From Bifidobacterium breve (lineage in GTDB: Bacteria > Actinomycetota > Thermoleophilia > Solirubrobacterales > Solirubrobacteraceae): a stretch of DNA of 64,000 nucleotides. Below the pieces are notes generated by a model that worked only from the letters and a program-made list of their open reading frames with translations, was not told the DNA's origin and made no database searches. The DNA lies in contig CAMCVN010000008.1 in the NCBI GenBank assembly GCA_945881845.1, forward strand, positions 1-64,000, given 5' to 3'. A program made the translations under genes and the position numbers. This document shows, one piece after another, positions 1 through 64,000 of this stretch. Positions within the stretch are counted from its first letter, which is position 1. Each line of letters starts with the position of its first letter.

Positions 1-84
1 CCGATGGTAAGCGACGCGATTCGCTCGGTAGATGTCGAGCAGCGCAAGATCGAGGTCAACCTCGCCTTCGTCGGCGGTGCTTAG
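1..84 (+). CDS. rimM: RimM ribosome maturation factor, C-terminal fragment
   Basis: Only the last 27 codons are in the window; the reading frame is open from base 1 to a TAG at 82-84. The residues, including SVDVEQRKIEVNL, fit the PRC-barrel end of RimM, which binds S19 during 30S assembly. Identification rests mainly on position: rimM directly before trmD and rplS is a very common bacterial order, and trmD starts three bases after this stop. The 5' end lies outside the window. Confidence 0.75.
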   Translation, partial: PMVSDAIRSVDVEQRKIEVNLAFVGGA

Positions 85-87
85 CCG

Positions 88-783
88 ATGCAACTCGACG
101 TCGTAACGCTCTTTCCGCAGTGGTTCGAATGGTTCGCTGAGCAGCGCCATGTCACTAACGCAATCGAACAAGGCAACCAGCTTCGCGCGTTAGACCTGCG
201 TGAGCACACGCCGCTCAGCGGCGGTCAGGTTGACGACACGCCGTTCGGCGGCGGTGCGGGGATGGTGCTGCGCGTTGACGTGATGGAGGCGGCGCTGCGG
301 GGGTTCTACGGCGTCGACCCGGTAGAGCTGCCGCGTCAGCGCCGCGTGATTGCGCTGACGCCCGGTGGACGCGTTCTCGACGAGCAGCTCGTCAACGAAT
401 TGGCCGCGGAACCGGCAGTGACGCTGCTCTGCGGCCGCTACGAAGGCTTCGACGAACGGATCGTGCAGCACTTCTGCAGCGATGCGGTGTCGATCGGGCG
501 CTATGTGATCGCTGGCGGTGAGCTGGCAGCGATGGTCGTCTGCGACGCGATCCTTCGTAAGCAGCCTGGCGCGCTCGGCGATGCCGACTCGGCGGTCGAA
601 GAGTCGTTCAGCGCGGCACTTGAAGGTGATCCCGAATACCCGCACTACACAAGGCCAGCCGAGTTCCGCGATTGGGCTGTTCCTGACGTGCTTCTTTCAG
701 GCCATCACGAAGAGATTCGGCAGTGGCGAAGGGCGAGAAGTCGCGAGCGTGGTGCGGCTTCGGGCCAAGCTCCGCTATCCTGA
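88..783 (+). CDS. trmD: tRNA (guanine-N1-)-methyltransferase TrmD
   Basis: A 231-residue SPOUT-fold enzyme that methylates G37 next to the anticodon using S-adenosylmethionine. Visible signatures are LTPGG (residues 90-94), GRYEGFDER (116-124), SIGRYVIAGGE (135-145) and the later PHYTRP and LLSGHH blocks. The segment before PHYTRP reads VEESF, where the E. coli enzyme as I remember it has EEDSF carrying its catalytic Asp; a Glu here would be conservative but unusual. The C-terminal tail after the IRQWRR helix is short and low in similarity. ATG start, three bases after rimM, so almost certainly co-transcribed. Confidence 0.97.
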   Translation: MQLDVVTLFPQWFEWFAEQRHVTNAIEQGNQLRALDLREHTPLSGGQVDDTPFGGGAGMVLRVDVMEAALRGFYGVDPVELPRQRRVIALTPGGRVLDEQLVNELAAEPAVTLLCGRYEGFDERIVQHFCSDAVSIGRYVIAGGELAAMVVCDAILRKQPGALGDADSAVEESFSAALEGDPEYPHYTRPAEFRDWAVPDVLLSGHHEEIRQWRRARSRERGAASGQAPLS

Positions 784-855
784 TCTATCTCGCTCCGGTC
801 GCGACGCTAATGCGCTCGCTGGAAATACGGCCGAACCTTCGCGAGCGCCCTCAAT

Positions 856-1563
856 ATGAGCACAGTAATAGACAATCTTGAACGCGCACAATTGCGCCGC
901 GTGCCCAACTTCGCCCCAGGCGACCGGGTCAAAGTCCACTTCCAAGTGATCGAGGGCGAACGCCGTCGTACGCAGGTCTTCGAAGGCGTCGTTATCGCAC
1001 GCCAAGGCAGCGGCGCGCGCGAAACCTTCATCGTCCGCAAGCAGTCGTTCGGAGTCGGAGTGGAACGAACCTTCCCAGTCCATTCGCCGAAGATCGAGAA
1101 GATCGAAGTCGCCTCCCGTGGCGATGTGCGCCGCGCCAAGCTTTATTACCTGCGCGACCGTGTCGGCAAGGGTGCACGCGTCCGCGAGCGTGACTACTAC
1201 GGCCCTGAGGACGAGGTCGCGCCAGGACTCGTTCATCAGCCTGAGGTCGCCGCCGAGGCGACTGAAGCTGAAGCAACGGCCGTCGACGGTGAGGCGACCG
1301 AGCAGCTTGCCACGGCAGTCGATGCCGGCCAGGCCGACGGAGCCGATGAGGCTGCCGCTGAAGCGACTGTCGCCAGCGATGAGGTTGTTGAGGCAGAGGC
1401 CAGCGAAGCCGTCTCTGAGGCTCCGGCCGATGAGCAGCCTGAAGCTGAGGCTGCCGGCGACGAGCAGCCTGAAGCTGAAAGCACTGAAGTGGCGTCATCA
1501 GCCGAGGGGGATTCTGAGCAGCCAGCCGACGGCAGCGACGAACCTTCCGGCGACCCCGCGTGA
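856..1563 (+). CDS. rplS: 50S ribosomal protein L19 with a long acidic C-terminal tail
   Basis: Residues 1 to about 118 are a normal L19 ([26 protein letters not shown], broken here only by length; [11 protein letters not shown] ends the core), a protein at the 30S/50S interface. The remaining ~115 residues are almost only Ala, Glu, Asp, Ser, Thr, Val and Gln, with a local repeat of EQPEAE. L19 is usually about 115 residues in total, so the tail doubles the protein. The tail is in frame, open throughout and ends in a TGA that overlaps the lepB start, so I see no sign that it is an assembly artefact. Confidence 0.95.
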
Positions 1564-2195
1564 GCGCCGCCAAGCAGAAGAAGGATAAGACGGCCGCGAG
1601 CTCGATCCTTGAGCTGATCGTGATCGTCGCTGTCGCGCTCGGACTCGCGTTGCTGATCCAAGCCTTCGTAGTGAAGCCGTATCGGATTCCTAGCGAGTCG
1701 ATGGTGCCAACGCTTCAGGTTGGTCAGCGAGTCTTAGTGAACCGCCTGACTACGCGCTTCGGTGACCCTTCCGTTGGCGACATCACGGTCTTCCACCCGC
1801 CGGCCGGTTCGGAGCAGATGCCGCTTGATCAGTGTGGCGAGAGGCCGCCGCAGGGCGCCGCCTGCGACAAGCCAACGCCGCAGGTGTCGGACGTCAACTT
1901 CATTAAGCGCATTGTCGCCGGCCCCGGCGACACGATCTCGATAATCAGGGGCCGCGTGATTCGCAACGGTCAGCCAACCGACGAGCCATTCATCAGCGAC
2001 ACCTGCGCCGATGACAGTGGCGCGCAGTGCACGCTGCCGAAGACGATCAAGATTCCGCCCGGACACTGGTTCATGATGGGTGACAACCGTGGCGAGTCCG
2101 ACGACAGCAGGTTCTGGGGACCCGTCCCAACAGCCTGGCTTATCGGGCCAGCCTTCGCGACCTACTGGCCGCCAAGCCGAATCAACATCTTCTAA
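1560..2195 (+). CDS. lepB: Signal peptidase I
   Basis: A 211-residue membrane-bound serine protease that removes signal peptides from exported proteins. One N-terminal membrane helix (about 17-38) is followed by the catalytic Ser in PSESM (Ser47), the general-base Lys in [11 protein letters not shown] (Lys116) and the C-terminal box [11 protein letters not shown]. The insert around residues 82-110 contains two Cys (CGERPP, ACDKP), with a further pair later (TCADD, QCT), suggesting possible extracytoplasmic disulfides. Start is GTG inside GTGA, overlapping the rplS stop, so translation is probably coupled. Confidence 0.96.
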
Positions 2196-2256
2196 GCAGT
2201 CCGGCCCGAAGCGGGCTAAGCGAAAGAGTGCGAGTCGCGGCTCAAGTGGAGCGCGC

Positions 2257-2874
2257 TTGATCGCCCATGACCGCGCTGTCGGTGCGCGCTGGGTTGCTGG
2301 TGCTGACGAGGCTGGCAGAGGCTGCCTTGCAGGGCCGCTCGTCGCTGCCGCTGTACTGCTCGATCTCGATTCGATCGGTGTTGCTGAGATTCGCGCTCTC
2401 GGCGCGCTCAACGATTCGAAGCAGCACGATCACGCTGCTCGAGAGGCGCTGCTACCGATTGTGATGGAGACGGCCAAGCGGGTCGTCGTAGTGTCACGTA
2501 GCGCACGCGGAATCGATGAGAGAGGGCTGCACAAGACCAATCTCGCGGCGCTCAGAGAGTCACTGATGCGAGTCGCGAGGCCCGGATGTATCTGCCTAAT
2601 TGACGGCTTTGAGGTTCCGCCGTTCGAGCATCAGCAGAGAGCGGTGGTTGGCGGCGACGGACTCAGCGCAGCGATCGCGGCGGCATCGATCGTCGCCAAG
2701 GTAACTCGCGATCGATTGATGGTCAGGGCGGGGGAGCAGCTTCCGAATTGGGGTTTCGGCGCGCACTTCGGCTATTCAACTCCGGCCCACCGCGAAGCAA
2801 TTCTCGAACACGGCGTCTCGCCACTGCACAGGATGTCGTTCCAGTCGACTGCCTATCAGCAGCTGGCTCTGTAG
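2257..2874 (+). CDS. rnhB: Ribonuclease HII
   Basis: Removes ribonucleotides and RNA from RNA-DNA hybrids. The metal-binding core starts with GADEAGRG (Asp17-Glu18 with the start used here) and continues through CLIDGF and the GDGLSAAIAAASIVAKVTRD block. I chose the TTG at 2257 because it has GGAG six bases upstream and gives 205 residues, normal for the family. An ATG at 2080 is also in frame but would run 115 bases inside lepB and add a basic, disordered-looking 59-residue N-terminus. Confidence 0.93.
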   Translation: MIAHDRAVGARWVAGADEAGRGCLAGPLVAAAVLLDLDSIGVAEIRALGALNDSKQHDHAAREALLPIVMETAKRVVVVSRSARGIDERGLHKTNLAALRESLMRVARPGCICLIDGFEVPPFEHQQRAVVGGDGLSAAIAAASIVAKVTRDRLMVRAGEQLPNWGFGAHFGYSTPAHREAILEHGVSPLHRMSFQSTAYQQLAL

Positions 2875-2877
2875 AAG

Positions 2878-3228
2878 TTAGAAGGCGTTTTCGATGTGGT
2901 CGAGCCGCAGCAGGCGGCCCTGACAATCGAGCAAGATGCCGATCGCGTCGAAGCGAAGCTCGCGCGGGCTCGGCCGTTGCGGTCTTTCGTTGAGGAACGC
3001 CGCAGCGAGGCGCCGGACCTGACGCCGCTTGCGTTCGTCCAGTGAATCCCACGGCGCCGAGCTGCGCTGCGATCTCCGCGTCTTGACCTCAACGAAGACG
3101 AGAGTCGGTCCGATGCCCACAACTAGGTCGATCTCGCCAAGACGCGTCCGGTGGTTGCGAGCAACTACTCGGTAGCCGAGCCGCTCGAGGTGCTCGAGCG
3201 CTATTCGCTCGCCAGCGCGGCCAAGCAC
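2878..3228 (-). CDS. yraN: UPF0102 (YraN) family nuclease-fold protein
   Basis: A 116-residue protein with the standard family opening GRAGERIALEHLERLGY, then ARNHR, GEIDLV and FVEVKTRR, which is the PD-(D/E)xK-like core (Asp of EIDLV, Glu and Lys of VEVK). Cellular role is not well defined; it commonly lies near rnhB or comM/dprA. GTG start without an obvious Shine-Dalgarno. It is on the opposite strand to its neighbours: its stop is three bases from the rnhB stop, and it diverges from comM. Confidence 0.9.
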   Translation of the reverse strand: MLGRAGERIALEHLERLGYRVVARNHRTRLGEIDLVVGIGPTLVFVEVKTRRSQRSSAPWDSLDERKRRQVRRLAAAFLNERPQRPSPRELRFDAIGILLDCQGRLLRLDHIENAF

Positions 3229-3417
3229 GTGACGGGGGTCGGGGGTCGTCGATCGAATGGGCTGGAGGCTACGAGCGAAATTGACCGATCTCTACTGCCA
3301 ACTGGTGTCACCACTGCACCGCCTTCGTGGCCGACGGTGAAGTCGTTGGCAGTTCAGGCGTCAATCGGCGCTGGCAGCTGCGCACAAGTCGCAATTTCGT
3401 CCGTAGCGTGCCGCTCA

Positions 3418-4920
3418 ATGGTCACCGAGGTCTTGACATTCACAATCGACGGCTTAAGGCCACAGGCAGTGACCGTCGAGGCAGATCTGCGCCGTGGGCT
3501 TCCGGGCTTCACGATCGTTGGCTTGGCGGATCGCGCCGTCGCCGAGGCGCGCGAGCGCGTTCGCGCGGCACTAGTCAACTGCGGCTTCGAATTCCCGATG
3601 CGCCGCTTGACCGTCAATCTGGCTCCGGCACACCTGCGCAAGGCCGGGCCCGGTTTCGATCTTGCGATCGCCTGCGCGATCCTGGCCGCAAGCGGGCAGA
3701 TCCCGAGCGACTCGTTGGCCCGAACGGCGCTCTTCGGTGAACTGTCGCTGGGAGGCGAACTGAGGCCCTGCCGCGGAGTTCTGGCCGTCGCTGAGGGGGC
3801 CCAGCGAGCAGGGTTGGAAGCGCTTATCGTTCCGGTCGCCTGCGCCGCCGAAGCGCGGCTCGTGGACTCGATCCGTGTAGGTGCGCTTGCCGTGCTCAGC
3901 GACCTCGGCGCCGTACTCGCGGGCGACTCTGACGCCAGCGAAGCTGAGTTGCCAGAGCGAGCGCAATCAGGCGGCAGCTATCTCGCCGATCTTGCTGATG
4001 TGCGAGGTCACCGCGCCGTGATTGATGCGCTGACGGTTGCCGCTGCCGGCGGCCACAACTTGCTGCTGAGCGGGCCGCCAGGGACGGGCAAGACGATGAT
4101 CGCCCGTCGCCTACCAAGCATCCTGCCGCCGCTCAATCGCCAAGAAGCATTGGAGGTGACGCGGATTCAGAGCATCGCTGGGCTAGGGAACGATGGCGCG
4201 TTGGCCGATCAGCGACCGTTCCGCGCGCCGCACCACACGATCTCGGCGGCCGGGCTTGTCGGCGGCGGTGCCGTTCCGATCCCCGGCGAAGCGACGCTCG
4301 CGCACCGTGGCGTGCTCTTCCTCGACGAGCTATCGGAGTTTGATCGCAGGGCCTTAGAGGCGCTTAGGCAGCCGCTGGAGGATGGCGAGGTGACGATCGT
4401 CCGCGGGCAGAAGGCGGCTCGCTTTCCGACCCGCTTTTCACTGATCGCGGCAACCAATCCCTGCCTCTGCGGGCGTGGCGGAAAAGACTGCCGCTGTAGC
4501 GAGCCAGAGTTAGCCCGCCACCGGCAACGTCTCTCAGGGCCGCTGCTTGATCGAATAGATCTCGTCGTAGGGGTCGAAAGACCCTCTTCGGCTGCTCTTG
4601 CGGCTGAGCCGCTAACTACGAGCGAGCAGGTCGCGAAGCGCGTCGCCAGCGCGCGGGAGTTGCAGTTGGCTCGCGGTGGCTGCGCCAACGCCCAGCTCGT
4701 CGCGCGCGACATGGTCACCGCCGTCGACTGCAGCGCGGCGGCGGCGAAGGCGCTCGCGCGCGCCTATGACGGGGGCGGATTAAGCGCCCGTGGCCGTGAC
4801 CGCGCGCTGCGCGTTGCGCGGACGATCGCCGACCTCGAGGGCGATAGCGAGATTGGAATAGAGGCCTTAGCGCAGGCGCTCGGTTATCGCCACGAGAGCG
4901 AACGGCTCGGTTCGCGATGA
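3418..4920 (+). CDS. comM: ComM/YifB family Mg-chelatase-like AAA+ ATPase
   Basis: A 500-residue AAA+ protein; ComM is a hexameric helicase that promotes branch migration during natural transformation. Residues 1-170 form the ChlI-like N-domain; Walker A is GPPGTGKT (219-226), Walker B lies in VLFLDELSEF, and a Cys-rich patch CLCGRGGKDCRC follows the sensor ATNP, as usual for the family. The ATG at 3418 (MVTEVLTFTIDGL) is preferred: the open frame continues upstream to 3151 but that part overlaps yraN and lacks similarity. The stop overlaps dprA in ATGA. Confidence 0.95.
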   Translation: MVTEVLTFTIDGLRPQAVTVEADLRRGLPGFTIVGLADRAVAEARERVRAALVNCGFEFPMRRLTVNLAPAHLRKAGPGFDLAIACAILAASGQIPSDSLARTALFGELSLGGELRPCRGVLAVAEGAQRAGLEALIVPVACAAEARLVDSIRVGALAVLSDLGAVLAGDSDASEAELPERAQSGGSYLADLADVRGHRAVIDALTVAAAGGHNLLLSGPPGTGKTMIARRLPSILPPLNRQEALEVTRIQSIAGLGNDGALADQRPFRAPHHTISAAGLVGGGAVPIPGEATLAHRGVLFLDELSEFDRRALEALRQPLEDGEVTIVRGQKAARFPTRFSLIAATNPCLCGRGGKDCRCSEPELARHRQRLSGPLLDRIDLVVGVERPSSAALAAEPLTTSEQVAKRVASARELQLARGGCANAQLVARDMVTAVDCSAAAAKALARAYDGGGLSARGRDRALRVARTIADLEGDSEIGIEALAQALGYRHESERLGSR

Positions 4921-6026
4921 GCGAAGCTTGCGACCGTTGCACACGCCGCAGTTGGCTGGTCGGTCGACTCTCGTCGCACCTCGATCAAATTCGCGGCAAC
5001 AGGCCTGCGATTCGTGGAGTTCTGGCGCTCAGCGATTCCAAGCTAATCGCGGCATTGGGCGGCCGCGAGAGCTCGAAGATCACGGCCCAGTGGGCCGGGC
5101 TAGATCCAGCCGCTGAGCGCCATCAGTGGCGCAGCGCTTCGACGCTGGCAATCTGTCGTCACGACAAGAGCTTCCCGGGGACGCTCGCTGATCTCCCCGA
5201 TCCGCCAGCCGTCTTGCACATCTACGGCGAGCTAGCTCGGCTGGACGAGCTGCTCGCTGGTTCGCCGACTGTCGCGCTAGTTGGCGCGCGCCGCGCCTCC
5301 GCTGACGGTCTCGAGCTGGCACGTGAGCTGGGCCGCACACTTTCGCTCTGCGGCGTGACGGTCGTGAGCGGGATGGCGCTGGGGATCGACAGCGCCGCGC
5401 ACGAAGGGGCGCTAGCTGGGGGAGCGCGAACGATTGCTGTGCTGGCCTGCGGGCCGGAGCGTGCCTACCCGGCGCGGCGCAAGCAACTGCATAGCGAGCT
5501 TGCGGAGCGGGGAGTCGTGATCTCTGAGTTGCCACCGGGAATCGCCCCCTTTCGATGGGCCTTCCCGGCTCGCAACCGGATCATCGCGGCCTTGGCGCAG
5601 ATGGCCGTTGTGGTTGAAGCAGCGGAACGCTCTGGCTCGCTGATCACGGCTGAGATCGCAGCCGATCTCGGCCGCGCTGTCGGCGCTGTTCCCGGCCACC
5701 CCGGCTCCTGGCACAGCGGCGGCGCCAATGCCTTGCTTCGTGACGGCGCCCATCTGATTCGTGATGCGCGCGACATTCTCGACGACGCCTTCGGAGTCGA
5801 GTCGACAGCTCGCGCCGTCGCCACAGAGCGCGAGCCGTTGCCTCTGCCGTCGCACCTCAGCGACGACCAAACGGCAGTGATTGCCGCTGTCGATGCCGGT
5901 CATACGACTGCGGCGAGCGTCGCCGAATACTGCGGCGGCGCCGCCGAGGTAGTTGGGCCGCTGACCGAATTGGAGCTGATTGGCGTGATCGAGCGTCGGG
6001 ACGACGGAAGCTACCGCCGGCGCTAA
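4917..6026 (+). CDS. dprA: DNA-processing protein DprA
   Basis: Binds incoming single-stranded DNA and loads RecA during transformation. The protein (369 aa) starts with a CxxC motif (CDRC, residues 5-8) of the type seen in actinobacterial DprA, then the Rossmann-like DprA core with VALVGARRAS, SGMALGIDSAAHEGAL, PARNRIIAAL and GSLITAEIAADLGR, and ends with a small winged-helix-like domain (about 305-369). The start is in the ATGA overlap with comM, so these two competence genes form one operon. Confidence 0.96.
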   Translation: MSEACDRCTRRSWLVGRLSSHLDQIRGNRPAIRGVLALSDSKLIAALGGRESSKITAQWAGLDPAAERHQWRSASTLAICRHDKSFPGTLADLPDPPAVLHIYGELARLDELLAGSPTVALVGARRASADGLELARELGRTLSLCGVTVVSGMALGIDSAAHEGALAGGARTIAVLACGPERAYPARRKQLHSELAERGVVISELPPGIAPFRWAFPARNRIIAALAQMAVVVEAAERSGSLITAEIAADLGRAVGAVPGHPGSWHSGGANALLRDGAHLIRDARDILDDAFGVESTARAVATEREPLPLPSHLSDDQTAVIAAVDAGHTTAASVAEYCGGAAEVVGPLTELELIGVIERRDDGSYRRR

Positions 6027-6140
6027 GTTCGCGCTTCCGCGAGCTGCCGCGAGCTGCCGCTCTGCTCACCGATCCGGCGGGCTGGCATAATCGCTGCCAG
6101 TTCGTGCTTTCCCCGATCCGAATAACGGAGCCCCGCTGAA

Positions 6141-7841
6141 ATGACAGACACCGTGACCTTCAACATGAAACATCGCAGCGCAGCTCTGACCGAAGGGCCG
6201 GAGCGAGCAGCCGCGCGCGCTTATCTGAAAGGGATTGGTTACGACGATGACGCGCTCGCCAAACCGATCATTGGCGTCGCCTCAACTTGGATCGAGACAA
6301 TGCCCTGCAACTTCCATCTACGCGCTTTGGCAGCGAAGGTAAAAGAAGGAATTCGGGCCGCCGGCGGCACTCCGATGGAGCTGAACACGATCGCGATCTC
6401 CGACGGAATCACGATGGGAACACCAGGGATGAAGACATCGCTCGTCTCACGCGAGATCATCGCCGATTCAATCGAGCTCGTCGGTCGCGGCCATCTCTTC
6501 GACGGGGTCGTTGCCCTGTCCGGTTGCGACAAAACAATTCCCGGCACCGTAATGGCGATCGCGCGCCTCAACGTTCCGTCGGTGATGCTCTACGGCGGTT
6601 CGATTCCGCCCGGCCGCTTTCAAGGTCGAGACGTGACGATTCAGGATGTCTTCGAAGCGGTTGGTGCCCACTCCGCCGGCAAGATGAGCGACGAGGAGCT
6701 CCACGAACTTGAAGGCGTCGCGAGCCCAGGCGCCGGCGCCTGCGGCGGCCAGTTCACTGCCAACACGATGGCGATGGCCTACGAGATCATGGGCATCTCA
6801 CCAATGGGATCGGCGATGGTTCCGGCTCAAGATGCGACTAAGGCCGACGTCGCCTTCTCAATAGGAGAATTGGTTATGGACGTTCTTCGCCGCGGCGTGA
6901 TGCCAAGCGAGATCATCACGCGCAAGTCGATTGAGAACGCGATCGCCGGCGTGGCGGCCAGCGGCGGCTCAACCAACGCCGTGCTGCACCTGTTGGCGCT
7001 TGCCCGCGAGGCCAAGGTCGAACTCGACATTGATGACTTCGACAGGATCAGCGAGGCGACGCCGCTGCTCTGCGACCTCAAACCAGGCGGGAAGTACGTC
7101 GCCGTCGATCTATACGCGGCTGGCGGCGTTCCGCTCGTGGCAAACCGACTGCTAGAGGCAGGGCTGCTGCACGAGGACGCGCCGACAGTTACCGGCCTCT
7201 CTATCGGCGAAGAGGCCGCGAAAGCAACCGAAACCGAGGGCCAGCAGGTAGTTCGGCCGCTCGACAACCCAGTCAAGGCTTCCGGCGGCCTTGCGATCCT
7301 GCGCGGCAACCTCGCCCCGGACGGCTGCGTCGTCAAGCTTGTCGGCCACGAACGTCGCCACCACGAAGGGCCAGCACGAGTCTTCGAAAGCGAAGAGCTG
7401 GCGATGGAAGCCGTCACCGGCGGCAAGATCGAAAAGGGCGACGTCGTGATCATCCGCAATGAAGGCCCAGCAGGTGGGCCGGGTATGCGCGAGATGCTCG
7501 CCGTCACCGCGGCGATCAACGGGGCAGGGCTAGGTGAGCACGTCGCGCTTCTAACCGACGGCCGCTTCTCCGGCGCCACCTACGGCTTCATGGCCGGGCA
7601 CGTTGCGCCCGAGGCCTTCCGCGGCGGGCCAATTGCCGCCGTCCGCGACGGCGACACGATCACGATCAACGTCGACAAACGAACGCTCGACGTCGACCTG
7701 ACCGTCTCCGAGATCGATCAACGCGTTGCCGCGTACATCCCACCAGCCAACCCCGATCGCACCGGCGTGCTGGCAAAGTACGCCGATCAGGTTGGGAGTG
7801 CCTCCGAGGGCGCCGTCACGCTAGTTGACGAGCCTCGCTAG
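6141..7841 (+). CDS. ilvD: Dihydroxy-acid dehydratase
   Basis: Dehydrates 2,3-dihydroxy acids in valine, leucine and isoleucine synthesis. The 566-residue IlvD/Edd protein has Cys in MPCNFH, SGCDKT and GACGGQ, the three ligand positions for the Fe-S cluster, and the C-terminal [11 protein letters not shown] block. No other ilv gene is in the window. The 114-base gap upstream holds a tandem GCGAGCTGCC pair (about 6036-6057), a possible -10 CATAAT near 6087 and ACGGAG before the ATG. Confidence 0.97.
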
Positions 7842-7850
7842 GAGCTTCAG

Positions 7851-8414
7851 ATGCGGATCGCGATCGACATCGACTCGACGCTCCACCACTACTGGGAGCA
7901 GCTAGCCGAGGTCGTCCGCCTTCGCTACGGCGTCGTCTTGCCATACGAGCAGCAGCACACATGGGGGATCAGCGCACTCGAGCAGGAGCAGCTTGCGGAG
8001 ACGATCGCGGAAACCCACAGCGAGGAATGGATCAGCGCGGCCGAGCCATACCCGGGCGCCGTCGAAGTGGTCAACAGATGGTCCCAGGCTGGCCACTTCA
8101 TCCACATCACAAGCCACCGCGACGTCGCCGCTGCGGCCCCAACCGAGCGCTGGCTCGACGGGATCGGCCTCCAGTACGACGAGCTCTACTGCTCCTACGA
8201 CAAGATCACGCGCTGCCGTGAGCTCGAGATCGATCTGCTCGTCGACGACAGTCCAGTCAACTTGCAAAGCGCGCTCGATGAGGGAATTCATGGCGCAACG
8301 CTGCTCCACCCGTGGAACGCCGAGGTCTGCAAGTCGAACGAGATCACGAGCGCCGAGGACTGGCCCGAACTCGGTGGCCTACTCGAACCGTTCCTTGAAG
8401 GCCGCAGCAACTAG
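7851..8414 (+). CDS. HAD-family 5' nucleotidase, deoxy (NT5C-like)
   Basis: A 187-residue HAD phosphatase. Motif I is DIDST (Asp5, Asp7), motif II is the Thr/Ser of ITSHRD, and motifs III-IV are YDKITRC and LLVDDSP. This order and size match the NT5C/YqfW group of 5'(3')-deoxyribonucleotidases, which dephosphorylate nucleoside monophosphates; the actual substrate is not readable from sequence. ATG with GGAGC seven bases upstream, nine bases after ilvD, so probably co-transcribed with it although no functional link is evident. Confidence 0.75.
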   Translation: MRIAIDIDSTLHHYWEQLAEVVRLRYGVVLPYEQQHTWGISALEQEQLAETIAETHSEEWISAAEPYPGAVEVVNRWSQAGHFIHITSHRDVAAAAPTERWLDGIGLQYDELYCSYDKITRCRELEIDLLVDDSPVNLQSALDEGIHGATLLHPWNAEVCKSNEITSAEDWPELGGLLEPFLEGRSN

Positions 8415-8520
8415 CGCGCAGAGCAGGGGCGTGCCGCTGGGTGGCGAAATGAATAGGGATGGATGCGGAAACCGGCGCAGTCGGTCAGCCCAACGATCTA
8501 TCTTTAAGTGAACCGCTCTG

Positions 8521-9558
8521 ATGCCGCGCAAGTACTTAATCCCAATAATCGCCTTTGGCGCCTTCCTCGTGCTGCTCGTTGGCGGCGCATATGCCTACGA
8601 CAGCGCGACCTCGCAGACGATCGCGCAAGGAGTGACAGTTGGAAACGTCAACGTCGGCGGCCTCACCGCCGACCAGGCGCGCTCGAAACTCCAGCAGGAC
8701 CTGCTCGGCTCGATTGAGACCCCTGTCGTCGTTACCAGCGGCAAGGAATCGTGGCGGCTTGGACCAGGCCAGTCGAAGGTGGGTGTCGACATCGACGGCA
8801 GCGTTAATGCCGCACTGGCCAAGAGCAATGGCGGAAACTTCATGCTGCGTGCCTACCGCAAGGTCACGGGAACGGAGATCGACGCCGCCGTTAATCCAGC
8901 CGTCAGCTTCTCGGCGCCGGCTGTGCGCCGCTTCGTTGCCAAGGTCGCCAAGGCGGTGAATCGCCCTGCGCGCGACGCCTCGTTGGCTTTCACGGTCACG
9001 GCTGTTGAACCTGTCCCATCCAAGAGCGGCAGTGCGCTGAAGGTTGGGAGGCTGCAGAAGGACGTAACGCAGGCGCTCGCCACGCCGGGGGCGAGCCACG
9101 ACGTTGCGGTTGCCTTAAGAGTGCTCAAGCCGAAGGTGACGACGAGCCAGCTCTCAGCTAAGTACCCGCTCGTAATTACGGTCGACCGTTCCAACTTCCG
9201 CCTCACACTCTTTAAGAATCTGAGGCCGGTCAAGAGCTACCCGATCGCTGTCGGCCAGGCCGGGCTTGAGACTCCAGCCGGGCTCTACTCAATCCAAGAC
9301 AAGCAGGTCAACCCCAGCTGGCACGTGCCCGACAGTGACTGGGCTGGCGATCTCGCAGGGACGACGATCCCGCCCGGCCCGGATAATCCGATCAAGGCTC
9401 GTTGGATGGGGATCGCCGGTGGCGCTGGCATCCACGGCACGGCCGATCCAGGCTCGCTCGGCTCGGCTGCCTCGCACGGCTGTGTGCGGATGGCTATCCC
9501 TGAGGTGATCGACCTGTTCGATCGCGTTAGCGTCGGTACGCCGGTCTTTATTGCCTAA
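8521..9558 (+). CDS. L,D-transpeptidase (YkuD) with peptidoglycan-binding-like N-domain
   Basis: A 345-residue cell-wall enzyme. An N-terminal membrane anchor (about 5-26) is followed by a VanW/PG-binding-4 like region (GNVNVGGLTADQARSKL) and a C-terminal YkuD domain (about 197-345). The catalytic motif is HGTAD...SHGCVRM, with nucleophile Cys321 and the upstream His. Such enzymes make 3-3 peptidoglycan cross-links outside the membrane. A TATCTT hexamer at 8499-8504 could be its -10. Downstream is a GC-rich hairpin (about 9566-9585). Confidence 0.92.
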   Translation: MPRKYLIPIIAFGAFLVLLVGGAYAYDSATSQTIAQGVTVGNVNVGGLTADQARSKLQQDLLGSIETPVVVTSGKESWRLGPGQSKVGVDIDGSVNAALAKSNGGNFMLRAYRKVTGTEIDAAVNPAVSFSAPAVRRFVAKVAKAVNRPARDASLAFTVTAVEPVPSKSGSALKVGRLQKDVTQALATPGASHDVAVALRVLKPKVTTSQLSAKYPLVITVDRSNFRLTLFKNLRPVKSYPIAVGQAGLETPAGLYSIQDKQVNPSWHVPDSDWAGDLAGTTIPPGPDNPIKARWMGIAGGAGIHGTADPGSLGSAASHGCVRMAIPEVIDLFDRVSVGTPVFIA

Positions 9559-9834
9559 AGATGCGGCCCGCCCCGTGAATCGGGGCCACCGCGAATCTCG
9601 TCGATGGGAATCTCATCCCAGCCCTGTTCGGTTAGCAGGCGATGATGGTCACTATGGCGAAAGACCAGTGACCCAAGAAAAACCTGCTGTTCAGAACGGC
9701 GCATCACCGAATACCACATCGTCGTCGCGTCTCTGGATCCTTGGATCCGGTGCCATGGGCGCGGTGGCTGCTCTTCCCGCGAGCATACGCCGTCAGCTTC
9801 TAGGCCCGCCGCAGTAGCAACCTGACCGTCTTCC
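9559..9834. other. Intergenic region with hairpin and two doubtful small ORFs
   Basis: Between the L,D-transpeptidase and xerC. GCCCCG-TGAAT-CGGGGC near 9569-9585 is a strong hairpin without a T-tract. Two overlapping small frames look somewhat protein-like: a reverse one from ATG 9719 to 9555 (54 aa, contains FRHSDHHRLLTEQGWDEIP) and a forward GTG frame near 9668-9817 (49 aa, one hydrophobic segment). They are antisense to each other, so at most one is likely to be real, and neither has a clear ribosome-binding site. GGATCC-TT-GGATCC occurs near 9737-9750. Confidence 0.3.
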
Positions 9835-10776
9835 GTGTTGATGAAAAAGAGCGCCACAACCGAGCAGGATACGAACCCCGAGCTAACCGAGGGGTGGACG
9901 GCGGCTCTCGAGATGGTTAGAGATGACTTGGTGCGCCGCGGTAGCGCCGAGCGAACACGACGCGCTTACCAGAGCGACCTCGTCCAGTTCGCGCAGTGGG
10001 CGATCCTCGCGCAGCTCGAGCCGACCGATGTTGACGTCCGCCAGCTCCGCCGTTACGCCGCCTTCTGCGGCGAGAGCGAGATGGCGCCGTCGACCGTGGC
10101 GCGCAAGCTTGCGGCCTTGCGTTCGTGCTTTAGGACGCTGCGCGAACACGGCATCGTCGATCAAAACCCAGCTGAGCTAGTAGCTGCGCCGAAGCGGCCG
10201 TCGGCGCTACCGCGAGTGTTGCGGCCGGCCGAAATGACGGCGCTGATCGACCGAATTCCGGCAGGAACGGCGTTGGAATCGCGTGACCGCGCGCTGATTG
10301 AGCTGGCCTACGGTTCTGGTCTGCGCGCCGAGGAGTTGGTCAGCGCCAACGTTGAATCACTCGATCTCGACGCTGAAGAGATCCGTGTTGAAGGCAAGGG
10401 TTCGAAGACGCGGTTCGTGCCGATCGGTGAGTACGCGCGGAGCGCAATCGTCGGCTACCTCGAACGTGCGCGGCCTGCGTTACTCAGCGATTCAACCGAG
10501 CAGGCACTCTTCCTCTCAAAGTCCGGTCGCCGGCTGCAGAGTTCCGACGTGCGGCGGCGTCTGCGGCTTTGGGCACGTGCAGCGGAGTTGCCGGGGCGGG
10601 TCCACCCGCACGCGCTACGCCACTCATTCGCTACTCACCTGCTGGACGGCGGCGCAGATCTGCGCGCGATTCAGGAGCTGCTGGGTCACGAGCACCTTTC
10701 GAGCACGCAGATCTACACACGCGTTGAATCGGCTCGCCTACGCAGTGCATACAGTTCCAGCCACCCGCGCGCCTGA
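9835..10776 (+). CDS. xerC: Tyrosine recombinase XerC
   Basis: 313-residue integrase-family recombinase. The N-terminal SAM-like arm-binding domain (about 20-105) precedes the catalytic domain with Arg in YGSGLRAEEL, HALRH, GHEHL and the nucleophile Tyr in TQIYTRV. Downstream of dprA, this is the usual XerC locus in actinobacteria; a second copy at 35722 is the likely XerD, the pair resolving chromosome dimers at dif. Start is GTG 9835 or ATG 9841. I saw no dif-like site in the window. Confidence 0.9.
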   Translation: MLMKKSATTEQDTNPELTEGWTAALEMVRDDLVRRGSAERTRRAYQSDLVQFAQWAILAQLEPTDVDVRQLRRYAAFCGESEMAPSTVARKLAALRSCFRTLREHGIVDQNPAELVAAPKRPSALPRVLRPAEMTALIDRIPAGTALESRDRALIELAYGSGLRAEELVSANVESLDLDAEEIRVEGKGSKTRFVPIGEYARSAIVGYLERARPALLSDSTEQALFLSKSGRRLQSSDVRRRLRLWARAAELPGRVHPHALRHSFATHLLDGGADLRAIQELLGHEHLSSTQIYTRVESARLRSAYSSSHPRA

Positions 10777-10813
10777 TTGGCTTCTGGCTTCGCTGAGCGC
10801 GCTTCTGCGGTGT

Positions 10814-11611
10814 ATGGGCGCCGCTCCGCTACCGTTAGCGCCCGTGGCTGTCCGTCAAATATCAACCTCGCGCGATCCTCTGTTCTGCTCGGTCTGCGAG
10901 CGCAATCTGCTGCGCGGCGAGGAGCACAGCGCGTTTCTCCATGGCGGCGAACGGAAAGTCGTCTGCGAGCTTTGCACGCAGCGCGCAACGCAGCTCGGGT
11001 GGATTCGCGAGTCCGGCGACACTGCACCGGCGAGCGGCCGAATTGGGTGGATCCGCCGCTCGGCTGCGCGTGCGCCAAGCGGCCGCCGTGGCCGCCGAAA
11101 TGAGCCAGATCACGGAGAACTGCTGGTGCCACCCGAGGCGGTCGAGCTGGTCGAGCACTCCGGCGAGGCATCCGACGACCTGCTTGAACAGCAGACGCAG
11201 CCAATCGAAGTTATCCAGCGCTCTGAGTTTGAGCCGCCCGCGAAGGTCGAACTAGCCTTCAACGAGCGCGCCGTGCGCGCCGTGCCGACTCACGCAGACA
11301 TGAAGGGCGCGCGGGCGATCGAGGTCTTCAACGTTGGCGAGCATCCACGGACAGTGGCGAGCTTGGCGCGGACTCTCGGCGCGCCGGTCGTTAGCGTTCG
11401 ACCATCGGCGAAAGAGGGCAGCATTGTCTCCGTCGTGATCGCCTGGGAACTCTCTTGGTACGGCTACGAAATTGATCTTGCTGATGAGGGAGCGGGAGCC
11501 CGTTTGATCGATCAAGGAACTGAGCTTGAGCAGCTAGAACCTGCTGACCGCACGCCGAACGCCGTTGCAGACTCTCAAGGAATGCTGCACACGGCGGTCG
11601 AAGCGCAGTGA
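10814..11611 (+). CDS. Uncharacterised protein with N-terminal zinc-finger-like Cys cluster
   Basis: I do not recognise a named family. Starting at ATG 10814 (GTG 10844 also possible) the protein is about 265 aa. It opens with a likely zinc site, CSVCERN then VCELC about 30 residues later, followed by a basic linker (RRSAARAPSGRRGRR), an acidic stretch, and a C-terminal ordered segment (about 155-235) with ARAIEVFNVGEHPRTVASL and VVIAWELSWYGYEIDL. The stop overlaps the RNase HI start in GTGA, so the two are probably translationally coupled. The open frame extends back to 10298 inside xerC, but that part is an out-of-frame shadow. Confidence 0.75.
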   Translation: MGAAPLPLAPVAVRQISTSRDPLFCSVCERNLLRGEEHSAFLHGGERKVVCELCTQRATQLGWIRESGDTAPASGRIGWIRRSAARAPSGRRGRRNEPDHGELLVPPEAVELVEHSGEASDDLLEQQTQPIEVIQRSEFEPPAKVELAFNERAVRAVPTHADMKGARAIEVFNVGEHPRTVASLARTLGAPVVSVRPSAKEGSIVSVVIAWELSWYGYEIDLADEGAGARLIDQGTELEQLEPADRTPNAVADSQGMLHTAVEAQ

Positions 11612-12012
11612 AGCTGACGGTCCATGTAGACGGCGGCTCGCGCGGCAATCCCGGCCCGGCCGCGGCCGGCGCGGTCGCCTCCAACGCCGACGGTGAGATT
11701 GTCGGCGAGCGCGGCGAGACGATCGGAGTAGCGACAAATAACGTCGCTGAGTACAGAGCGGTGTTGCTCGGCGCAGCGCTCGCTGCCGAGCTCGGTGCGA
11801 GCGAAGTTGAGATCGTCAACGACTCAGAGCTGATCGCGCACCAGCTCAACGGCAAGTACAAGGTCAAGCACGTTGACATGAAGCCGCTCTACGCCGAAGC
11901 GATTGCGGCTCTCGGGAAGTTCGATAGCTGGGCGATCAGCTGCGTGCGCCGCGAGCAGAACGAGGCTGCCGACCTGCTCGTCAACCAGACCCTCGACGCC
12001 GGCGCGCTCTAG
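11608..12012 (+). CDS. rnhA: RNase HI-family protein (reverse-transcriptase-like RNase H)
   Basis: A 134-residue RNase H fold. The opening VDGGSRGNPGP and the acidic residues Asp8, Glu48 (NNVAEYRA), Asp72 (NDSELI) and Asp122 (NEAADLLVN) give the complete DEDD active site, so it should cut RNA in RNA-DNA hybrids. It lacks the basic protrusion of E. coli RNase HI and resembles the shorter actinobacterial/archaeal type. GTG start coupled to the zinc-finger gene upstream. With rnhB at 2257 the genome has both RNase H types. Confidence 0.9.
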   Translation: MKLTVHVDGGSRGNPGPAAAGAVASNADGEIVGERGETIGVATNNVAEYRAVLLGAALAAELGASEVEIVNDSELIAHQLNGKYKVKHVDMKPLYAEAIAALGKFDSWAISCVRREQNEAADLLVNQTLDAGAL

Positions 12013-12055
12013 CGCCTCGGTCGCGGGCCCGCGCGCGCCGACGCCTGCGCTTCGC

Positions 12056-13579
12056 TTATGACGGCAGAGGTGGCCTTCTCGCGCCAGTGTCCATCCAAGG
12101 GCGAACCTGTTCCAACGCGGCGCCAATCCTGAAGACGGTCTGATCATCGTACGTTCGCCCTGCGATCTGAACCCCGGTCGGCACGCCGTTGTCGGCGAAA
12201 CCAGATGGGACGTTCAAGACTGGGCAGCGGCTCAGAACGTTGAAGACAGTCGTCAGCAGGCCCTCAAAGTAGTACTGCAGATCGCGACCGTCAACGCTGA
12301 TTCCGTGGCCGACGTAGTCGTCGTCAGCTAGCAGGCCACGGGTGCCGTTGGTCGGGCAGATCAGTGCGTCGTAGCTCTCAAGCAGTGCGCCGACGGGTTC
12401 GTAGATCTTCGCTTCCATGATCAGCGCCTCGAGCAGCGACGAGTCGCCGCCTGCGTCGTTCGCCCAGCGGGCGAACTCGGCCGCATAGTCGGTCACGATC
12501 TCGCGGTGCTCTTCGACCGCCTGCGCAACCCAATCGCCCAAGATCAGCCGGAAGTGGATCGCCCCAGCACGAGCGACCTCGGCTTGGGGAATTTGCAGGT
12601 CGACCACGTCAACTATTGCCCCGGCTTCGCGTAGCGCCTCGCCGACGGCCAGCGTGTTGGCCCTAACGTCCGGATCGACCGGCCAGCCACCAAGGTCCTC
12701 AGAGAGCGCAATCCGCATCCCTCGAATCGCTTCGAAGCTCGTCGGAAGCACCAGCTTTGGCCGCAACGTCGTTACGTCGCTTGGGTCAGGGCCGGCAATT
12801 TGGTTTTCGTACAGCGCGCAGTCGGCGACGGTCCGAGCGAGCGGGCCGTTGTGGCAGAAGGTGTCGAGATTGAACGGCGGGTCGAGAGGCACGCGACCGT
12901 ACGGGGGCTTGAATCCAACGACGCCACAGAACGAGGCTGGAATTCGAATCGAACCACCGATGTCAGAGCCGCTGGCGAGCGTCGTCGTGCCGCTTGCGAG
13001 CGCGGCCGCCGATCCACCAGATGAGCCTCCCACCGCATAAGTGGGGTTCCAAGGGTTGCGTGTCACTCCCCAAATCCTCGACTGAGTGAAACCGGCACAT
13101 GAGAACTCAGGGGCCGTCGTGCGCGCGTGGATGATTGCTCCGGAATCAAGATGGCGCTGCGCGAAGGCTGAGCTGCGCTCCGCGACCTGATCTTTGTAGA
13201 TCAAAGAGCCTTGGGTTTGCGGCTGCCCAGCTACCGCTTCCTCCTCCTTTATTGCCAGAGGAATGCCCTCAAGGGGACGCGGCGGCTCGCCCTTGCCGGC
13301 GTAGCGCTGTTCGGCTTCCCGGGCCTGAGCGAGAGCCTCCTCGAAGAACTGGTGGCAGAGCGCGTTTACGACCGGTTCGACCTGCTCGGCCTGGGCGATC
13401 ACGGCCTCGACAAGCTCGACCGGAGAGAGCTCGCGCGCCGTGAACATCCGAATTGCCTCGGTTGCCGGTATGTAACTGAGTTCGCTGATCGTCGATCCAG
13501 TCAGCTCGGGGGATCGGTGCAGGCGGGCCTTAGAGCAGCCCGGCCTTCGGGCCGTCTTGCTCGTTCTTCTTGCCGACAC
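12056..13579 (-). CDS. Amidase (amidase-signature family)
   Basis: An amidase-signature hydrolase with the full Ser-cisSer-Lys machinery: Lys in PLAIKEE, the Gly/Ser loop GGSSGGSAAALASG and the second Ser region GSDIGGSIRIPA. Substrate cannot be read; it could act on small amides or as a GatA paralogue, but no gatB/gatC lies nearby. The start is uncertain: GTG 13579 gives 507 aa but overlaps bioY by 50 bases, and no ATG/GTG/TTG occurs until ATG 13447, which would cut into the first helix (LSYIPATEAIRMF). Same strand as bioY. Confidence 0.88.
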   Translation of the reverse strand: MSARRTSKTARRPGCSKARLHRSPELTGSTISELSYIPATEAIRMFTARELSPVELVEAVIAQAEQVEPVVNALCHQFFEEALAQAREAEQRYAGKGEPPRPLEGIPLAIKEEEAVAGQPQTQGSLIYKDQVAERSSAFAQRHLDSGAIIHARTTAPEFSCAGFTQSRIWGVTRNPWNPTYAVGGSSGGSAAALASGTTTLASGSDIGGSIRIPASFCGVVGFKPPYGRVPLDPPFNLDTFCHNGPLARTVADCALYENQIAGPDPSDVTTLRPKLVLPTSFEAIRGMRIALSEDLGGWPVDPDVRANTLAVGEALREAGAIVDVVDLQIPQAEVARAGAIHFRLILGDWVAQAVEEHREIVTDYAAEFARWANDAGGDSSLLEALIMEAKIYEPVGALLESYDALICPTNGTRGLLADDDYVGHGISVDGRDLQYYFEGLLTTVFNVLSRCPVLNVPSGFADNGVPTGVQIAGRTYDDQTVFRIGAALEQVRPWMDTGARRPPLPS

Positions 13580-14186
13580 CGGTCTTCTGCAGCAACGCCC
13601 AACCGGCTGGTAGAAGCGCGGCAGCGAAGGCGAGCTTCACAAGGTCGCCGAGAATGAACGGTTGAACCCCGGCCTTGTAAGCCTCGGTCCAGCCGAAGGC
13701 GACTCCGTCGCCGGCTGGATCCCAAGTCGCAAGCCACGGCACGCCGAAGGCGTAGATCAGGATGTTGCCGAGCAAGAGCACGCCGACCATCGCCATCACG
13801 CGGCGGTCTGCACCGCGCTCAGCGAGCCAACCGACGACGGCAGCGGCGACGATGAAGCCGATGATGTAGCCACCGGTTGCGCCGGTGATGATGTCCCAGC
13901 CGCCCGACTGGTCGGTGAAAATCGGCGCACCGAGCGCGCCGATGATGAAGTAGAGCGCCAGCGCGAGCGCGCCCTTGCGCGATCCGAGCACACCGCCCAC
14001 GAGCAGGACGGCAAGTGTCTGGCCGGTAAAGGGCACCGGGTACCAAGGAATCGACACTTGGGCTAGCCCAGCGACCAGAGCGGTGCCGCATAGAACCAAG
14101 ACGAGATCTCGCAGCATCTCGTTAGTGCGCGTCTCCGAGTGTGGGATAACCCGGTCGACGATCGTTCCATAGCGTGCGCTTTGCAT
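13530..14186 (-). CDS. bioY: BioY biotin transporter (ECF S component)
   Basis: A 218-residue integral membrane protein with about six hydrophobic segments and the BioY hallmark VPFTGQTLAVLLVGG near residues 51-65, plus GGYIIGF later. BioY captures biotin, alone or with an ECF module (none in the window). ATG start with AAGGAG eleven bases upstream. The hydrophilic N-terminus (about 25 residues) is longer than usual, so a start inside it (MLRDLV) is possible. Confidence 0.92.
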   Translation of the reverse strand: MQSARYGTIVDRVIPHSETRTNEMLRDLVLVLCGTALVAGLAQVSIPWYPVPFTGQTLAVLLVGGVLGSRKGALALALYFIIGALGAPIFTDQSGGWDIITGATGGYIIGFIVAAAVVGWLAERGADRRVMAMVGVLLLGNILIYAFGVPWLATWDPAGDGVAFGWTEAYKAGVQPFILGDLVKLAFAAALLPAGWALLQKTGVGKKNEQDGPKAGLL

Positions 14187-14292
14187 CTGGCGTTGCTCCT
14201 TAATTGACTGATTGACCTCCGCGATGCTACGGCATCGCCGTCCAGCATGGGAGTCAAGGGGTTGTCACGCTGCTACTGGCTAGCTCAGGTGT

Positions 14293-14298
14293 TATAAA
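14293..14298 (+). promoter_or_regulatory. Extended -10 (TGTTATAAA) of a leaderless promoter
   Basis: TATAAA preceded by TG one base upstream, an extended -10. Six bases separate it from the ATG at 14305, so transcription should begin at or next to the A of the start codon. There is no Shine-Dalgarno. TTGTCA lies upstream but 24 bases away, too far for a normal -35. Confidence 0.55.
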
Positions 14299-14304
14299 GC
14301 GAGA

Positions 14305-15537
14305 ATGAAAACAAAGCCGACTCTCCTAGCCTCCCTCGCCGTCGCTCTCTCAGCTCCATTCTTGCTCGCCGCCTGCGGTGGCTCGAGCAGCTCCGACACT
14401 GCGTCGACGACCACGACCGCGAGCGACACCGTCCGCATTGGCATGGAAGGTCCACTCTCAGGAGACCAGAAGGTGACCGGCGTCGGCATGCTCAACGGCG
14501 CCAAGCTGGCCGTCGACAAGCTCAACGCAAAAGGTGGCCTTCTCGGCAAGCAGATTGAGATCGTGCCGATCGATGACGCAGCCGACCCGGCGACCGGCGT
14601 TACGGCCGCCAATGCTGCAATCAAGGACGGGCTAGACGGCGTCGTCGGCCCTTACAATTCGGGCGTTGGAATCAAAACGCTGCCGCTCTACGAGGCTGCG
14701 GGCCTAACGCCGATCCGCCTTACTTCGGACAGCGCGACGAACGGCATGGGGTACACGCTCCAGCCGATGGATTACCAGATCGCTCCGGTCGCGACGACGG
14801 CACTAACAGACTGGTTGAAGGCAAAATCGGTAGCCATCGCTTACGACCCGACGCCTGGCTACACGGCAACCGTTGGCGCGCAGATGAAGACGTTGCTCGA
14901 AAAGGCAGGCGTCAAGATCACCGCCTATGAGGCCGTCAAGCCGGGCGCTTCCAACTACACCAGCACGGTCAAGAAGCTTGAGGCAACCAACCCTGACGTG
15001 ATCTACTCGGTCGTCTACTTCCCAGAAGGTGGATTGATCGCCAAGGAGATGAACGCGAGCTCCTCGAAGGTGAAGTGTGTTGCCGACTACGCATCGGACG
15101 ATCCAGGCTTCGTAACGACAGCCGGCAAGGCCGCGGCGCAGAACTGCCCTGTTGTCGGCGTCCCGTCACCAGGTGACTTCCCGACCGGTGGCTCCTTTGA
15201 TGCCGCTTACCAGAAGGAATATGGCGAGGGTCCAGGCACGTGGAGTTCTTACGTCTACGACTCGGTCAACCTGCTCGCCAGCTGCGTCGAGAGCGCTGGC
15301 GGCTTCGACAACACGCCGAACGCTGATAACTCGACGACAGCTCAGGTCGATGGTTCGACGGCGCTGACGAAGTGCCTCAACGCGACTAAGGACTGGGAGG
15401 GCGTTACCGGCTCTGTCACGATCGACGCGGCCAACGGCAACCGCGACCCGGCCACTGTCGTGGTCCTCGGTACCGACAGCAACGGTGAGCTGCATGTCGA
15501 TAAGGACTGGGCAAACGCAGTTGGCGCGCCCTACTAG
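14305..15537 (+). CDS. Branched-chain amino-acid-type ABC substrate-binding lipoprotein
   Basis: A 410-residue periplasmic-binding protein of the LivJ/LivK class. The signal ends in a lipobox (FLLAAC, Cys about residue 25), followed by a Ser/Thr linker and the binding fold starting VRIGMEGPLSGDQ; later DGVVGPYNSGVG and AIAYDPTPGY fit the type I fold. The ligand is unknown. No permease or ATPase gene lies near it, so it is an orphan here. Its stop overlaps the stop of the convergent ZIP transporter. Confidence 0.9.
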   Translation: MKTKPTLLASLAVALSAPFLLAACGGSSSSDTASTTTTASDTVRIGMEGPLSGDQKVTGVGMLNGAKLAVDKLNAKGGLLGKQIEIVPIDDAADPATGVTAANAAIKDGLDGVVGPYNSGVGIKTLPLYEAAGLTPIRLTSDSATNGMGYTLQPMDYQIAPVATTALTDWLKAKSVAIAYDPTPGYTATVGAQMKTLLEKAGVKITAYEAVKPGASNYTSTVKKLEATNPDVIYSVVYFPEGGLIAKEMNASSSKVKCVADYASDDPGFVTTAGKAAAQNCPVVGVPSPGDFPTGGSFDAAYQKEYGEGPGTWSSYVYDSVNLLASCVESAGGFDNTPNADNSTTAQVDGSTALTKCLNATKDWEGVTGSVTIDAANGNRDPATVVVLGTDSNGELHVDKDWANAVGAPY

Positions 15538-16274
15538 ACGCCGAGCAGCAAAGCCATTGCGGTCATAACCAACATTGAACCGATGATCCCGGTTGCGGCG
15601 AGCGGCCGGTTTTCGCGAGGGCCGAGCGCATCGGGCAGTAGCTCCAGAATCACCAGCGCCAACATCGCGCCAGCGGCGAAACCGAGAGACCACGGGAGAA
15701 GCGCGGTTATCTGCTCGACCAGCAGGAAGGCGATCACGGCACCGACCGGCTGCGGCAGGCTCGTTCCAACGGCGGCCCAGAACTGCTGCGAGGCGCTAAA
15801 GCCAGCCTGAGCCATCGGGATCGCGGTTGCGGTGCCCTCCGGCACGTTCTGCAGTGCAATCGCGATGAAGACGAAGAGCCCAAGTGTGCTGTCGGCCGAC
15901 CAAGACGAGCCGAGCGCGAATCCTTCCGGAAGGCTGTGGACGAAGAGCACGACGAAGACCAACGCCGAGCGGCGAACATGGACGCCACTCAATTTCCCGA
16001 CGTGCATCTCACGGCGGGCCATCGCCCGCTGGCCGATAAGCAGAAAGGCCACGCCGATCGCGCCGCCGAAGATCAGAGGAACCCATTGACCCTTGTCGAT
16101 CGGCTCAAGTACCAGCCCGATAGAGGCGGCAGTCATCACCCCTGCCGCGATTCCCCAAAGCAGCGGGCGCCAGCGCTCGGTGCGCGCAGGCCCGAGCCAT
16201 GCCACCGGGAGCGCGCCAAGGCCGGTCGCCAGCGCCGTGACGCAGGCCAGCAGGAAAACGGTAAGCAACGCCAC
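15534..16274 (-). CDS. ZIP-family divalent metal transporter
   Basis: A 246-residue membrane protein with about eight hydrophobic segments. The paired metal-site motifs HSLPEG (TM4) and QNVPEG (TM5) identify the ZIP family, which imports Zn2+, Fe2+ or Mn2+. A basic loop between TM3 and TM4 contains one His (REMHVGK) rather than the His-rich run of many ZIPs. GTG start; the C-terminus overlaps the binding-protein gene by four bases. Confidence 0.92.
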   Translation of the reverse strand: MALLTVFLLACVTALATGLGALPVAWLGPARTERWRPLLWGIAAGVMTAASIGLVLEPIDKGQWVPLIFGGAIGVAFLLIGQRAMARREMHVGKLSGVHVRRSALVFVVLFVHSLPEGFALGSSWSADSTLGLFVFIAIALQNVPEGTATAIPMAQAGFSASQQFWAAVGTSLPQPVGAVIAFLLVEQITALLPWSLGFAAGAMLALVILELLPDALGPRENRPLAATGIIGSMLVMTAMALLLGV

Positions 16275-16350
16275 CGCCGCAGATTACGGCAGCACACGGC
16301 GCGAGCCTGAGTACCGCGCGCCAGCGCCCCGCGCTACCCTCGCCGCTCAG

Positions 16351-16911
16351 ATGATTTCAACCAATCAGCTTAAGAACGGCAATCACATCGAGGTCGACGG
16401 CACGGTCTTCAAGGTCGTTGACTTCCAGCACGTCAAGCCCGGCAAGGGTCCTGCGTTCGTTCGTACGAAGCTGCGCCGGACTTCAGACGGCAACGTGATT
16501 GACAAGACCTTCCGTGCCGGCGAGAAGTTCCGTTCCGTCCGCTCAGAGGCTCGCCGGATGAGTTTTCTCTACTCCGACGGCACCGAAGCGCACTTCATGG
16601 ACAGCGAATCGTTCGAGCAGATCGCATTGCCGGTGGCGTTGGTTGAGAACGAGCTGCGGTGGACGAAGCCCAATGACGATGTCGACATGCTCTTCATCGA
16701 TTCAGAGCCGAGCACGCTTCAGCTTCCCGCGTCGGTCGAGCTGGAAGTGACCGAGACGGAGCCGGGATTGCGCGGCGACACCGCATCAGGCGGGGGCAAT
16801 AAGCCTGCAACGCTTGAGACCGGCGCGATCATCCAAGTTCCGCTCTTCGTCAACATCGGCGACAAGATCAAAGTTCAGACCGATAGCGGCGACTACATGT
16901 CGCGCGCCTGA
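16351..16911 (+). CDS. efp: Translation elongation factor P
   Basis: 186 residues in the normal three-domain EF-P arrangement. It relieves ribosome stalling at proline runs. The conserved tip loop reads KPGKGPAF with Lys32 between Pro30 and Pro34; this palindromic KPGKGPA loop is the actinobacterial type reported to work without modification, and no modification enzyme gene is nearby. The frame is open upstream to 16093, but the ATG at 16351 gives the family N-terminus (MISTNQLKNG). A TACCCT hexamer ends ten bases before it. Confidence 0.96.
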   Translation: MISTNQLKNGNHIEVDGTVFKVVDFQHVKPGKGPAFVRTKLRRTSDGNVIDKTFRAGEKFRSVRSEARRMSFLYSDGTEAHFMDSESFEQIALPVALVENELRWTKPNDDVDMLFIDSEPSTLQLPASVELEVTETEPGLRGDTASGGGNKPATLETGAIIQVPLFVNIGDKIKVQTDSGDYMSRA

Positions 16912-16925
16912 AAGCCGCGCCGTCT

Positions 16926-17342
16926 GTGTCACGACGTAGTGAGCAGCGCCGCGACGCAGCCTTCGTCCTCTACGAGGCCGAGATTGCCGGATCGCCTGTC
17001 AGTGACGTGCTCGACCGCGGCGCGAGCGCGCTGACAAGGTCGCTTGTCCACGCCGCAGACGACCTGCGCGAGCAGCTCGACGAGATTATCGGGCGCTACG
17101 CGATCGATTGGCGCGTCGAGCGAATCGCGATGCTTGAACGCTGCATCATGCGAGTCGCGCTCGTCGAGATGCTCTACCCGGATGCGGTACCGGCGGAGAC
17201 GCCGATCCCGCCTGAGGGAGCGATCGATCAGGCCGTTGAAGTTGCCAAGGAGTACTGCGGCGCGCAGTCACCGGGCTTCGTTAACGGCATCCTCAATGCG
17301 GCGATGGCCGAAATCGGCGAGACTGCGCCAAGCGATGACTGA
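16926..17342 (+). CDS. nusB: Transcription antitermination factor NusB
   Basis: A 138-residue all-helical NusB that acts with NusE/S10 on boxA of rRNA transcripts. The N-terminal SRRSEQRRDAAFVLYEAE and the C-terminal VEVAKEYCGAQSPGFVNGIL are typical. GTG start 14 bases after efp; efp-nusB adjacency is conserved in many bacteria. Its stop lies inside the next small gene (8-base overlap). Confidence 0.94.
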   Translation: MSRRSEQRRDAAFVLYEAEIAGSPVSDVLDRGASALTRSLVHAADDLREQLDEIIGRYAIDWRVERIAMLERCIMRVALVEMLYPDAVPAETPIPPEGAIDQAVEVAKEYCGAQSPGFVNGILNAAMAEIGETAPSDD

Positions 17343-17547
17343 TCTAGACACAACTGCAATTGACGAACTCGTAGAGCGCCTAAGTCGCGCAGCTCAGCAG
17401 CTGCGTGGCGGCGACCTGACGACCGACGCCGCAGCATCGTTGGTCGAGGACTGCGCGGCGCTCGCTGGCCAGGCTTCGAGCGAACTCGATCGGCTGGCAA
17501 GGGAAACGCCTGCCGAGCCGCCACCCGGCCAGGACACGCTGCTGTGA
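17335..17547 (+). CDS. xseB: Probable exodeoxyribonuclease VII small subunit (XseB-like)
   Basis: A 70-residue helical protein, MTDLDTTAIDELVERLSRAA at its start, with the layout ELVERL...LRGGDLTTDAAASLVEDCAAL that parallels the XseB pattern (a leucine helix, a G-D-L turn, then a second helix). XseB is usually next to ispA and dxs, and this gene lies directly before a prenyl synthase, which supports the call. The similarity is weak by eye and xseA is absent from the window. ATG start, overlapping nusB. Confidence 0.6.
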   Translation: MTDLDTTAIDELVERLSRAAQQLRGGDLTTDAAASLVEDCAALAGQASSELDRLARETPAEPPPGQDTLL

Positions 17548-17554
17548 GGCGCCG

Positions 17555-18427
17555 GTGAGCTACCCGGACGACCTGCGCGAGCAGGTCGACGCGTACCTGC
17601 AGCAGCTGCGCTTCAGCAACACGCCAACGACCGAAGGGCTCGAGGAAGCGATGCTCTACTCGCTGCTGGCGGGTGGGAAGCGAATCCGGCCTGTGCTCGC
17701 GCTGGCCACCGCCGCCGCGCTGGGGGAGTCCCCGGCCGGTGTGATGCCGCTCGCGGCAGCGCTGGAGATGGTCCACAGCTACTCGCTGATCCACGATGAC
17801 CTACCGGCGATGGACGATGATGACTTGCGCCGTGGCAAGCCTTCCTGCCATGTCGCGTTTGGCGAAGACGTTGCGATTCTCGCGGGCGACGCGCTTTACG
17901 CCGAAGCATTTCGGTTGATCCTCACCGAGCAGCAAGGAGGTCCGCAGCGGGTTCTACTCGCCTCGGCCGAGCTCGCCGCTGCGACCGGGGTCAACGGGAT
18001 GGTCGGAGGCCAGTACCTCGACGTGGAGGGAGCCGCCGCCGATGGCCCAGAAGGCTTGCGTGAGATTCACTCGCGCAAGACCGGCCAACTAATCAACGCG
18101 TCGGTGGAGTGCGTCTGTCTGCTTCACGGTCTCGAGGGCGAAGCCCTACTCGCGTACAGAACCTTTGCCGGTGAGCTAGGAGTGTTGTTCCAAATTGTCG
18201 ATGACATTCTCGATGTGACCGGCTCCGATGAAGAGCTCGGGAAGCCGTCTGGGAGCGACGAGCGCCAAGGCAAACGGACCTACGTCAGCGAGTTTGGTCT
18301 TGAGCAGGCGCAGGCTCTTGCCGACGCGTCGCACGCGCAGACGCGTGCGGCACTGGCCCTTGCCGCACCACAGGGCGCCGAACAGCTCGAGCGAATCACC
18401 GACTTCATCGCCGCGCGCGAGAGCTGA
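17555..18427 (+). CDS. Polyprenyl (farnesyl/geranylgeranyl) diphosphate synthase
   Basis: A 290-residue trans-prenyltransferase that condenses IPP with an allylic diphosphate. The first Asp-rich motif is DDLPAMD (81-87) and the second is DDILD, with the GKRIRP and KTGQL Lys-Arg sites. An aromatic residue (Tyr76) sits five positions before the first motif, which in this family favours short (C15) products; this is an inference. GTG start. Followed on the other strand by an acyltransferase, then dxs, so the isoprenoid pair is interrupted. Confidence 0.9.
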   Translation: MSYPDDLREQVDAYLQQLRFSNTPTTEGLEEAMLYSLLAGGKRIRPVLALATAAALGESPAGVMPLAAALEMVHSYSLIHDDLPAMDDDDLRRGKPSCHVAFGEDVAILAGDALYAEAFRLILTEQQGGPQRVLLASAELAAATGVNGMVGGQYLDVEGAAADGPEGLREIHSRKTGQLINASVECVCLLHGLEGEALLAYRTFAGELGVLFQIVDDILDVTGSDEELGKPSGSDERQGKRTYVSEFGLEQAQALADASHAQTRAALALAAPQGAEQLERITDFIAARES

Positions 18428-18446
18428 CTCCGCCGCTTCCGCCGCT

Positions 18447-20558
18447 CTAGCGGTTGAGCCACTGGCCGCGATCGAGCTCGCGGATCAGGAACGGTGCCAG
18501 CGTGCTGTTGAAGAGCGCTGTCACATGGTGGTCGTCCGAGTGAACGAGCACGCCGCCGATCACGGCAAAGCAGAACTTTGAGCTGCAGTAGAACTCAGAG
18601 AGGTCTACGACGCCAATCCCGGGGTCGTCCTGATCATCTGCGGCTACCGCAAGGGCATCTGGGATCAGCACCTTCGACCGTGGCAGTGCGCAGGCTGGCC
18701 CAGTCAGCTCGCTAGCGGCGACGGTTCGCTCAACGCAGTCGAGAGTGCCTGGCGCGGAACGCGGGTTGTCGCGCAGAACAACGATGTGGTTGATCGAGCT
18801 TGGCAGCAGCTTGAAGCCAGCCTCATAGCCGGCGACCTGCCGCGGGAATGTGTTGAGGTCTTTGCCCTTTCCGGCCGATTGGGTCGCGAAGAGCGTGTCA
18901 ATCTTCGGGTTCTTTGCCAGCCAGACGGGCAATTGGCGCTTCCACACGGAGCAACCGGCCCGGTCCTCAGCTGTGCCGCGACCATATGTGCTGAGCGGGC
19001 AGGCACGCCTAACAATCGAGGTGACTCGCCAGCCCTGATCGAGAGCGGCAATGTTTAGGGCAGGCCGCCAGCGGCGAGCGTGGCTATCTCCAATAGCAAC
19101 AATCTGGCGTTTGGCCTTGCTCTCAGGGACTCCGAACGTGCAGAGCTCGAGCAGACCGATGATCTTCAGGCCACCTTGGCAGAGTGGGCTCTTATTGGCC
19201 TCCGTTCCATCGTGGGGGATCACAAGCTCGCGCGCCGTGGCGGGAGACGGTGAGACGGAGTACCGCAGTGCTGGATTGACGCATGGCTGGTCTTCGGGGT
19301 CGCGTGCGGCCGCGCCGAGACAGCGTGCGCCGCTCGAGAGCAGTCGCGCCGTCGTCTGCCGGTCTTCAGCTTGCCGCTGCTCAAGGACCTGCAAAGCACC
19401 AAAGCTCGATATCAGCACGACGGCAGTGGCGCCAATCGCGACGAAGAAGGTTTGACGCGGTGGCCTGAGAACAAGTAGCGGGCCGGAGCGGATCGGATCC
19501 TCAACGAAGCGTTTCGTTAGCCAACTGAGGATCAGCATCAGCAAGATCAGCACGAGCTTGATCGGAGTGTCAAGCTCCCTCAGCAGTAGGAAAGGCGCGA
19601 GGATTAGGAGCGGCCAGTGCCAGAGGTAGATCGAATACGAGTTGTCGCCAACCCACTGCACCCAGCGCAGCCGCATCCAGAAGAGAGGAGCCCAGCGGAC
19701 GTCCGGGGCGCCAGCCCAGATCACGGCCAGCGAGCCGAACACAGGGAGCAGCGCAGCGGATCCGGGATACGGCGTCTCTGCCGTGAAGATGAATGAGGCA
19801 CCGAGAATCGCCGCCACGCCGAGCCAGGAGACGACCGCGCGCAGCCTCTCGCGGCCTAGCTCGGCAGCAAACAGGCCGAGCAGCCCACCAGCGCCGAATT
19901 CCCACATTCTCGTTGGCGTGATGAAGTAAGCGGCGGCGGGGTCGTTCGCCGTCTCGACGACCGAGTAGATCAAGCTGGCGGCCGTCAGGATCGCCAAAAG
20001 CAAGCCAATTAGGCGCCGTCGTGCCAGCGCCGAACCCTTGCGCGCTAGGGCTGCGCCGACCAGAATCAAGAGCGGCCAGATGAGGTAGAACTGCTCCTCA
20101 ACCGAGAGCGTCCAGTAGTGCTGAACGGGAGAGGGGCGATTCTCGGCGCCGAGGTAATCCACGGCCTGGGCGGCGAGGTTCCAGTTCTCTATGTAGAGGG
20201 CGCTCGCCTTGATCTCATCAAAGAACTGGCCCCAGAGGTTGAGCGGCACAATCAGGTAGGTGGCTACGGCAACGACGAACAGCACGAAGAGTGCGGCGGG
20301 GAGGATGCGCCGCGCTCGGCGCGCCCAGAACTGACTCATCGAGATCGTTGAGGTGCGGTCGGCTTCGCGCACCAGCTGCCCGGTGATCAGGAAGCCCGAG
20401 ATGACGAAGAAGATGTCAACAGCGACATAGCCGCCAGGGATCAGCCCATGCCAGTAATGGAAGATGATGATCGTCGTCACTGAGATCGCTCGCAGAGCTT
20501 GGATCTCAGGGCGCACGCCTTTGGCCTTCTTGGGTTGTGCTGAGGAGCTATCGGTCAC
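18447..20558 (-). CDS. Acyltransferase-3 / SGNH fusion (OafA-like) membrane protein
   Basis: A 703-residue two-domain protein. Residues about 15-380 are the ten-helix acyltransferase-3 domain with RPEIQALRA, FHYWHGLIPGGYVAVDIFF shortened here, and FWARRARRILPA. Residues about 430-700 form a periplasmic SGNH domain with AIGDSHARRW (block I) and HSDDHH (Asp-His pair near the end). Such proteins O-acetylate cell-surface glycans or peptidoglycan. GTG start; it lies antisense to its isoprenoid neighbours and diverges from dxs. Confidence 0.93.
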   Translation of the reverse strand: MTDSSSAQPKKAKGVRPEIQALRAISVTTIIIFHYWHGLIPGGYVAVDIFFVISGFLITGQLVREADRTSTISMSQFWARRARRILPAALFVLFVVAVATYLIVPLNLWGQFFDEIKASALYIENWNLAAQAVDYLGAENRPSPVQHYWTLSVEEQFYLIWPLLILVGAALARKGSALARRRLIGLLLAILTAASLIYSVVETANDPAAAYFITPTRMWEFGAGGLLGLFAAELGRERLRAVVSWLGVAAILGASFIFTAETPYPGSAALLPVFGSLAVIWAGAPDVRWAPLFWMRLRWVQWVGDNSYSIYLWHWPLLILAPFLLLRELDTPIKLVLILLMLILSWLTKRFVEDPIRSGPLLVLRPPRQTFFVAIGATAVVLISSFGALQVLEQRQAEDRQTTARLLSSGARCLGAAARDPEDQPCVNPALRYSVSPSPATARELVIPHDGTEANKSPLCQGGLKIIGLLELCTFGVPESKAKRQIVAIGDSHARRWRPALNIAALDQGWRVTSIVRRACPLSTYGRGTAEDRAGCSVWKRQLPVWLAKNPKIDTLFATQSAGKGKDLNTFPRQVAGYEAGFKLLPSSINHIVVLRDNPRSAPGTLDCVERTVAASELTGPACALPRSKVLIPDALAVAADDQDDPGIGVVDLSEFYCSSKFCFAVIGGVLVHSDDHHVTALFNSTLAPFLIRELDRGQWLNR

Positions 20559-20731
20559 GATCGAGGAAGACGGGCCGTGTCAGCGGTCGCCAGGAGCGGC
20601 GCGCGGTCAATGGCCACCCTAGGAAAGTACAAGCTCGTTGGGCGGCAACTAGGCGCTTGACACGTTTCCACGCGTCTGCCCCAAGAGTGAGAGTTAGACT
20701 AGGCAGCTGCGTATCTAAGCTGAGACTCTGA

Positions 20732-22684
20732 ATGGAACGAATCCTCGACTCAATCAACGGCCCGCAGGACCTCAATGGTCTTGATGACGCCCAGCTGCAG
20801 CAGCTCGCTCAAGAGGTGCGCGAGTACATCATCGACACCGTGGGTGAGATCGGCGGCCACTTCGGCGCCAATCTTGGCACCTGTGAGCTCGCCGTCGCGC
20901 TGCATTCTGTGCTCGACTCGCCGCGCGACAAGATTCTTTGGGACGTCGGCCATCAGGCCTATCCGCATAAGGTGCTGACCGGCCGCCGCGACCAGCTCGC
21001 CACGATCCGCCACTACGGCGGCCTAGCGCCGTTCTGTTCTATCGAAGAGAGCGAGCACGACATCATGGGCGCCGGTCACGCCTCGACTTCGATCGGCTAC
21101 GGAGTTGGGCTGAAGGAAGGGATGCGCCTGCTTGGTCGTCCCAACCAAGGTCGCGTCGCCGCTGTGATCGGTGATGGCGCGATGACCGGGGGAGTGGCCT
21201 TCGAAGCGATTCATCAGGCCGGTGGGCTCGGCACGCCGATGGTTGTCGTGCTCAACGACAACGGCATGTCGATCGCTCCAAATGTCGGCGCTCTCTCGCG
21301 CTACTTCACCCGCGTCCGGCTGAACCCAAAGTTCTGGCATGCCCGCGAAGGGGTAGAGGATCGCCTCAGTCACCTTCCGGCCGGAATTGGCGCCAAGGTC
21401 GAGAAGCTCGGCCCGCAGCTCAAGGAGTCGCTGAAGGCATTCTGGGCACCCGGCCTCTTCTGGGAGGAACTCGATTGGGCCTACGTCGGTGTCGTCGACG
21501 GCCACGACGTTGCAGCCCTGCGCCAAGCGCTTGAGGCCGCCTTCGCAGCCGACCGCCCGGTCGTAGTCCACATCACGACCGTTAAGGGCAAGGGTTTCGC
21601 CCCAGCTGAAGAGGGCGGGCTCGAGGGGATGGAGCAGTGGCACGCTGCCAAGCCTGGCTCGATTGCCGACGGCGCTCCGGTCGCGAAGAAGAAGTCAGCG
21701 CCGGCCAAGGACGCTGCGCCACCGACTCCGAGTTACACCGAGGTCTTTGGCAACGCGATCGTGAGTGAGGTCCGCGCCAATCGGCGCGTTGTCGGAATTA
21801 CTGCCGCGATGAACTCGGGCACGGGGCTCAACATTCTCCAGGAGGCCGAACCCGATCACTACTTCGATGTCGGTATCGCCGAGCAACAGGCGGTGCTCTT
21901 CGCTGCCGGGATGGCGCTTGAGGGAGTGCGGCCGGTTTGCGCTATCTACTCGACCTTCCTGCAGCGCGCATTCGACCAGATTGTCCACGACGTGGCGCTG
22001 CAGTCGCTGCCGGTGATCTTTGCGATGGACCGCGCCGGACTCGTCGGCGACGACGGCCCGACCCACCACGGCGTCTTTGACATCGCTTACATGCGGCCGC
22101 TGCCGAACATGACTTTGATGGCTCCGCGAGACGAGGCACAGCTAGTGCACATGCTGCACACCGCGATCGCCCACGAATCGGGCCCGGTCGCGCTGCGCTA
22201 CCCGCGCGGCGTGGGCGTGGGCACGCCTTTGCCTGACAAGCCGCAGCTGATCGAGATCGGCACCGGCGAGATTCTGCGCGAAGGCCGCAGTGTCGCTCTG
22301 CTTGGCTACGGTCTTGGCGTTGCGAAGGCGCTGGAGGCGGCCGACATCTTGGCCGAGGCGGGCATCAAGGTCACGGTTGCCGACGCACGCTTCGCCAAGC
22401 CTCTCGACGCAGCGCTGCTCGCGCAGTTGGCTGCTGAACATGATCTGCTGGTGACAGTCGAAGACGGCGTCCTGACCGGTGGTTTCGGCACCGGCGTCTG
22501 GGAGCACTACAACGAGGCTGGAATCCCGACGCCAAGGATGCTCCGGATTGGCCTGCCAGACCGCTACGTCACGCACGGCAAGCCAGAGCTGCTCTACGAA
22601 GAGGTCGGTCTGACCGGTGAGAAGATCGCCGAGCGGATCACGGCGCTGATTGGCGTCGCTGACGAAGTCACCAGCGAAGCCTGA
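20732..22684 (+). CDS. dxs: 1-deoxy-D-xylulose-5-phosphate synthase
   Basis: First enzyme of the MEP isoprenoid pathway; condenses pyruvate and glyceraldehyde-3-phosphate using thiamine diphosphate. The 650-residue transketolase-fold protein has VGHQAYPHK, the ThDP motif GDGAMTGG...NDNGMSI and, in the second domain, [10 protein letters not shown] with the catalytic Glu. A Lys/Ala/Pro linker (about 318-333) joins the domains. ATG start with a TAAGCT hexamer ending ten bases before it. Confidence 0.97.
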
Positions 22685-22699
22685 TCGATCCACCAAGAA

Positions 22700-22730
22700 G
22701 AAACGACCCGCCAATTTGGCGAGCCGTTTC
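22700..22730 (+). promoter_or_regulatory. Stem-loop directly before a Shine-Dalgarno
   Basis: Outer arms GAAACG (22700-22705) and CGTTTC (22725-22730) pair fully; inside them CGCCA and TGGCG pair around ATT. AGGAGGAG begins on the very next base (22731). There is no T-tract, so it is not a standard intrinsic terminator for dxs, though it may stabilise or end that transcript. Its contact with the ribosome-binding site of the microORF suggests translational control; that is inference. Confidence 0.6.
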
Positions 22731-22748
22731 AGGAGGAGAGATACTTCT

Positions 22749-22799
22749 ATGTGGGTCCATCTGTGCAGTCGCTGCGGAGAATATGTTGCAGACGACTAA
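22749..22799 (+). CDS. 16-codon microORF with CxxC (MWVHLCSRCGEYVADD)
   Basis: ATG at 22749, TAA at 22797-22799, ten bases after a perfect AGGAGGAG (22731-22738). The peptide carries CSRC, the knuckle of a zinc ribbon, but there is no second pair, so it would need a partner to bind metal, act as a leader peptide, or be the surviving start of a broken zinc-ribbon gene. The ribosome-binding site is one of the best in the window, which is why I list it. No family recognised. Confidence 0.4.
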   Translation: MWVHLCSRCGEYVADD

Positions 22800-22824
22800 G
22801 GAGCACTGTGACGCAGAAGTGTGC

Positions 22825-22852
22825 GCTTGTGTGTGAGGGGGCGCACACAAGC
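22825..22852. repeat. Inverted repeat GCTTGTGTG / CACACAAGC
   Basis: Nine-base perfect arms at 22825-22833 and 22844-22852 around TGAGGGGGCG. A second, imperfect copy follows at once: TGTGTGAGG (about 22853-22861) and CACACAA (22868-22874). The CACACAA of this second copy belongs to the 15-bp direct repeat that recurs at 24939. Could be a protein-binding or recombination site. Confidence 0.7.
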
Positions 22853-22863
22853 TGTGTGAGGTA

Positions 22864-22878
22864 AGGCACACAAACTGC
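22864..22878 (+). repeat. Left copy of 15-bp direct repeat
   Basis: AGGCACACAAACTGC, identical to 24939-24953. The two copies are 2075 bases apart and enclose only the fibronectin/Lcl-type gene. Confidence 0.8.
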
Positions 22879-23071
22879 TTCTTGGAATCGCGTGGATATA
22901 GCTTTCAACGCCACCCTGCCGTGTGCCTAGTCTGGTGCCCTACTGGCGCGTCTGGTGGTCCGGGCTGGTAGTTTGCCGCAGAGGTACTTCTAAGTCATCT
23001 GTTGACGTGCGACGTTCGTCGCCTCGCTGCCTGTTGACAAATCAACGTTTTTGGGATTGGGGATCAGGTAC

Positions 23072-24709
23072 ATGGCGAGGGTTTTGGCTGTTGGTGGGGT
23101 GCGGTTTGTGTTGGCTGGCGTGCTGGTTGCTGCGCTCGCGGCATGCGTTGTGGGCCGTGCTGAGGCTGCTTCGGTTTTCTCGTCTTCGTTTGCGGCGCCG
23201 TCTGCTCTTGCTAATTCGGCTGCGTCTGCCCCTTCGGTTGTTGCTGGTGATCGCGCTCTGACTTTGAAGTGGTCTGCTGTGAAGGGTGCTGCTGGTTATC
23301 GCGTTAGTTGGCGTGGGCGTGTGCTCAAGGGTGGTAAGCCAACTGCGGTGTGGTCAGCTAAGTGGCTTGGGTTGAAGGTGCTTAAGGCTTCCGCGCGTTC
23401 GTACAAGGCCACCGGTCTGGTCAATGGTGCTCAGTATCAGCTCAGGTTGGAAACGAATACGAAGGCGAAGAAGGCGGCGTGGGTGGTTAAGTCAACTTTG
23501 GTTGGCTCGCCGGAAGCGCCTGTTCCGGCAGCGACCATCCCGGGCGCTCCGACGAGTGTTTCGGGCGTGGCTGGTGACGGGCAGGTTGTGGTGTCGTGGT
23601 TGGCTCCGTCTAGTGATGGTGGCTCTGCGATCACCGCTTACGTAGTCACTGCGCTTGGTTTTGGTAACTCGGCTGGGTGCTTCACGACGGGCGCCCTTTC
23701 CTGCTCGGTCGCTGGGCTCAGGAACGGCAGCCCTTACACGTTCACTGTGGTGGCAACGAATGCTCGTGGTAGTTCGGTCGCTTCGGTGGCGTCCGCTGCC
23801 GCTACGCCGGCCACGGTGCCGGGCGCGCCGACGAGTGTTTCGGGGGTGGCTGGTGACACTTCGGTTGTGGTGTCGTGGTTGGCTCCGTCTAGTGATGGTG
23901 GCTCTGCGATCACCGGTTACACGGTCACTGCGCCTGGTGGTGGTTCACAAGCGTGCGCAACGGCAACCCTGTCTTGCACTGTCACTGGGCTAACTAATGG
24001 CACGCCTTACAGGTTCACTGCGGTGGCAACTAATGCTCTTGGTAATTCGGGCGCTTCGGTGGTGTCCGCTGCCGTTACGCCAAGCGTGGCGTCGTGCGCT
24101 AACGGTCGCGCGGTGTGTGTGGTTGGTGACACTGGTCCTGGCGGCGGCAAGGTCTTCTACGTCCTTGGTGGTTCAGAGACTGTGCCTGGCGCGGCGTGTG
24201 GTTTGAGCTGTCGTTACCTGGAGGCTGCGCCGGCGGGTTGGAATTCCGGTGGTAGTCCTGATCCAATCCTTCAGTGGGGTGGCGGGAGCCGCACTGCGGG
24301 GCAGTGCAGTAATAAGGTCATCCCTGGCGCTGCGGGCACTGGTATTGGTTCTGGTTTCGCGAATACCACCGCGATTATGGCTGACTGCCCCAACACTGAT
24401 CCGTTAAATCCTCAGTCGGCTCCTGCTGCGCTTGCTGCTTCAACCTATGCGCCGACCGTCAATGGTGTGGTCGTCACGGGCTGGTTCCTGCCATCCAAGG
24501 ATGAGCTCAACGCGCTTGATACCTCCAATCGCCCATCTTCTGACAATGGTGTTGGTGGGTTGTTTCCCAGTGGCTTCTACTGGTCGTCGTCGCAGGGTGA
24601 TGTGGAAAACGCGTGGGGCCAGGCCGTCGGCCTCGGCGGCGGGTTCTACTGGCAGAACTTCAACGTTAAGAACGACGTCACCCGAGTGAGGCCGGTTCGG
24701 GCTTTTTAG
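23072..24709 (+). CDS. Secreted fibronectin type III protein with C-terminal Lcl/DUF1566-like domain
   Basis: A 545-residue exported protein. The N-terminal signal could be cleaved as a lipoprotein (LAAC, Cys25) or after AEA. Three FN3-type units follow: a divergent one (about 52-145) and two near-identical ones (157-249 and 250-342, each starting PGAPTSVSG). The C-terminal part (about 350-545) has GDTGPGGGKVFY, CRYLEAAPAGW, WFLPSKDELNAL, YWSSSQ and VRPVRAF, the pattern of Lcl/DUF1566 surface domains. Role probably surface display or adhesion. I start at ATG 23072 (TTG 23051 is in frame). Codon use is T-rich and unlike its neighbours. Confidence 0.85.
   Translation: MARVLAVGGVRFVLAGVLVAALAACVVGRAEAASVFSSSFAAPSALANSAASAPSVVAGDRALTLKWSAVKGAAGYRVSWRGRVLKGGKPTAVWSAKWLGLKVLKASARSYKATGLVNGAQYQLRLETNTKAKKAAWVVKSTLVGSPEAPVPAATIPGAPTSVSGVAGDGQVVVSWLAPSSDGGSAITAYVVTALGFGNSAGCFTTGALSCSVAGLRNGSPYTFTVVATNARGSSVASVASAAATPATVPGAPTSVSGVAGDTSVVVSWLAPSSDGGSAITGYTVTAPGGGSQACATATLSCTVTGLTNGTPYRFTAVATNALGNSGASVVSAAVTPSVASCANGRAVCVVGDTGPGGGKVFYVLGGSETVPGAACGLSCRYLEAAPAGWNSGGSPDPILQWGGGSRTAGQCSNKVIPGAAGTGIGSGFANTTAIMADCPNTDPLNPQSAPAALAASTYAPTVNGVVVTGWFLPSKDELNALDTSNRPSSDNGVGGLFPSGFYWSSSQGDVENAWGQAVGLGGGFYWQNFNVKNDVTRVRPVRAF
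23541..24098 (+). repeat. Tandem 279-bp duplication encoding two FN3 domains
   Basis: Two head-to-tail 93-codon units (23541-23819 and 23820-24098). Their first ~90 bases are nearly identical at DNA level, including the long stretch that encodes WLAPSSDGGSAIT, while the later parts differ more. This indicates a recent duplication or gene conversion within the gene. Confidence 0.8.
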
Positions 24710-24742
24710 CTATTTAACTATTTGCTGTTAAGCGGTTTGCTT

Positions 24743-24768
24743 CGTGCCCGTGAGGGCGCGGAGTTTTT
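24743..24768 (+). terminator. Intrinsic terminator after the FN3/Lcl gene
   Basis: Stem CGTGCCC (24743-24749) and GGGCGCG (24754-24760) with one T-G pair, closed by a GTGA tetraloop, then GAG and TTTTT (24764-24768). It lies 33 bases after the stop of the secreted-protein gene. It is one of the few canonical terminators in the window. Confidence 0.65.
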
Positions 24769-24938
24769 CAGCTTGGAGAGTGGTTGTTGTGGCGCTCTAC
24801 CGGCGTTGCCGCGTTGACGGTCGCCGCACGGGTCACGCGTCGCGTAGGGAACGCTAAATCCGGCGTACCTTGGCAGCGACTAGCACGAAGTTAGATGACC
24901 GCACGTTGGAACAATTCCTATACCCACGGGATTCCACG

Positions 24939-24953
24939 AGGCACACAAACTGC
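24939..24953 (+). repeat. Right copy of 15-bp direct repeat
   Basis: AGGCACACAAACTGC, identical to 22864-22878. It ends 35 bases before the tlyA start codon. The TTGTGTG partner seen beside the left copy is absent here. Confidence 0.8.
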
Positions 24954-24988
24954 AGCGTTGCTTTCGAGTGCCGGTAGCGTTGGCTGCT

Positions 24989-25786
24989 ATGAGCGAACGA
25001 ATCCGCCTCGATGCGCTGCTGACGCAGCGCGGTCTCTTCCCGTCCCGCTCGCGCGCGGCCGCTGCCGTGATGGCGGGTGACGTCCGCCTCTGCGCCCCCG
25101 GCGCTCGGAAGGCAAAGCCAGGCCAGATGGTTCTACTTGACGCCGAGGTCGAGGTAACGGAGCGGGCCCGCTACGTCTCGCGCGGGGGCATCAAGCTCGA
25201 AAACGCGCTCGGCCTTCTCTCGCTCGACGTCAGTGGCCGACGCTGCCTCGATGCCGGCGCTTCGACCGGTGGCTTCACCGACTGCCTGCTCCAGGCAGGC
25301 GCCGCCGAGGTGATCGCAGTGGACGTTGGCTACGGCGAGCTGGCTTGGTCGCTGCGTGAGGATCCGCGAGTTCATGTTCTCGAGCGCACCAACGCCCGTC
25401 AACTCGTCGCCGACCAGCTTCCGTATCGGCCTGACCTGATCACTGCCGACCTCTCATTCATCTCGCTGACAAAGGTTTTGCCTGCACTAACTGACTGCGC
25501 AGCCGATAACTTTGATGCTGTTGTGATGGTCAAGCCCCAGTTCGAGGTTGGACGCGACCGCGTCGGCCGCGGCGGCGTCGTCCGCGACAGCGAGCTGCGC
25601 AAGGAGAGCGTTGGCGCGGTTGCCGAGTTCGCCCGCGAACGCTGCGGCGCCTCGGTGCTCGGCTTTGCCTCCTCGGGCCTTCCCGGGCCGAAAGGCAATC
25701 AGGAGAGTTTCATTCATCTCGCCGAGGCTGGCCGCGAAGGCGCACTCGGCAATCTTGGCGCTGTACTGGACGAGGCTGGGCTATGA
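24989..25786 (+). CDS. tlyA: TlyA family rRNA 2'-O-methyltransferase
   Basis: 265 residues: an N-terminal S4 RNA-binding domain (RLDALLTQRGLFPSRSRAA) and a FtsJ-type methyltransferase with GGIKLENAL, the SAM loop DAGASTGGFTDCLL, ADLSFISL, VMVKPQFE and NQESF. These supply the Lys-Asp-Lys-Glu catalytic set. In mycobacteria TlyA methylates 16S and 23S rRNA and determines capreomycin sensitivity. ATG 24989 is preferred to GTG 24968; TAGCGT ends eight bases before it, suggesting an almost leaderless transcript. First gene of the tlyA-xerD cluster. Confidence 0.94.
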   Translation: MSERIRLDALLTQRGLFPSRSRAAAAVMAGDVRLCAPGARKAKPGQMVLLDAEVEVTERARYVSRGGIKLENALGLLSLDVSGRRCLDAGASTGGFTDCLLQAGAAEVIAVDVGYGELAWSLREDPRVHVLERTNARQLVADQLPYRPDLITADLSFISLTKVLPALTDCAADNFDAVVMVKPQFEVGRDRVGRGGVVRDSELRKESVGAVAEFARERCGASVLGFASSGLPGPKGNQESFIHLAEAGREGALGNLGAVLDEAGL

Positions 25787-26652
25787 ACAGCCGACCGATC
25801 AGCGGACCAATCACTGCCTTCTCGCATGCACGCCCCGGCGAAACCGACGACGCGCTCCGTCATCTGATCGGGCTGGCGCACGAGCGGGGCTTGACCGTGC
25901 GGCTCGATCCTGATGAGACCGCCAAGCATCCGTCGATAGCTGCCGGGCCGGGCGTCGAATTGAATGCCGAGCTAGATCTCGACGCCGGCCTCGCAGTCGC
26001 GTTTGGCGGTGATGGGACGGTGCTGCGGGCGCTCCGGGCCTACGCCGGAACCAGCGTCCCGGTGATTGGGATCAACTTTGGCGAGATCGGATTTCTCGCA
26101 GCAATTGGGCGCGACGATCTGGCCGGCGGCCTCGACCGAGCGATCTCCGGCGAATTCGAACGGCTCACGCTGCCGGCAATCAAAGTTGACTTCAACAACG
26201 ATTCGGCGCTGGCGATCAATGACATCGCGATCACGCGGCGTGCCGGCGACCGCGTCGCGCAGCTCGCCTATGCGGTTGGGGGCGAGGAGGCTGGAAGCGT
26301 CCGCTGTGACGGCGTTGTAGTCGCGACGGCGGCCGGGTCGACCGGTTACAACCTCGCCAACGGAGGGCCGGTGATGGCTTGGGGCGTGGAGGGCTACGTC
26401 GTCTCATTTATTGCGCCACACTCTTTGACCGCGAGGGCGCTCGTGATCGCTCCCGAGGACGAACTCACGATCGACAATCGCTCGCACGACCCGGTTGAAC
26501 TTTCGGTCGACGGACGGCCGATTGCCGAGATCGCACCAGGAGGTCAGGTGACGGCGCGGTTCAGTCCCGACGCCGCCGTACTGGCGCTGCCGATCGATTC
26601 GAGCTTCTATCGACGGCTACGCGAAACATTCGGTCGTCTAGCTTCGTCCTAG
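25783..26652 (+). CDS. nadK: NAD kinase
   Basis: A 289-residue ATP-NAD kinase that makes NADP+. Motifs are FGGDGTVLRA, the NE/D site in AINDIAITRR and the Gly-rich ATAAGSTGYNLANGGP. ATG in an ATGA overlap with tlyA. The tlyA-nadK-recN order is conserved in actinobacteria and in Firmicutes. Confidence 0.95.
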   Translation: MNSRPISGPITAFSHARPGETDDALRHLIGLAHERGLTVRLDPDETAKHPSIAAGPGVELNAELDLDAGLAVAFGGDGTVLRALRAYAGTSVPVIGINFGEIGFLAAIGRDDLAGGLDRAISGEFERLTLPAIKVDFNNDSALAINDIAITRRAGDRVAQLAYAVGGEEAGSVRCDGVVVATAAGSTGYNLANGGPVMAWGVEGYVVSFIAPHSLTARALVIAPEDELTIDNRSHDPVELSVDGRPIAEIAPGGQVTARFSPDAAVLALPIDSSFYRRLRETFGRLASS

Positions 26653-26746
26653 CTAGGTAACGACGCTCGGCTATTCGCGCTCAGAAGCGTCACAGCAGCC
26701 GCAACGTCAGGCCCAATCCGTCCCCGCGCGCTGCTAAACCGGAGCA

Positions 26747-28402
26747 GTGCTGCACGAGCTACGAGTCGAGAATCTGCTGCTGATTGAAAGCGCCGAGCTG
26801 CGGCTCGCGCCCGGTCTCAACGTGCTGACGGGCGAGACGGGCGCCGGGAAGACGGTGCTCGCTCATGCGCTCGATCTGTTGCTCGGGGGTCGACCGCGGG
26901 CGGGGATCGTCCGGCCCGGCGCGGACGAGGCGTACGTCGAAGGGGTCTTCGAACTCGGCGACGAGATGCGCGCTCAGCTCGGTGACCGAATACCGGCCGA
27001 CGCGGATGAACTCGTCTTGGCTCGCCGCGTCGCGGCCGAGGGGCGCACGAAGGCAACGATCAACGGTCGCTCCGCGAGCGTCGGCGATCTGCGCGACGTC
27101 GCGGCAACGATGCTCGTCTTCTACGGACAGCACGAACATCGCAAGCTGACAGTCGCTTCGGCGCAGCTTGACATCCTCGATGGCTTCTGTGGCCCGGAGC
27201 AACTGCAGCGGCGCGCCGAGATGGCCGAGGCGCATTCACGGGTAGTGGATTGCGAACAGCGCCTGGAGCAGCTAAAGGCATTGGACGGGGCCCGTGAACG
27301 AGAGCTCGACTTGCTGCAGTTCGAGCTGGCCGAAATCGACGAGGCGGCCCCAAGCGAAAGCGAACAAGAGCAGCTGCTTGCGCTGCGCGGCAAGCTCGCC
27401 CACGTCGAAGGACTCCGCAGCGCCGCATACGCCGCCTGCGAGGCACTGGCGCCGGAGGACGGCGAGGGAGTCAACTCGAGCCTTGCAGCAGCCGGCGCCG
27501 GTCTCGACGCTGTTGGCGGCATTGACGAGCAGCTCGATCCGCTCACTGCGCGTTGGCAGTCGCTCGCGATTGAGGCCGATGACCTCACCGCCGAGCTGCG
27601 GCGCTACTGCGAATCGCTCGGCGTTGAACCAGGTCTGCTCGAAGCGACCGAAGAGCGGCTCGCACTGCTCGATCGCCTCTCGCGTAAACACGGCGGCTCG
27701 CTCGCTGCAGTCCTTGCCTACGCAGACGATTCGCGCCAGCGACTGGCGCTCCTGACCGACGCTGAAGCCTCGTTGGAGTCGGCGACGGCGGAGCTCGCTG
27801 AGGCGAGCGCCGCTAGCTCAGCGGTTGCCGCCGCGCTACACAAAGCGCGTGGCGCTGCCGCACCGAAGTTGGCCAAGCAGGTCTGCCAGAGGCTCGATGA
27901 ACTGGCGATGGTCGGAGCCAGCTTCGCCGTTGAGCTCAGCGCCCGCGACCGCGGCCCGAGCGGCGCCGATGCGGTCGACTTCATGATCGCAACCAACGCC
28001 GGTGTTGCGGCCGGGCCGCTGCGCGAGATTGCCTCCGGCGGCGAACTCTCGCGCGTGATGTTGGCGCTGCTCGGCGTCGCCAACGACGGGTCGGTGACGA
28101 CGCTCGTCTTCGATGAGATCGATGCTGGCGTCGGTGGAAAGACGGCCCGCGTAGTCGGTGAGCGGCTTCGCGCTCTCGCATCCGATCGTCAGGTTCTTTG
28201 TATTACCCACCTGCCACAGATCGCCTCGCTCGCCGACCGTCATTTCTCGATCGAGAAGGATTCGGCGACCGATCCGGTCTTGACAACGGTCACAGAACTG
28301 CGCGAACCGGAGGTCGTCGGCGAGCTGGTGCGGATGCTTGGAGCCGACGAGGACGACAGCGCGGCGCTGCGTCACGCGCGCGAACTCCGCAGCGCCGCCT
28401 AG
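26747..28402 (+). CDS. recN: DNA repair protein RecN
   Basis: A 551-residue SMC-like ATPase acting early in double-strand break repair. Walker A is GETGAGKT (residues about 28-35), a central coiled coil spans roughly 150-400, and the C-terminal half has the ABC signature ASGGELSRVMLAL, the Walker B FDEIDAGVGG and the CITHLPQIAS His switch. GTG start. The 94-base gap before it shows no clear terminator. Confidence 0.96.
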   Translation: MLHELRVENLLLIESAELRLAPGLNVLTGETGAGKTVLAHALDLLLGGRPRAGIVRPGADEAYVEGVFELGDEMRAQLGDRIPADADELVLARRVAAEGRTKATINGRSASVGDLRDVAATMLVFYGQHEHRKLTVASAQLDILDGFCGPEQLQRRAEMAEAHSRVVDCEQRLEQLKALDGARERELDLLQFELAEIDEAAPSESEQEQLLALRGKLAHVEGLRSAAYAACEALAPEDGEGVNSSLAAAGAGLDAVGGIDEQLDPLTARWQSLAIEADDLTAELRRYCESLGVEPGLLEATEERLALLDRLSRKHGGSLAAVLAYADDSRQRLALLTDAEASLESATAELAEASAASSAVAAALHKARGAAAPKLAKQVCQRLDELAMVGASFAVELSARDRGPSGADAVDFMIATNAGVAAGPLREIASGGELSRVMLALLGVANDGSVTTLVFDEIDAGVGGKTARVVGERLRALASDRQVLCITHLPQIASLADRHFSIEKDSATDPVLTTVTELREPEVVGELVRMLGADEDDSAALRHARELRSAA

Positions 28403-28438
28403 CCCTAACAGGTGCTCTAGGCCTAAACTCGCGGAGCG

Positions 28439-29596
28439 ATGACACTCCCAGCACAGACGACCCCGAGTGGAACGATCCGAGGACCGGTCCGTTGTGGGCG
28501 AAAGACGAAGAAGCTGGTTTCGAGGCTGCGCGCGGGTGAGGTTGCGCTGATCGATCACGATGATCTCGACCGCGTCTCGGCCGAGGATCTGATCGCGGCG
28601 CAGGCCGTCGCGGTGCTCAACTGCCGTGGTTCGCGCTCCGAGGAGTATCCGAACATGGGGCCGCTACTGCTGATCGAGGCCGGGATCACATTGATCGATC
28701 TCCCCGATGACCGGCTCTTCGAGCTCTGCCGCGACGGTGACCCGCTTGAATTGCGCGGCGGCGAGGTCTGGCGCTCCGGAGAGATGCTCGCCGCAGGAAC
28801 TCTGCAGATGCCGGAGCTCGTTCGCGCTGACAACGAGCAGCGTCGGCGCGAGATTGGAGGCGCGCTCGAAGCTTTCGCGCGCAACACGGTCGAGCACATG
28901 GTTGAGGAGCAGGATCTTCTCTCCGGCAAGATCGACCTTCCGCGCTTCGATACTGATTTTCGCGATAGGCCGGCCTTGATCGTCGTCCGTGGCGTCGATC
29001 ATCAAGCCGACCTCCAGGCGCTTCGCCCCTACATCCGTGACACGCGCCCGGTCCTCGTTGGCGTCGACGGCGGCGCCAACGCAATCATCGAGGAGGGCTT
29101 CAAGCCCGACATGATCGTCGGTGACATGGACTCGGCTTCCGACGCGACGCTGCGCAGCGGCGCTGAACTAGTCGTCCACGCTTACCCTGATGGACGAGCG
29201 CCGGGCCGCGAACTCCTCGCCAGTCTCGCTCTCGACCACAAAGTTGTCCCGGCCCCAGGCACCAGCCAGGACGTCGCGATGCTGATCGCCGGTGAGAAAG
29301 GGGCCTCGCTGATCGTTTCGGTTGGGTCGCAGTTCAACCTCGTCGAGTTCCTGGACAAGAACCGTCGTGGCATGTCGTCAACCTTCCTCACTCGCCTGCG
29401 ACTAGGAGAGAAGATCGTTGACGCCAAGGGAGTGAGCCGGCTCTACCGCCCGTCGCCGGGTCTATCTCCGGCCGTGATTGTGCTCGCCGCTGGGCTTCTA
29501 GCTTTCGTCATCGTGATCCTCGTGACGCCAGCTCTGCGTGAGGTAGTCGATCTCTTCTGGCTCAAGCTGCGCGTGCTGCTCGGCGGGAACGTCTAG
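28439..29596 (+). CDS. steA: SteA-like cell-division protein (thiamine pyrophosphokinase-like fold)
   Basis: A 385-residue protein matching SteA (mycobacterial Rv1697). The body resembles thiamine pyrophosphokinase (VGVDGGANAIIEEG, DMIVGDMDS), and a C-terminal membrane helix (about 341-363, PAVIVLAAGLLAFVIV) anchors it. In Corynebacterium SteA pairs with SteB at the septum and is needed for normal peptidoglycan cleavage and division. The partner follows nine bases downstream. A TAAACT hexamer ends nine bases before the ATG. Confidence 0.88.
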   Translation: MTLPAQTTPSGTIRGPVRCGRKTKKLVSRLRAGEVALIDHDDLDRVSAEDLIAAQAVAVLNCRGSRSEEYPNMGPLLLIEAGITLIDLPDDRLFELCRDGDPLELRGGEVWRSGEMLAAGTLQMPELVRADNEQRRREIGGALEAFARNTVEHMVEEQDLLSGKIDLPRFDTDFRDRPALIVVRGVDHQADLQALRPYIRDTRPVLVGVDGGANAIIEEGFKPDMIVGDMDSASDATLRSGAELVVHAYPDGRAPGRELLASLALDHKVVPAPGTSQDVAMLIAGEKGASLIVSVGSQFNLVEFLDKNRRGMSSTFLTRLRLGEKIVDAKGVSRLYRPSPGLSPAVIVLAAGLLAFVIVILVTPALREVVDLFWLKLRVLLGGNV

Positions 29597-29605
29597 GGTC
29601 GCGGC

Positions 29606-30469
29606 GTGTTCGATTTCCGCTATCACGCCGTCTCACTGGCGGCCGTACTGGTTGCGCTGGCGGTCGGCGTTCTACTCGGCGTTGCGATTGGCGACGCGGG
29701 CCTTGTCTCCTCGGCCGAGAAGCAGGTCCGCGCGAGTCTGCGCGACGATGTGCGAGGCGCACAGGCGAAGGAGCAAGAGGCGACAGATCAACTGCAGGCC
29801 GAGAAGCGCTACTCGCGCGCCTCGTACCCTTTCGTTGTTGCTGGGCGGCTTCAGGGCGCAAAGGTCGGGTTGCTCTTCCTCGGCGAGCCTGACGAGGAAA
29901 TCGCTGACGACGTCCGCGCGGCGCTGGAGGCGACGGGAGGCGAGCTGACCGGCACCTTGGCGCTGAGGCAGCCGCCCGATACCGCTGCGCTGGCTGCCAA
30001 CGCAGGCTCTAGTCGTTACTCGCAGCTCGACACCTCACCAGCGTTGCTTGGCTCGTTCGGGAGGACGATCGGTCGGCAGATGATCCTCGGCGGTCAGCTG
30101 CTGAGGGGTGAGGCCGACGCGCTCTTCACGACCCGCGCCGGTGGTCTCGGTCCGTTCGACGCCGTAGTCGTTGTGCGGGTGCCGCGCGTGCTCAATGCAG
30201 AAGAGGCCGCCAATACGAACTTGCTCGAGGACGGACTGATGGCGGGCCTCACGAAGACGCGCAGCCCGATCGTTGGTGTTGAGACGACGGCGACGACTCC
30301 GAGCCAAGTCGCTTGGTACCGCTCGCATGGGCTCTCAAGCGTTGACAACGTTGACGAGACCGCCGGGCATGCGGCCCTGGTGCTTGCTCTAGCTGGCGCG
30401 CAGGGCAGTTTCGGCAGCGGGCCTGACGCTGGCAGTCTGCTCCCAGGGCCAGAGCTCGCCGCCGGTTAA
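29606..30469 (+). CDS. steB: SteB / MctB-like membrane protein
   Basis: A 287-residue protein with one N-terminal membrane helix (YHAVSLAAVLVALAVGVLLG) and a coiled-coil stretch (about 32-70), the family layout of SteB/MctB (Rv1698). The family is often labelled copper transporter from work in M. tuberculosis; the single helix and the SteA neighbour favour the septal role. GTG start. Its stop is three bases from the convergent msrB stop. Confidence 0.88.
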   Translation: MFDFRYHAVSLAAVLVALAVGVLLGVAIGDAGLVSSAEKQVRASLRDDVRGAQAKEQEATDQLQAEKRYSRASYPFVVAGRLQGAKVGLLFLGEPDEEIADDVRAALEATGGELTGTLALRQPPDTAALAANAGSSRYSQLDTSPALLGSFGRTIGRQMILGGQLLRGEADALFTTRAGGLGPFDAVVVVRVPRVLNAEEAANTNLLEDGLMAGLTKTRSPIVGVETTATTPSQVAWYRSHGLSSVDNVDETAGHAALVLALAGAQGSFGSGPDAGSLLPGPELAAG

Positions 30470-30472
30470 CAG

Positions 30473-30886
30473 CTACTCGCGCTCCTCGAAATCAAGCGCG
30501 GCGGAGTTGATGCACCAACGCTGGCCGCTGGCGCCCGGTCCGTCATCGAAGACGTGGCCGAGGTGGCCTCCGCAGTTGGCACAGATCGCTTCGGTGCGGA
30601 TCATTCCGTGAGAGTTGTCGTCGACCAATGTCACTGCGCTGGAGACCACGGGGTCGGTGAAGCTCGGCCAGCCGGAGCCCGAGTCGAACTTCGTATCGGA
30701 GGCGAATAGCTCCGCATCACAGCCTTTGCAACGGAACATGCCAGCGCCCTTTTCGTCGTTGTAGGCGCCGGTGAATGCGGGTTCGGTCGCCGCTTCGCGC
30801 AGCACTGCGAATGATTCAGGGTCGAGCTTCTGGCGCCACTGGTCGTCTGTCATCTCGGCGGGTTGGGTCGGCTCTTCGCTGGTCAT
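30473..30886 (-). CDS. msrB: Peptide methionine-R-sulfoxide reductase MsrB
   Basis: 137 residues. It reduces methionine-R-sulfoxide in proteins. Two zinc CxxC pairs (CKGC, CANC), the SGSGWPSF block and the catalytic Cys in RWCINSAAL are present. ATG with AAGGAG about ten bases upstream. It stands alone on the reverse strand inside the tlyA-xerD cluster, between steB and the MraY-like gene, so it interrupts that transcript. Confidence 0.96.
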   Translation of the reverse strand: MTSEEPTQPAEMTDDQWRQKLDPESFAVLREAATEPAFTGAYNDEKGAGMFRCKGCDAELFASDTKFDSGSGWPSFTDPVVSSAVTLVDDNSHGMIRTEAICANCGGHLGHVFDDGPGASGQRWCINSAALDFEERE

Positions 30887-30964
30887 CGTGCTCTCCTTGT
30901 TCGGGCTTGCCTCAACGGTAGCGAAGCGGAGTGGCCGACGGAAAAACTCGTCCGCGACGCTATG

Positions 30965-30970
30965 TAGGTT
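30965..30970 (+). promoter_or_regulatory. -10 hexamer TAGGTT, leaderless start of MraY-like gene
   Basis: TAGGTT followed by six bases and the GTG at 30977; no Shine-Dalgarno. It lies in the divergent gap after msrB, so a new transcript into the MraY-like gene and pyrG is likely. Confidence 0.45.
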
Positions 30971-30976
30971 CCTCAG

Positions 30977-33476
<2,500 letters not shown>

Positions 33477-33487
33477 GCGCTTCAGTT

Positions 33488-34624
33488 ATGAGGCCCGCCT
33501 CGGAGCTTGAGACGCGGCGCTTGAGCGAGACGTTCGCCGCGCTCTGCGCAATCCCAAGCCCGTCGCGGTGCGAAGGTGCGGTAGCGGCATATGTTCGCAA
33601 CGAGCTCGAACAGATCGGGCTTGAGGTTGCCGAGGACGACGCGGCAGCCGCGGTAGGCGGCCAGAGCGGCAATCTGCTGGCTCGAATCGGTAACAGGGGA
33701 GGGCAGTCGGTTCTCTTCTGCGCCCATCTGGACACTGTTCCCCACGAAGGCGGCGTGCTCCCGGTGCTCGTTGACGGTGGCTGGGAGAGCGACGGCGACA
33801 CAATCCTTGGCGCCGATAACAAGGCCGCCGTCGCGGTGCTGCTGGAGCTTGCGCGCAGGACGACAATCGAAGGCGCGCCGGTTGACCTGGAGCTCTGCTT
33901 CACGGTCGCCGAGGAGCCCGGGCTGCTCGGAGCGAACGCTCTCGACATAAGCGCTCTCCGATCTGAGGTCGGTTATGTCTACGACCACGCCACGCCGATC
34001 GGCGAAATCATCGGCGCCTCACCGACGCACATTCGCTGGCGCGCCGACATCCGCGGTCGGCCGGCACACGCCGGTATCGCGCCTGAGGATGGCCGTAGCG
34101 CGATCACAGCGGCGGCGCGCGCAATAGCCGCACTGCCCGACGGCCGCATCGATCAATCAACGACCGCCAACGTGGCGCGGATTCGCGGCGGCGTCGCTGG
34201 CACCAACGTCGTGCCAGAGCACTGCCAGGTAGACGGCGAGGTTCGCTCGCTCGAGCAGGGTCGGGCTGAATTGATGACCGAAGCTGTTGCCGAGGCGTTT
34301 CAGGACGCAGCCAATCGGCCGGACTGCCAGTGCGATCTTGACCTGACGATTGAACGCTCGTTTGTCGGCTACAAACTCGACGAGGGTGAGCCCAGCGTCG
34401 TCGCCGCAAAGGCCGCACTGGAAGCCTGCGGCTACGAGCCGAAGATTGTCGCCAGTGGTGGTGGCTCCGACGCGAACGCGCTGCGCGCCAAAGGAGTTGA
34501 CTGCGTCAACCTCGCGAACGGCACGCAGAACCCTCATCAACCAAGCGAGAGGGTTGCAGTAGCTGAGCTCGAGGCGATGCTGAACGTGACATTCGCGTTG
34601 GTCGACGTATTCGGGGAGGATTAA
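33488..34624 (+). CDS. M20-family metallopeptidase (peptidase T-like)
   Basis: A 378-residue di-zinc peptidase. Metal-site and catalytic motifs are CAHLDTVPH, LGADNKAAVA, VAEEPGLLGA and the late GGSDANAL; NGTQNPHQPSE carries the last His. A dimerisation lid (about 178-285) sits between. The layout resembles PepT-type tripeptidases, but the true substrate is not readable. Starts 11 bases after pyrG and ends 3 bases before the DUF3866 gene, so all three are probably one operon; this is where mycobacteria carry a Nudix hydrolase (Rv1700). Confidence 0.82.
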   Translation: MRPASELETRRLSETFAALCAIPSPSRCEGAVAAYVRNELEQIGLEVAEDDAAAAVGGQSGNLLARIGNRGGQSVLFCAHLDTVPHEGGVLPVLVDGGWESDGDTILGADNKAAVAVLLELARRTTIEGAPVDLELCFTVAEEPGLLGANALDISALRSEVGYVYDHATPIGEIIGASPTHIRWRADIRGRPAHAGIAPEDGRSAITAAARAIAALPDGRIDQSTTANVARIRGGVAGTNVVPEHCQVDGEVRSLEQGRAELMTEAVAEAFQDAANRPDCQCDLDLTIERSFVGYKLDEGEPSVVAAKAALEACGYEPKIVASGGGSDANALRAKGVDCVNLANGTQNPHQPSERVAVAELEAMLNVTFALVDVFGED

Positions 34625-34627
34625 GAG

Positions 34628-35647
34628 ATGCTCGTGCTCCACGAAGGAGTTGTCACCGAAGTCGGTCCGCTCGCCGCAGAGCAGCAGCTCTTGGTTGACG
34701 TTCCCGGTCGCGGTCCGCGCGCAGCGACGGCCGACACGGCCCTAGTAGGTCACTGCGAAGTGGGAGACACGGTCGTCGTCAACACGCAGGCGGCCGATCT
34801 CGCACTCGGCTCGGGCGGCTTCGATGTTGTCCACGTCAACCTGACCCGTGGACTCGGCGGCGAAGGGCTCGCCGGAGCACACGTGATGAAGCTCAACTAC
34901 AGCTCGCTCCAGCACGCCGTTCTCCCGGTCGAAGATGGCAGCGACCGGCTGCCGCCGGCCAAGCCGGTTGGTGTCTGCTTCCTCCACGGCCAGCTCGCGC
35001 CGTTCGCCTGGGCTGTTGCGCAGGGGCGCGCAGGAACGAAGCTCGGTTACGTCCAAGGAAGCGGCGGGGCGCTCCCGGGAGGTCACTCACGGACCGTGAT
35101 CGAGCTACGCGAACAAGGGTTGCTCGCCGGCACGATTACGGCGGGCGCCAGTTATGGCGGAGAGGCCGAAGCGATAACTCTCGCCGGTGGGCTCGCGCAT
35201 GGGATTGGAGAACTCGGTTGGGATGCTGCTGTGGTCGCGCCAGGGCCGGGAATAATCGGCTCCGGCTCGCGGCTTGGCCACGGGGGGATGGCGGCCCTCG
35301 ACGCCGCCCACACGGCGCTTGCGCTTGGTTGCCCGGTCGTGGTTGCGCCACGAATGTCGAACGGCGACGAGCGCGACCGCCACCAAGGCTGCTCGCATCA
35401 CACGCAGACGGTGCTTGATCTGCTGCTCGCTCCGGTCAGCGTTGGCGCGCCGCGCGGCGCGGGGGACACGATCACGCGCGGCTGCGGCCACAGCGTCGTC
35501 GAACTCGATGTCGACCTCGCCGGCTATGGAGCTAGCGGGCTCCCCGGCACAACGATGGGTCGCTCGATCGACGATGACCCGCTCTTCTTTGGCGCCGCTC
35601 TGGCGGGGGGCGCCCTTCTGGCCTCGCAGCTTGACCTCGCCAGCTGA
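34628..35647 (+). CDS. DUF3866 family protein
   Basis: A 339-residue protein of unknown function that I match to DUF3866 from its overall pattern: a small beta-rich N-terminal part (MLVLHEGVVTEVGPL, TALVGHCEVGDTVVVN), then a Gly/Ala-rich globular body with VHVNLTRGLGG, HVMKLNYSSLQHAV and GPGIIGSGSRLGHGGM, and a C-terminal HSVVELDVDL. There are no membrane segments or known catalytic motifs, though the conserved GHGG and HQGCSHHTQT His/Cys cluster could bind metal. Directly after the M20 peptidase; xerD follows. Confidence 0.75.
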   Translation: MLVLHEGVVTEVGPLAAEQQLLVDVPGRGPRAATADTALVGHCEVGDTVVVNTQAADLALGSGGFDVVHVNLTRGLGGEGLAGAHVMKLNYSSLQHAVLPVEDGSDRLPPAKPVGVCFLHGQLAPFAWAVAQGRAGTKLGYVQGSGGALPGGHSRTVIELREQGLLAGTITAGASYGGEAEAITLAGGLAHGIGELGWDAAVVAPGPGIIGSGSRLGHGGMAALDAAHTALALGCPVVVAPRMSNGDERDRHQGCSHHTQTVLDLLLAPVSVGAPRGAGDTITRGCGHSVVELDVDLAGYGASGLPGTTMGRSIDDDPLFFGAALAGGALLASQLDLAS

Positions 35648-35721
35648 GGATTCCGCGCTGGGCCACGCAGCGACTGTTGCAACGGTAAGGAAGGCACCGG
35701 CCGGCGGCGAACTGCACCCCA

Positions 35722-36672
35722 ATGGCGATCACGACCGCTCCGGCGCAGCCCACCTTCCAGCATCACGTGTTGGATTTCCTTGCCTACCTTGAGCTGGAGA
35801 GAGGGCTTTCGCGCAACACGCTCGGGGCATACAGAACCGATCTGATGCAGTTCGGCCTCTACCTCGAGCAGCGTGGCTCGAACGTGCTCACGGCCGGGCA
35901 CAGCGAGCTTGCAGGCTTCCTTGATCAACTGACGCAGGGCGGGCCTGACCGCCCGCCGGTTGCCGCCGCGACGTTGCAGCGCAAGACTGCGTGCCTGCGT
36001 TCGTTCTACCGCCATCTCAGGCGTGAAGAGCTGATTCACCACGACCCGACCGCTGACCTTCGCGCGCCGCGCAAGTCCCGCCGCCTGCCGAAGGTGCTGA
36101 GCCGGGACCAAGTGATGATGTTGCTCGCCGCGCCGCAGGGGAATACTGCAGCAGCTCAGCGCGACCGAGCGCTTCTGGAGCTGATGTACGCCTGCGGTCT
36201 ACGCGCGTCGGAAGCGACAGGGTTGCTCGTTGGCGATATCGATCTTGATGAGGGCGTAATGCGCGCTCGGGGGAAAGGCTCGAAGGAGCGGCTGATCCCC
36301 GTCGGCAGCGCGGCTGTCCACGCGTTGCGGGTCTACCTCGAAGATGCGCGACCGAAGCTGGTCGGGATCGCTGATGAGGAACATCTCTTCGTCAATCAGC
36401 GCGGCGGCGCCCTAACACGCCAGGGGCTTTACAAGATTGTCCAAGGACACGCGCGCGCGGCCGGGCTGGCCGGGCTGATGAGCCCACACACGCTCCGTCA
36501 CACCTTCGCAACGCATCTGCTCGCCGGCGGCTGCGATCTGCGCGCCTTGCAGGAGATGCTCGGTCACGCCGACATCGCGACAACGCAGATTTACACGCAC
36601 CTCTCAGCCGAACGGCTTAAGGATCAGTACTTTGGCGCCCACCCGCGGGCGACTATCGGCCGCGCTCGTTAG
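35722..36672 (+). CDS. xerD: Tyrosine recombinase XerD
   Basis: A 316-residue recombinase with core-binding N-domain (about 15-110) and catalytic domain: Arg in ACGLRASEA, HTLRH, GHADI and Tyr in TQIYTHL. It is the probable partner of the xerC copy at 9835 for dimer resolution. Placement after pyrG mirrors M. tuberculosis (pyrG, Rv1700, xerD). The two Xer proteins are clearly different sequences, so this is not a recent duplication. Confidence 0.92.
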   Translation: MAITTAPAQPTFQHHVLDFLAYLELERGLSRNTLGAYRTDLMQFGLYLEQRGSNVLTAGHSELAGFLDQLTQGGPDRPPVAAATLQRKTACLRSFYRHLRREELIHHDPTADLRAPRKSRRLPKVLSRDQVMMLLAAPQGNTAAAQRDRALLELMYACGLRASEATGLLVGDIDLDEGVMRARGKGSKERLIPVGSAAVHALRVYLEDARPKLVGIADEEHLFVNQRGGALTRQGLYKIVQGHARAAGLAGLMSPHTLRHTFATHLLAGGCDLRALQEMLGHADIATTQIYTHLSAERLKDQYFGAHPRATIGRAR

Positions 36673-36700
36673 GTTCCGCGCAGACGACGGGCAACGCGCC

Positions 36701-36706
36701 TATCCT
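36701..36706 (+). promoter_or_regulatory. -10 hexamer TATCCT before mutM
   Basis: TATCCT followed by eight bases and the mutM ATG at 36715 (five bases before the in-frame GTG 36712). Transcription would begin one or two bases ahead of the ATG. No Shine-Dalgarno. Confidence 0.4.
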
Positions 36707-36714
36707 CGGCGGTG

Positions 36715-37596
36715 ATGCCAGAGCTGCCCGAAGTCGAAACGATTCGCCGCCAGCTGGCGCCCGCACTGTGCGGCAAGCGGATCGAGCAGCTTGATGTGAT
36801 CGACGCCAAGTGGGGCAGCCCGATCGCCGCCAGTGAACTGGTTGGAATAGTCGAGGGACGAGAGATTGAGCAGCTGAGCCGCCGTGGCAAGTACCTGATC
36901 TTCGATCTCGGCGATGAGTTCTACCTGATCTGCCACCTCCGAATGACAGGCAACTTTCTCTATGACGCCGAGCCGGACGTGGCATACCAGCGCGCCGTCT
37001 TCGGACTCGAAGGCGGCCACACTCTCCGATTCACCGACCCGCGCCGTTTTGGCACCGCCGAAGTAGTGATTGGAGGCGACGCCCTATACGAGTACTTCGC
37101 GGGCAGGCTCGGGATTGAGCCATTCTCAGGCGCACTTGATGGAGCGGCGCTGAAGTCGATGGCATCGGGCAAGCGGACATCGATCAAGGCCTTCTTACTC
37201 GATCAGCGCGCCGTCGCGGGGATCGGAAACATCTACGCCGATGAGGCACTCTTTCGCGCCGAGGTCCATCCACTGCGCGAGGCGGGCAGCCTTAGGCCAG
37301 CGCAATACGAACTGCTCGCGACAACGATTCAGGACGCGCTCCAAGCCGGGCTCGACGCGGGCGGCGCAACGATCGACGACTTCCGTCACGCCGACGGCCT
37401 CTACGGCAGCTTCCAAGACGAGTTCCTAGTCCACAGGCGGGCCGGCGAACCGTGCCCTCGCTGCGGTACCGAGGTGCGCAAGATGGTTGTCGCTGGGCGC
37501 GGGACCTACGTTTGCGAACGGTGTCAAACGCGCCCGCGGGGAGCTTCTAAGCGACGAGGAGCTGCTGCAGCTTCCCGCTCTGGTCAGCGGTCATGA
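36715..37596 (+). CDS. mutM: Formamidopyrimidine-DNA glycosylase MutM
   Basis: Excises oxidised purines such as 8-oxoguanine. MPELPEVET gives the N-terminal Pro2 nucleophile and Glu3; the zinc finger near the end is CPRCGTEV...YVCERCQ. About 20 low-complexity residues follow the finger, encoded in the 50 bases that overlap the convergent glutaredoxin gene. ATG 36715 is the correct start, because the mature protein needs Pro at position 2; GTG 36712 would displace it. Confidence 0.95.
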   Translation: MPELPEVETIRRQLAPALCGKRIEQLDVIDAKWGSPIAASELVGIVEGREIEQLSRRGKYLIFDLGDEFYLICHLRMTGNFLYDAEPDVAYQRAVFGLEGGHTLRFTDPRRFGTAEVVIGGDALYEYFAGRLGIEPFSGALDGAALKSMASGKRTSIKAFLLDQRAVAGIGNIYADEALFRAEVHPLREAGSLRPAQYELLATTIQDALQAGLDAGGATIDDFRHADGLYGSFQDEFLVHRRAGEPCPRCGTEVRKMVVAGRGTYVCERCQTRPRGASKRRGAAAASRSGQRS

Positions 37597-37801
37597 GCTC
37601 CCGGAGGCCACCGATCAGCTCGTCATCGACGAGGATCTGGGGAAAGGTCATCATCCCCGTCTTCTCGTTGAGCGCGACGCGCCCCTCGGCATCCATTTCG
37701 AGATTGATCTCCTCAAACGGAATCTCACGCGCGTTAAGCAACGCTTTCGCCTGGGTGCAGAGTGGGCAGCGATCTGATGAATACATCACGACGTTCGGCA
37801 T
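37547..37801 (-). CDS. Glutaredoxin-like protein
   Basis: An 84-residue thioredoxin-fold protein. MPNVVMYSSDRCPLCTQAKA places the active site CPLC at residues 12-15, and MTFPQILVDDELIGG holds the cis-Pro and the C-terminal Gly pair. It fits the mycoredoxin/NrdH-like glutaredoxins of actinobacteria; which thiol reduces it is unknown. The frame is open upstream to 38221, but the ATG at 37801 has a -10 hexamer at the right distance. Its 3' end overlaps mutM by 50 bases. Confidence 0.88.
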   Translation of the reverse strand: MPNVVMYSSDRCPLCTQAKALLNAREIPFEEINLEMDAEGRVALNEKTGMMTFPQILVDDELIGGLRELMTADQSGKLQQLLVA

Positions 37802-37808
37802 GCCTATG

Positions 37809-37814
37809 AATGTA
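37809..37814 (-). promoter_or_regulatory. -10 hexamer TACATT, leaderless start of glutaredoxin
   Basis: On the reverse strand TACATT is followed by seven bases and the ATG at 37801. No Shine-Dalgarno. The gap to the divergent recO is only 36 bases. Confidence 0.45.
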
Positions 37815-37837
37815 GCGATGCCGGCCGTGGCGCTCTG

Positions 37838-38554
37838 ATGGCTGGCCCCGTCAAGACGGAGGCCGTCGTGCTGCGCTCGATGCGCTACGGCGAGGCCGAT
37901 CGGATTCTGCACGTGTATACGCCGATGCGCGGCAAGATCAGCGCGATTGCAAAGGGCGTGAGGCGGTCCAAGAGCCGCTTTGGCGGCCGGCTCGAACCGT
38001 TCTTCCGGCTCAACCTTGAGCTCCACGAGGGACGTAGCGACCTGATGACCGTCACCGGAGCGGAAACGGTCAGCGCCTACGCGAAGCTGCGCGCCGATGA
38101 GGGAGCGCTGAACAGCGCCGCTCGGGCCTGCGACTCGCTCGGGCGTGTTTTCGACTCGGGGGAGCCGCACCCTGAGGTGTTCAACCTGCTCTGCAGCGCC
38201 TTGAGCTTGCTCGACGAGCATCCCGAGAGGGCGACAGATGAGTTTCAGGTTGCTTTCCGCCTGAAGTTGCTGCTCGCGGCAGGTTTCGCGCCGCAGCTCG
38301 CAGCCTGCGCTAGCTGCGGCGAGAGCGGCGAGCTGGTCGGCTTCTCACCGGCGGCCGGCGGCGTTATCTGCGCCTCCTGCGAAGCCGGTTCATTCGAGCT
38401 CGACGCTGAAACGCACCGCTTCCTGACCGACGCGCTCGGACGGCCGCTGGCAGAAACCCCAAGCGCTGATCCGCGCGTGATCGCGCTTGCCGACCGCGCG
38501 ATCAGCGAGACCGCAGCCCATCACGGCCAAGTGCGCCTGAAGGCGATCGCTTGA
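37838..38554 (+). CDS. recO: DNA repair protein RecO
   Basis: 238 residues: an N-terminal OB-fold (VKTEAVVLRSMRYGEADRIL shortened), a helical middle and a zinc site formed by CASCGESG and CASCEAG. RecO helps RecR load RecA on SSB-coated DNA. ATG start, divergent from the glutaredoxin gene. dgt follows after 34 bases; recO-dgt-dnaG is a common order. Confidence 0.94.
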   Translation: MAGPVKTEAVVLRSMRYGEADRILHVYTPMRGKISAIAKGVRRSKSRFGGRLEPFFRLNLELHEGRSDLMTVTGAETVSAYAKLRADEGALNSAARACDSLGRVFDSGEPHPEVFNLLCSALSLLDEHPERATDEFQVAFRLKLLLAAGFAPQLAACASCGESGELVGFSPAAGGVICASCEAGSFELDAETHRFLTDALGRPLAETPSADPRVIALADRAISETAAHHGQVRLKAIA

Positions 38555-38588
38555 ATTCTCTGGCAGCAACCCGCGTTGGGCTGCGAGA

Positions 38589-39638
38589 ATGAGCGAGATG
38601 GATCCACACGCCAACCCCGGTCCCGTTGCCGCAGAGTTCGCAGAGCGCCAGCAGGCGCTTGAGCAGCAGCTGCTCTCGCCGCTTGCCGCCCGGTCATGGC
38701 CGGCGCACCGGGTCGTTGACGAATCTGACTGTGGGCTGCGGTCACCGCTTCAGCGCGATCGTGACCGGATCGTTCACTGCAAAGCTTTCCGCCGCCTCAA
38801 GCACAAGACGCAGGTCTTCGTCTCGCCTGAAGGCGATCACTACCGCACACGTCTGACTCACACGATCGAGGTGACTCAGATTGCTCGCACAGTCGCCCGC
38901 GCGCTGCGGCTCAACGAAGACCTGACTGAGGCGATCGGGCTCGGCCACGACCTCGGCCACCCGCCGTTCGGCCATATCGGCGAGGCCGTGCTTGACAAGT
39001 GCCTGAAGGAGCGCTTTGACGGCGGATTTCGCCACTACGAGCAGTCGCTCCGCGTTGTCGACGTGTTGGAACGCGACGGGGCGGGGCTCAATCTGACAGA
39101 GGACGTCCGCGACGGCATCGCCTGCCATTCGGGCCGTGCGCCGGCGCCGCGCACGCTGGAAGGCGCGATCGTCCGGTTGGTCGATCGAATCGCCTACATC
39201 AACCACGACATCGACGACGCCACGCGAGCAGGCGTTGTCTCTGAGGCCGATCTGCCGCTCGGGCCAATCAATGCTCTCGGCCAGAGTGGGTCGGCGCGGA
39301 TCGATTATCTTGTCCACGACCTCGTCGAGCACTCGCAGGCCGCTGGCGCAATCGTCCAGGGCGAAGCGGCGGGCGCAGCGATGGACGAGCTGCGGACCTG
39401 GATGTTCGAGAACGTTTATCTCGGCGCGAGCGCACGCGCCGAACACAGTCGAATTGAGCGTGTAATCACAACGCTTTTCAACCATTACGCGAATGATCCA
39501 GACCGAATCCCTGACGCCGGCGGTGCCCCAGGAGCAAGCCTTGACCGCCGAGTGACCGATTATCTCGCCGGGATGACAGATCGTTACTGCATCCGCGTCT
39601 TTGAACAGTTGACCGTGCCGGAGTCGTTCGCCGCGTAG
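38589..39638 (+). CDS. dgt: Deoxyguanosinetriphosphate triphosphohydrolase-like protein
   Basis: A 349-residue HD-domain protein. The metal motif is split as usual: YRTRLTHTIEV and GHDLGHPPFGH, followed by CHSGRAP and INHDIDDA. Hydrolyses dNTPs to nucleoside plus triphosphate. The family regularly precedes dnaG, as here. Its TAG stop is the first half of the TAGGCT hexamer proposed as the dnaG -10. Confidence 0.93.
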   Translation: MSEMDPHANPGPVAAEFAERQQALEQQLLSPLAARSWPAHRVVDESDCGLRSPLQRDRDRIVHCKAFRRLKHKTQVFVSPEGDHYRTRLTHTIEVTQIARTVARALRLNEDLTEAIGLGHDLGHPPFGHIGEAVLDKCLKERFDGGFRHYEQSLRVVDVLERDGAGLNLTEDVRDGIACHSGRAPAPRTLEGAIVRLVDRIAYINHDIDDATRAGVVSEADLPLGPINALGQSGSARIDYLVHDLVEHSQAAGAIVQGEAAGAAMDELRTWMFENVYLGASARAEHSRIERVITTLFNHYANDPDRIPDAGGAPGASLDRRVTDYLAGMTDRYCIRVFEQLTVPESFAA

Positions 39639-39641
39639 GCT
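39636..39641 (+). promoter_or_regulatory. -10 hexamer TAGGCT, leaderless start of dnaG
   Basis: TAGGCT is followed by seven bases and the dnaG ATG at 39649. Its first three bases are the dgt stop codon, so the promoter is embedded in the end of that gene. No Shine-Dalgarno. Confidence 0.45.
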
Positions 39642-39648
39642 GCAACCG

Positions 39649-41460
39649 ATGGCGCTCTATACCGACGATTCAATCGAGCGCCTGCGCCAGACCGTTGACA
39701 TGGCGGAACTCGTCGGCGCGAAGACGGAGCTGAAGCGTTCCGGCCAGCAGCTAATGGGAATCTGCCCGTTCCATGATGAGCGCAGCCCGTCGTTTAGCGT
39801 CGATCCAGTTCAGAAGGTCTTTCACTGTTTCGGCTGCGGCGAGGGGGGAGACCTCTTCAAGTTCGTCCAACTGACTGAGGGGCTGAACTTCCGAGAGGCC
39901 GTCGATTCACTCTCGGACCGCTATGGCGTGACGATGGAGCTAACCGAGGAGGATCCGCAGGCTGCGCAACGCCGCGAAAAGCGCGATCGCCTGTTGGAAC
40001 TGCTGGAGCGCACCGCCGCCTTCTACGTCCGCAACCTTTGGGAGTCGCCGGAGGCTGAGGAGTCACGGCAGTATCTCGCCAGCCGCGGGCTCGACGAGGC
40101 GCTGCTGCGCGAGTTCCGCGTCGGCTACGCCCCGAGCGCCTGGGACAAAGTGCTGGTCGCTTCACGCCAGAGCGGCTACAGCGAAGCCGAGCTTTGGGAC
40201 GCCGGACTGACAGCGAAGAATCAGAAGGGGAACGTTTACGACCGCTTCCGTCGCCGAATCACCTTTCCGCTCTGCGACCCCCGTGGCCGCGTTCTCGGCT
40301 TCGGCGCACGCGCGGTCGGAGCGGACCAGCAGCCCAAGTATCTGAACAGCTCCGAGAACGTCGTCTTCCATAAGGGCCGCCAGGTCTACGCCGCCGATCT
40401 GGCCCGCGCCGCGGCCGCGAAGAGCGGCGAGGTGATCCTCTGCGAGGGGTACACCGACGTGATTGCGCTTCATCAGGCCGGCCTGCGCAACACAGTCGGG
40501 CTGATGGGTACGGCTTTGACTGAGGATCAGGTTTCCGAGCTGGCGCGGATGGCCCCGGTAGTAGCGCTTGCCCTAGATGCCGACAGCGCGGGTCAGGAAG
40601 CGATGATCCGCGCAGCGAAAGTCGCCGAAGGCCGCAAGCTTGAGCTGCGCGTTGTGCCGCTCCCGGCCGGTAACGACCCAGCAGACATCGTTCAGCAGGA
40701 AGGGCGCGAGGCGATCACAAAGCTCGTCGCCGGTTCTGTGCCGTTCGTCCGTTTCCGCGTTGACCGCGCGCTGCTTCTCGCAGATCTCGCCACAGCGGAA
40801 GGAAAGGATCGAGCCGTCAGTGAGCTTGCTCCGATAATCACGCCACTGCCTGCAAGCGCGATGCGCGACGAGCTAACCGAGCTGGCCGCTGCCGCACTCG
40901 GCGTGAGCGGCGCGAAGCTGACCGAATGGTTGGCTCGAGCACGCCCCATACCGGCACCAGCGGCAGCCGTTCACACCATCTCTGACTCAGACGGCGAGTC
41001 CCAGCCGCAGCGCCCGCCGACGACCGTGATCGACCCGGGCGCGAGGGTTGAGCGGGCGTTTCTCGTCCAATGCCTCGCCGATCCGGGCATCGGCAGAGAG
41101 GTCCTTTCGGAGATAGAACTTGAGGCGACGTTCGTCAGCCCGGTCTTCCTGCGCGCCGCGCAGCTGATTCTCGCTGCACCGGCCGGCGGAGAGATTCATG
41201 CACCTGCCGACGATGAAGAGCTGGGCCGTACTCTTGCCGAGCTTCAGGTCCGCGCGGTGCAGAACGCGAGCTCGCGCGCGGCGCTCAGCGCTGAGCGGCT
41301 GCGGCTTGAGGCAGCGCGGACGGAACGCGAGATCACCCTCGCTCAGCAGAATGACCCAGCAAAGCTCGTTGAACTCGTAGAGCGTCGCGAGAGGTTGCGC
41401 GATCAGATTGAACGCGAGGTTGAAGAGAGCCTCGAGCAGACGCGCGAACCGCAGAGTTAG
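39649..41460 (+). CDS. dnaG: DNA primase DnaG
   Basis: A 603-residue primase. The zinc domain is CPFH...HCFGC (Cys39, His42, Cys60, Cys63); the TOPRIM core has ILCEGYTDV and ALDADSAGQEA, and the C-terminal helicase-binding region (about 440-603) is helical and coiled-coil-like. Synthesises RNA primers at the fork. The C-terminus ends four bases from a convergent secreted protein. Confidence 0.97.
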   Translation: MALYTDDSIERLRQTVDMAELVGAKTELKRSGQQLMGICPFHDERSPSFSVDPVQKVFHCFGCGEGGDLFKFVQLTEGLNFREAVDSLSDRYGVTMELTEEDPQAAQRREKRDRLLELLERTAAFYVRNLWESPEAEESRQYLASRGLDEALLREFRVGYAPSAWDKVLVASRQSGYSEAELWDAGLTAKNQKGNVYDRFRRRITFPLCDPRGRVLGFGARAVGADQQPKYLNSSENVVFHKGRQVYAADLARAAAAKSGEVILCEGYTDVIALHQAGLRNTVGLMGTALTEDQVSELARMAPVVALALDADSAGQEAMIRAAKVAEGRKLELRVVPLPAGNDPADIVQQEGREAITKLVAGSVPFVRFRVDRALLLADLATAEGKDRAVSELAPIITPLPASAMRDELTELAAAALGVSGAKLTEWLARARPIPAPAAAVHTISDSDGESQPQRPPTTVIDPGARVERAFLVQCLADPGIGREVLSEIELEATFVSPVFLRAAQLILAAPAGGEIHAPADDEELGRTLAELQVRAVQNASSRAALSAERLRLEAARTEREITLAQQNDPAKLVELVERRERLRDQIEREVEESLEQTREPQS

Positions 41461-41463
41461 CGC

Positions 41464-41940
41464 TTAGCGAGGGCCGCGGCGCACTGCGATGGTCACTTCG
41501 CGCTCACACTCTTCGAGCCGTTCCCCAGTTTCGGAGTCGGTGCTGTTACCGAGCAGGCGAATGCGTGCTGAACCGCGCCCGTTGGAGCCGAGCGTTCCTC
41601 TGATGTGAACTGCAGCGAGGCGGCCGGTGCTGACTGCCGCGAGGTCGATTACGAATCTGTTGCGACTGAGCGTGTCACGAACAGGTGAGTTACGGATCGT
41701 GAACGCGACTGGGTTGACCCTGCCGTCGGAGCTGTCGGTGCAGGCGAGCACGACCTGAAGTGTCTTGATCCAAACCTTGCCTCCGCTCGTTCTGAGCTGC
41801 AAGGTCTCAAACGGAATCCCAACGAAACTGTGGACGCCAGGCGTGCCGTGCGTCCCAACCCAGTCAACCGACCGAGCAGAGGCGGACGCCGGCACGACGA
41901 GAAGACCGACAACCGCTAGCGCGAGTAGTGAACGCTTCAT
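41464..41940 (-). CDS. Secreted protein of unknown function
   Basis: 158 residues with a clear Sec signal (MKRSLLALAVVGLLVVPASA), cleavage predicted after ASASA. The mature part is beta-rich with two Cys (VLACTD and LEECERE) that could form a disulfide, and contains GRLAAVHIRGTLG and RGSARIRLLG. No family recognised. ATG 41940 is preferred over an upstream in-frame start because a TACCTT hexamer ends six bases before it. Confidence 0.7.
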   Translation of the reverse strand: MKRSLLALAVVGLLVVPASASARSVDWVGTHGTPGVHSFVGIPFETLQLRTSGGKVWIKTLQVVLACTDSSDGRVNPVAFTIRNSPVRDTLSRNRFVIDLAAVSTGRLAAVHIRGTLGSNGRGSARIRLLGNSTDSETGERLEECEREVTIAVRRGPR

Positions 41941-41946
41941 AGTTAA

Positions 41947-41952
41947 AAGGTA
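41947..41952 (-). promoter_or_regulatory. -10 hexamer TACCTT, leaderless start of secreted protein
   Basis: On the reverse strand TACCTT is followed by six bases and the ATG at 41940. No Shine-Dalgarno. Confidence 0.45.
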
Positions 41953-41995
41953 CACCTACTCTTGACTACGCGCGCCGCTTCGGCATGCGCGACCG

Positions 41996-43291
41996 CTAGC
42001 CGCTCTCTCGCGCCTTCGCCCAGAGTGCTGCAGGCAGATCAATCAGCTTGTCCGGCAGGGCCGCAGATGGAGAGACGCCGGGGTGATGGTTGGCGATCCT
42101 TACCCTGAGCGCCCGCGGGCGGATTCGAAAGCGGATCGGCGCGTCGAGCATTGTCGCCTCGCCATCGATGCCGGCGGCGACGGGCTCGGGTGCGTCCAGC
42201 TCAATCTCCGGCGTCGTCCACTCGCGCCATGGCCGGCGCAACAGGCCATCGGCGGGGCCCGGCGTTGCTGTTTCAAAGACCGTCACTCCGAGCAGGCCGT
42301 CCTCGATCGATGGGCGAGTTCCCGAAGAGAGCAGGCGGCCAACGCGGTAGCGGTTGTTGGAGATCAAGATCGCAACCGCATCCTCGTTGGCCCCTGCCGA
42401 GAAACCAGCCCAGTCAAGTTCCAGCCCGCTGCCATTCGGCCCGGCCACCTCGGGGGCCATGTCAAGCAGAGTGCGAACCTTCGCGCCGCGGTAGTCCTCT
42501 CGCTGCACGGCCTCAGCGTAGAGGCCGAGCGACACGTTATTGACGAATACATGGCCGTTGACCTCGCCTAGGTCGACGCGCTTCTCGCCGCCGTTCGTGA
42601 ACGCGTCCAGCGAGCCGACAAGATCGTCTCGGTCAACGCCCAGATCAAGTGCAAAGTGGTTGCGCGTTCCGGCTGGGATGCAAGCGAAAGGCAGATCATG
42701 TTCGGCGGCGAGCCCGGCGACGATAGCTTGCGTGCCATCGCCACCAGCTGCCGCAAGCGCATCGGCGCCAGCGTCGATCTCGGCCAGCACGAGCTGCTTC
42801 AAGTCGTCGTCGCGTCGCAGCTCAATCGGCTTGATTCCACGCGCCTGAGCCTCCCCGGCGAGTCCCGCCGCCAGTGCCTTCCCGTCGCCAGACTTGGGGT
42901 TCCAGAACATCACTGCGGCGCGGGGCGACGACGCCGGCTTGAGCGACGCGCTGGTCCCGAAGGCGGCTCGGGCGAGCCAGATGCCACTTCCCCAAAGCAC
43001 GATCGTCGCTAGGTCGGCGATCAGTTCGAGCCTGCCCACCAGGAGATAGAGAGAGGCCGCGGCGAGGACCAACGCGGCGCCAAGCTCCAGCCATCGACGG
43101 ACGGCGCGCTGAATCACGGCGTCGAGCGCGAGTAGCGCCGCAAGCACCAGCAGCGCGGCCGCTGCCAAGTGTGCCGGAAAGCCCCAGACAGTTGCCAGGA
43201 TCGCGGTGACTAGTCCAAGAGCCAACAGCGTTAACGCTGCAATCGCTTTGATCCGTGCACCGCGACTGCTGTGGAGTTTGAAATCCGCCAT
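41996..43291 (-). CDS. Diacylglycerol kinase-family lipid kinase with membrane N-domain
   Basis: 431 residues. Four hydrophobic segments (about 15-110) precede a DAGK catalytic domain: FWNPKSGDGKA, AAGGDGTQAIVAG and CIPAGTRNHFALDLG, with the C-terminal beta domain holding IDGEATMLDAPI. It should phosphorylate a lipid such as diacylglycerol or a related glycolipid; the fused membrane part is unusual next to YegS-type enzymes. On the reverse strand TACCCT ends eight bases before the ATG, close to leaderless. Confidence 0.88.
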   Translation of the reverse strand: MADFKLHSSRGARIKAIAALTLLALGLVTAILATVWGFPAHLAAAALLVLAALLALDAVIQRAVRRWLELGAALVLAAASLYLLVGRLELIADLATIVLWGSGIWLARAAFGTSASLKPASSPRAAVMFWNPKSGDGKALAAGLAGEAQARGIKPIELRRDDDLKQLVLAEIDAGADALAAAGGDGTQAIVAGLAAEHDLPFACIPAGTRNHFALDLGVDRDDLVGSLDAFTNGGEKRVDLGEVNGHVFVNNVSLGLYAEAVQREDYRGAKVRTLLDMAPEVAGPNGSGLELDWAGFSAGANEDAVAILISNNRYRVGRLLSSGTRPSIEDGLLGVTVFETATPGPADGLLRRPWREWTTPEIELDAPEPVAAGIDGEATMLDAPIRFRIRPRALRVRIANHHPGVSPSAALPDKLIDLPAALWAKARESG

Positions 43292-43319
43292 CGACTCTAA
43301 GGGTAAGGCGTGAGAGCAG

Positions 43320-43391
43320 CTCCGGGGGTGGGACTCGAACCCACAACCTAACGATTAACAGTCGTTCGCTCTGCCATTGAGCTACCCCGGA
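43320..43391 (-). tRNA. tRNA-Asn (GUU)
   Basis: On the reverse strand the 72-base cloverleaf starts TCCGGGG and closes with CCCCGGA plus a G discriminator. D-stem GCTC/GAGC, anticodon stem AACGA/TCGTT with loop CTGTTAA (anticodon GTT) and T-arm GTGGG-TTCGAGT-CCCAC are all intact. CCA is not encoded. It is the only tRNA found. Confidence 0.96.
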
Positions 43392-43461
43392 TTGCGCTTG
43401 TCGCTTGGCGACGCAGCGAGCTGCATGGTACGACACCGCCGCAGCGCGGCGCGGATTCGCT

Positions 43462-44646
43462 TTAACTTGCGGCGAGCTTCTCGAGCAGCTCGGTCGCTCG
43501 GGCGCCTGCATCATGCGCCTGATATGAAGCTTGAAATTCTCGTGCCTTGGAACGCAGGGAAGGCTCAAACAGCGCGCGTTCCGTAGCGCCACGGATTGCC
43601 CGGGGCGATGCAAAGCGTGGGGCCACGCGGACCCCCGCTCCAGCCCAGGCGACGCGCGCTGCGTTCTCGGATTGGTCGCCTCCTGCCGGGATTACAACCG
43701 GTACCGCGCCACTCGCCAAAACGCGCGCAAGCGTGCCATGGCCGCCGTGGTTGATCACTACGTCGCAGTCGCTCATCGTCTGCGCGTAGCTAATCCACTC
43801 AACCAGCGTGACATTGGCGGGTAGCTCTATCGGCTCGCGTAGCGGTCGCCGGTTCCACGTCGCGAGCACGCGGACTCCGTCGAGCTCCCCGAGTCCGCGG
43901 ATGCTTGCCCGCAGCAACTTGTGCTCAGGGTCTTGGGCTGTTGACGGAGCGACGAGCACGAGGGGACCATCGCCGGCCGGGATCGCGATCGGCTCGGTTG
44001 GCGGCTCCCAGATAAGCGGGCCGATGATTTCGGTCGCCCGCTCGGCGGGGCGCGGGTATTCGAGCGCGGGGAAGCTGGCGACCATCGTGAGCTGTCTGGA
44101 GAGCCCGCTGTGGAGATGCTCAACGGCTGGGAGCCCGAGGCGGCGACGGGTTTCGTTCAACTCCGCGCGGCCGGTCTCAAGCCCGCGGTTCGTCGCTGGT
44201 CGCAGAGCGCCCCAGAAGCGTCGGCCGAACGCGCTCCTCGGCGGCAGTGCGCCGACCGAGTAGGGCGGCGCACCCGGGGCGGTCCGGGGATCAACGTGGG
44301 GAACGAGCGTTGCGACCTTCACTCCAGCTCGTTCAGCGGCAAGTGCAGGGGCGAGCGTGAGGACGTCGTGGACGACGACATCCGGCGCGCACTGCTCTAC
44401 CAGCGGCTGCGTCTCCTCTGTCGCCTTCAACACAGCCTGGTAGGGCTTCAGCGGTGCCTCGCGGGTCGGAAAGACGGGGTACTCCGGCGCGGGCGCAAAG
44501 GCCAGGCCTTCTCCGCGCACGACCTCTTCCCAGTGCTTTGCAGTCTGCAGCGTCACATCGTGGCCGCCCGCCCGCAGCGCGCGGCCGAGCGCGATCATCG
44601 GGAAGGCGTGGCCCGGGTCGCCGAAGGCGCCGAGCAGCAGTCGCAT
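43462..44646 (-). CDS. Glycosyltransferase, GT1/MGT (macrolide-type) family
   Basis: A 394-residue GT-B enzyme: N-terminal GAFGDPGHAFPMIALGRAL, and the C-terminal donor site VVINHGGHGTLARVLASG with PAGGDQSENA. Such enzymes glycosylate small hydrophobic acceptors or lipids using UDP- or TDP-sugars; acceptor unknown. Starts six bases after the LLM gene, on the same strand, so likely co-transcribed. Confidence 0.9.
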   Translation of the reverse strand: MRLLLGAFGDPGHAFPMIALGRALRAGGHDVTLQTAKHWEEVVRGEGLAFAPAPEYPVFPTREAPLKPYQAVLKATEETQPLVEQCAPDVVVHDVLTLAPALAAERAGVKVATLVPHVDPRTAPGAPPYSVGALPPRSAFGRRFWGALRPATNRGLETGRAELNETRRRLGLPAVEHLHSGLSRQLTMVASFPALEYPRPAERATEIIGPLIWEPPTEPIAIPAGDGPLVLVAPSTAQDPEHKLLRASIRGLGELDGVRVLATWNRRPLREPIELPANVTLVEWISYAQTMSDCDVVINHGGHGTLARVLASGAVPVVIPAGGDQSENAARVAWAGAGVRVAPRFASPRAIRGATERALFEPSLRSKAREFQASYQAHDAGARATELLEKLAAS

Positions 44647-44652
44647 CCGGAC

Positions 44653-45696
44653 TCAGTCTGCCGCCAGCTCGGCGATCAGCCGTAGCTGCGTGATCCGCTC
44701 TTCGCGCGTGAAGGCGACCGGGCTTACGCCGAGCGTGCCAACGCCCGCGTCGCGGTAGGCGGCGATCCGTTCGCGCACGTGGTCGGCCGGGCCACAGATC
44801 GAGACCATGTCAATCAGCTCGTCCGGCAACGCCGCCATCGCTTCTTCCTTCTTGCCGTCGAGGTAGAGATCCTGGACCTCTTGGGCGGCGTCTTCGAAGC
44901 CGTAGCGACGAACAAGCTGGTTGTAGAAATTCTGCTCGCGTGAACCCATCCCGCCGACGTAGAGGCCGATAAACGGACGCATCAGGTTGCGGGCATCTTC
45001 CATGTTGTCGCTGACATACACCTGCACCGTCGGCGCGATGTCGATGTCGGCCAGAGTCTTTCCGTTGCCGGCGCGGTCGACGCCAATCTGAAGCTCGTCT
45101 CGCATAACAGAGACGTGCTCCGGGGAGAAGAGCGTCGGGATCACGCCGTCAGCGATCTCACCGGTGAGCTGCGTGTTCTTCGGCCCGATTGCGGCGATGT
45201 AGATCGGGATCTGCTCCTGCACGGTGCCGATAGTCAGCTTGAGCGCCTTGCCTGGGCCGTCAGGTAGCGGGAGTTCCATCGTCTCGCCTGTGTACTCAAC
45301 GCGTTCGCGCGCCAAGGCCATCCGCAGCACAGCAACGTAGTCGCGCGTGCGTGCGAGCTGCTTGCCGAAACGAACCCCGTGCCAGCCTTCACTGACCTGA
45401 GGGCCCGACGAGCCGATGCCAAGAATCATCCGGCCGTTCGAGATTTGGTCGAGGGTCGCCGCCGTCATCGCCGTCATCGCTGCCGAGCGGCCCGGCATCT
45501 GGAAGATCCCTGAACCGAGCCGGATCGTTGAGGTTTGGCCGGCGAGCCAACCGAGCACAGTCGCGGTGTCAGAGCCGTACGCCTCCGCGGCCCAGACCGA
45601 GTCGTAGCCGAGCCGCTCAGCCTCCTGAACGACTTCGAGCTGATCTTCGCTTGTCAGGCCCAGTCCCCAATAACCGATGTGCACGCCGAGCTTCAT
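44653..45696 (-). CDS. LLM-class F420-dependent oxidoreductase
   Basis: A 347-residue luciferase-like TIM barrel (MKLGVHIGYWGLG, GYDSVWAAEA, RLGSGIFQMPGR, ILGIGSSGPQVSEGWHG). The sequence resembles F420 users of actinobacteria, such as Fgd/MSMEG_2906-like enzymes, though F420 versus FMN cannot be settled by eye. AGGAGG eight to twelve bases before the ATG. Flanked by a glycosyltransferase and an SDR on the same strand. Confidence 0.86.
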   Translation of the reverse strand: MKLGVHIGYWGLGLTSEDQLEVVQEAERLGYDSVWAAEAYGSDTATVLGWLAGQTSTIRLGSGIFQMPGRSAAMTAMTAATLDQISNGRMILGIGSSGPQVSEGWHGVRFGKQLARTRDYVAVLRMALARERVEYTGETMELPLPDGPGKALKLTIGTVQEQIPIYIAAIGPKNTQLTGEIADGVIPTLFSPEHVSVMRDELQIGVDRAGNGKTLADIDIAPTVQVYVSDNMEDARNLMRPFIGLYVGGMGSREQNFYNQLVRRYGFEDAAQEVQDLYLDGKKEEAMAALPDELIDMVSICGPADHVRERIAAYRDAGVGTLGVSPVAFTREERITQLRLIAELAAD

Positions 45697-45708
45697 CTGA
45701 TCTTCCTC

Positions 45709-46446
45709 CTAGTTGATGCCGGGGATTGAAAGTCCGCCGGGCTGTTCGAAACGGATTTCGGGAACCATGCAGGCCGGGCTGACCTCAAGCAGGAAGCTCA
45801 CCGCCGCTGCGATGTCTTCAGGTCGCATCATCGTGTCCTTCGGAACGTACTCAGCGAAGGGGTCGGTCATCGGCGTGTCGACGAAGCCGGGGCAGAGCGC
45901 GGTGCTGCGGATTCCCGCCGGTCCGAGCTCCTTGTTCATCGCCTGAGTGAAACCGATCACGCCTGCTTTTGTCGCTGAGTAGATGCCAAGTAGTCCTTCT
46001 CCGCGGATGCCTGAAATTGAGGCCGTGTTGACAACCAAAGTGCCCTTATGCTCCTCAGCCGACTTGCGCAGCATCGGCATAGCTTCGCGGTAGAAGAGGA
46101 AGATCGCGCGCAGGTTGAGGTTGAGCTGAAGGTCGATCTTCTTCGTCGTGAAGTTGTCGGCCAGCTCTCCGAAGCCAACGCCTGCGTTGTTGACGAGCAC
46201 GTCGAGCCTGCCGAAGCGCTCCTCATGGCTCTTGACTACTCCGGCGATAGCTTCTTCGTCGCCTAGGTCTGCAGGGATAGAGAGAACGTCAAAGCCTTGA
46301 TCGGTCAGAGTCTTGGCGGCTGCTTCAAGCTTCTCCGGTCGGCGCGCGGCGACGGTCAGCCCGTAGCCTTGCTCGCCAAGCATCTGGGCGATCGCCAGCC
46401 CAATGCCGCTCGACGCTCCCGTAACGATTGCCGCTCGCTCTGCCAT
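45709..46446 (-). CDS. Short-chain dehydrogenase/reductase
   Basis: 245 residues, Rossmann NAD(P)-binding TGASSGIG, NNAGVG and the catalytic Ser-Tyr-Lys in STASISGIRGEG...YSATK. Substrate unknown. I start at ATG 46446 with GAGGAG upstream; an in-frame extension to 46620 lacks similarity and runs antisense into the divergent lipoprotein gene. Twelve bases separate it from the LLM gene, suggesting a small operon. Confidence 0.9.
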   Translation of the reverse strand: MAERAAIVTGASSGIGLAIAQMLGEQGYGLTVAARRPEKLEAAAKTLTDQGFDVLSIPADLGDEEAIAGVVKSHEERFGRLDVLVNNAGVGFGELADNFTTKKIDLQLNLNLRAIFLFYREAMPMLRKSAEEHKGTLVVNTASISGIRGEGLLGIYSATKAGVIGFTQAMNKELGPAGIRSTALCPGFVDTPMTDPFAEYVPKDTMMRPEDIAAAVSFLLEVSPACMVPEIRFEQPGGLSIPGIN

Positions 46447-46543
46447 TTGGTTCTCCTCAGTTGATGGCTCGATGCCGTTAGTGCGTATTCGATCACATCG
46501 GCTGTTCTGGGCGGTGACTGGCTCGCCTCGCGGCCGCCGCCCA

Positions 46544-46549
46544 TAGAAT
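46544..46549 (+). promoter_or_regulatory. -10 hexamer TAGAAT, leaderless start of thioredoxin-like lipoprotein
   Basis: TAGAAT is followed by six bases and the ATG at 46556; no Shine-Dalgarno. The spacing is the same as at the binding lipoprotein (14293). Confidence 0.5.
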
Positions 46550-46555
46550 GGTGCG

Positions 46556-47545
46556 ATGCGTTTGATCACTCTCTCTCCTGTTGCACTGCTCGCCGCCGCT
46601 GCGCTTATTGGCTGCGGCAACAGCTCGTCCTCTCAGGGGCAGGGCGGGACGGTTCAGAGCATCGCCTCGTCCGAAAGCGCCGCTGCCAACTTCCCGAAAG
46701 CCGCCTCAACCTCGCTCGGCGAGCTGAAGCAGGCGAATCAGGAGTCGGTCATCTTGGCACCAAGCGTTTCGGTCCTTGAGCCCGGCACCAACCGTTATGG
46801 CTTCGCACTCTTCGACCCGGCGCAAAAGCAGATCTCTGGTGCTCCGGTAGCGCTCTACACCGCTAGCCGAAACGGCACCAATCTGCGCGGGCCGTTCATT
46901 GCGCGCAGCGAATCGCTGGCTGTCGCGCCGCAGTACACAAGCGAGAACAGCTCGCAAGACGCGGGGGCGGCCAAGAGCGTCTATGTCGCCCCGATCAACT
47001 TTCCTAAGGCCGGCAAGTACCAGGTCGTAGCGTTGGCCAAGCTCGACGGCCGCCTCGTTCTGAGCTCGGCGTTTGAAGCGCAGGTCGGTCAACCGGGAGG
47101 GCCGCCAAAGGTGGGGGAGACAGCACCGAAAGTTCACACACCGACGCTCGACTCGGTTGCTGGCGATGCGGCGCGGATCTCAACTCGTTCGCCGGCTGCC
47201 ACCGGGCTACTCACGACCGATCTCTTTGATGTCTACGGCAAGCAGCCGGTGGCGCTGATGTTCGCGACCCCGGCGCTCTGCCAGAGCCGTGTATGCGGCC
47301 CGGTCGTCGATGTTCTCGAAGAGGCGCGCGCGACCGACAAGAGCGGCAAGACGGCCTACATCGCGAACGAGATCTACCAGGAGAACCGAGTTGACCGCGG
47401 ACTGCGAACGCAGCCCGCGGCTTACGGCCTACCGACCGAACCGTGGCTCTTCGTGCTCAACGCCCAAGGCAAGGTTGTCGAGCGGATCGAAGGGGCCTTC
47501 TCACTCGCCGAACTGCGCCGAGCGATCGCCAAAGCCGGCGGTTAG
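46556..47545 (+). CDS. Thioredoxin-like lipoprotein
   Basis: 329 residues. A lipoprotein signal (ALIGC, Cys20) leads a Ser/Gln-rich linker, a beta-rich domain (about 60-180) and a thioredoxin-like C-terminal part (about 225-329) with PALCQSRVCGPVVDVL and the late EPWLFVLNAQGKVV. The Cys pair is C-x4-C, not the classical C-x2-C, so classic disulfide chemistry is doubtful; a metal-chaperone (Sco-like) role is one alternative. It ends ten bases from the convergent acyl-CoA dehydrogenase gene. Confidence 0.72.
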   Translation: MRLITLSPVALLAAAALIGCGNSSSSQGQGGTVQSIASSESAAANFPKAASTSLGELKQANQESVILAPSVSVLEPGTNRYGFALFDPAQKQISGAPVALYTASRNGTNLRGPFIARSESLAVAPQYTSENSSQDAGAAKSVYVAPINFPKAGKYQVVALAKLDGRLVLSSAFEAQVGQPGGPPKVGETAPKVHTPTLDSVAGDAARISTRSPAATGLLTTDLFDVYGKQPVALMFATPALCQSRVCGPVVDVLEEARATDKSGKTAYIANEIYQENRVDRGLRTQPAAYGLPTEPWLFVLNAQGKVVERIEGAFSLAELRRAIAKAGG

Positions 47546-47555
47546 ATCGAGTCGA

Positions 47556-48818
47556 TTAGCTCAGGTGCATGCCGGAGATCGCGCGGCTGATTACCAGTCG
47601 CTGAATCTCCGAAGTGCCCTCAAAGATCGTGTAGATCTTCGCGTCACGGTGCCAGCGCTCAACCGGGTACTCGCGCGCATAGCCGTTGCCACCGAGGATC
47701 TGAATCGCTCGCTCGGTCGTCCATACAGCGACCTCACCTGCCTTCAGCTTGCTCATTGAGCCTTCAGCGTTGTTGAAGTCCTGGCCGGTGCGGCCCATCC
47801 ATGAGGCGCGCCAAACAAGCAGGCGAGCACAATCGATCTCCATCTTCATGTCGGCGAGCATGAACGCGATCGACTGGTTTTCGATGATCTTGCGACCGAA
47901 CTGCTCGCGCTCCTTCGAGTAGTCAAGCGCGTACTCGTAGGCGGCGCGGGCGATTCCTACGGCCTGCGCGCCAACGGTTGGGCGACTGGCTTCAAAGGTT
48001 GCCATTGCGGCCTGCGACTTGTTCTTTGTTCCTTCACGTGCGCGGGCGAGGCGCTCGTCGAGCTTCTCCTTGCCACCGAGCACGTTCTCGGCTGGGATTC
48101 GCACTTCGTCGAGTAGAACCTCTGCCGTGTGCGAGGCGCGGATGCCGTGCTTCTTGACCTTCACGCCCTGACTCATGCCCTTCGTCTCAAACGGCACTAG
48201 GAAAGCGGCTTGGCCGCGCGAGCGAAGCTCAGGCTCGACCGAGGCGACGATCACGTGGACGTCGGCGATACCGCCGTTGGTTGCCCAAGCCTTCTGCCCG
48301 TTGAGTACCCACTCGTTGGTCTTCTCGTCGAACTTGGCTCGCGTGCGGAGCGCCGAAACGTCTGACCCTGCGTCTGGCTCGGAAACACAGAAGGAAGCGA
48401 CTTTCGGGTCGTCGACGCTGCCGAAGCAACGCGGAATCCATTCGCCGATCTGCTCATTTGTGCCTTGGCCGAAGATTGAAGCGACGGCAAGCGTCGTGCC
48501 GAAGATCGACATGCCGATTCCAGCATCGCCCCAGAAGAGCTCCTCGTTGACTATCGGCAGCAGAAGGCCGGTCGGGTCGCCGAAGAACTGAGCCGTGCCT
48601 TCGAAGCCGTAGAGGCCGATCTTGGCTGCCTCTTGAATCACCGGCCACGGAGTCTCTTCGCGCTCGTCCCACTCCTCACCGGCGGGGCGGATTACGTCTG
48701 CTGCAAAGCCGTGAGCCCAATCGCGGATCTCCTTCTGCTCTTCAGAGAGAGCGAGGTTGAAGGGGACGTCGGCGTCGGGGGTCACTTCAGAATTTGGGAC
48801 CTGCTCAGTGGTTGTCAT
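47556..48818 (-). CDS. Acyl-CoA dehydrogenase
   Basis: A 420-residue FAD flavoenzyme. Standard marks are SEPDAGSDVSALRTRA (FAD/substrate loop), YSKEREQFGRKI, ILGGNGYAREYPVER and the catalytic Glu of IFEGTSEIQRL. It oxidises an acyl-CoA; chain length unknown. The transcript is probably leaderless: TACAAT ends six bases before the ATG and a perfect palindrome sits directly upstream (48831-48848). Confidence 0.94.
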   Translation of the reverse strand: MTTTEQVPNSEVTPDADVPFNLALSEEQKEIRDWAHGFAADVIRPAGEEWDEREETPWPVIQEAAKIGLYGFEGTAQFFGDPTGLLLPIVNEELFWGDAGIGMSIFGTTLAVASIFGQGTNEQIGEWIPRCFGSVDDPKVASFCVSEPDAGSDVSALRTRAKFDEKTNEWVLNGQKAWATNGGIADVHVIVASVEPELRSRGQAAFLVPFETKGMSQGVKVKKHGIRASHTAEVLLDEVRIPAENVLGGKEKLDERLARAREGTKNKSQAAMATFEASRPTVGAQAVGIARAAYEYALDYSKEREQFGRKIIENQSIAFMLADMKMEIDCARLLVWRASWMGRTGQDFNNAEGSMSKLKAGEVAVWTTERAIQILGGNGYAREYPVERWHRDAKIYTIFEGTSEIQRLVISRAISGMHLS

Positions 48819-48824
48819 GCCACT

Positions 48825-48830
48825 ATTGTA
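48825..48830 (-). promoter_or_regulatory. -10 hexamer TACAAT of acyl-CoA dehydrogenase
   Basis: On the reverse strand TACAAT is followed by six bases and the ATG at 48818. The operator at 48831-48848 occupies the whole spacer up to the -35 position, where no TTGACA is seen. Confidence 0.55.
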
Positions 48831-48848
48831 ACTGACCGGTTGGTCAGT
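48831..48848. promoter_or_regulatory. TetR-type operator palindrome
   Basis: ACTGACC-GGTT-GGTCAGT, perfect seven-base arms around a four-base centre. This spacing and symmetry fit TetR-family sites controlling fatty-acid or CoA-ester genes. It abuts the -10 of the acyl-CoA dehydrogenase, so binding would block RNA polymerase. The regulator is not identified; the TetR gene at 57009 has no such site in front of it. Confidence 0.7.
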
Positions 48849-48872
48849 AATTTCGCTCGTGGCGCAACCGAG

Positions 48873-49187
48873 CTAGTCGTCGGGTCGGTCGGCCCAGTGG
48901 TACTGAGTGTGCTCGGCCAGCTCACTAACCGCAAAGGTCGCGAAGCTCAGCAGCTGGGCGCGGTCGAGCTCACAGAGCACGTCCCAGACCGCGCCGGTGC
49001 CTTGCCTATCGCTGAGGCCGCAGAGGGCGTCGAGCGCGGTCGCGCCACGGGAGAGTGATTGGCGGCGCTCAAGTTCGGTGCTGTCGCCGCGGAGCTCCTC
49101 GATCGCGGCGCTCCTGACGAGCGCCTCAATTGAGGAACCATCCATCTCGATCCGCTGCATCTGCTGGGTTTTGTCGTCCTCGCTCAC
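48873..49187 (-). CDS. Small hypothetical protein
   Basis: 104 residues, mostly helical, with one Cys pair far apart (DALCGL, DVLCELD) and an end rich in Trp/His/Asp (YHWADRPDD). I know no family. It is on the same strand as the acyl-CoA dehydrogenase but separated from it by the operator and promoter. GTG start at 49187. Antisense to a longer frame that has shadow-type composition. Confidence 0.55.
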   Translation of the reverse strand: MSEDDKTQQMQRIEMDGSSIEALVRSAAIEELRGDSTELERRQSLSRGATALDALCGLSDRQGTGAVWDVLCELDRAQLLSFATFAVSELAEHTQYHWADRPDD

Positions 49188-49256
49188 GGCTCGATCCTAG
49201 CCCGTGACCGGATTGGGAAGGAAGAAGGGGGCAGCACGTCGAAACAGAGCAGGCCT

Positions 49257-50138
49257 ATGAAGACAACCGGAAGTACTTCCACGACCACGCGGCGCGAGGG
49301 CAGCGGCCATCAGGCCCTGTCTACCTACATCGAGGCACGCTTCGATGAGTTCTCGCGCTCCCAAAAGGACGTTGCTCAGTACATCGTCGATCATCTCGAC
49401 GAAGTCGCGTTCCAAACCGCGGAGGAGCTCGCGAGGCGAGCCAACACCTCCAGCTCGACCGTTGTGCGCTTTTCACAGGCGCTCGGCTTCGAGGGCTTCC
49501 CTGAACTTCAGGTGGCAGCACGCGAGGAATACCGTCGCCGCGTTGCCAGCGGCCAGGAGGGCGGCGGCTCCGGCTCAGAGCCGCTCTTCGCGCTCGATCA
49601 GAACGAATTCGAAACGGCGCTCGTCGCCGACCACCTCAACGTTGAAGAGACGGCGCGTAAAGTCTCGCGGCGTGATGTAGAAGCTGCGATCGAGTCGATC
49701 GCAAACTCGTCACGAGTGCTCGTAGTCGGCACCGATCAGATGGCATTCTTCGCCTCTTATCTGCGCCATCTGCTGATGCTGCTTGACATCGAGGCTGAGA
49801 CCGTCGCGAGCCCGTCGCAGGACGCGCTCGGGCGTCTTGGGCGGATCGACGAGAACTCGCTCGTAATCGGACTCGCCGCAGGGCGGCCTCATCCGCTCGT
49901 GCTGCGAGGCATGAAGCTGGCCCGACATCGCGGCGGAAGCACGCTCGCGATCACCGACGCGACGCTCTCAGAGGTCGCGAAGCTCGCCCAAGTGCAGCTC
50001 TACTACTCGTCCAACTCGCCGGCCTACGTCCGCTCGCACGTTGCTCTGCTGAGCGTGATTCAGGCACTCGCCTACGGCGTTTATAGCCGCGACACTGAGC
50101 GCTACGCGGATCGCATCAAGGCTTTCCGCCTCAAGTAG
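49257..50138 (+). CDS. MurR/RpiR-family transcriptional regulator
   Basis: A 293-residue repressor-type protein: N-terminal RpiR helix-turn-helix (about 20-98, [20 protein letters not shown]) and a C-terminal SIS sugar-phosphate domain (about 135-270, [13 protein letters not shown]). It would sense a phosphosugar. No sugar operon is adjacent; pdxS follows after 58 bases, so it may be independent. Confidence 0.88.
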
Positions 50139-50169
50139 GCGCGCAAAATCTCTGCCACGCAGTCTTTCG

Positions 50170-50189
50170 CGGCCTTTGGGCCGTAGACT
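50170..50189 (+). promoter_or_regulatory. pdxS promoter: CGGCC-TTTG-GGCCG inverted repeat with TAGACT -10
   Basis: Arms CGGCC (50170-50174) and GGCCG (50179-50183) end at TAGACT (50184-50189), which is seven bases before the pdxS ATG. The repeat lies where the spacer should be, so it could be an operator, though it may also be the tail hairpin of the regulator transcript. Confidence 0.45.
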
Positions 50190-50196
50190 GATCACG

Positions 50197-51081
50197 ATGC
50201 GCGACGAAGCAACCTTCAAAGTAAAAGCTGGCCTGGCAGAAATGCTCAAGGGCGGCGTGATCATGGACGTGATCGACCAGGAACAGGCACGGATCGCCGA
50301 AGCCGCTGGCGCCTGCGCCGTAATGGCGCTCGAGCGTGTCCCATCCGACATCCGCCGCGATGGTGGCGTGGCACGGATGTCCGACCCTGAGATGATCCAA
50401 TCGATCCAAGAGGCCGTGACGATTCCGGTGATGGCTAAGGCCCGCATCGGCCACTTCGCCGAGGCACAGGTGCTCGAGGCTCTGGAGGTCGATTACATCG
50501 ACGAGTCCGAAGTTCTAACTCCGGCCGACGAGGCCAATCACATTGACAAGTGGCCGTTCAAGGTTCCCTTCGTCTGTGGCGCCACCAATCTCGGCGAGGC
50601 TTTGCGCCGGATCGGCGAGGGCGCCGCAATGATCCGTTCGAAGGGCGAGGCTGGAACCGGCGACATCGTCGAAGCGGTCCGCCACCTGCGGACGATCAAC
50701 GGTGAAATCAAGCGCCTTGGTGGCCTCAGCGAAGCCGAGATTGCGACCGCGGCTAGGGACAACGCAGCGCCGCTCGAGCTCGTCCGTGCAGTCGCTGCAA
50801 GCGGCCGCCTGCCGGTAGTGATGTTCTGCGCCGGTGGCATCGCGACACCGGCCGACGCCTCGCTCGTGATGCAGCTCGGCGCTGAAGGTGTTTTTGTTGG
50901 ATCAGGGATTTTCAAGAGCGCGGACCCAGAAGCTCGGGCCGCAGCAATCGTCGAAGCGACGACCCACTACGAGGTTCCTGAGCGCGTGCTGCGCGCCTCG
51001 GAAGGGCTCGGCGCTGCGATGGACTCAATCGAGTCGCGCAAGCTCGACGAGTCTGAGCTGCTGAGCAACCGCGGCTGGTGA
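50197..51081 (+). CDS. pdxS: Pyridoxal 5'-phosphate synthase subunit PdxS
   Basis: 294-residue beta/alpha barrel that builds PLP from ribose-5-phosphate, glyceraldehyde-3-phosphate and ammonia. Catalytic Lys residues lie in VMAKARIGH and [10 protein letters not shown]. The frame is open to 50176, but ATG 50197 gives the family N-terminus ([17 protein letters not shown]) and has a promoter hexamer at the right distance. Overlaps pdxT in GTGA. Confidence 0.97.
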
Positions 51082-51680
51082 ACGGGGTGCCGTCGCCGCG
51101 TGCGAGCGGCGAGCAGATAACCGTTGGTGTACTCGCCCTACAGGGCGACTTCGAGGCGCACGGGGCTGTGCTGAAACGGCTGGGTGCTGAGGTGCGAGAA
51201 GTGCGCGTTCCGGCCGACCTCGATCGCCTCGACGGGCTGGTCATCCCTGGCGGCGAGTCGACGACAATCACGCTTGGGATCGAACGTGAGCAGCTCGGCG
51301 ACCCGCTGCGCGCCTTCCACGCCGCAGGAAAGCCGATCTTCGGTACCTGCGCAGGGTTGATCATGCTCGACCGCGACCACCTTGGGATCATTGACGTCCG
51401 TGCCGAGCGAAACGCCTTCGGCCGCCAGGTACGCAGCTTCGAAGCGCCACTCGAGCTTGGGCTCGAGGGAGGGCCGGTCGAAGCGATTTTTATCCGCGCC
51501 CCCTGGATCGCCGAGCACGGACCGAGCGTCGAGATTTTGGCTGAGGTTGAGGGGCACGCGGTGGCGGCGCGCGAAGGTTCAGTGCTCGTCGTCGCATTCC
51601 ACCCTGAACTTGGCGACGACGACCGTGTACACGCGCTCTTTCTCCAAAGCGTTAGCGATGCGCGCCTCACGGCCGCATAA
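51078..51680 (+). CDS. pdxT: Pyridoxal 5'-phosphate synthase glutaminase PdxT
   Basis: A 200-residue class-I glutaminase supplying ammonia to Pdx[18 protein letters not shown], the nucleophile in FGTCAGL (Cys91) and FHPEL (His-Glu) are all present. GTG start overlapping pdxS, the standard coupled pair. The TAA stop is ten bases before the next glycosyltransferase codon and in the same frame. Confidence 0.97.
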
Positions 51681-51689
51681 ACTCGCTCG

Positions 51690-52712
51690 ATAGCCGCGAT
51701 CCTTATTAATTGCCGCGCCGCCTCGCGCCCCGAACTGGGCGGCGTTGAGCGCTGGGCGCGCGAGCTGGCGGCGCGGCTGCCAGCGCTTGGCACGCGCGAA
51801 TATCGCCTCGTTCGGCCGCCGAGTCGGATGACGCACCGAGCCGGCCAGCTGTGGGAGCAGCTAGCACTGCCGCTCGAAGCGCGCCGAGTAGGCACGCCGC
51901 TGCTGATCAACCCGGCCAACCTCGCGCCGCTGGCGTTCTCCCACAACCTCGTCCACATCTTCGATGCTGCTGCGCTGCGCCAGCCCGATTGGTACTCGAA
52001 TCTTTACTCCAGCTATCAGGCTCGCTTACTGCCGCAGGTGGCTCGCCGCGCTGAGGCAATCGTGACCGGAAGTGAATTCTCAAAGGCCGAACTGATCGAG
52101 CTGCTCGGCGTCAGCGGGTCGAAGATCCACGTGATCGCGGGCGGCGTAGACGCGCGCTTCACGCCGGCCGCCGACTCGGCTGGGGCACGCGCGAAGCTCG
52201 CTCTCGCAGCGCCGTACGTGCTCTGCGTCGCGAGCCGCACGGCGCGCAAGAACCTCGCCTCATTGGAGCCGGCCGCGCGGCTGCTGGCGGCCGAGGGGAT
52301 TGAGCTGGTTGTGGCCGGCGGTGACCGGCCCCAGTTCAAAGAGCAAGCTGGCGCCGGTGCGGTTCGCTTCCTCGGCTACGTCGACGACGCGCTCCTGCCC
52401 GGCCTTTACGCAGGCGCCAGCGCATTCGTGCTGCCCTCGCTCCACGAAGGGTTTGGACTGACGGCGCTTGAAGCGATGGCTAGTGGCGTGCCGACTGTTC
52501 TTTCGAACGCTGGCGCTCTTCCCGAAACCGGCTCGTCGGCAGCGCTTTACGCCGACCCACTCGATCCGCTTGCGATCGCCGACCAGATCCTTGCCGCGAT
52601 CGGTAGCCGGCAGCTCGCCGAGGCGGGAATCTCTCGCGCGGCGGGGTTCAGCTGGGAGCGGACGGCTCTTTCGCTCGATCAGCTAGTCGGCGAGCTGGTT
52701 GCTTCGAAGTAG
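51690..52712 (+). CDS. GT4-family glycosyltransferase with a non-standard start
   Basis: A GT-B glycosyltransferase: VTGSEFSKAEL, RTARKNL, and the family donor site LPSLHEGFGLTALEAMASG with E-x7-E Glu. The first ATG (51828) would remove the N-terminal strand. In-frame codons upstream encode ILINCRAASRPELGGVERWA, which is the expected GT4 opening, back to ATA at 51690; pdxT's in-frame TAA at 51678 closes the frame. No ATG, GTG or TTG exists between, so the gene either starts at ATA (or ATC/ATT/CTG) or lost its ATG. Gives 340 aa. Ends overlapping the convergent MBL gene by 34 bases. Confidence 0.8.
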   Translation: MAAILINCRAASRPELGGVERWARELAARLPALGTREYRLVRPPSRMTHRAGQLWEQLALPLEARRVGTPLLINPANLAPLAFSHNLVHIFDAAALRQPDWYSNLYSSYQARLLPQVARRAEAIVTGSEFSKAELIELLGVSGSKIHVIAGGVDARFTPAADSAGARAKLALAAPYVLCVASRTARKNLASLEPAARLLAAEGIELVVAGGDRPQFKEQAGAGAVRFLGYVDDALLPGLYAGASAFVLPSLHEGFGLTALEAMASGVPTVLSNAGALPETGSSAALYADPLDPLAIADQILAAIGSRQLAEAGISRAAGFSWERTALSLDQLVGELVASK

Positions 52713-53737
52713 GCGATCCCGTCGTCATCGAAGAGCTCGGCGACGCGGCCCTCACTGATCAGAACGTCGACGTGGCCAAGCGCCTCGGAGAGCGTCAGGT
52801 AGGCCTGCGTCACGGCGACGTTGCCCCAGAGAGCTTGCGCTAGCTCGTAGCCGCTGCGCGGCCGCTCGGCGATCAGTTTGTAGAGCTTGGCGGCCCGGCG
52901 TTCATGGAGCCGGAAGCGCTCATCGATCAGCTCGACGTGGTCGGTGAATCCGGGGCCATGGCCGGGTAGGACTAGGTCGATCGGACCCATCTCGCGCGTC
53001 TTAATGAGCGAGTCGAGGTAGATCATCAGCGACTTCGGCCGCTTCAGGTGTGCTGCATCCTCGGGCTTGTCGATCGGCGCCTCAAGCGGCCGGGCGATCA
53101 GTGGGTTCGATGAGACGCTGGCGATCAGGTGATCGGCGGCGAGCAGTGTGCCGCTGTCAGCGTCGAAGAAGATCGTGTCCGATGGCGAATGGCCTGGTCG
53201 GTGGTGAACCGTGAGCGTGCGGTCGCGGAGCTCCAGCGTGTCGCCCTCTGCCAGCGACCGAGTGACCGTCGCCGGCGCGCCCCAGCCGCGGAATGAGCGC
53301 GACACGCTGCGCAGCGCAAGGCAGGTTTCTTCAGGGATACCGTGGCGCAGCATCACCGCCGCGGCGAAGCGGTCATCGGCCTCCATCCATTCCTCGTAAC
53401 GAGCTAGGCACGGGGTTAGTGAGGCCAGCGCGGCAACCGGAGCGCCGGAGCGGCGCGCGAGGATCTCGGTCAAGCCAAGGTGATCCATGTGCTGGTGACT
53501 AATGATGATCAGCTCAAGATCTTCGATCTTCTTGCCGAGCTTGGCTAGCTCCGACTCCAGCGCGTCGAGCGCCAGTCCGGAGTTCGGCCCCGTGTCAATC
53601 AGCGTGAGCGGATCGTCGTCGAGCAGGTAAGTGTTGATTGGCCCGATCCCGAACGGCGTCGGCAGCGGAATGCAATGGATGCCGCGTTCGCGCGCGGTAG
53701 CTGCTTCAGCCGAGGACGGCTCCCAGAGCGCGCTCAC
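52679..53737 (-). CDS. MBL-fold metallohydrolase
   Basis: 352 residues. The metallo-beta-lactamase site is SHQHMDH, then later GHSPSDT, AADHL and LPGHGP, with a C-terminal winged-helix-like part (about 260-350), a layout close to LACTB2/endoribonuclease-type hydrolases. Substrate unknown. GTG start overlapping the phosphomannomutase stop by four bases, so it is the second gene of that operon. Confidence 0.88.
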   Translation of the reverse strand: MSALWEPSSAEAATARERGIHCIPLPTPFGIGPINTYLLDDDPLTLIDTGPNSGLALDALESELAKLGKKIEDLELIIISHQHMDHLGLTEILARRSGAPVAALASLTPCLARYEEWMEADDRFAAAVMLRHGIPEETCLALRSVSRSFRGWGAPATVTRSLAEGDTLELRDRTLTVHHRPGHSPSDTIFFDADSGTLLAADHLIASVSSNPLIARPLEAPIDKPEDAAHLKRPKSLMIYLDSLIKTREMGPIDLVLPGHGPGFTDHVELIDERFRLHERRAAKLYKLIAERPRSGYELAQALWGNVAVTQAYLTLSEALGHVDVLISEGRVAELFDDDGIAYFEATSSPTS

Positions 53738-55107
53738 GCGCGGATCAGCCCGAGAACCTCGTCGCGGCGCGCTTCCATGTCTTCGACCGAGACAAGTGAT
53801 TCAAGGCAGAGGCGCAGCAGCGGTTCGGTGTTCGAGGCGCGGACGTTGAAGTGCCAGTCGTCGAAGTCAACGCTGACTCCATCGAGGTGACCGATAGTCG
53901 CCCCCTGGGCCTCATAGATGACGACGATCTCGTCGAGCTTCGTCTGCGCGTCATCAACTTCGGAGTTGATCTCGCCGGAGATGAAGTACTTCGCTTTCAG
54001 CTCGGCGAGCATCGCGCTCAGCGGGCGCTCGGCCTGCGAGAGGATCTCCAACATCAGCAGCGCCGGGATTGTCCCGGAGTCGGCGCAGTAGAAGTCACGA
54101 AAGTAGTAGTGGCCGGAAACTTCACCGCCGAAGATTGCGTCTTCGTCGCGCATCCGCGTCTTGAAGAAGGCGTGACCGACGCGATTCACGAGAGCAGTGC
54201 CGCCAAGCTTTTCAACCGTGTCAGCGACGGCGCGAGATGCACGCACGTCGTAGAGAATTGTCGAACCGGGTTGCTTTGCCAGCAGGCTCTCGGCCAGCAG
54301 CGCGGTGAGGAAGTCGCCGGCGACAAACTCGCCCTTGTCGTCGATGAAGAAGCAGCGGTCGGCGTCGCCGTCCCAGGCGATGCCGATGTCGGCGCCGGTC
54401 TCGACGACGCGTTCCATGATGAAGGCGCGGTTCTCGGGCAGCATCGGGTTCGGCTCGTGGCCTGGGAAGTTGCCGTCGGGGACGAAGTAGTTCTTGTCAA
54501 GCTCAAGACCGAGGTACTCAAGCAGCGGGCCAACCATCGGCCCCGCCATTCCGTTGCCACCATCGACGACGACTTTCAGCGGCTTGACCGCGGTCGGGTC
54601 GATGAACTCCAATGCGGCGGCGCGGAAAGGGTTGTAGATCTTGATCGACTCTGAGGTGCCGCCGCCAGGCGCGGGTCCAAGACCGGCCGCGAGCATGTCG
54701 CGGATGTCGCCGATGCCGCTGTCGCCGGAGAGCGCAATCGCTCCTCGTTTGACCAGCTTCGCGCCGGTGTAGGCCGCTGGGTTGTGTGAGGCCGTGCACA
54801 TCAGGCCGCCGTCGAGCTGGCGGCTGCCGACGAGCCAGTAGAGCATCTCGCTGCCGACCTCTCCGATGTCGATCACGTGGGCGCCTTCCGAGAGCATCCC
54901 CTGGAGGTAGCGCTCGGCCAGCTCTGGAGCTTCGAGCCGCATGTCGTGGCCAAGGCCGATGCCTAGGTCGGCGGTATCGCGACCGGTCATCTGGCTGAGC
55001 ACGCGGACGAAGGCCCGCCCAATAGCTTCGGCAAGATCGCCGTCGATCTGCTCGCCGTAGAGCCCGCGAATGTCGTAGGCCTTGAAGATCTCGTCTGGAG
55101 CTTTCAC
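53734..55107 (-). CDS. manB: Phosphomannomutase/phosphoglucomutase
   Basis: 457 residues of the alpha-D-phosphohexomutase family. The phosphoserine is in TASHNPAAYTG, the metal loop is DGDADR, the sugar loop is GEVSGHYYF and the last domain has RASNTEPLLRL. Makes mannose-1-phosphate or glucose-1-phosphate for glycans. I chose GTG 55107 (VKAPDEIFKAYDIRG); an in-frame start at 55182 would add 25 non-homologous residues. Divergent from the epimerase. Confidence 0.92.
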   Translation of the reverse strand: MKAPDEIFKAYDIRGLYGEQIDGDLAEAIGRAFVRVLSQMTGRDTADLGIGLGHDMRLEAPELAERYLQGMLSEGAHVIDIGEVGSEMLYWLVGSRQLDGGLMCTASHNPAAYTGAKLVKRGAIALSGDSGIGDIRDMLAAGLGPAPGGGTSESIKIYNPFRAAALEFIDPTAVKPLKVVVDGGNGMAGPMVGPLLEYLGLELDKNYFVPDGNFPGHEPNPMLPENRAFIMERVVETGADIGIAWDGDADRCFFIDDKGEFVAGDFLTALLAESLLAKQPGSTILYDVRASRAVADTVEKLGGTALVNRVGHAFFKTRMRDEDAIFGGEVSGHYYFRDFYCADSGTIPALLMLEILSQAERPLSAMLAELKAKYFISGEINSEVDDAQTKLDEIVVIYEAQGATIGHLDGVSVDFDDWHFNVRASNTEPLLRLCLESLVSVEDMEARRDEVLGLIRA

Positions 55108-55181
55108 GATTTGACAGATTAGCCGCGCTGGCGCTCCCTCTGCCGACACGGCGCGCGCAGTCCTGCGAGCATCACGCGCCA

Positions 55182-56186
55182 ATGGGAGAGATGAGCACCG
55201 AATACGGAACGACGATCAAGGGCCGGAAGGTCTTCGTCACCGGGGCGGACGGTCTCGTTGGTTCGTGGCTAGTCGGCAGCCTCCTATCGCTTGGAGCTGA
55301 GCTGACCGTTCTTCGCCGCGATCTGCACCCGGCGAACCCGGCCTTGGTCGAGTCATCGGGCCGCGACTTTGAGGTCGTCAACGGCGATCTGCTCGACGCC
55401 CAGCTACTTGAGGCCTCCTTCGCGGACGGCAAGGTCGACGCAGTCGTTCATCTTGCTGCGCAGGCGACTGTTGGGCCAGCCAACCTCTCGCCACGCGAAA
55501 CCTTCGAGTCGAATGTCGTCGGCACTTGGAACGTTCTGGAGGCCGCCCGCCTGAGCGGCGTGTCAAGAGTTGTCGTCGCCTCATCCGACACCGCCTACGG
55601 CCCGAGCGAGGTTCTTCCCTACACGGAAGCGATGGCGCTTGAGGCATCTCATCCTTATGACGCTTCGAAGGCCGCAGCCGACATCATCGCGCGCTCCTAC
55701 TGGTCGACCTACGGTCTCCCGGTCGCCGTTGCACGGATGGCCAACTTGTATGGCGGAGGGGACCGCAACCGCTCGCGGCTGGTTCCAGAGACTGCCGCGG
55801 CGATCATTGCTGGCCGGTCGCCCGTGATTCGCTCCGACGGCTCCCCTGAACGCGACTTCCTCTACGTGACCGACGCGGTCGAGGCCTACTTGGCAATCCT
55901 CGACCTGCTTGAAGATGGGGTCGGCGCAGGCGAGCCCTTCAATGCCGGAAGCGGCGTCCCGCTACGGGCGCTCGACATCGTCGAGGTGATGTGTCGTCTG
56001 GCTGGCGTCGAGCTTGAGCCTGACGTCCGCGGCAGTGGAGTCCCGCAGGGCGAGATCAAGCGGCACTGGATCGACTCGTCGAAGCTGCACCGGTTGAGCG
56101 GCTGGGAGCCAAGGGTCGGCCTTGAGGAGGGGCTCGCGCTGACGCTGGATTGGTACCGCGCGCACCCCGGCGTCCTCGCCGATTAA
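55182..56186 (+). CDS. NAD-dependent epimerase/dehydratase (sugar nucleotide)
   Basis: A 334-residue extended SDR. VTGADGLVGSWL binds NAD, and the active site has SSDTAYG with YDASK (Tyr-x3-Lys). Resembles CDP-glucose 4,6-dehydratase and GDP-mannose/UDP-glucose modifying enzymes; the donor is not readable. Next to the hexomutase and the GT4 enzyme, it suggests local sugar-nucleotide metabolism. ATG 55182; a second ATG (55191) is too near GGGAGAG. Confidence 0.88.
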   Translation: MGEMSTEYGTTIKGRKVFVTGADGLVGSWLVGSLLSLGAELTVLRRDLHPANPALVESSGRDFEVVNGDLLDAQLLEASFADGKVDAVVHLAAQATVGPANLSPRETFESNVVGTWNVLEAARLSGVSRVVVASSDTAYGPSEVLPYTEAMALEASHPYDASKAAADIIARSYWSTYGLPVAVARMANLYGGGDRNRSRLVPETAAAIIAGRSPVIRSDGSPERDFLYVTDAVEAYLAILDLLEDGVGAGEPFNAGSGVPLRALDIVEVMCRLAGVELEPDVRGSGVPQGEIKRHWIDSSKLHRLSGWEPRVGLEEGLALTLDWYRAHPGVLAD

Positions 56187-56210
56187 TCAGAGCATTACCA
56201 TTACTCGTCA

Positions 56211-56960
56211 ATGGCTGGCCATTCAAAATGGGCGGGGATCAAGCACAAGAAGGCGATCGTTGACGCTCGCCGGGGCAAGCTCTTCACGAAACTCGGCAGA
56301 GCGATAACCGTCGCCGCCAAGGAGGGTGGGGGAGAGATCGATGGGAATCCTTCGCTGGCGCTCGCGGTCCAGAAGGCCAAGGACGCGTCGATGCCGAAGG
56401 ACAACATCGAGCGCGCGATCGTTCGTGGAACAGGTGCTGGCGCCGATGCCGAGGCATATGAAGCGGTTGTCTACGAGGGCTACGGGCCTGGCGGAGTGGC
56501 GATGCTGATCGAGGCTCTGACTGAGAACCGCAACCGCACCGGTGCCGACGTCCGCCACACCCTGACCAAGCACGGGGGGAGCCTTGGGGAGCCCGGCTCG
56601 GTCGCGTACCTCTTCTCCCAATGTGGGCTGATCGTCGTCGATGCCGAGGCCCACAGCGAGGAGCAGCTGATGGTTGCAATCGATGCCGGTGCCGAGGAAA
56701 TTGAGCTCGACGAAGACGTCTACGAGGTGATTACTCCTGCCGCCGCGTTGTCAGCCGTGCGCGCCGCGCTCGATCAAGCTGGTATCGGCTACCAGTCGGC
56801 GGAGCTGGTGCAGAGGCCAGCTGTGCGCGTCGAGATCGACGAAGCTGATGCGTCAACACTGCTCAAGTTGATCGATGCGCTCGAAGACAACGATGACGTC
56901 GGCGATATCCACGCGAACTTCGAGATCGATGCCGAAGTGCTGGACCGAATCGCCGGCTGA
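56211..56960 (+). CDS. yebC: YebC/PmpR-family transcription or translation factor
   Basis: 249 residues in the three-domain TACO1/YebC fold, beginning MAGHSKWAGIKHKKAIVDAR, with DNIERAI and GYGPGG. Once considered only a transcriptional regulator, the family is now also linked to ribosomes stalling at prolines. yebC-ruvC-ruvA-ruvB is a common order; here a TetR gene is inserted between. Confidence 0.95.
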   Translation: MAGHSKWAGIKHKKAIVDARRGKLFTKLGRAITVAAKEGGGEIDGNPSLALAVQKAKDASMPKDNIERAIVRGTGAGADAEAYEAVVYEGYGPGGVAMLIEALTENRNRTGADVRHTLTKHGGSLGEPGSVAYLFSQCGLIVVDAEAHSEEQLMVAIDAGAEEIELDEDVYEVITPAAALSAVRAALDQAGIGYQSAELVQRPAVRVEIDEADASTLLKLIDALEDNDDVGDIHANFEIDAEVLDRIAG

Positions 56961-57008
56961 CGGTCTCTGCGCGGGTTTTTTGGGGCCTGCTCGCGCGGTG
57001 TTGTCAGA

Positions 57009-57689
57009 ATGAACGCGATGAGCGATACGCCACGCCGACGGATGACAGCGCCGCAGCGCCGAGACGAGATTCTCGACGCGGCCGCCACAGTGATCGCCAG
57101 GTCCGGCTACGACGGCTGTTCGTTGGAGCAGATTGCCGGAGAGGCAGGGGTCTCGAAGGCGCTGATCTACGAACACTTCGGATCCAAACGCGAGCTCCAC
57201 GCCGAACTACTCGGTCGTCATGCAACGGAGATCTTCGCCCGGCTTGAGATCTGCGCTGAGAGCGGCGCGACCGGCGAAGAGCGGCTGCGGCTCGGCGTCG
57301 ATGCCTTCCTGGCATTCGTCGAAGAGGACCGCGACGCATGGCGCGTGCTGTTCCGCGATGCTGCCGACCCTGACATCGTCGAATCGCTCGCGGCAGTCCA
57401 GTCGCAGGCCGTTGGAGTGATTGCGGCGTTGATGGCGTCGGATCCCGATCGCGTCGAAAGCGACAAGGCCGACCAAAGCGACGGCGCGCTCTACCTCGAA
57501 CTTCATGCTCAGCTGCTGGCCGGCGCAACGCAGGCGGTCGCGCACTGGTGGTACGACCACGACACGGTGCCGCGCGCCGCTGTGGTCGATCGAGTGATGG
57601 AGTTCTGCTGGCTTGGTTTGGAACGGGTCGCGTCAGGCGAGTCGCTCGGCAGTGCACGCGCAGCAGCTGCAGCCGCTACGAAGCAGTAG
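57009..57689 (+). CDS. TetR-family transcriptional regulator
   Basis: 226 residues. N-terminal HTH (about 14-60, RRDEILDAAATVIARSGYDG and GVSKALIYEHFGSKREL) and a C-terminal ligand/dimer domain containing several Trp/Phe residues (HWWYDHD). Ligand unknown. No inverted repeat is visible before it, and the acyl-CoA dehydrogenase operator motif is absent, so there is no sign that it controls that gene. Confidence 0.93.
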   Translation: MNAMSDTPRRRMTAPQRRDEILDAAATVIARSGYDGCSLEQIAGEAGVSKALIYEHFGSKRELHAELLGRHATEIFARLEICAESGATGEERLRLGVDAFLAFVEEDRDAWRVLFRDAADPDIVESLAAVQSQAVGVIAALMASDPDRVESDKADQSDGALYLELHAQLLAGATQAVAHWWYDHDTVPRAAVVDRVMEFCWLGLERVASGESLGSARAAAAAATKQ

Positions 57690-57741
57690 GCGGGCTCTCC
57701 AGAAGGGGAGGCATCCGGTCTAGGGCGCAGAATCACGAGCA

Positions 57742-58260
57742 ATGATCGTCGTCGGAATCGACCCCGGTATCGCCAATACCGGCTTTGGAGTTGTGCGCCG
57801 CCGCGCTGGCCGCCTGGTAGCTCTCGATGGAGGCGTAATGCGAACCCGCTCGGAGCGGTCACCCGAGCATCGTCTGGCCGATCTCTTCGCCCAGGTCGAT
57901 GAGCTGCTCGACCGCCACTCGCCGGACGCCGTCGCGCTCGAGGCGATCTACTTCGGCCAGAACGTCAGCTCGGCGTTCGCTGTCGGGCAGGCCCGTGGTG
58001 TCGTCATGCTGGCTGCTGGGCGCCGCTCGATCCCGTGCGAGGACTACACGCCCCAGCAGGTCAAGGGCGCGGTCTGCGGCAGCGGCCGTGCTCCAAAGGA
58101 GCAGGTCACGCGGATGGTTCAGAGTCTGCTCTCTCTGCCCGAGCCCCCAACCCCGGACCACGCCGCCGACGCGCTCGCAGTCGCTATCTGCCACGCCAAC
58201 CATGCCCCGCTGCGCAGCGCGACGCTGCGCGCTCAGGTTCCTGACACGCGCGTCGCATGA
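57742..58260 (+). CDS. ruvC: Holliday junction resolvase RuvC
   Basis: 172 residues, RNase H-like fold. Acidic residues fall in MIVVGIDPG (Asp7), VALEAIYFGQN (Glu) and PDHAADALAVA (Asp). Cuts junctions processed by RuvAB. ATG start; the stop overlaps ruvA in ATGA. Confidence 0.97.
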   Translation: MIVVGIDPGIANTGFGVVRRRAGRLVALDGGVMRTRSERSPEHRLADLFAQVDELLDRHSPDAVALEAIYFGQNVSSAFAVGQARGVVMLAAGRRSIPCEDYTPQQVKGAVCGSGRAPKEQVTRMVQSLLSLPEPPTPDHAADALAVAICHANHAPLRSATLRAQVPDTRVA

Positions 58261-58841
58261 TTGCCTTCATCAGCGGCGAAGTGGTCGGCCGGCGCGAGGA
58301 ATACGTCGTAGTCCAAACCGGAGGCGGCGTCGGATACCACCTATCCGTATCGGCCGAGACTCTCGCTCACGTTCCAGCAGTTGGCCAGCCGGTCTCTCTC
58401 CACTGCCATCTTGTCGTTCGCGATGACTTAATGGCGCTCTACGGGTTCGCGAGCGAGGAAGAGCGGGATCTCTTCTTGATGTTGCTTGGCGTCCAAGGGG
58501 TCGGCCCGAAGGTCGCGCTCGCAATGCTCAGCGGCGGTCCGCCGCGCGAGCTCGCCAGCGCGCTTGCCAGCGGCGACGTCGCTCGCCTGCAGTCGGTTCC
58601 AGGGATCGGCAAACGGACGGCCGAGCGAATCCTCGTCGAGCTACGCGAGAAGATGATTGCGCTCGGGGCAGAGAACGGCGAGATCACCGTCACGCGCGGC
58701 GACGACCCACGCAGAATCGCTCGCGACGGCCTCGTTGAACTTGGCTTCACGATCCAGGAGGCCGACGGTCTTGTGGCCGGGGCGGAAGGCGAGAGCGCTG
58801 AGGATCTGCTGCAGAGCGCGCTCAAGGCGGCCCGTCAATGA
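58257..58841 (+). CDS. ruvA: Holliday junction DNA helicase subunit RuvA
   Basis: 194 residues: N-terminal OB domain ([20 protein letters not shown]), paired helix-hairpin-helix motifs ([18 protein letters not shown] and [12 protein letters not shown]) and the C-terminal RuvB-binding domain (about 145-194). Overlaps ruvC and ruvB by four bases each. Confidence 0.97.
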
Positions 58842-59869
58842 GTGACGACTTTCCAGAAGAGGCGCCGATCATGACGCCCGGCGCACTGGCCCAGGAGGAT
58901 GAGCTTGATCGCTCGCTTCGCCCGCAGACGCTTGAGGACTTCATCGGCCAGCAGGCTCTTTGTGACCAGCTCGCGGTTTCGTTGGAGGCCGCGACGGCGC
59001 GCGAGGAGCCGCTTGACCACGTTCTGCTCGCTGGCCCTCCAGGGCTCGGCAAGACGTCACTAGCGCAGATCATTGCCACTGAGCTCGGCGTCCCTTTTGT
59101 TCAGACGGCAGGGCCGGCGCTGGAGCGCAAGGGCGACATCGCAGCACTTCTGACGGCGCTCGAGCCTGGCTCGGTCTTCTTTGTCGACGAGATTCACCGC
59201 CTCAGTCGTGCGCTGGAGGAGACGTTCTACCCAGCGATGGAGGATCGGCGCCTGCCGATCACGATCGGCCAGGGCGCCGGTGCCCGAGTCGTCACGCTCG
59301 AACTGCCGGCGTTCACGCTGATCGGCGCGACCACTCGCGCAGGGCTTCTCTCGACGCCGCTGCGGGACCGCTTCGGGATTCAATACCGGCTTGAGAACTA
59401 CGGCCCCGAAGAGCTCGCGGCAATCGTTCGACGCTCGGCGGCGATCCTTGACGTTTCGCTCGATGACGATGGGGCGCTCGCGATCGCTTCGCGCAGCCGC
59501 GGCACGCCGCGCGTCGCCAACCGGCTGCTGCGCCGCGTTCGCGACTGGGCGGAGGTGCGCGGCACAGGGACTGTTACTGCTGAGGCAGCGAGCAGCGCGC
59601 TCGAACTGCTCGAGGTTGATGAGCTTGGCTGCGACCGGCTTGATCGCGAAATTCTGACCGTCCTTTGCACCACCTACTCCGGCAGGCCGGTCGGCCTTTC
59701 GACGCTTTCGATTGCCGTCGGCGAGGAGTCCGACACGATCGAGGAGGTCTACGAGCCTTACCTAGTGCAGTGTGGGCTGATCAGTCGGACCGCGCGCGGA
59801 AGGACGGCGACGATGCGCGCCTACGAGCACCTCGGGCTCGAGCCGCCGCGCGACTCGGCTCTCTTCTAA
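58838..59869 (+). CDS. ruvB: Holliday junction branch-migration ATPase RuvB
   Basis: 343 residues, AAA+ motor. Walker A GPPGLGKT, Walker B DEIHRLS, sensor [18 protein letters not shown] and the C-terminal winged helix with [15 protein letters not shown]. Forms the ruvC-A-B operon with overlapping genes. Confidence 0.98.
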
Positions 59870-59931
59870 CCGGAGCTGCGGCGTAGTCGCGGCGCAGAGG
59901 CGGCCAACTACCCCTACCCTTGGTCGCTCTA

Positions 59932-60381
59932 ATGGCGCACCATTTCATCTGCCCCCAATGCGGCAATCGTTCGCTCTCAGTTGATGCCGGTAACGGCTTC
60001 CGTACGGAGCCGAAAGGCTGCCGTGAGTGTGGATTTGGCTTCATCTTCGAGTTGCTCGACGACTATTTCCCGGCTCCAGACGCGGCTTTCTTCGTCTGCG
60101 ACAACGACGCCCGCGTGATCGCCTGCGGGCGCGGTGCCTTTGAGCTGACGGGGCTCGACGACGAACGCGTCCTCGGTCGCCCCGTCAACGATGTTCTAGG
60201 GCTGCAATTCGACGGCGACGCTGATCCGGTCGGAACCGTGCTGGAGTGGGGAGTGCGCTCACTTGGTCAGCAGGTAGAAGTCCACGCCGAGGGCGATCTT
60301 CCGGCAAAAGCGAGTGCCGATCTCTTCCCCGCATACGACGACGACGGCGGGCTGCTACTAGTCCTGACGCCCGCGAAGTAG
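59932..60381 (+). CDS. Zinc-ribbon plus PAS-like protein of unknown function
   Basis: 149 residues. ATG 59932 is followed by a zinc ribbon, CPQCGNRS and CRECGFGF, then a PAS-like fold (about 50-149) with DAAFFVCDNDARVIACGRGAFELTG (broken here by length) and a hydrophobic core LLLVLTPAK at the end. No output domain is present, so it may be an adaptor that senses a ligand or redox state. Located between ruvB and secDF, where I know no standard gene. Confidence 0.62.
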   Translation: MAHHFICPQCGNRSLSVDAGNGFRTEPKGCRECGFGFIFELLDDYFPAPDAAFFVCDNDARVIACGRGAFELTGLDDERVLGRPVNDVLGLQFDGDADPVGTVLEWGVRSLGQQVEVHAEGDLPAKASADLFPAYDDDGGLLLVLTPAK

Positions 60382-60394
60382 TCTCTCTAGCTTG

Positions 60395-63328
60395 ATGACC
60401 GACCGCCGCCGCAACTTATTCATCCTGCTGTTCGTGGCCGGGCTGCTCGTTCTCTCCGGGCTTGTGATCGCAACCAAGCCAACCGTGCTTGGGCTGGACC
60501 TCAAGGGCGGCGTCTCGCTGGTCTACCAAGCGAAGCCGACCAAGCAGGCGCAAGTTACGACTGAGTCGGTCGATCAAACGATCGACATCATGCGCAAGCG
60601 AATTGACACGCTCGGCGTTGCCGAGCCTGAGATTCAACGGACCGGCGCCGACCAGATTGATGTGTCGCTACCGAACGTCACGAATGCAGACCAAGCGGCG
60701 GCGCAGGTAGGGAAGACCGCCCAGCTCTACTTCTACGACTGGGAGACAAACGTCCTCGGGCCCGGCTGCAAGGCAGCGCCAGCCGACGCGGCCGTAACCG
60801 GCGGCTCCTCGGCCGGAAGTGGCGCTGGCGCCCTGACTCAGTACGAAGCCGTTCAGCGCGCCGCTAGCTGCCCCGAGACGGACACCGGTAAAGAGACGAC
60901 AACCGGCTCTTATTACCTCGTCAACAACAAGACGAAAACGGTTCTCGCGGGGCCACAGGAGACGAAGGCCGACCTCGACGCCGAGATTACGACGAAGAAG
61001 ATCGCCCAGAACGCCGACACCTCGATCGTTGAAGTGAAGCCGGGCACGATTGTCGTCCAGGCAGAGGGGCCGGCGAAGGGCAAGGGTGCCGATCAGTACT
61101 ACGTGCTGAAGGACAACCCGGCGCTTAGCGGTACCGACATCACCGACCCGAAGCAGAGCTTCGCCAACGGCGGTGGCGGCAGCGGGGCGCCGACGGTCAA
61201 CTTCAGCTTCACCGAGAAGGGTCAGGCGATCTGGCAAGACATCACGCGCGAGATCGCGCAGCGTGGGCAGGACAGCTTCTTCGGTGGCGACGCGCGCAGC
61301 GCCTTCCAACACTTCGCGATCGTGCTCGATGGCAAGCTAATTTCAGCCCCTTACATCGACTTCCAGCAGAACCCTGACGGGATCGATGCGACGAACGGTT
61401 CGGAGATCTCTGGCGGCTTCACTATCAAGACCGCGCAGGAGCTCGCCAACTTGCTGAAGACAGGCGCGCTCCCGATCAAGCTCGACCTGATCTCAGCCTC
61501 GTCGGTCTCAGCGTCGCTCGGTAAGGCGGCTCTCAACCAGGGGATCATCGCTGGCCTGATCGGCTTTGCGCTTGTGGCGCTCTTCCTGCTGATCGTTTAT
61601 CGCCTGCTCGGGTTGATCGCAATCGGTGCGCTCGGCGTCTACGCCGCATTCTTGTTCGCGATCGTGAAGCTGATCCCAATCACGCTGACCTTGCCGGGAA
61701 TCGCCGGTTTGATCCTGACGATCGGCGTTGCAGCCGACGCCAACATCGTGATCTTCGAACGAGTCAAGGAAGAGGTCCGTCTCGGGCGCTCAATTCCAGT
61801 CGCAATCAGTCAGGGCTACCGCAAAGGCCTCTCGGCGATCATCGACGCCAACGTCGTCACCTTCATGGTCGCCTTCATCCTCTTCATGCTCGCGACCGCT
61901 GGCGTCAAGGGCTTCGCCTTTACGCTCGGCGTCGGCACGCTCGTCTCGTTCTTGACGGCCGTCCTCCTGACTCAGGCAGTGCTCGGCAGGCTGGCGGGCT
62001 CAAAGATCGCCGCAAGCCCGGCGATGCTTGGCACGCACTCGACCCGGCAGCGGTTCCGCTGGGACTTCATGGGTGCGTCGAAGTGGTTCTTCTCCTTCTC
62101 GGGCGTGATTTTGCTGATCGGCGCGTTGGCCGTCGGCGTTAACGGGCTCAATCTCGGCATTGACTTCACCTCCGGCACGCGCCTAGTCGCCGAGTTACCG
62201 ACTCAGGCGACAGAGCAGCAGGTCCGTGACACGATCGCCCCGCTGGGCCTTAGTAAGGCGAAGATTCAGAAGCTGAGCGGCAATGAGTTCAAAGGCGAGG
62301 CCGCATTCCAGATCTCTACTGACACGGTTCAGGCGGGAGAGCGGGCCTCGATCGAGCAGGCGCTCAACAAGGAGTTTGGGAACGGCACCTACAGCTTTGA
62401 GACGATCGGGCCAACCTTCGGCAAAACGGTCGCCGACAGCGCGATCATCGCGATCATCGCCTCGCTGATCGTGATCAGCGCCTACATTGCGCTCCGTTTT
62501 GAGTGGCGTTACGCGGTTCCGGTACTTGTCGCGCTGATACATGATCTCTTAATCACGGCCGGCGTTTACGCTCTACTCGGGTTGGAGGTGACTACGGCGA
62601 CCGTCGCCGCACTGCTGACGATTCTTGGATATTCGCTCTACGACACGATCATCGTCTTCGACCGCGTGCGCGAAAACGTGCCGCGAATGCCACGAGCCAC
62701 CTTCTCTCAGATCCTCAACCGTTCGATGAGCGAAGTCCTGATGCGTTCGCTGGCGACGTCGTTCTGCACCGTGCTCCCGATCCTCGCGCTGCTCTTCTTC
62801 GGTGGCGAGACGCTCGGCGACTTCGCGCTGGCGCTGGCCGTGGGTGTTATCTCCGGTACCTACTCGTCGATCTTCATCGCCACGCCGGTGCTGATGCACT
62901 GGAAGGAAGGCGAAGGCGTCTGGCGCTCGCGCCGCGCGCGGATTGCAGCCGCTAACGGCGGCGTCGTCCCGGCGTACGCGACCGCTGCAGGCGGCGCTGC
63001 GACTGAGGTCGAAGTCGAGGAGACGAAGAAGGCCCGTGGTCGCCTCACAGCCCCCGAGGATCCAGAGCGCGCCGTCAGCGGTGAAGAGTTTGATGAGATG
63101 GTCCGCGAGCTCCACGGCGACGACGCCAAGGGCGATGAGATGCAGGGCGACGAGCCACAGGGCGCTGTAGCTACTGAGCAGCCGCCAGCAGATGATGCGC
63201 CGCCAGAGCAGCCCCCGGCCGCCAGTAGCGGCGCTGACGCGCTGCCCGAAGACTTGGTGCTCAAGGACGAATCGTCGACGCCGAAAACGCCGCGACGGAA
63301 ACGCAACAAGAAGCACGGGAGGCGCTAA
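60395..63328 (+). CDS. secDF: SecDF protein translocase fusion
   Basis: 977 residues with SecD and SecF joined. SecD starts with one membrane helix (about 9-28) and the P1 domain (GLDLKGGVSLVYQ); five helices follow (about 380-550) with LTIGVAADANIVIFERVKEE. The SecF half starts near 555 (FRWDFMGASKWFF) with GIDFTSGTRLV and YSLYDTIIVFDRVREN. A charged ~100-residue tail (about 870-977) has no SecDF similarity and ends in a basic stretch. Uses proton motive force to pull proteins outward. ATG 60395 preferred over TTG 60392. Confidence 0.96.
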   Translation: MTDRRRNLFILLFVAGLLVLSGLVIATKPTVLGLDLKGGVSLVYQAKPTKQAQVTTESVDQTIDIMRKRIDTLGVAEPEIQRTGADQIDVSLPNVTNADQAAAQVGKTAQLYFYDWETNVLGPGCKAAPADAAVTGGSSAGSGAGALTQYEAVQRAASCPETDTGKETTTGSYYLVNNKTKTVLAGPQETKADLDAEITTKKIAQNADTSIVEVKPGTIVVQAEGPAKGKGADQYYVLKDNPALSGTDITDPKQSFANGGGGSGAPTVNFSFTEKGQAIWQDITREIAQRGQDSFFGGDARSAFQHFAIVLDGKLISAPYIDFQQNPDGIDATNGSEISGGFTIKTAQELANLLKTGALPIKLDLISASSVSASLGKAALNQGIIAGLIGFALVALFLLIVYRLLGLIAIGALGVYAAFLFAIVKLIPITLTLPGIAGLILTIGVAADANIVIFERVKEEVRLGRSIPVAISQGYRKGLSAIIDANVVTFMVAFILFMLATAGVKGFAFTLGVGTLVSFLTAVLLTQAVLGRLAGSKIAASPAMLGTHSTRQRFRWDFMGASKWFFSFSGVILLIGALAVGVNGLNLGIDFTSGTRLVAELPTQATEQQVRDTIAPLGLSKAKIQKLSGNEFKGEAAFQISTDTVQAGERASIEQALNKEFGNGTYSFETIGPTFGKTVADSAIIAIIASLIVISAYIALRFEWRYAVPVLVALIHDLLITAGVYALLGLEVTTATVAALLTILGYSLYDTIIVFDRVRENVPRMPRATFSQILNRSMSEVLMRSLATSFCTVLPILALLFFGGETLGDFALALAVGVISGTYSSIFIATPVLMHWKEGEGVWRSRRARIAAANGGVVPAYATAAGGAATEVEVEETKKARGRLTAPEDPERAVSGEEFDEMVRELHGDDAKGDEMQGDEPQGAVATEQPPADDAPPEQPPAASSGADALPEDLVLKDESSTPKTPRRKRNKKHGRR

Positions 63329-63600
63329 TGGCTGCTCTGGCTTGGGTGATGATGGGGCTGGCAATCTGGCACTTCGCGATCTTCATTCCCGACCGCTTTT
63401 GGGGCGGCATCGTCGGCAGTCTGCTCTGCGCGATCGTCGGCGCCGTGATCATCGGCCTGGCCTTCAGCGGCTTCAGCGTCCCGGGTAACGAGTCGATTAC
63501 CGTGATGGACGCTGTCGAAGCGATCCCTGGCGCGCTGTTGGGATTGGCAGCCGCCTACGCAATTGGCGTGCGGCGCGGTAATCCGGCACTCCATCTCTAG
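63328..63600 (+). CDS. Small membrane protein
   Basis: 90 residues with three hydrophobic segments (about 3-18, 26-50, 66-83), the first with Trp/His/Phe. The layout recalls small GlsB/YeaQ-type proteins, but the motif is not clear. Its ATG shares one base with the secDF stop, so it is translated from the secDF message. Confidence 0.6.
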   Translation: MAALAWVMMGLAIWHFAIFIPDRFWGGIVGSLLCAIVGAVIIGLAFSGFSVPGNESITVMDAVEAIPGALLGLAAAYAIGVRRGNPALHL

Positions 63601-63626
63601 AGCAGCGCTTCCGTCGGCCTTTCGGC

Positions 63627-63640
63627 CTACTGTCCAGTAG
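63627..63640 (+). promoter_or_regulatory. recJ promoter: TACTGT -10 inside CTACTG-TC-CAGTAG
   Basis: TACTGT (63628-63633) precedes the recJ GTG (63640) by six bases. It is embedded in the perfect inverted repeat CTACTG-TC-CAGTAG, so a regulator binding this would cover the -10 and start codon. A GGCC-TTTC-GGCC hairpin sits just upstream (about 63617-63628). Confidence 0.4.
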
Positions 63641-64000
63641 TGGAAACGGCTCGCATCGAGATCGCAGCAGCCCCGTTTAGAGAGGTGTTGGCGCTCGCCG
63701 ACGCGCTCGAGCTAGACCCGGTTGTCGCTCAGCTACTCGTCCGGCGCGGGCTCGGTGACGCCGAGGCCGCGCGGCAGTTTTTGCTCGCCGATGACCGCTA
63801 CGAGCCAGCTCAGTTCGAGCGGATTGAGGAGGCGGTGGAACTGACGCTCGGCCACGTCAAAGCCGGCTCAACGATCATGATTCACGGCGACTACGACGTT
63901 GACGGCGTCTGCTCGACGGCGATTCTTGTGCGGACGCTGCGGCAGCTCGGGGCCAGCGTTGAATGGTTTATTCCGGGCCGTCGCGAGGACGGCTACGGGC
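63640..64000 (+). CDS. recJ: Single-stranded-DNA exonuclease RecJ, N-terminal fragment
   Basis: The first 120 codons are in the window, continuing past its end. IMIHGDYDVDGVCSTA carries the DHH-superfamily motif I that binds Mn2+, and the preceding LLVRRGLGD fits the RecJ N-terminus. GTG start. secDF-recJ adjacency is a common bacterial order, which supports the call. Confidence 0.92.
   Translation, partial: METARIEIAAAPFREVLALADALELDPVVAQLLVRRGLGDAEAARQFLLADDRYEPAQFERIEEAVELTLGHVKAGSTIMIHGDYDVDGVCSTAILVRTLRQLGASVEWFIPGRREDGYG

What the first reader, a model, noticed from the sequence alone, without database searches (positions are those of the whole stretch)
22864..24953. Direct-repeat-bounded island carrying a secreted FN3/Lcl-type protein
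AGGCACACAAACTGC occurs at 22864 and 24939, exactly flanking one gene whose codon use differs sharply (22 of the first 50 codons end in T, against 8 of 50 in dxs). A chance 15-bp match between such short flanks is very unlikely. There is no recombinase inside, so this may be a non-autonomous cassette or a scar of site-specific insertion between dxs and tlyA.
Basis: partly seen in the sequence, partly recalled or inferred. Interest (0 to 1): 0.75.

Follow-up and report, generated by a model that had tools for sequence, protein, structure and literature searches.

The report
Transposon-like cassette carrying variable surface protein
A 2.07-kb piece of DNA between two housekeeping genes has the ends and target-site duplication of a transposon but carries a fast-changing secreted, probably adhesive, protein instead of a transposase, and related lake bacteria carry copies at other places, so it is most likely a mobile cassette that spreads a variable surface protein.

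Summary
In detail: AGGCACACAAACTGC occurs at 22864 and 24939 and nowhere else in the 2.07-Mb genome. The element is 22877-24942. The real target duplication is probably 9 bp (ACACAAACT); the 15-mer arises because the target matches the TIR ends. Six relatives have an empty dxs-tlyA site. In relative G014 the same TIRs bound cassettes at serA/permease and at a divergent gene pair (ends on separate contigs, paired by gene order), plus one right end at dxs-tlyA at the same base. No transposase lies inside the window element. Cassette noncoding DNA is 83-91% identical between G000 and G014 although tlyA dS is 1.46, so the cassette moved between lineages. Best reading: a mobile insertion cassette (MIC)-like non-autonomous element, mobilised in trans by an unidentified transposase, whose passenger gene also exists as a TIR-less copy beside an acyltransferase gene. 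The protein's C-terminal 43 residues are hypervariable (dN>dS in all six pairs), resembling targets of diversity-generating retroelements, but no reverse transcriptase or template was found. The odd codon use belongs to the gene family, not to the insertion.

The parts
22868..22876 (+). left copy of the target-site duplication ACACAAACT (probable 9-bp core of the 15-mer 22864-22878)
   Evidence: limits of the duplication from the G014 insertions and empty sites
22877..22901 (+). left terminal inverted repeat GCTTCTTGGAATCGCGTGGATATAG
   Evidence: same sequence at cassette ends in G014 and G020
22902..23071 (+). left noncoding part and upstream region of the gene; inner part shared with TIR-less copies, outer part only with TIR-bearing copies
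   Evidence: alignment; 83-85% identical to G014 cassettes
23072..24709 (+). passenger gene: 545-aa protein with signal-like N-terminus (reading of the sequence), FN3 stretches, Lcl_C-like C-terminus
   Evidence: homologues
24578..24706 (+). hypervariable C-terminal segment (YWSSS to the end)
   Evidence: dN > dS in six pairs; codon columns
24710..24917 (+). right noncoding part
   Evidence: 88-91% identical to G014 cassettes although tlyA dS is 1.46
24918..24942 (-). right terminal inverted repeat GCCTCGTGGAATCCCGTGGGTATAG
24943..24951 (+). right copy of the target-site duplication ACACAAACT (core of the 15-mer 24939-24953)
22853..22872 (+). small hairpin TGTGTG-N8-CACACA whose 3' arm contains the insertion point (weak lead on target choice)

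Best explanation
A non-autonomous transposable element of the mobile-insertion-cassette kind: 25-bp terminal inverted repeats, one passenger gene, no transposase. Inferred mechanism: a transposase encoded elsewhere (probably DDE type, not identified) binds the TIRs in trans, moves the cassette, and joins it to staggered cuts, duplicating about 9 bp of target. The passenger gene also exists as a TIR-less copy beside an acyltransferase gene and was probably captured from there. Copies then spread between lineages of lake actinobacteria into short intergenic spacers. The passenger makes a secreted FN3 protein with a probable lectin-like tip that diversifies quickly. Shown: TIRs, duplication, empty sites, recurrence at other loci, spread after the host split, dN > dS. 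Inferred: transposase in trans, direction of capture, adhesive function.
For: TIRs directly inside the duplication. Same TIRs end FN3/Lcl units with unrelated flanks in G014 and G020, and occur nowhere else in 146 family or 232 order genomes. Empty dxs-tlyA site in G004, G005, G007, G008, G010, G013. Two further insertions in G014 with empty sites in relatives and 9-bp duplications ACACAAACT and CGCCAACCG/CGCCAACAG. Noncoding parts 83-91% identical between G000 and G014 while tlyA is 72.8% identical with dS 1.46. TIR-less copies beside an acyltransferase gene, and a remnant of that locus's neighbour next to the right TIR in G020 C11.
Against: No transposase with these TIRs was found; only the ISL3 family was tested directly. 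G014 and G020 ends lie on separate contigs, so pairing is inferred from gene order. The two TIRs of the window element differ at several positions. All genomes are metagenome-assembled. No movement was observed.
Confidence: 0.85

Rival explanations
1. Site-specific recombinase cassette: the 15-mer is an attachment site and the unit was inserted by an integrase acting in trans.
For: Same 9-mer ACACAAACT at two loci and the same base hit at dxs-tlyA in two species.
Against: Targets differ (CGCCAAC.G at the third site); inverted repeats at both ends and a target-derived duplication fit transposition; the 15-mer is absent elsewhere in the genome; empty sites carry one target copy that varies between relatives.
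Confidence: 0.06
2. Diversity-generating retroelement (DGR) target: the gene's C-terminal segment is, or recently was, mutated by a reverse transcriptase acting in trans, and mobility is secondary. Compatible with the cassette reading.
For: Hypervariable codons keep their third base (mostly C, in some columns T) while bases 1 and 2 take all four letters, between invariant codons; dN 0.29-0.50 against dS 0.08-0.23. DUF1566 is reported as the commonest annotated domain of DGR targets (PMC6642488, PMC4159848).
Against: No RVT_1 match in 12 genomes, five of them at least 92% complete. A predicted template finds only the variable regions themselves and low-complexity or other Lcl-type genes in 101 genomes and in 1.0 Mb of G014. 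Adenines are kept in about 20 of 24 CAG codons inside the segment. Third-base use of the window segment equals the host average. Indels occur.
Confidence: 0.12
3. Plain duplication of the gene by ectopic recombination, the repeats being coincidence.
For: Several TIR-less copies and tandem copies exist in G014 and G020.
Against: TIRs at both ends, target duplication and clean empty sites at three loci.
Confidence: 0.03
4. Old insertion inherited from the common ancestor of G000 and G014 and precisely lost in the others, rather than two insertions at the same base.
For: Same insertion base in G000 and G014 at dxs-tlyA.
Against: Noncoding parts are 88% identical while tlyA synonymous sites are saturated; six closer relatives of G000 are empty.
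Confidence: 0.1

Closest known systems
Mobile insertion cassettes (MIC231 of Bacillus cereus mobilised in trans by IS231A; mic-qnrD, PMC3913671)
   Same: Two inverted repeats, target duplication, passenger gene in place of a transposase.
   Different: Partner insertion sequence unknown; passenger is a hypervariable surface-type protein; copies in several species; TIR sequence not matched to any element here.
IS4-family elements (PMC2266710)
   Same: Duplications of about 10 bp (9 bp for the IS10 subgroup) fit the 9 bp seen here.
   Different: Listed IS4 ends start with CA or CT or have other motifs, unlike GCCTCTTGG; no IS4 transposase was looked for.
DGR variable proteins with DUF1566 domain (PMC6642488, PMC4159848)
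   Same: C-terminal variable segment in a DUF1566/Lcl_C-like domain, nonsynonymous hypervariation.
   Different: No reverse transcriptase or template found; invariant adenines inside the segment.
Legionella collagen-like protein Lcl (PMC11162425)
   Same: Secreted protein with a C-terminal domain of the same Pfam family, there C-type-lectin-like and glycosaminoglycan binding.
   Different: FN3 stretches instead of collagen repeats; Lcl_C match is below the Pfam cut-off.

Membership tests
Mobile insertion cassette (MIC) | bracketed by two inverted repeats | tested here: met
   22877-22901 / 24918-24942
Mobile insertion cassette (MIC) | duplication of the target site | tested here: met
   about 9 bp, with empty sites in relatives
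Mobile insertion cassette (MIC) | no transposase inside, passenger gene instead | tested here: met
   only the FN3/Lcl gene and overlapping spurious frames
Mobile insertion cassette (MIC) | ends match an insertion sequence whose transposase acts in trans | tested here: inconclusive
   no other element with these TIRs in 232 order genomes; most transposase families not searched
ISL3 family partner | ISL3 transposase present in the host | tested here: not met
   PF01610 absent from G000, G014, G020 and the genus
IS4 family partner | IS4-type transposase with these TIRs | not tested
   only duplication length compared with PMC2266710
DGR target | reverse transcriptase in the genome | tested here: not met
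   PF00078 absent from 12 genomes; assemblies incomplete
DGR target | template repeat | tested here: not met
   a guessed template was used
DGR target | changes confined to template adenines | tested here: inconclusive
   NNC/NNT-type columns but conserved CAG adenines
Pfam Lcl_C (PF07603) | score above the curated cut-off | tested here: not met
   24.1 bits against 34.9, E 4.8e-5, residues 457-543: a distant relative at most

The most novel reading that the evidence does not exclude
A mobile cassette system that scatters copies of a DGR-type variable surface protein within and between genomes, the copies being diversified in trans by a retroelement located elsewhere in the population, so that mobility and targeted hypermutation act on the same gene.
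Probability: 0.08. Interest if true: 0.8.

Novelty: new member of a known kind. Interest (0 to 1): 0.5.

Why it matters
It shows transposon-type mobilisation of a fast-evolving surface protein between lineages of small-genome lake actinobacteria in which no partner transposase was found. Defined ends, targets and empty sites make the mechanism testable. Two insertions at the same base, and the same 9-mer target at another locus, suggest a target preference worth testing.

Tried and rejected
ISL3 transposase as partner (suggested by the TIR start): absent from the hosts. DGR: no reverse transcriptase, no template. TIR and a variable-region pattern in IMG/VR: none. Cassette ends in plasmids and phages: only insignificant hits. 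The protein in viral contigs: four FN3-region matches only. Structure prediction from a 3-sequence alignment failed (pLDDT 31), so no fold search was made. No solved structure matched the C-terminal part by sequence. Hairpin targeting: about 10% of positions in the window qualify by chance, post hoc, kept only as a lead. Codon use as a sign of foreign origin: rejected.

Full report
Observation. The two 15-mers are exact and at the stated places, the only ones in the window and in the genome. The codon counts are right.

Anatomy. Directly inside the direct repeats lies an inverted repeat, 22877-22901 and 24918-24942. The same sequence, consensus GCCTCTTGGAATCSCGTGGATATAG, ends FN3/Lcl gene units at other places: G014 C110 and C50 (left ends), C129, C66 and C150 (right ends), and G020 C11 (right end). 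In 146 family genomes and 232 order genomes it occurs only in G000, G014 and G020, always beside this gene. An exact scan of GTDB contigs found only three records, which correspond to G014 and G020 contigs; one title names a Solirubrobacterales bacterium, the other, implausibly, Bifidobacterium breve.

Empty sites. G004, G005, G007, G008, G010 and G013 have an uninterrupted dxs-tlyA spacer with a single copy of the GCACACA region. In G014, serA (C129) and a permease gene (C110) each run into a cassette end; these genes are neighbours in G000, G004, G007 and G008. The same holds for a 3-hydroxyacyl-CoA-dehydrogenase-like gene (C50) and a thiolase-like gene (C150), divergent neighbours in six relatives (gene names are my reading of the sequences). 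The junctions give duplications ACACAAACT/ACACAAACT and CGCCAACCG/CGCCAACAG. Mismatches just outside these limit the duplication to about 9 bp, with TIRs starting at G. In the window the target happens to continue with bases equal to the TIR ends (AGGC on the left, GC on the right), which makes the repeat look 15 bp long (inference).

History. tlyA of G000 and G014 is 72.8% identical with dS 1.46, yet the right noncoding part is 88-91% and the left 83-85% identical. The cassette therefore moved between lineages after they split. G014 is inserted at dxs-tlyA at the same base as G000 (29 bp before CGGTAGCG in both) while closer relatives of G000 are empty. Independent insertion at a preferred target is the best reading; the left flank in G014 is not assembled. 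TIR-less copies of the gene sit beside an acyltransferase-like gene in G000 (C36/C46), G007, G008 and G014 (C99). The G020 element contains, next to its right TIR, a remnant of the sequence that follows those copies, which suggests capture from that locus. The N-terminal tree does not settle the number of captures.

The protein. Signal-like N-terminus, FN3 stretches, and a C-terminal region with a sub-threshold Lcl_C match. The last 43 residues differ between TIR-bearing copies with dN 0.29-0.50 and dS 0.08-0.23 in all six pairs, next to noncoding DNA that is 88-94% identical. Variable codons tend to keep their third base. DUF1566, the Pfam family PF07603 now called Lcl_C, is a frequent DGR target domain (PMC6642488, PMC4159848), and the Lcl domain is C-type-lectin-like and recognises glycosaminoglycans (PMC11162425). 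No reverse transcriptase and no template were found, and adenines in CAG codons are kept, so ordinary diversifying selection, perhaps with recombination between copies, is the more likely cause.

Classification. By its stated defining features (two inverted repeats, no transposase, duplicated target; PMC3913671) it is a mobile insertion cassette. The partner insertion sequence is not identified, so that feature stays open. ISL3 was tested and is absent; IS4 and other families were not tested.

Limits. All genomes are metagenome-assembled. Paired ends in G014 are inferred from gene order. No movement was observed. The 720-aa query was four protein pieces joined only as a search device.

Noticed in passing
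window 24578-24706 and the homologous segments in L040, L042, L043, L048, L053, L054, L055: C-terminal segment of the passenger protein is hypervariable with dN above dS and DGR-like codon pattern, although no reverse transcriptase or template was found.
   Followed up: partly
L040 (G020:C2), L048 (G014:C110), L050 (G020:C7), L051 (G020:C3): Further copies of the gene, some in tandem and some with unrelated upstream flanks but no recognisable TIR, often at contig ends; a second way of dispersal is possible.
   Followed up: no
window 22810-22875: Two successive TGTGTG...CACACA hairpins in the dxs-tlyA spacer, conserved in relatives; the G014 serA-permease target also has TGTGTG-N6-CACACAAACT.
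   Followed up: partly
L066, L068 (CAMDLG01 contigs): A public MAG labelled Bifidobacterium breve corresponds to G014, a genome of the window's own genus, so the label looks wrong.
   Followed up: no
L184, L188, L178: Asn/Gln-rich short lipoprotein-like genes in G000, G020 and G012 that match the predicted template only by low complexity.
   Followed up: no
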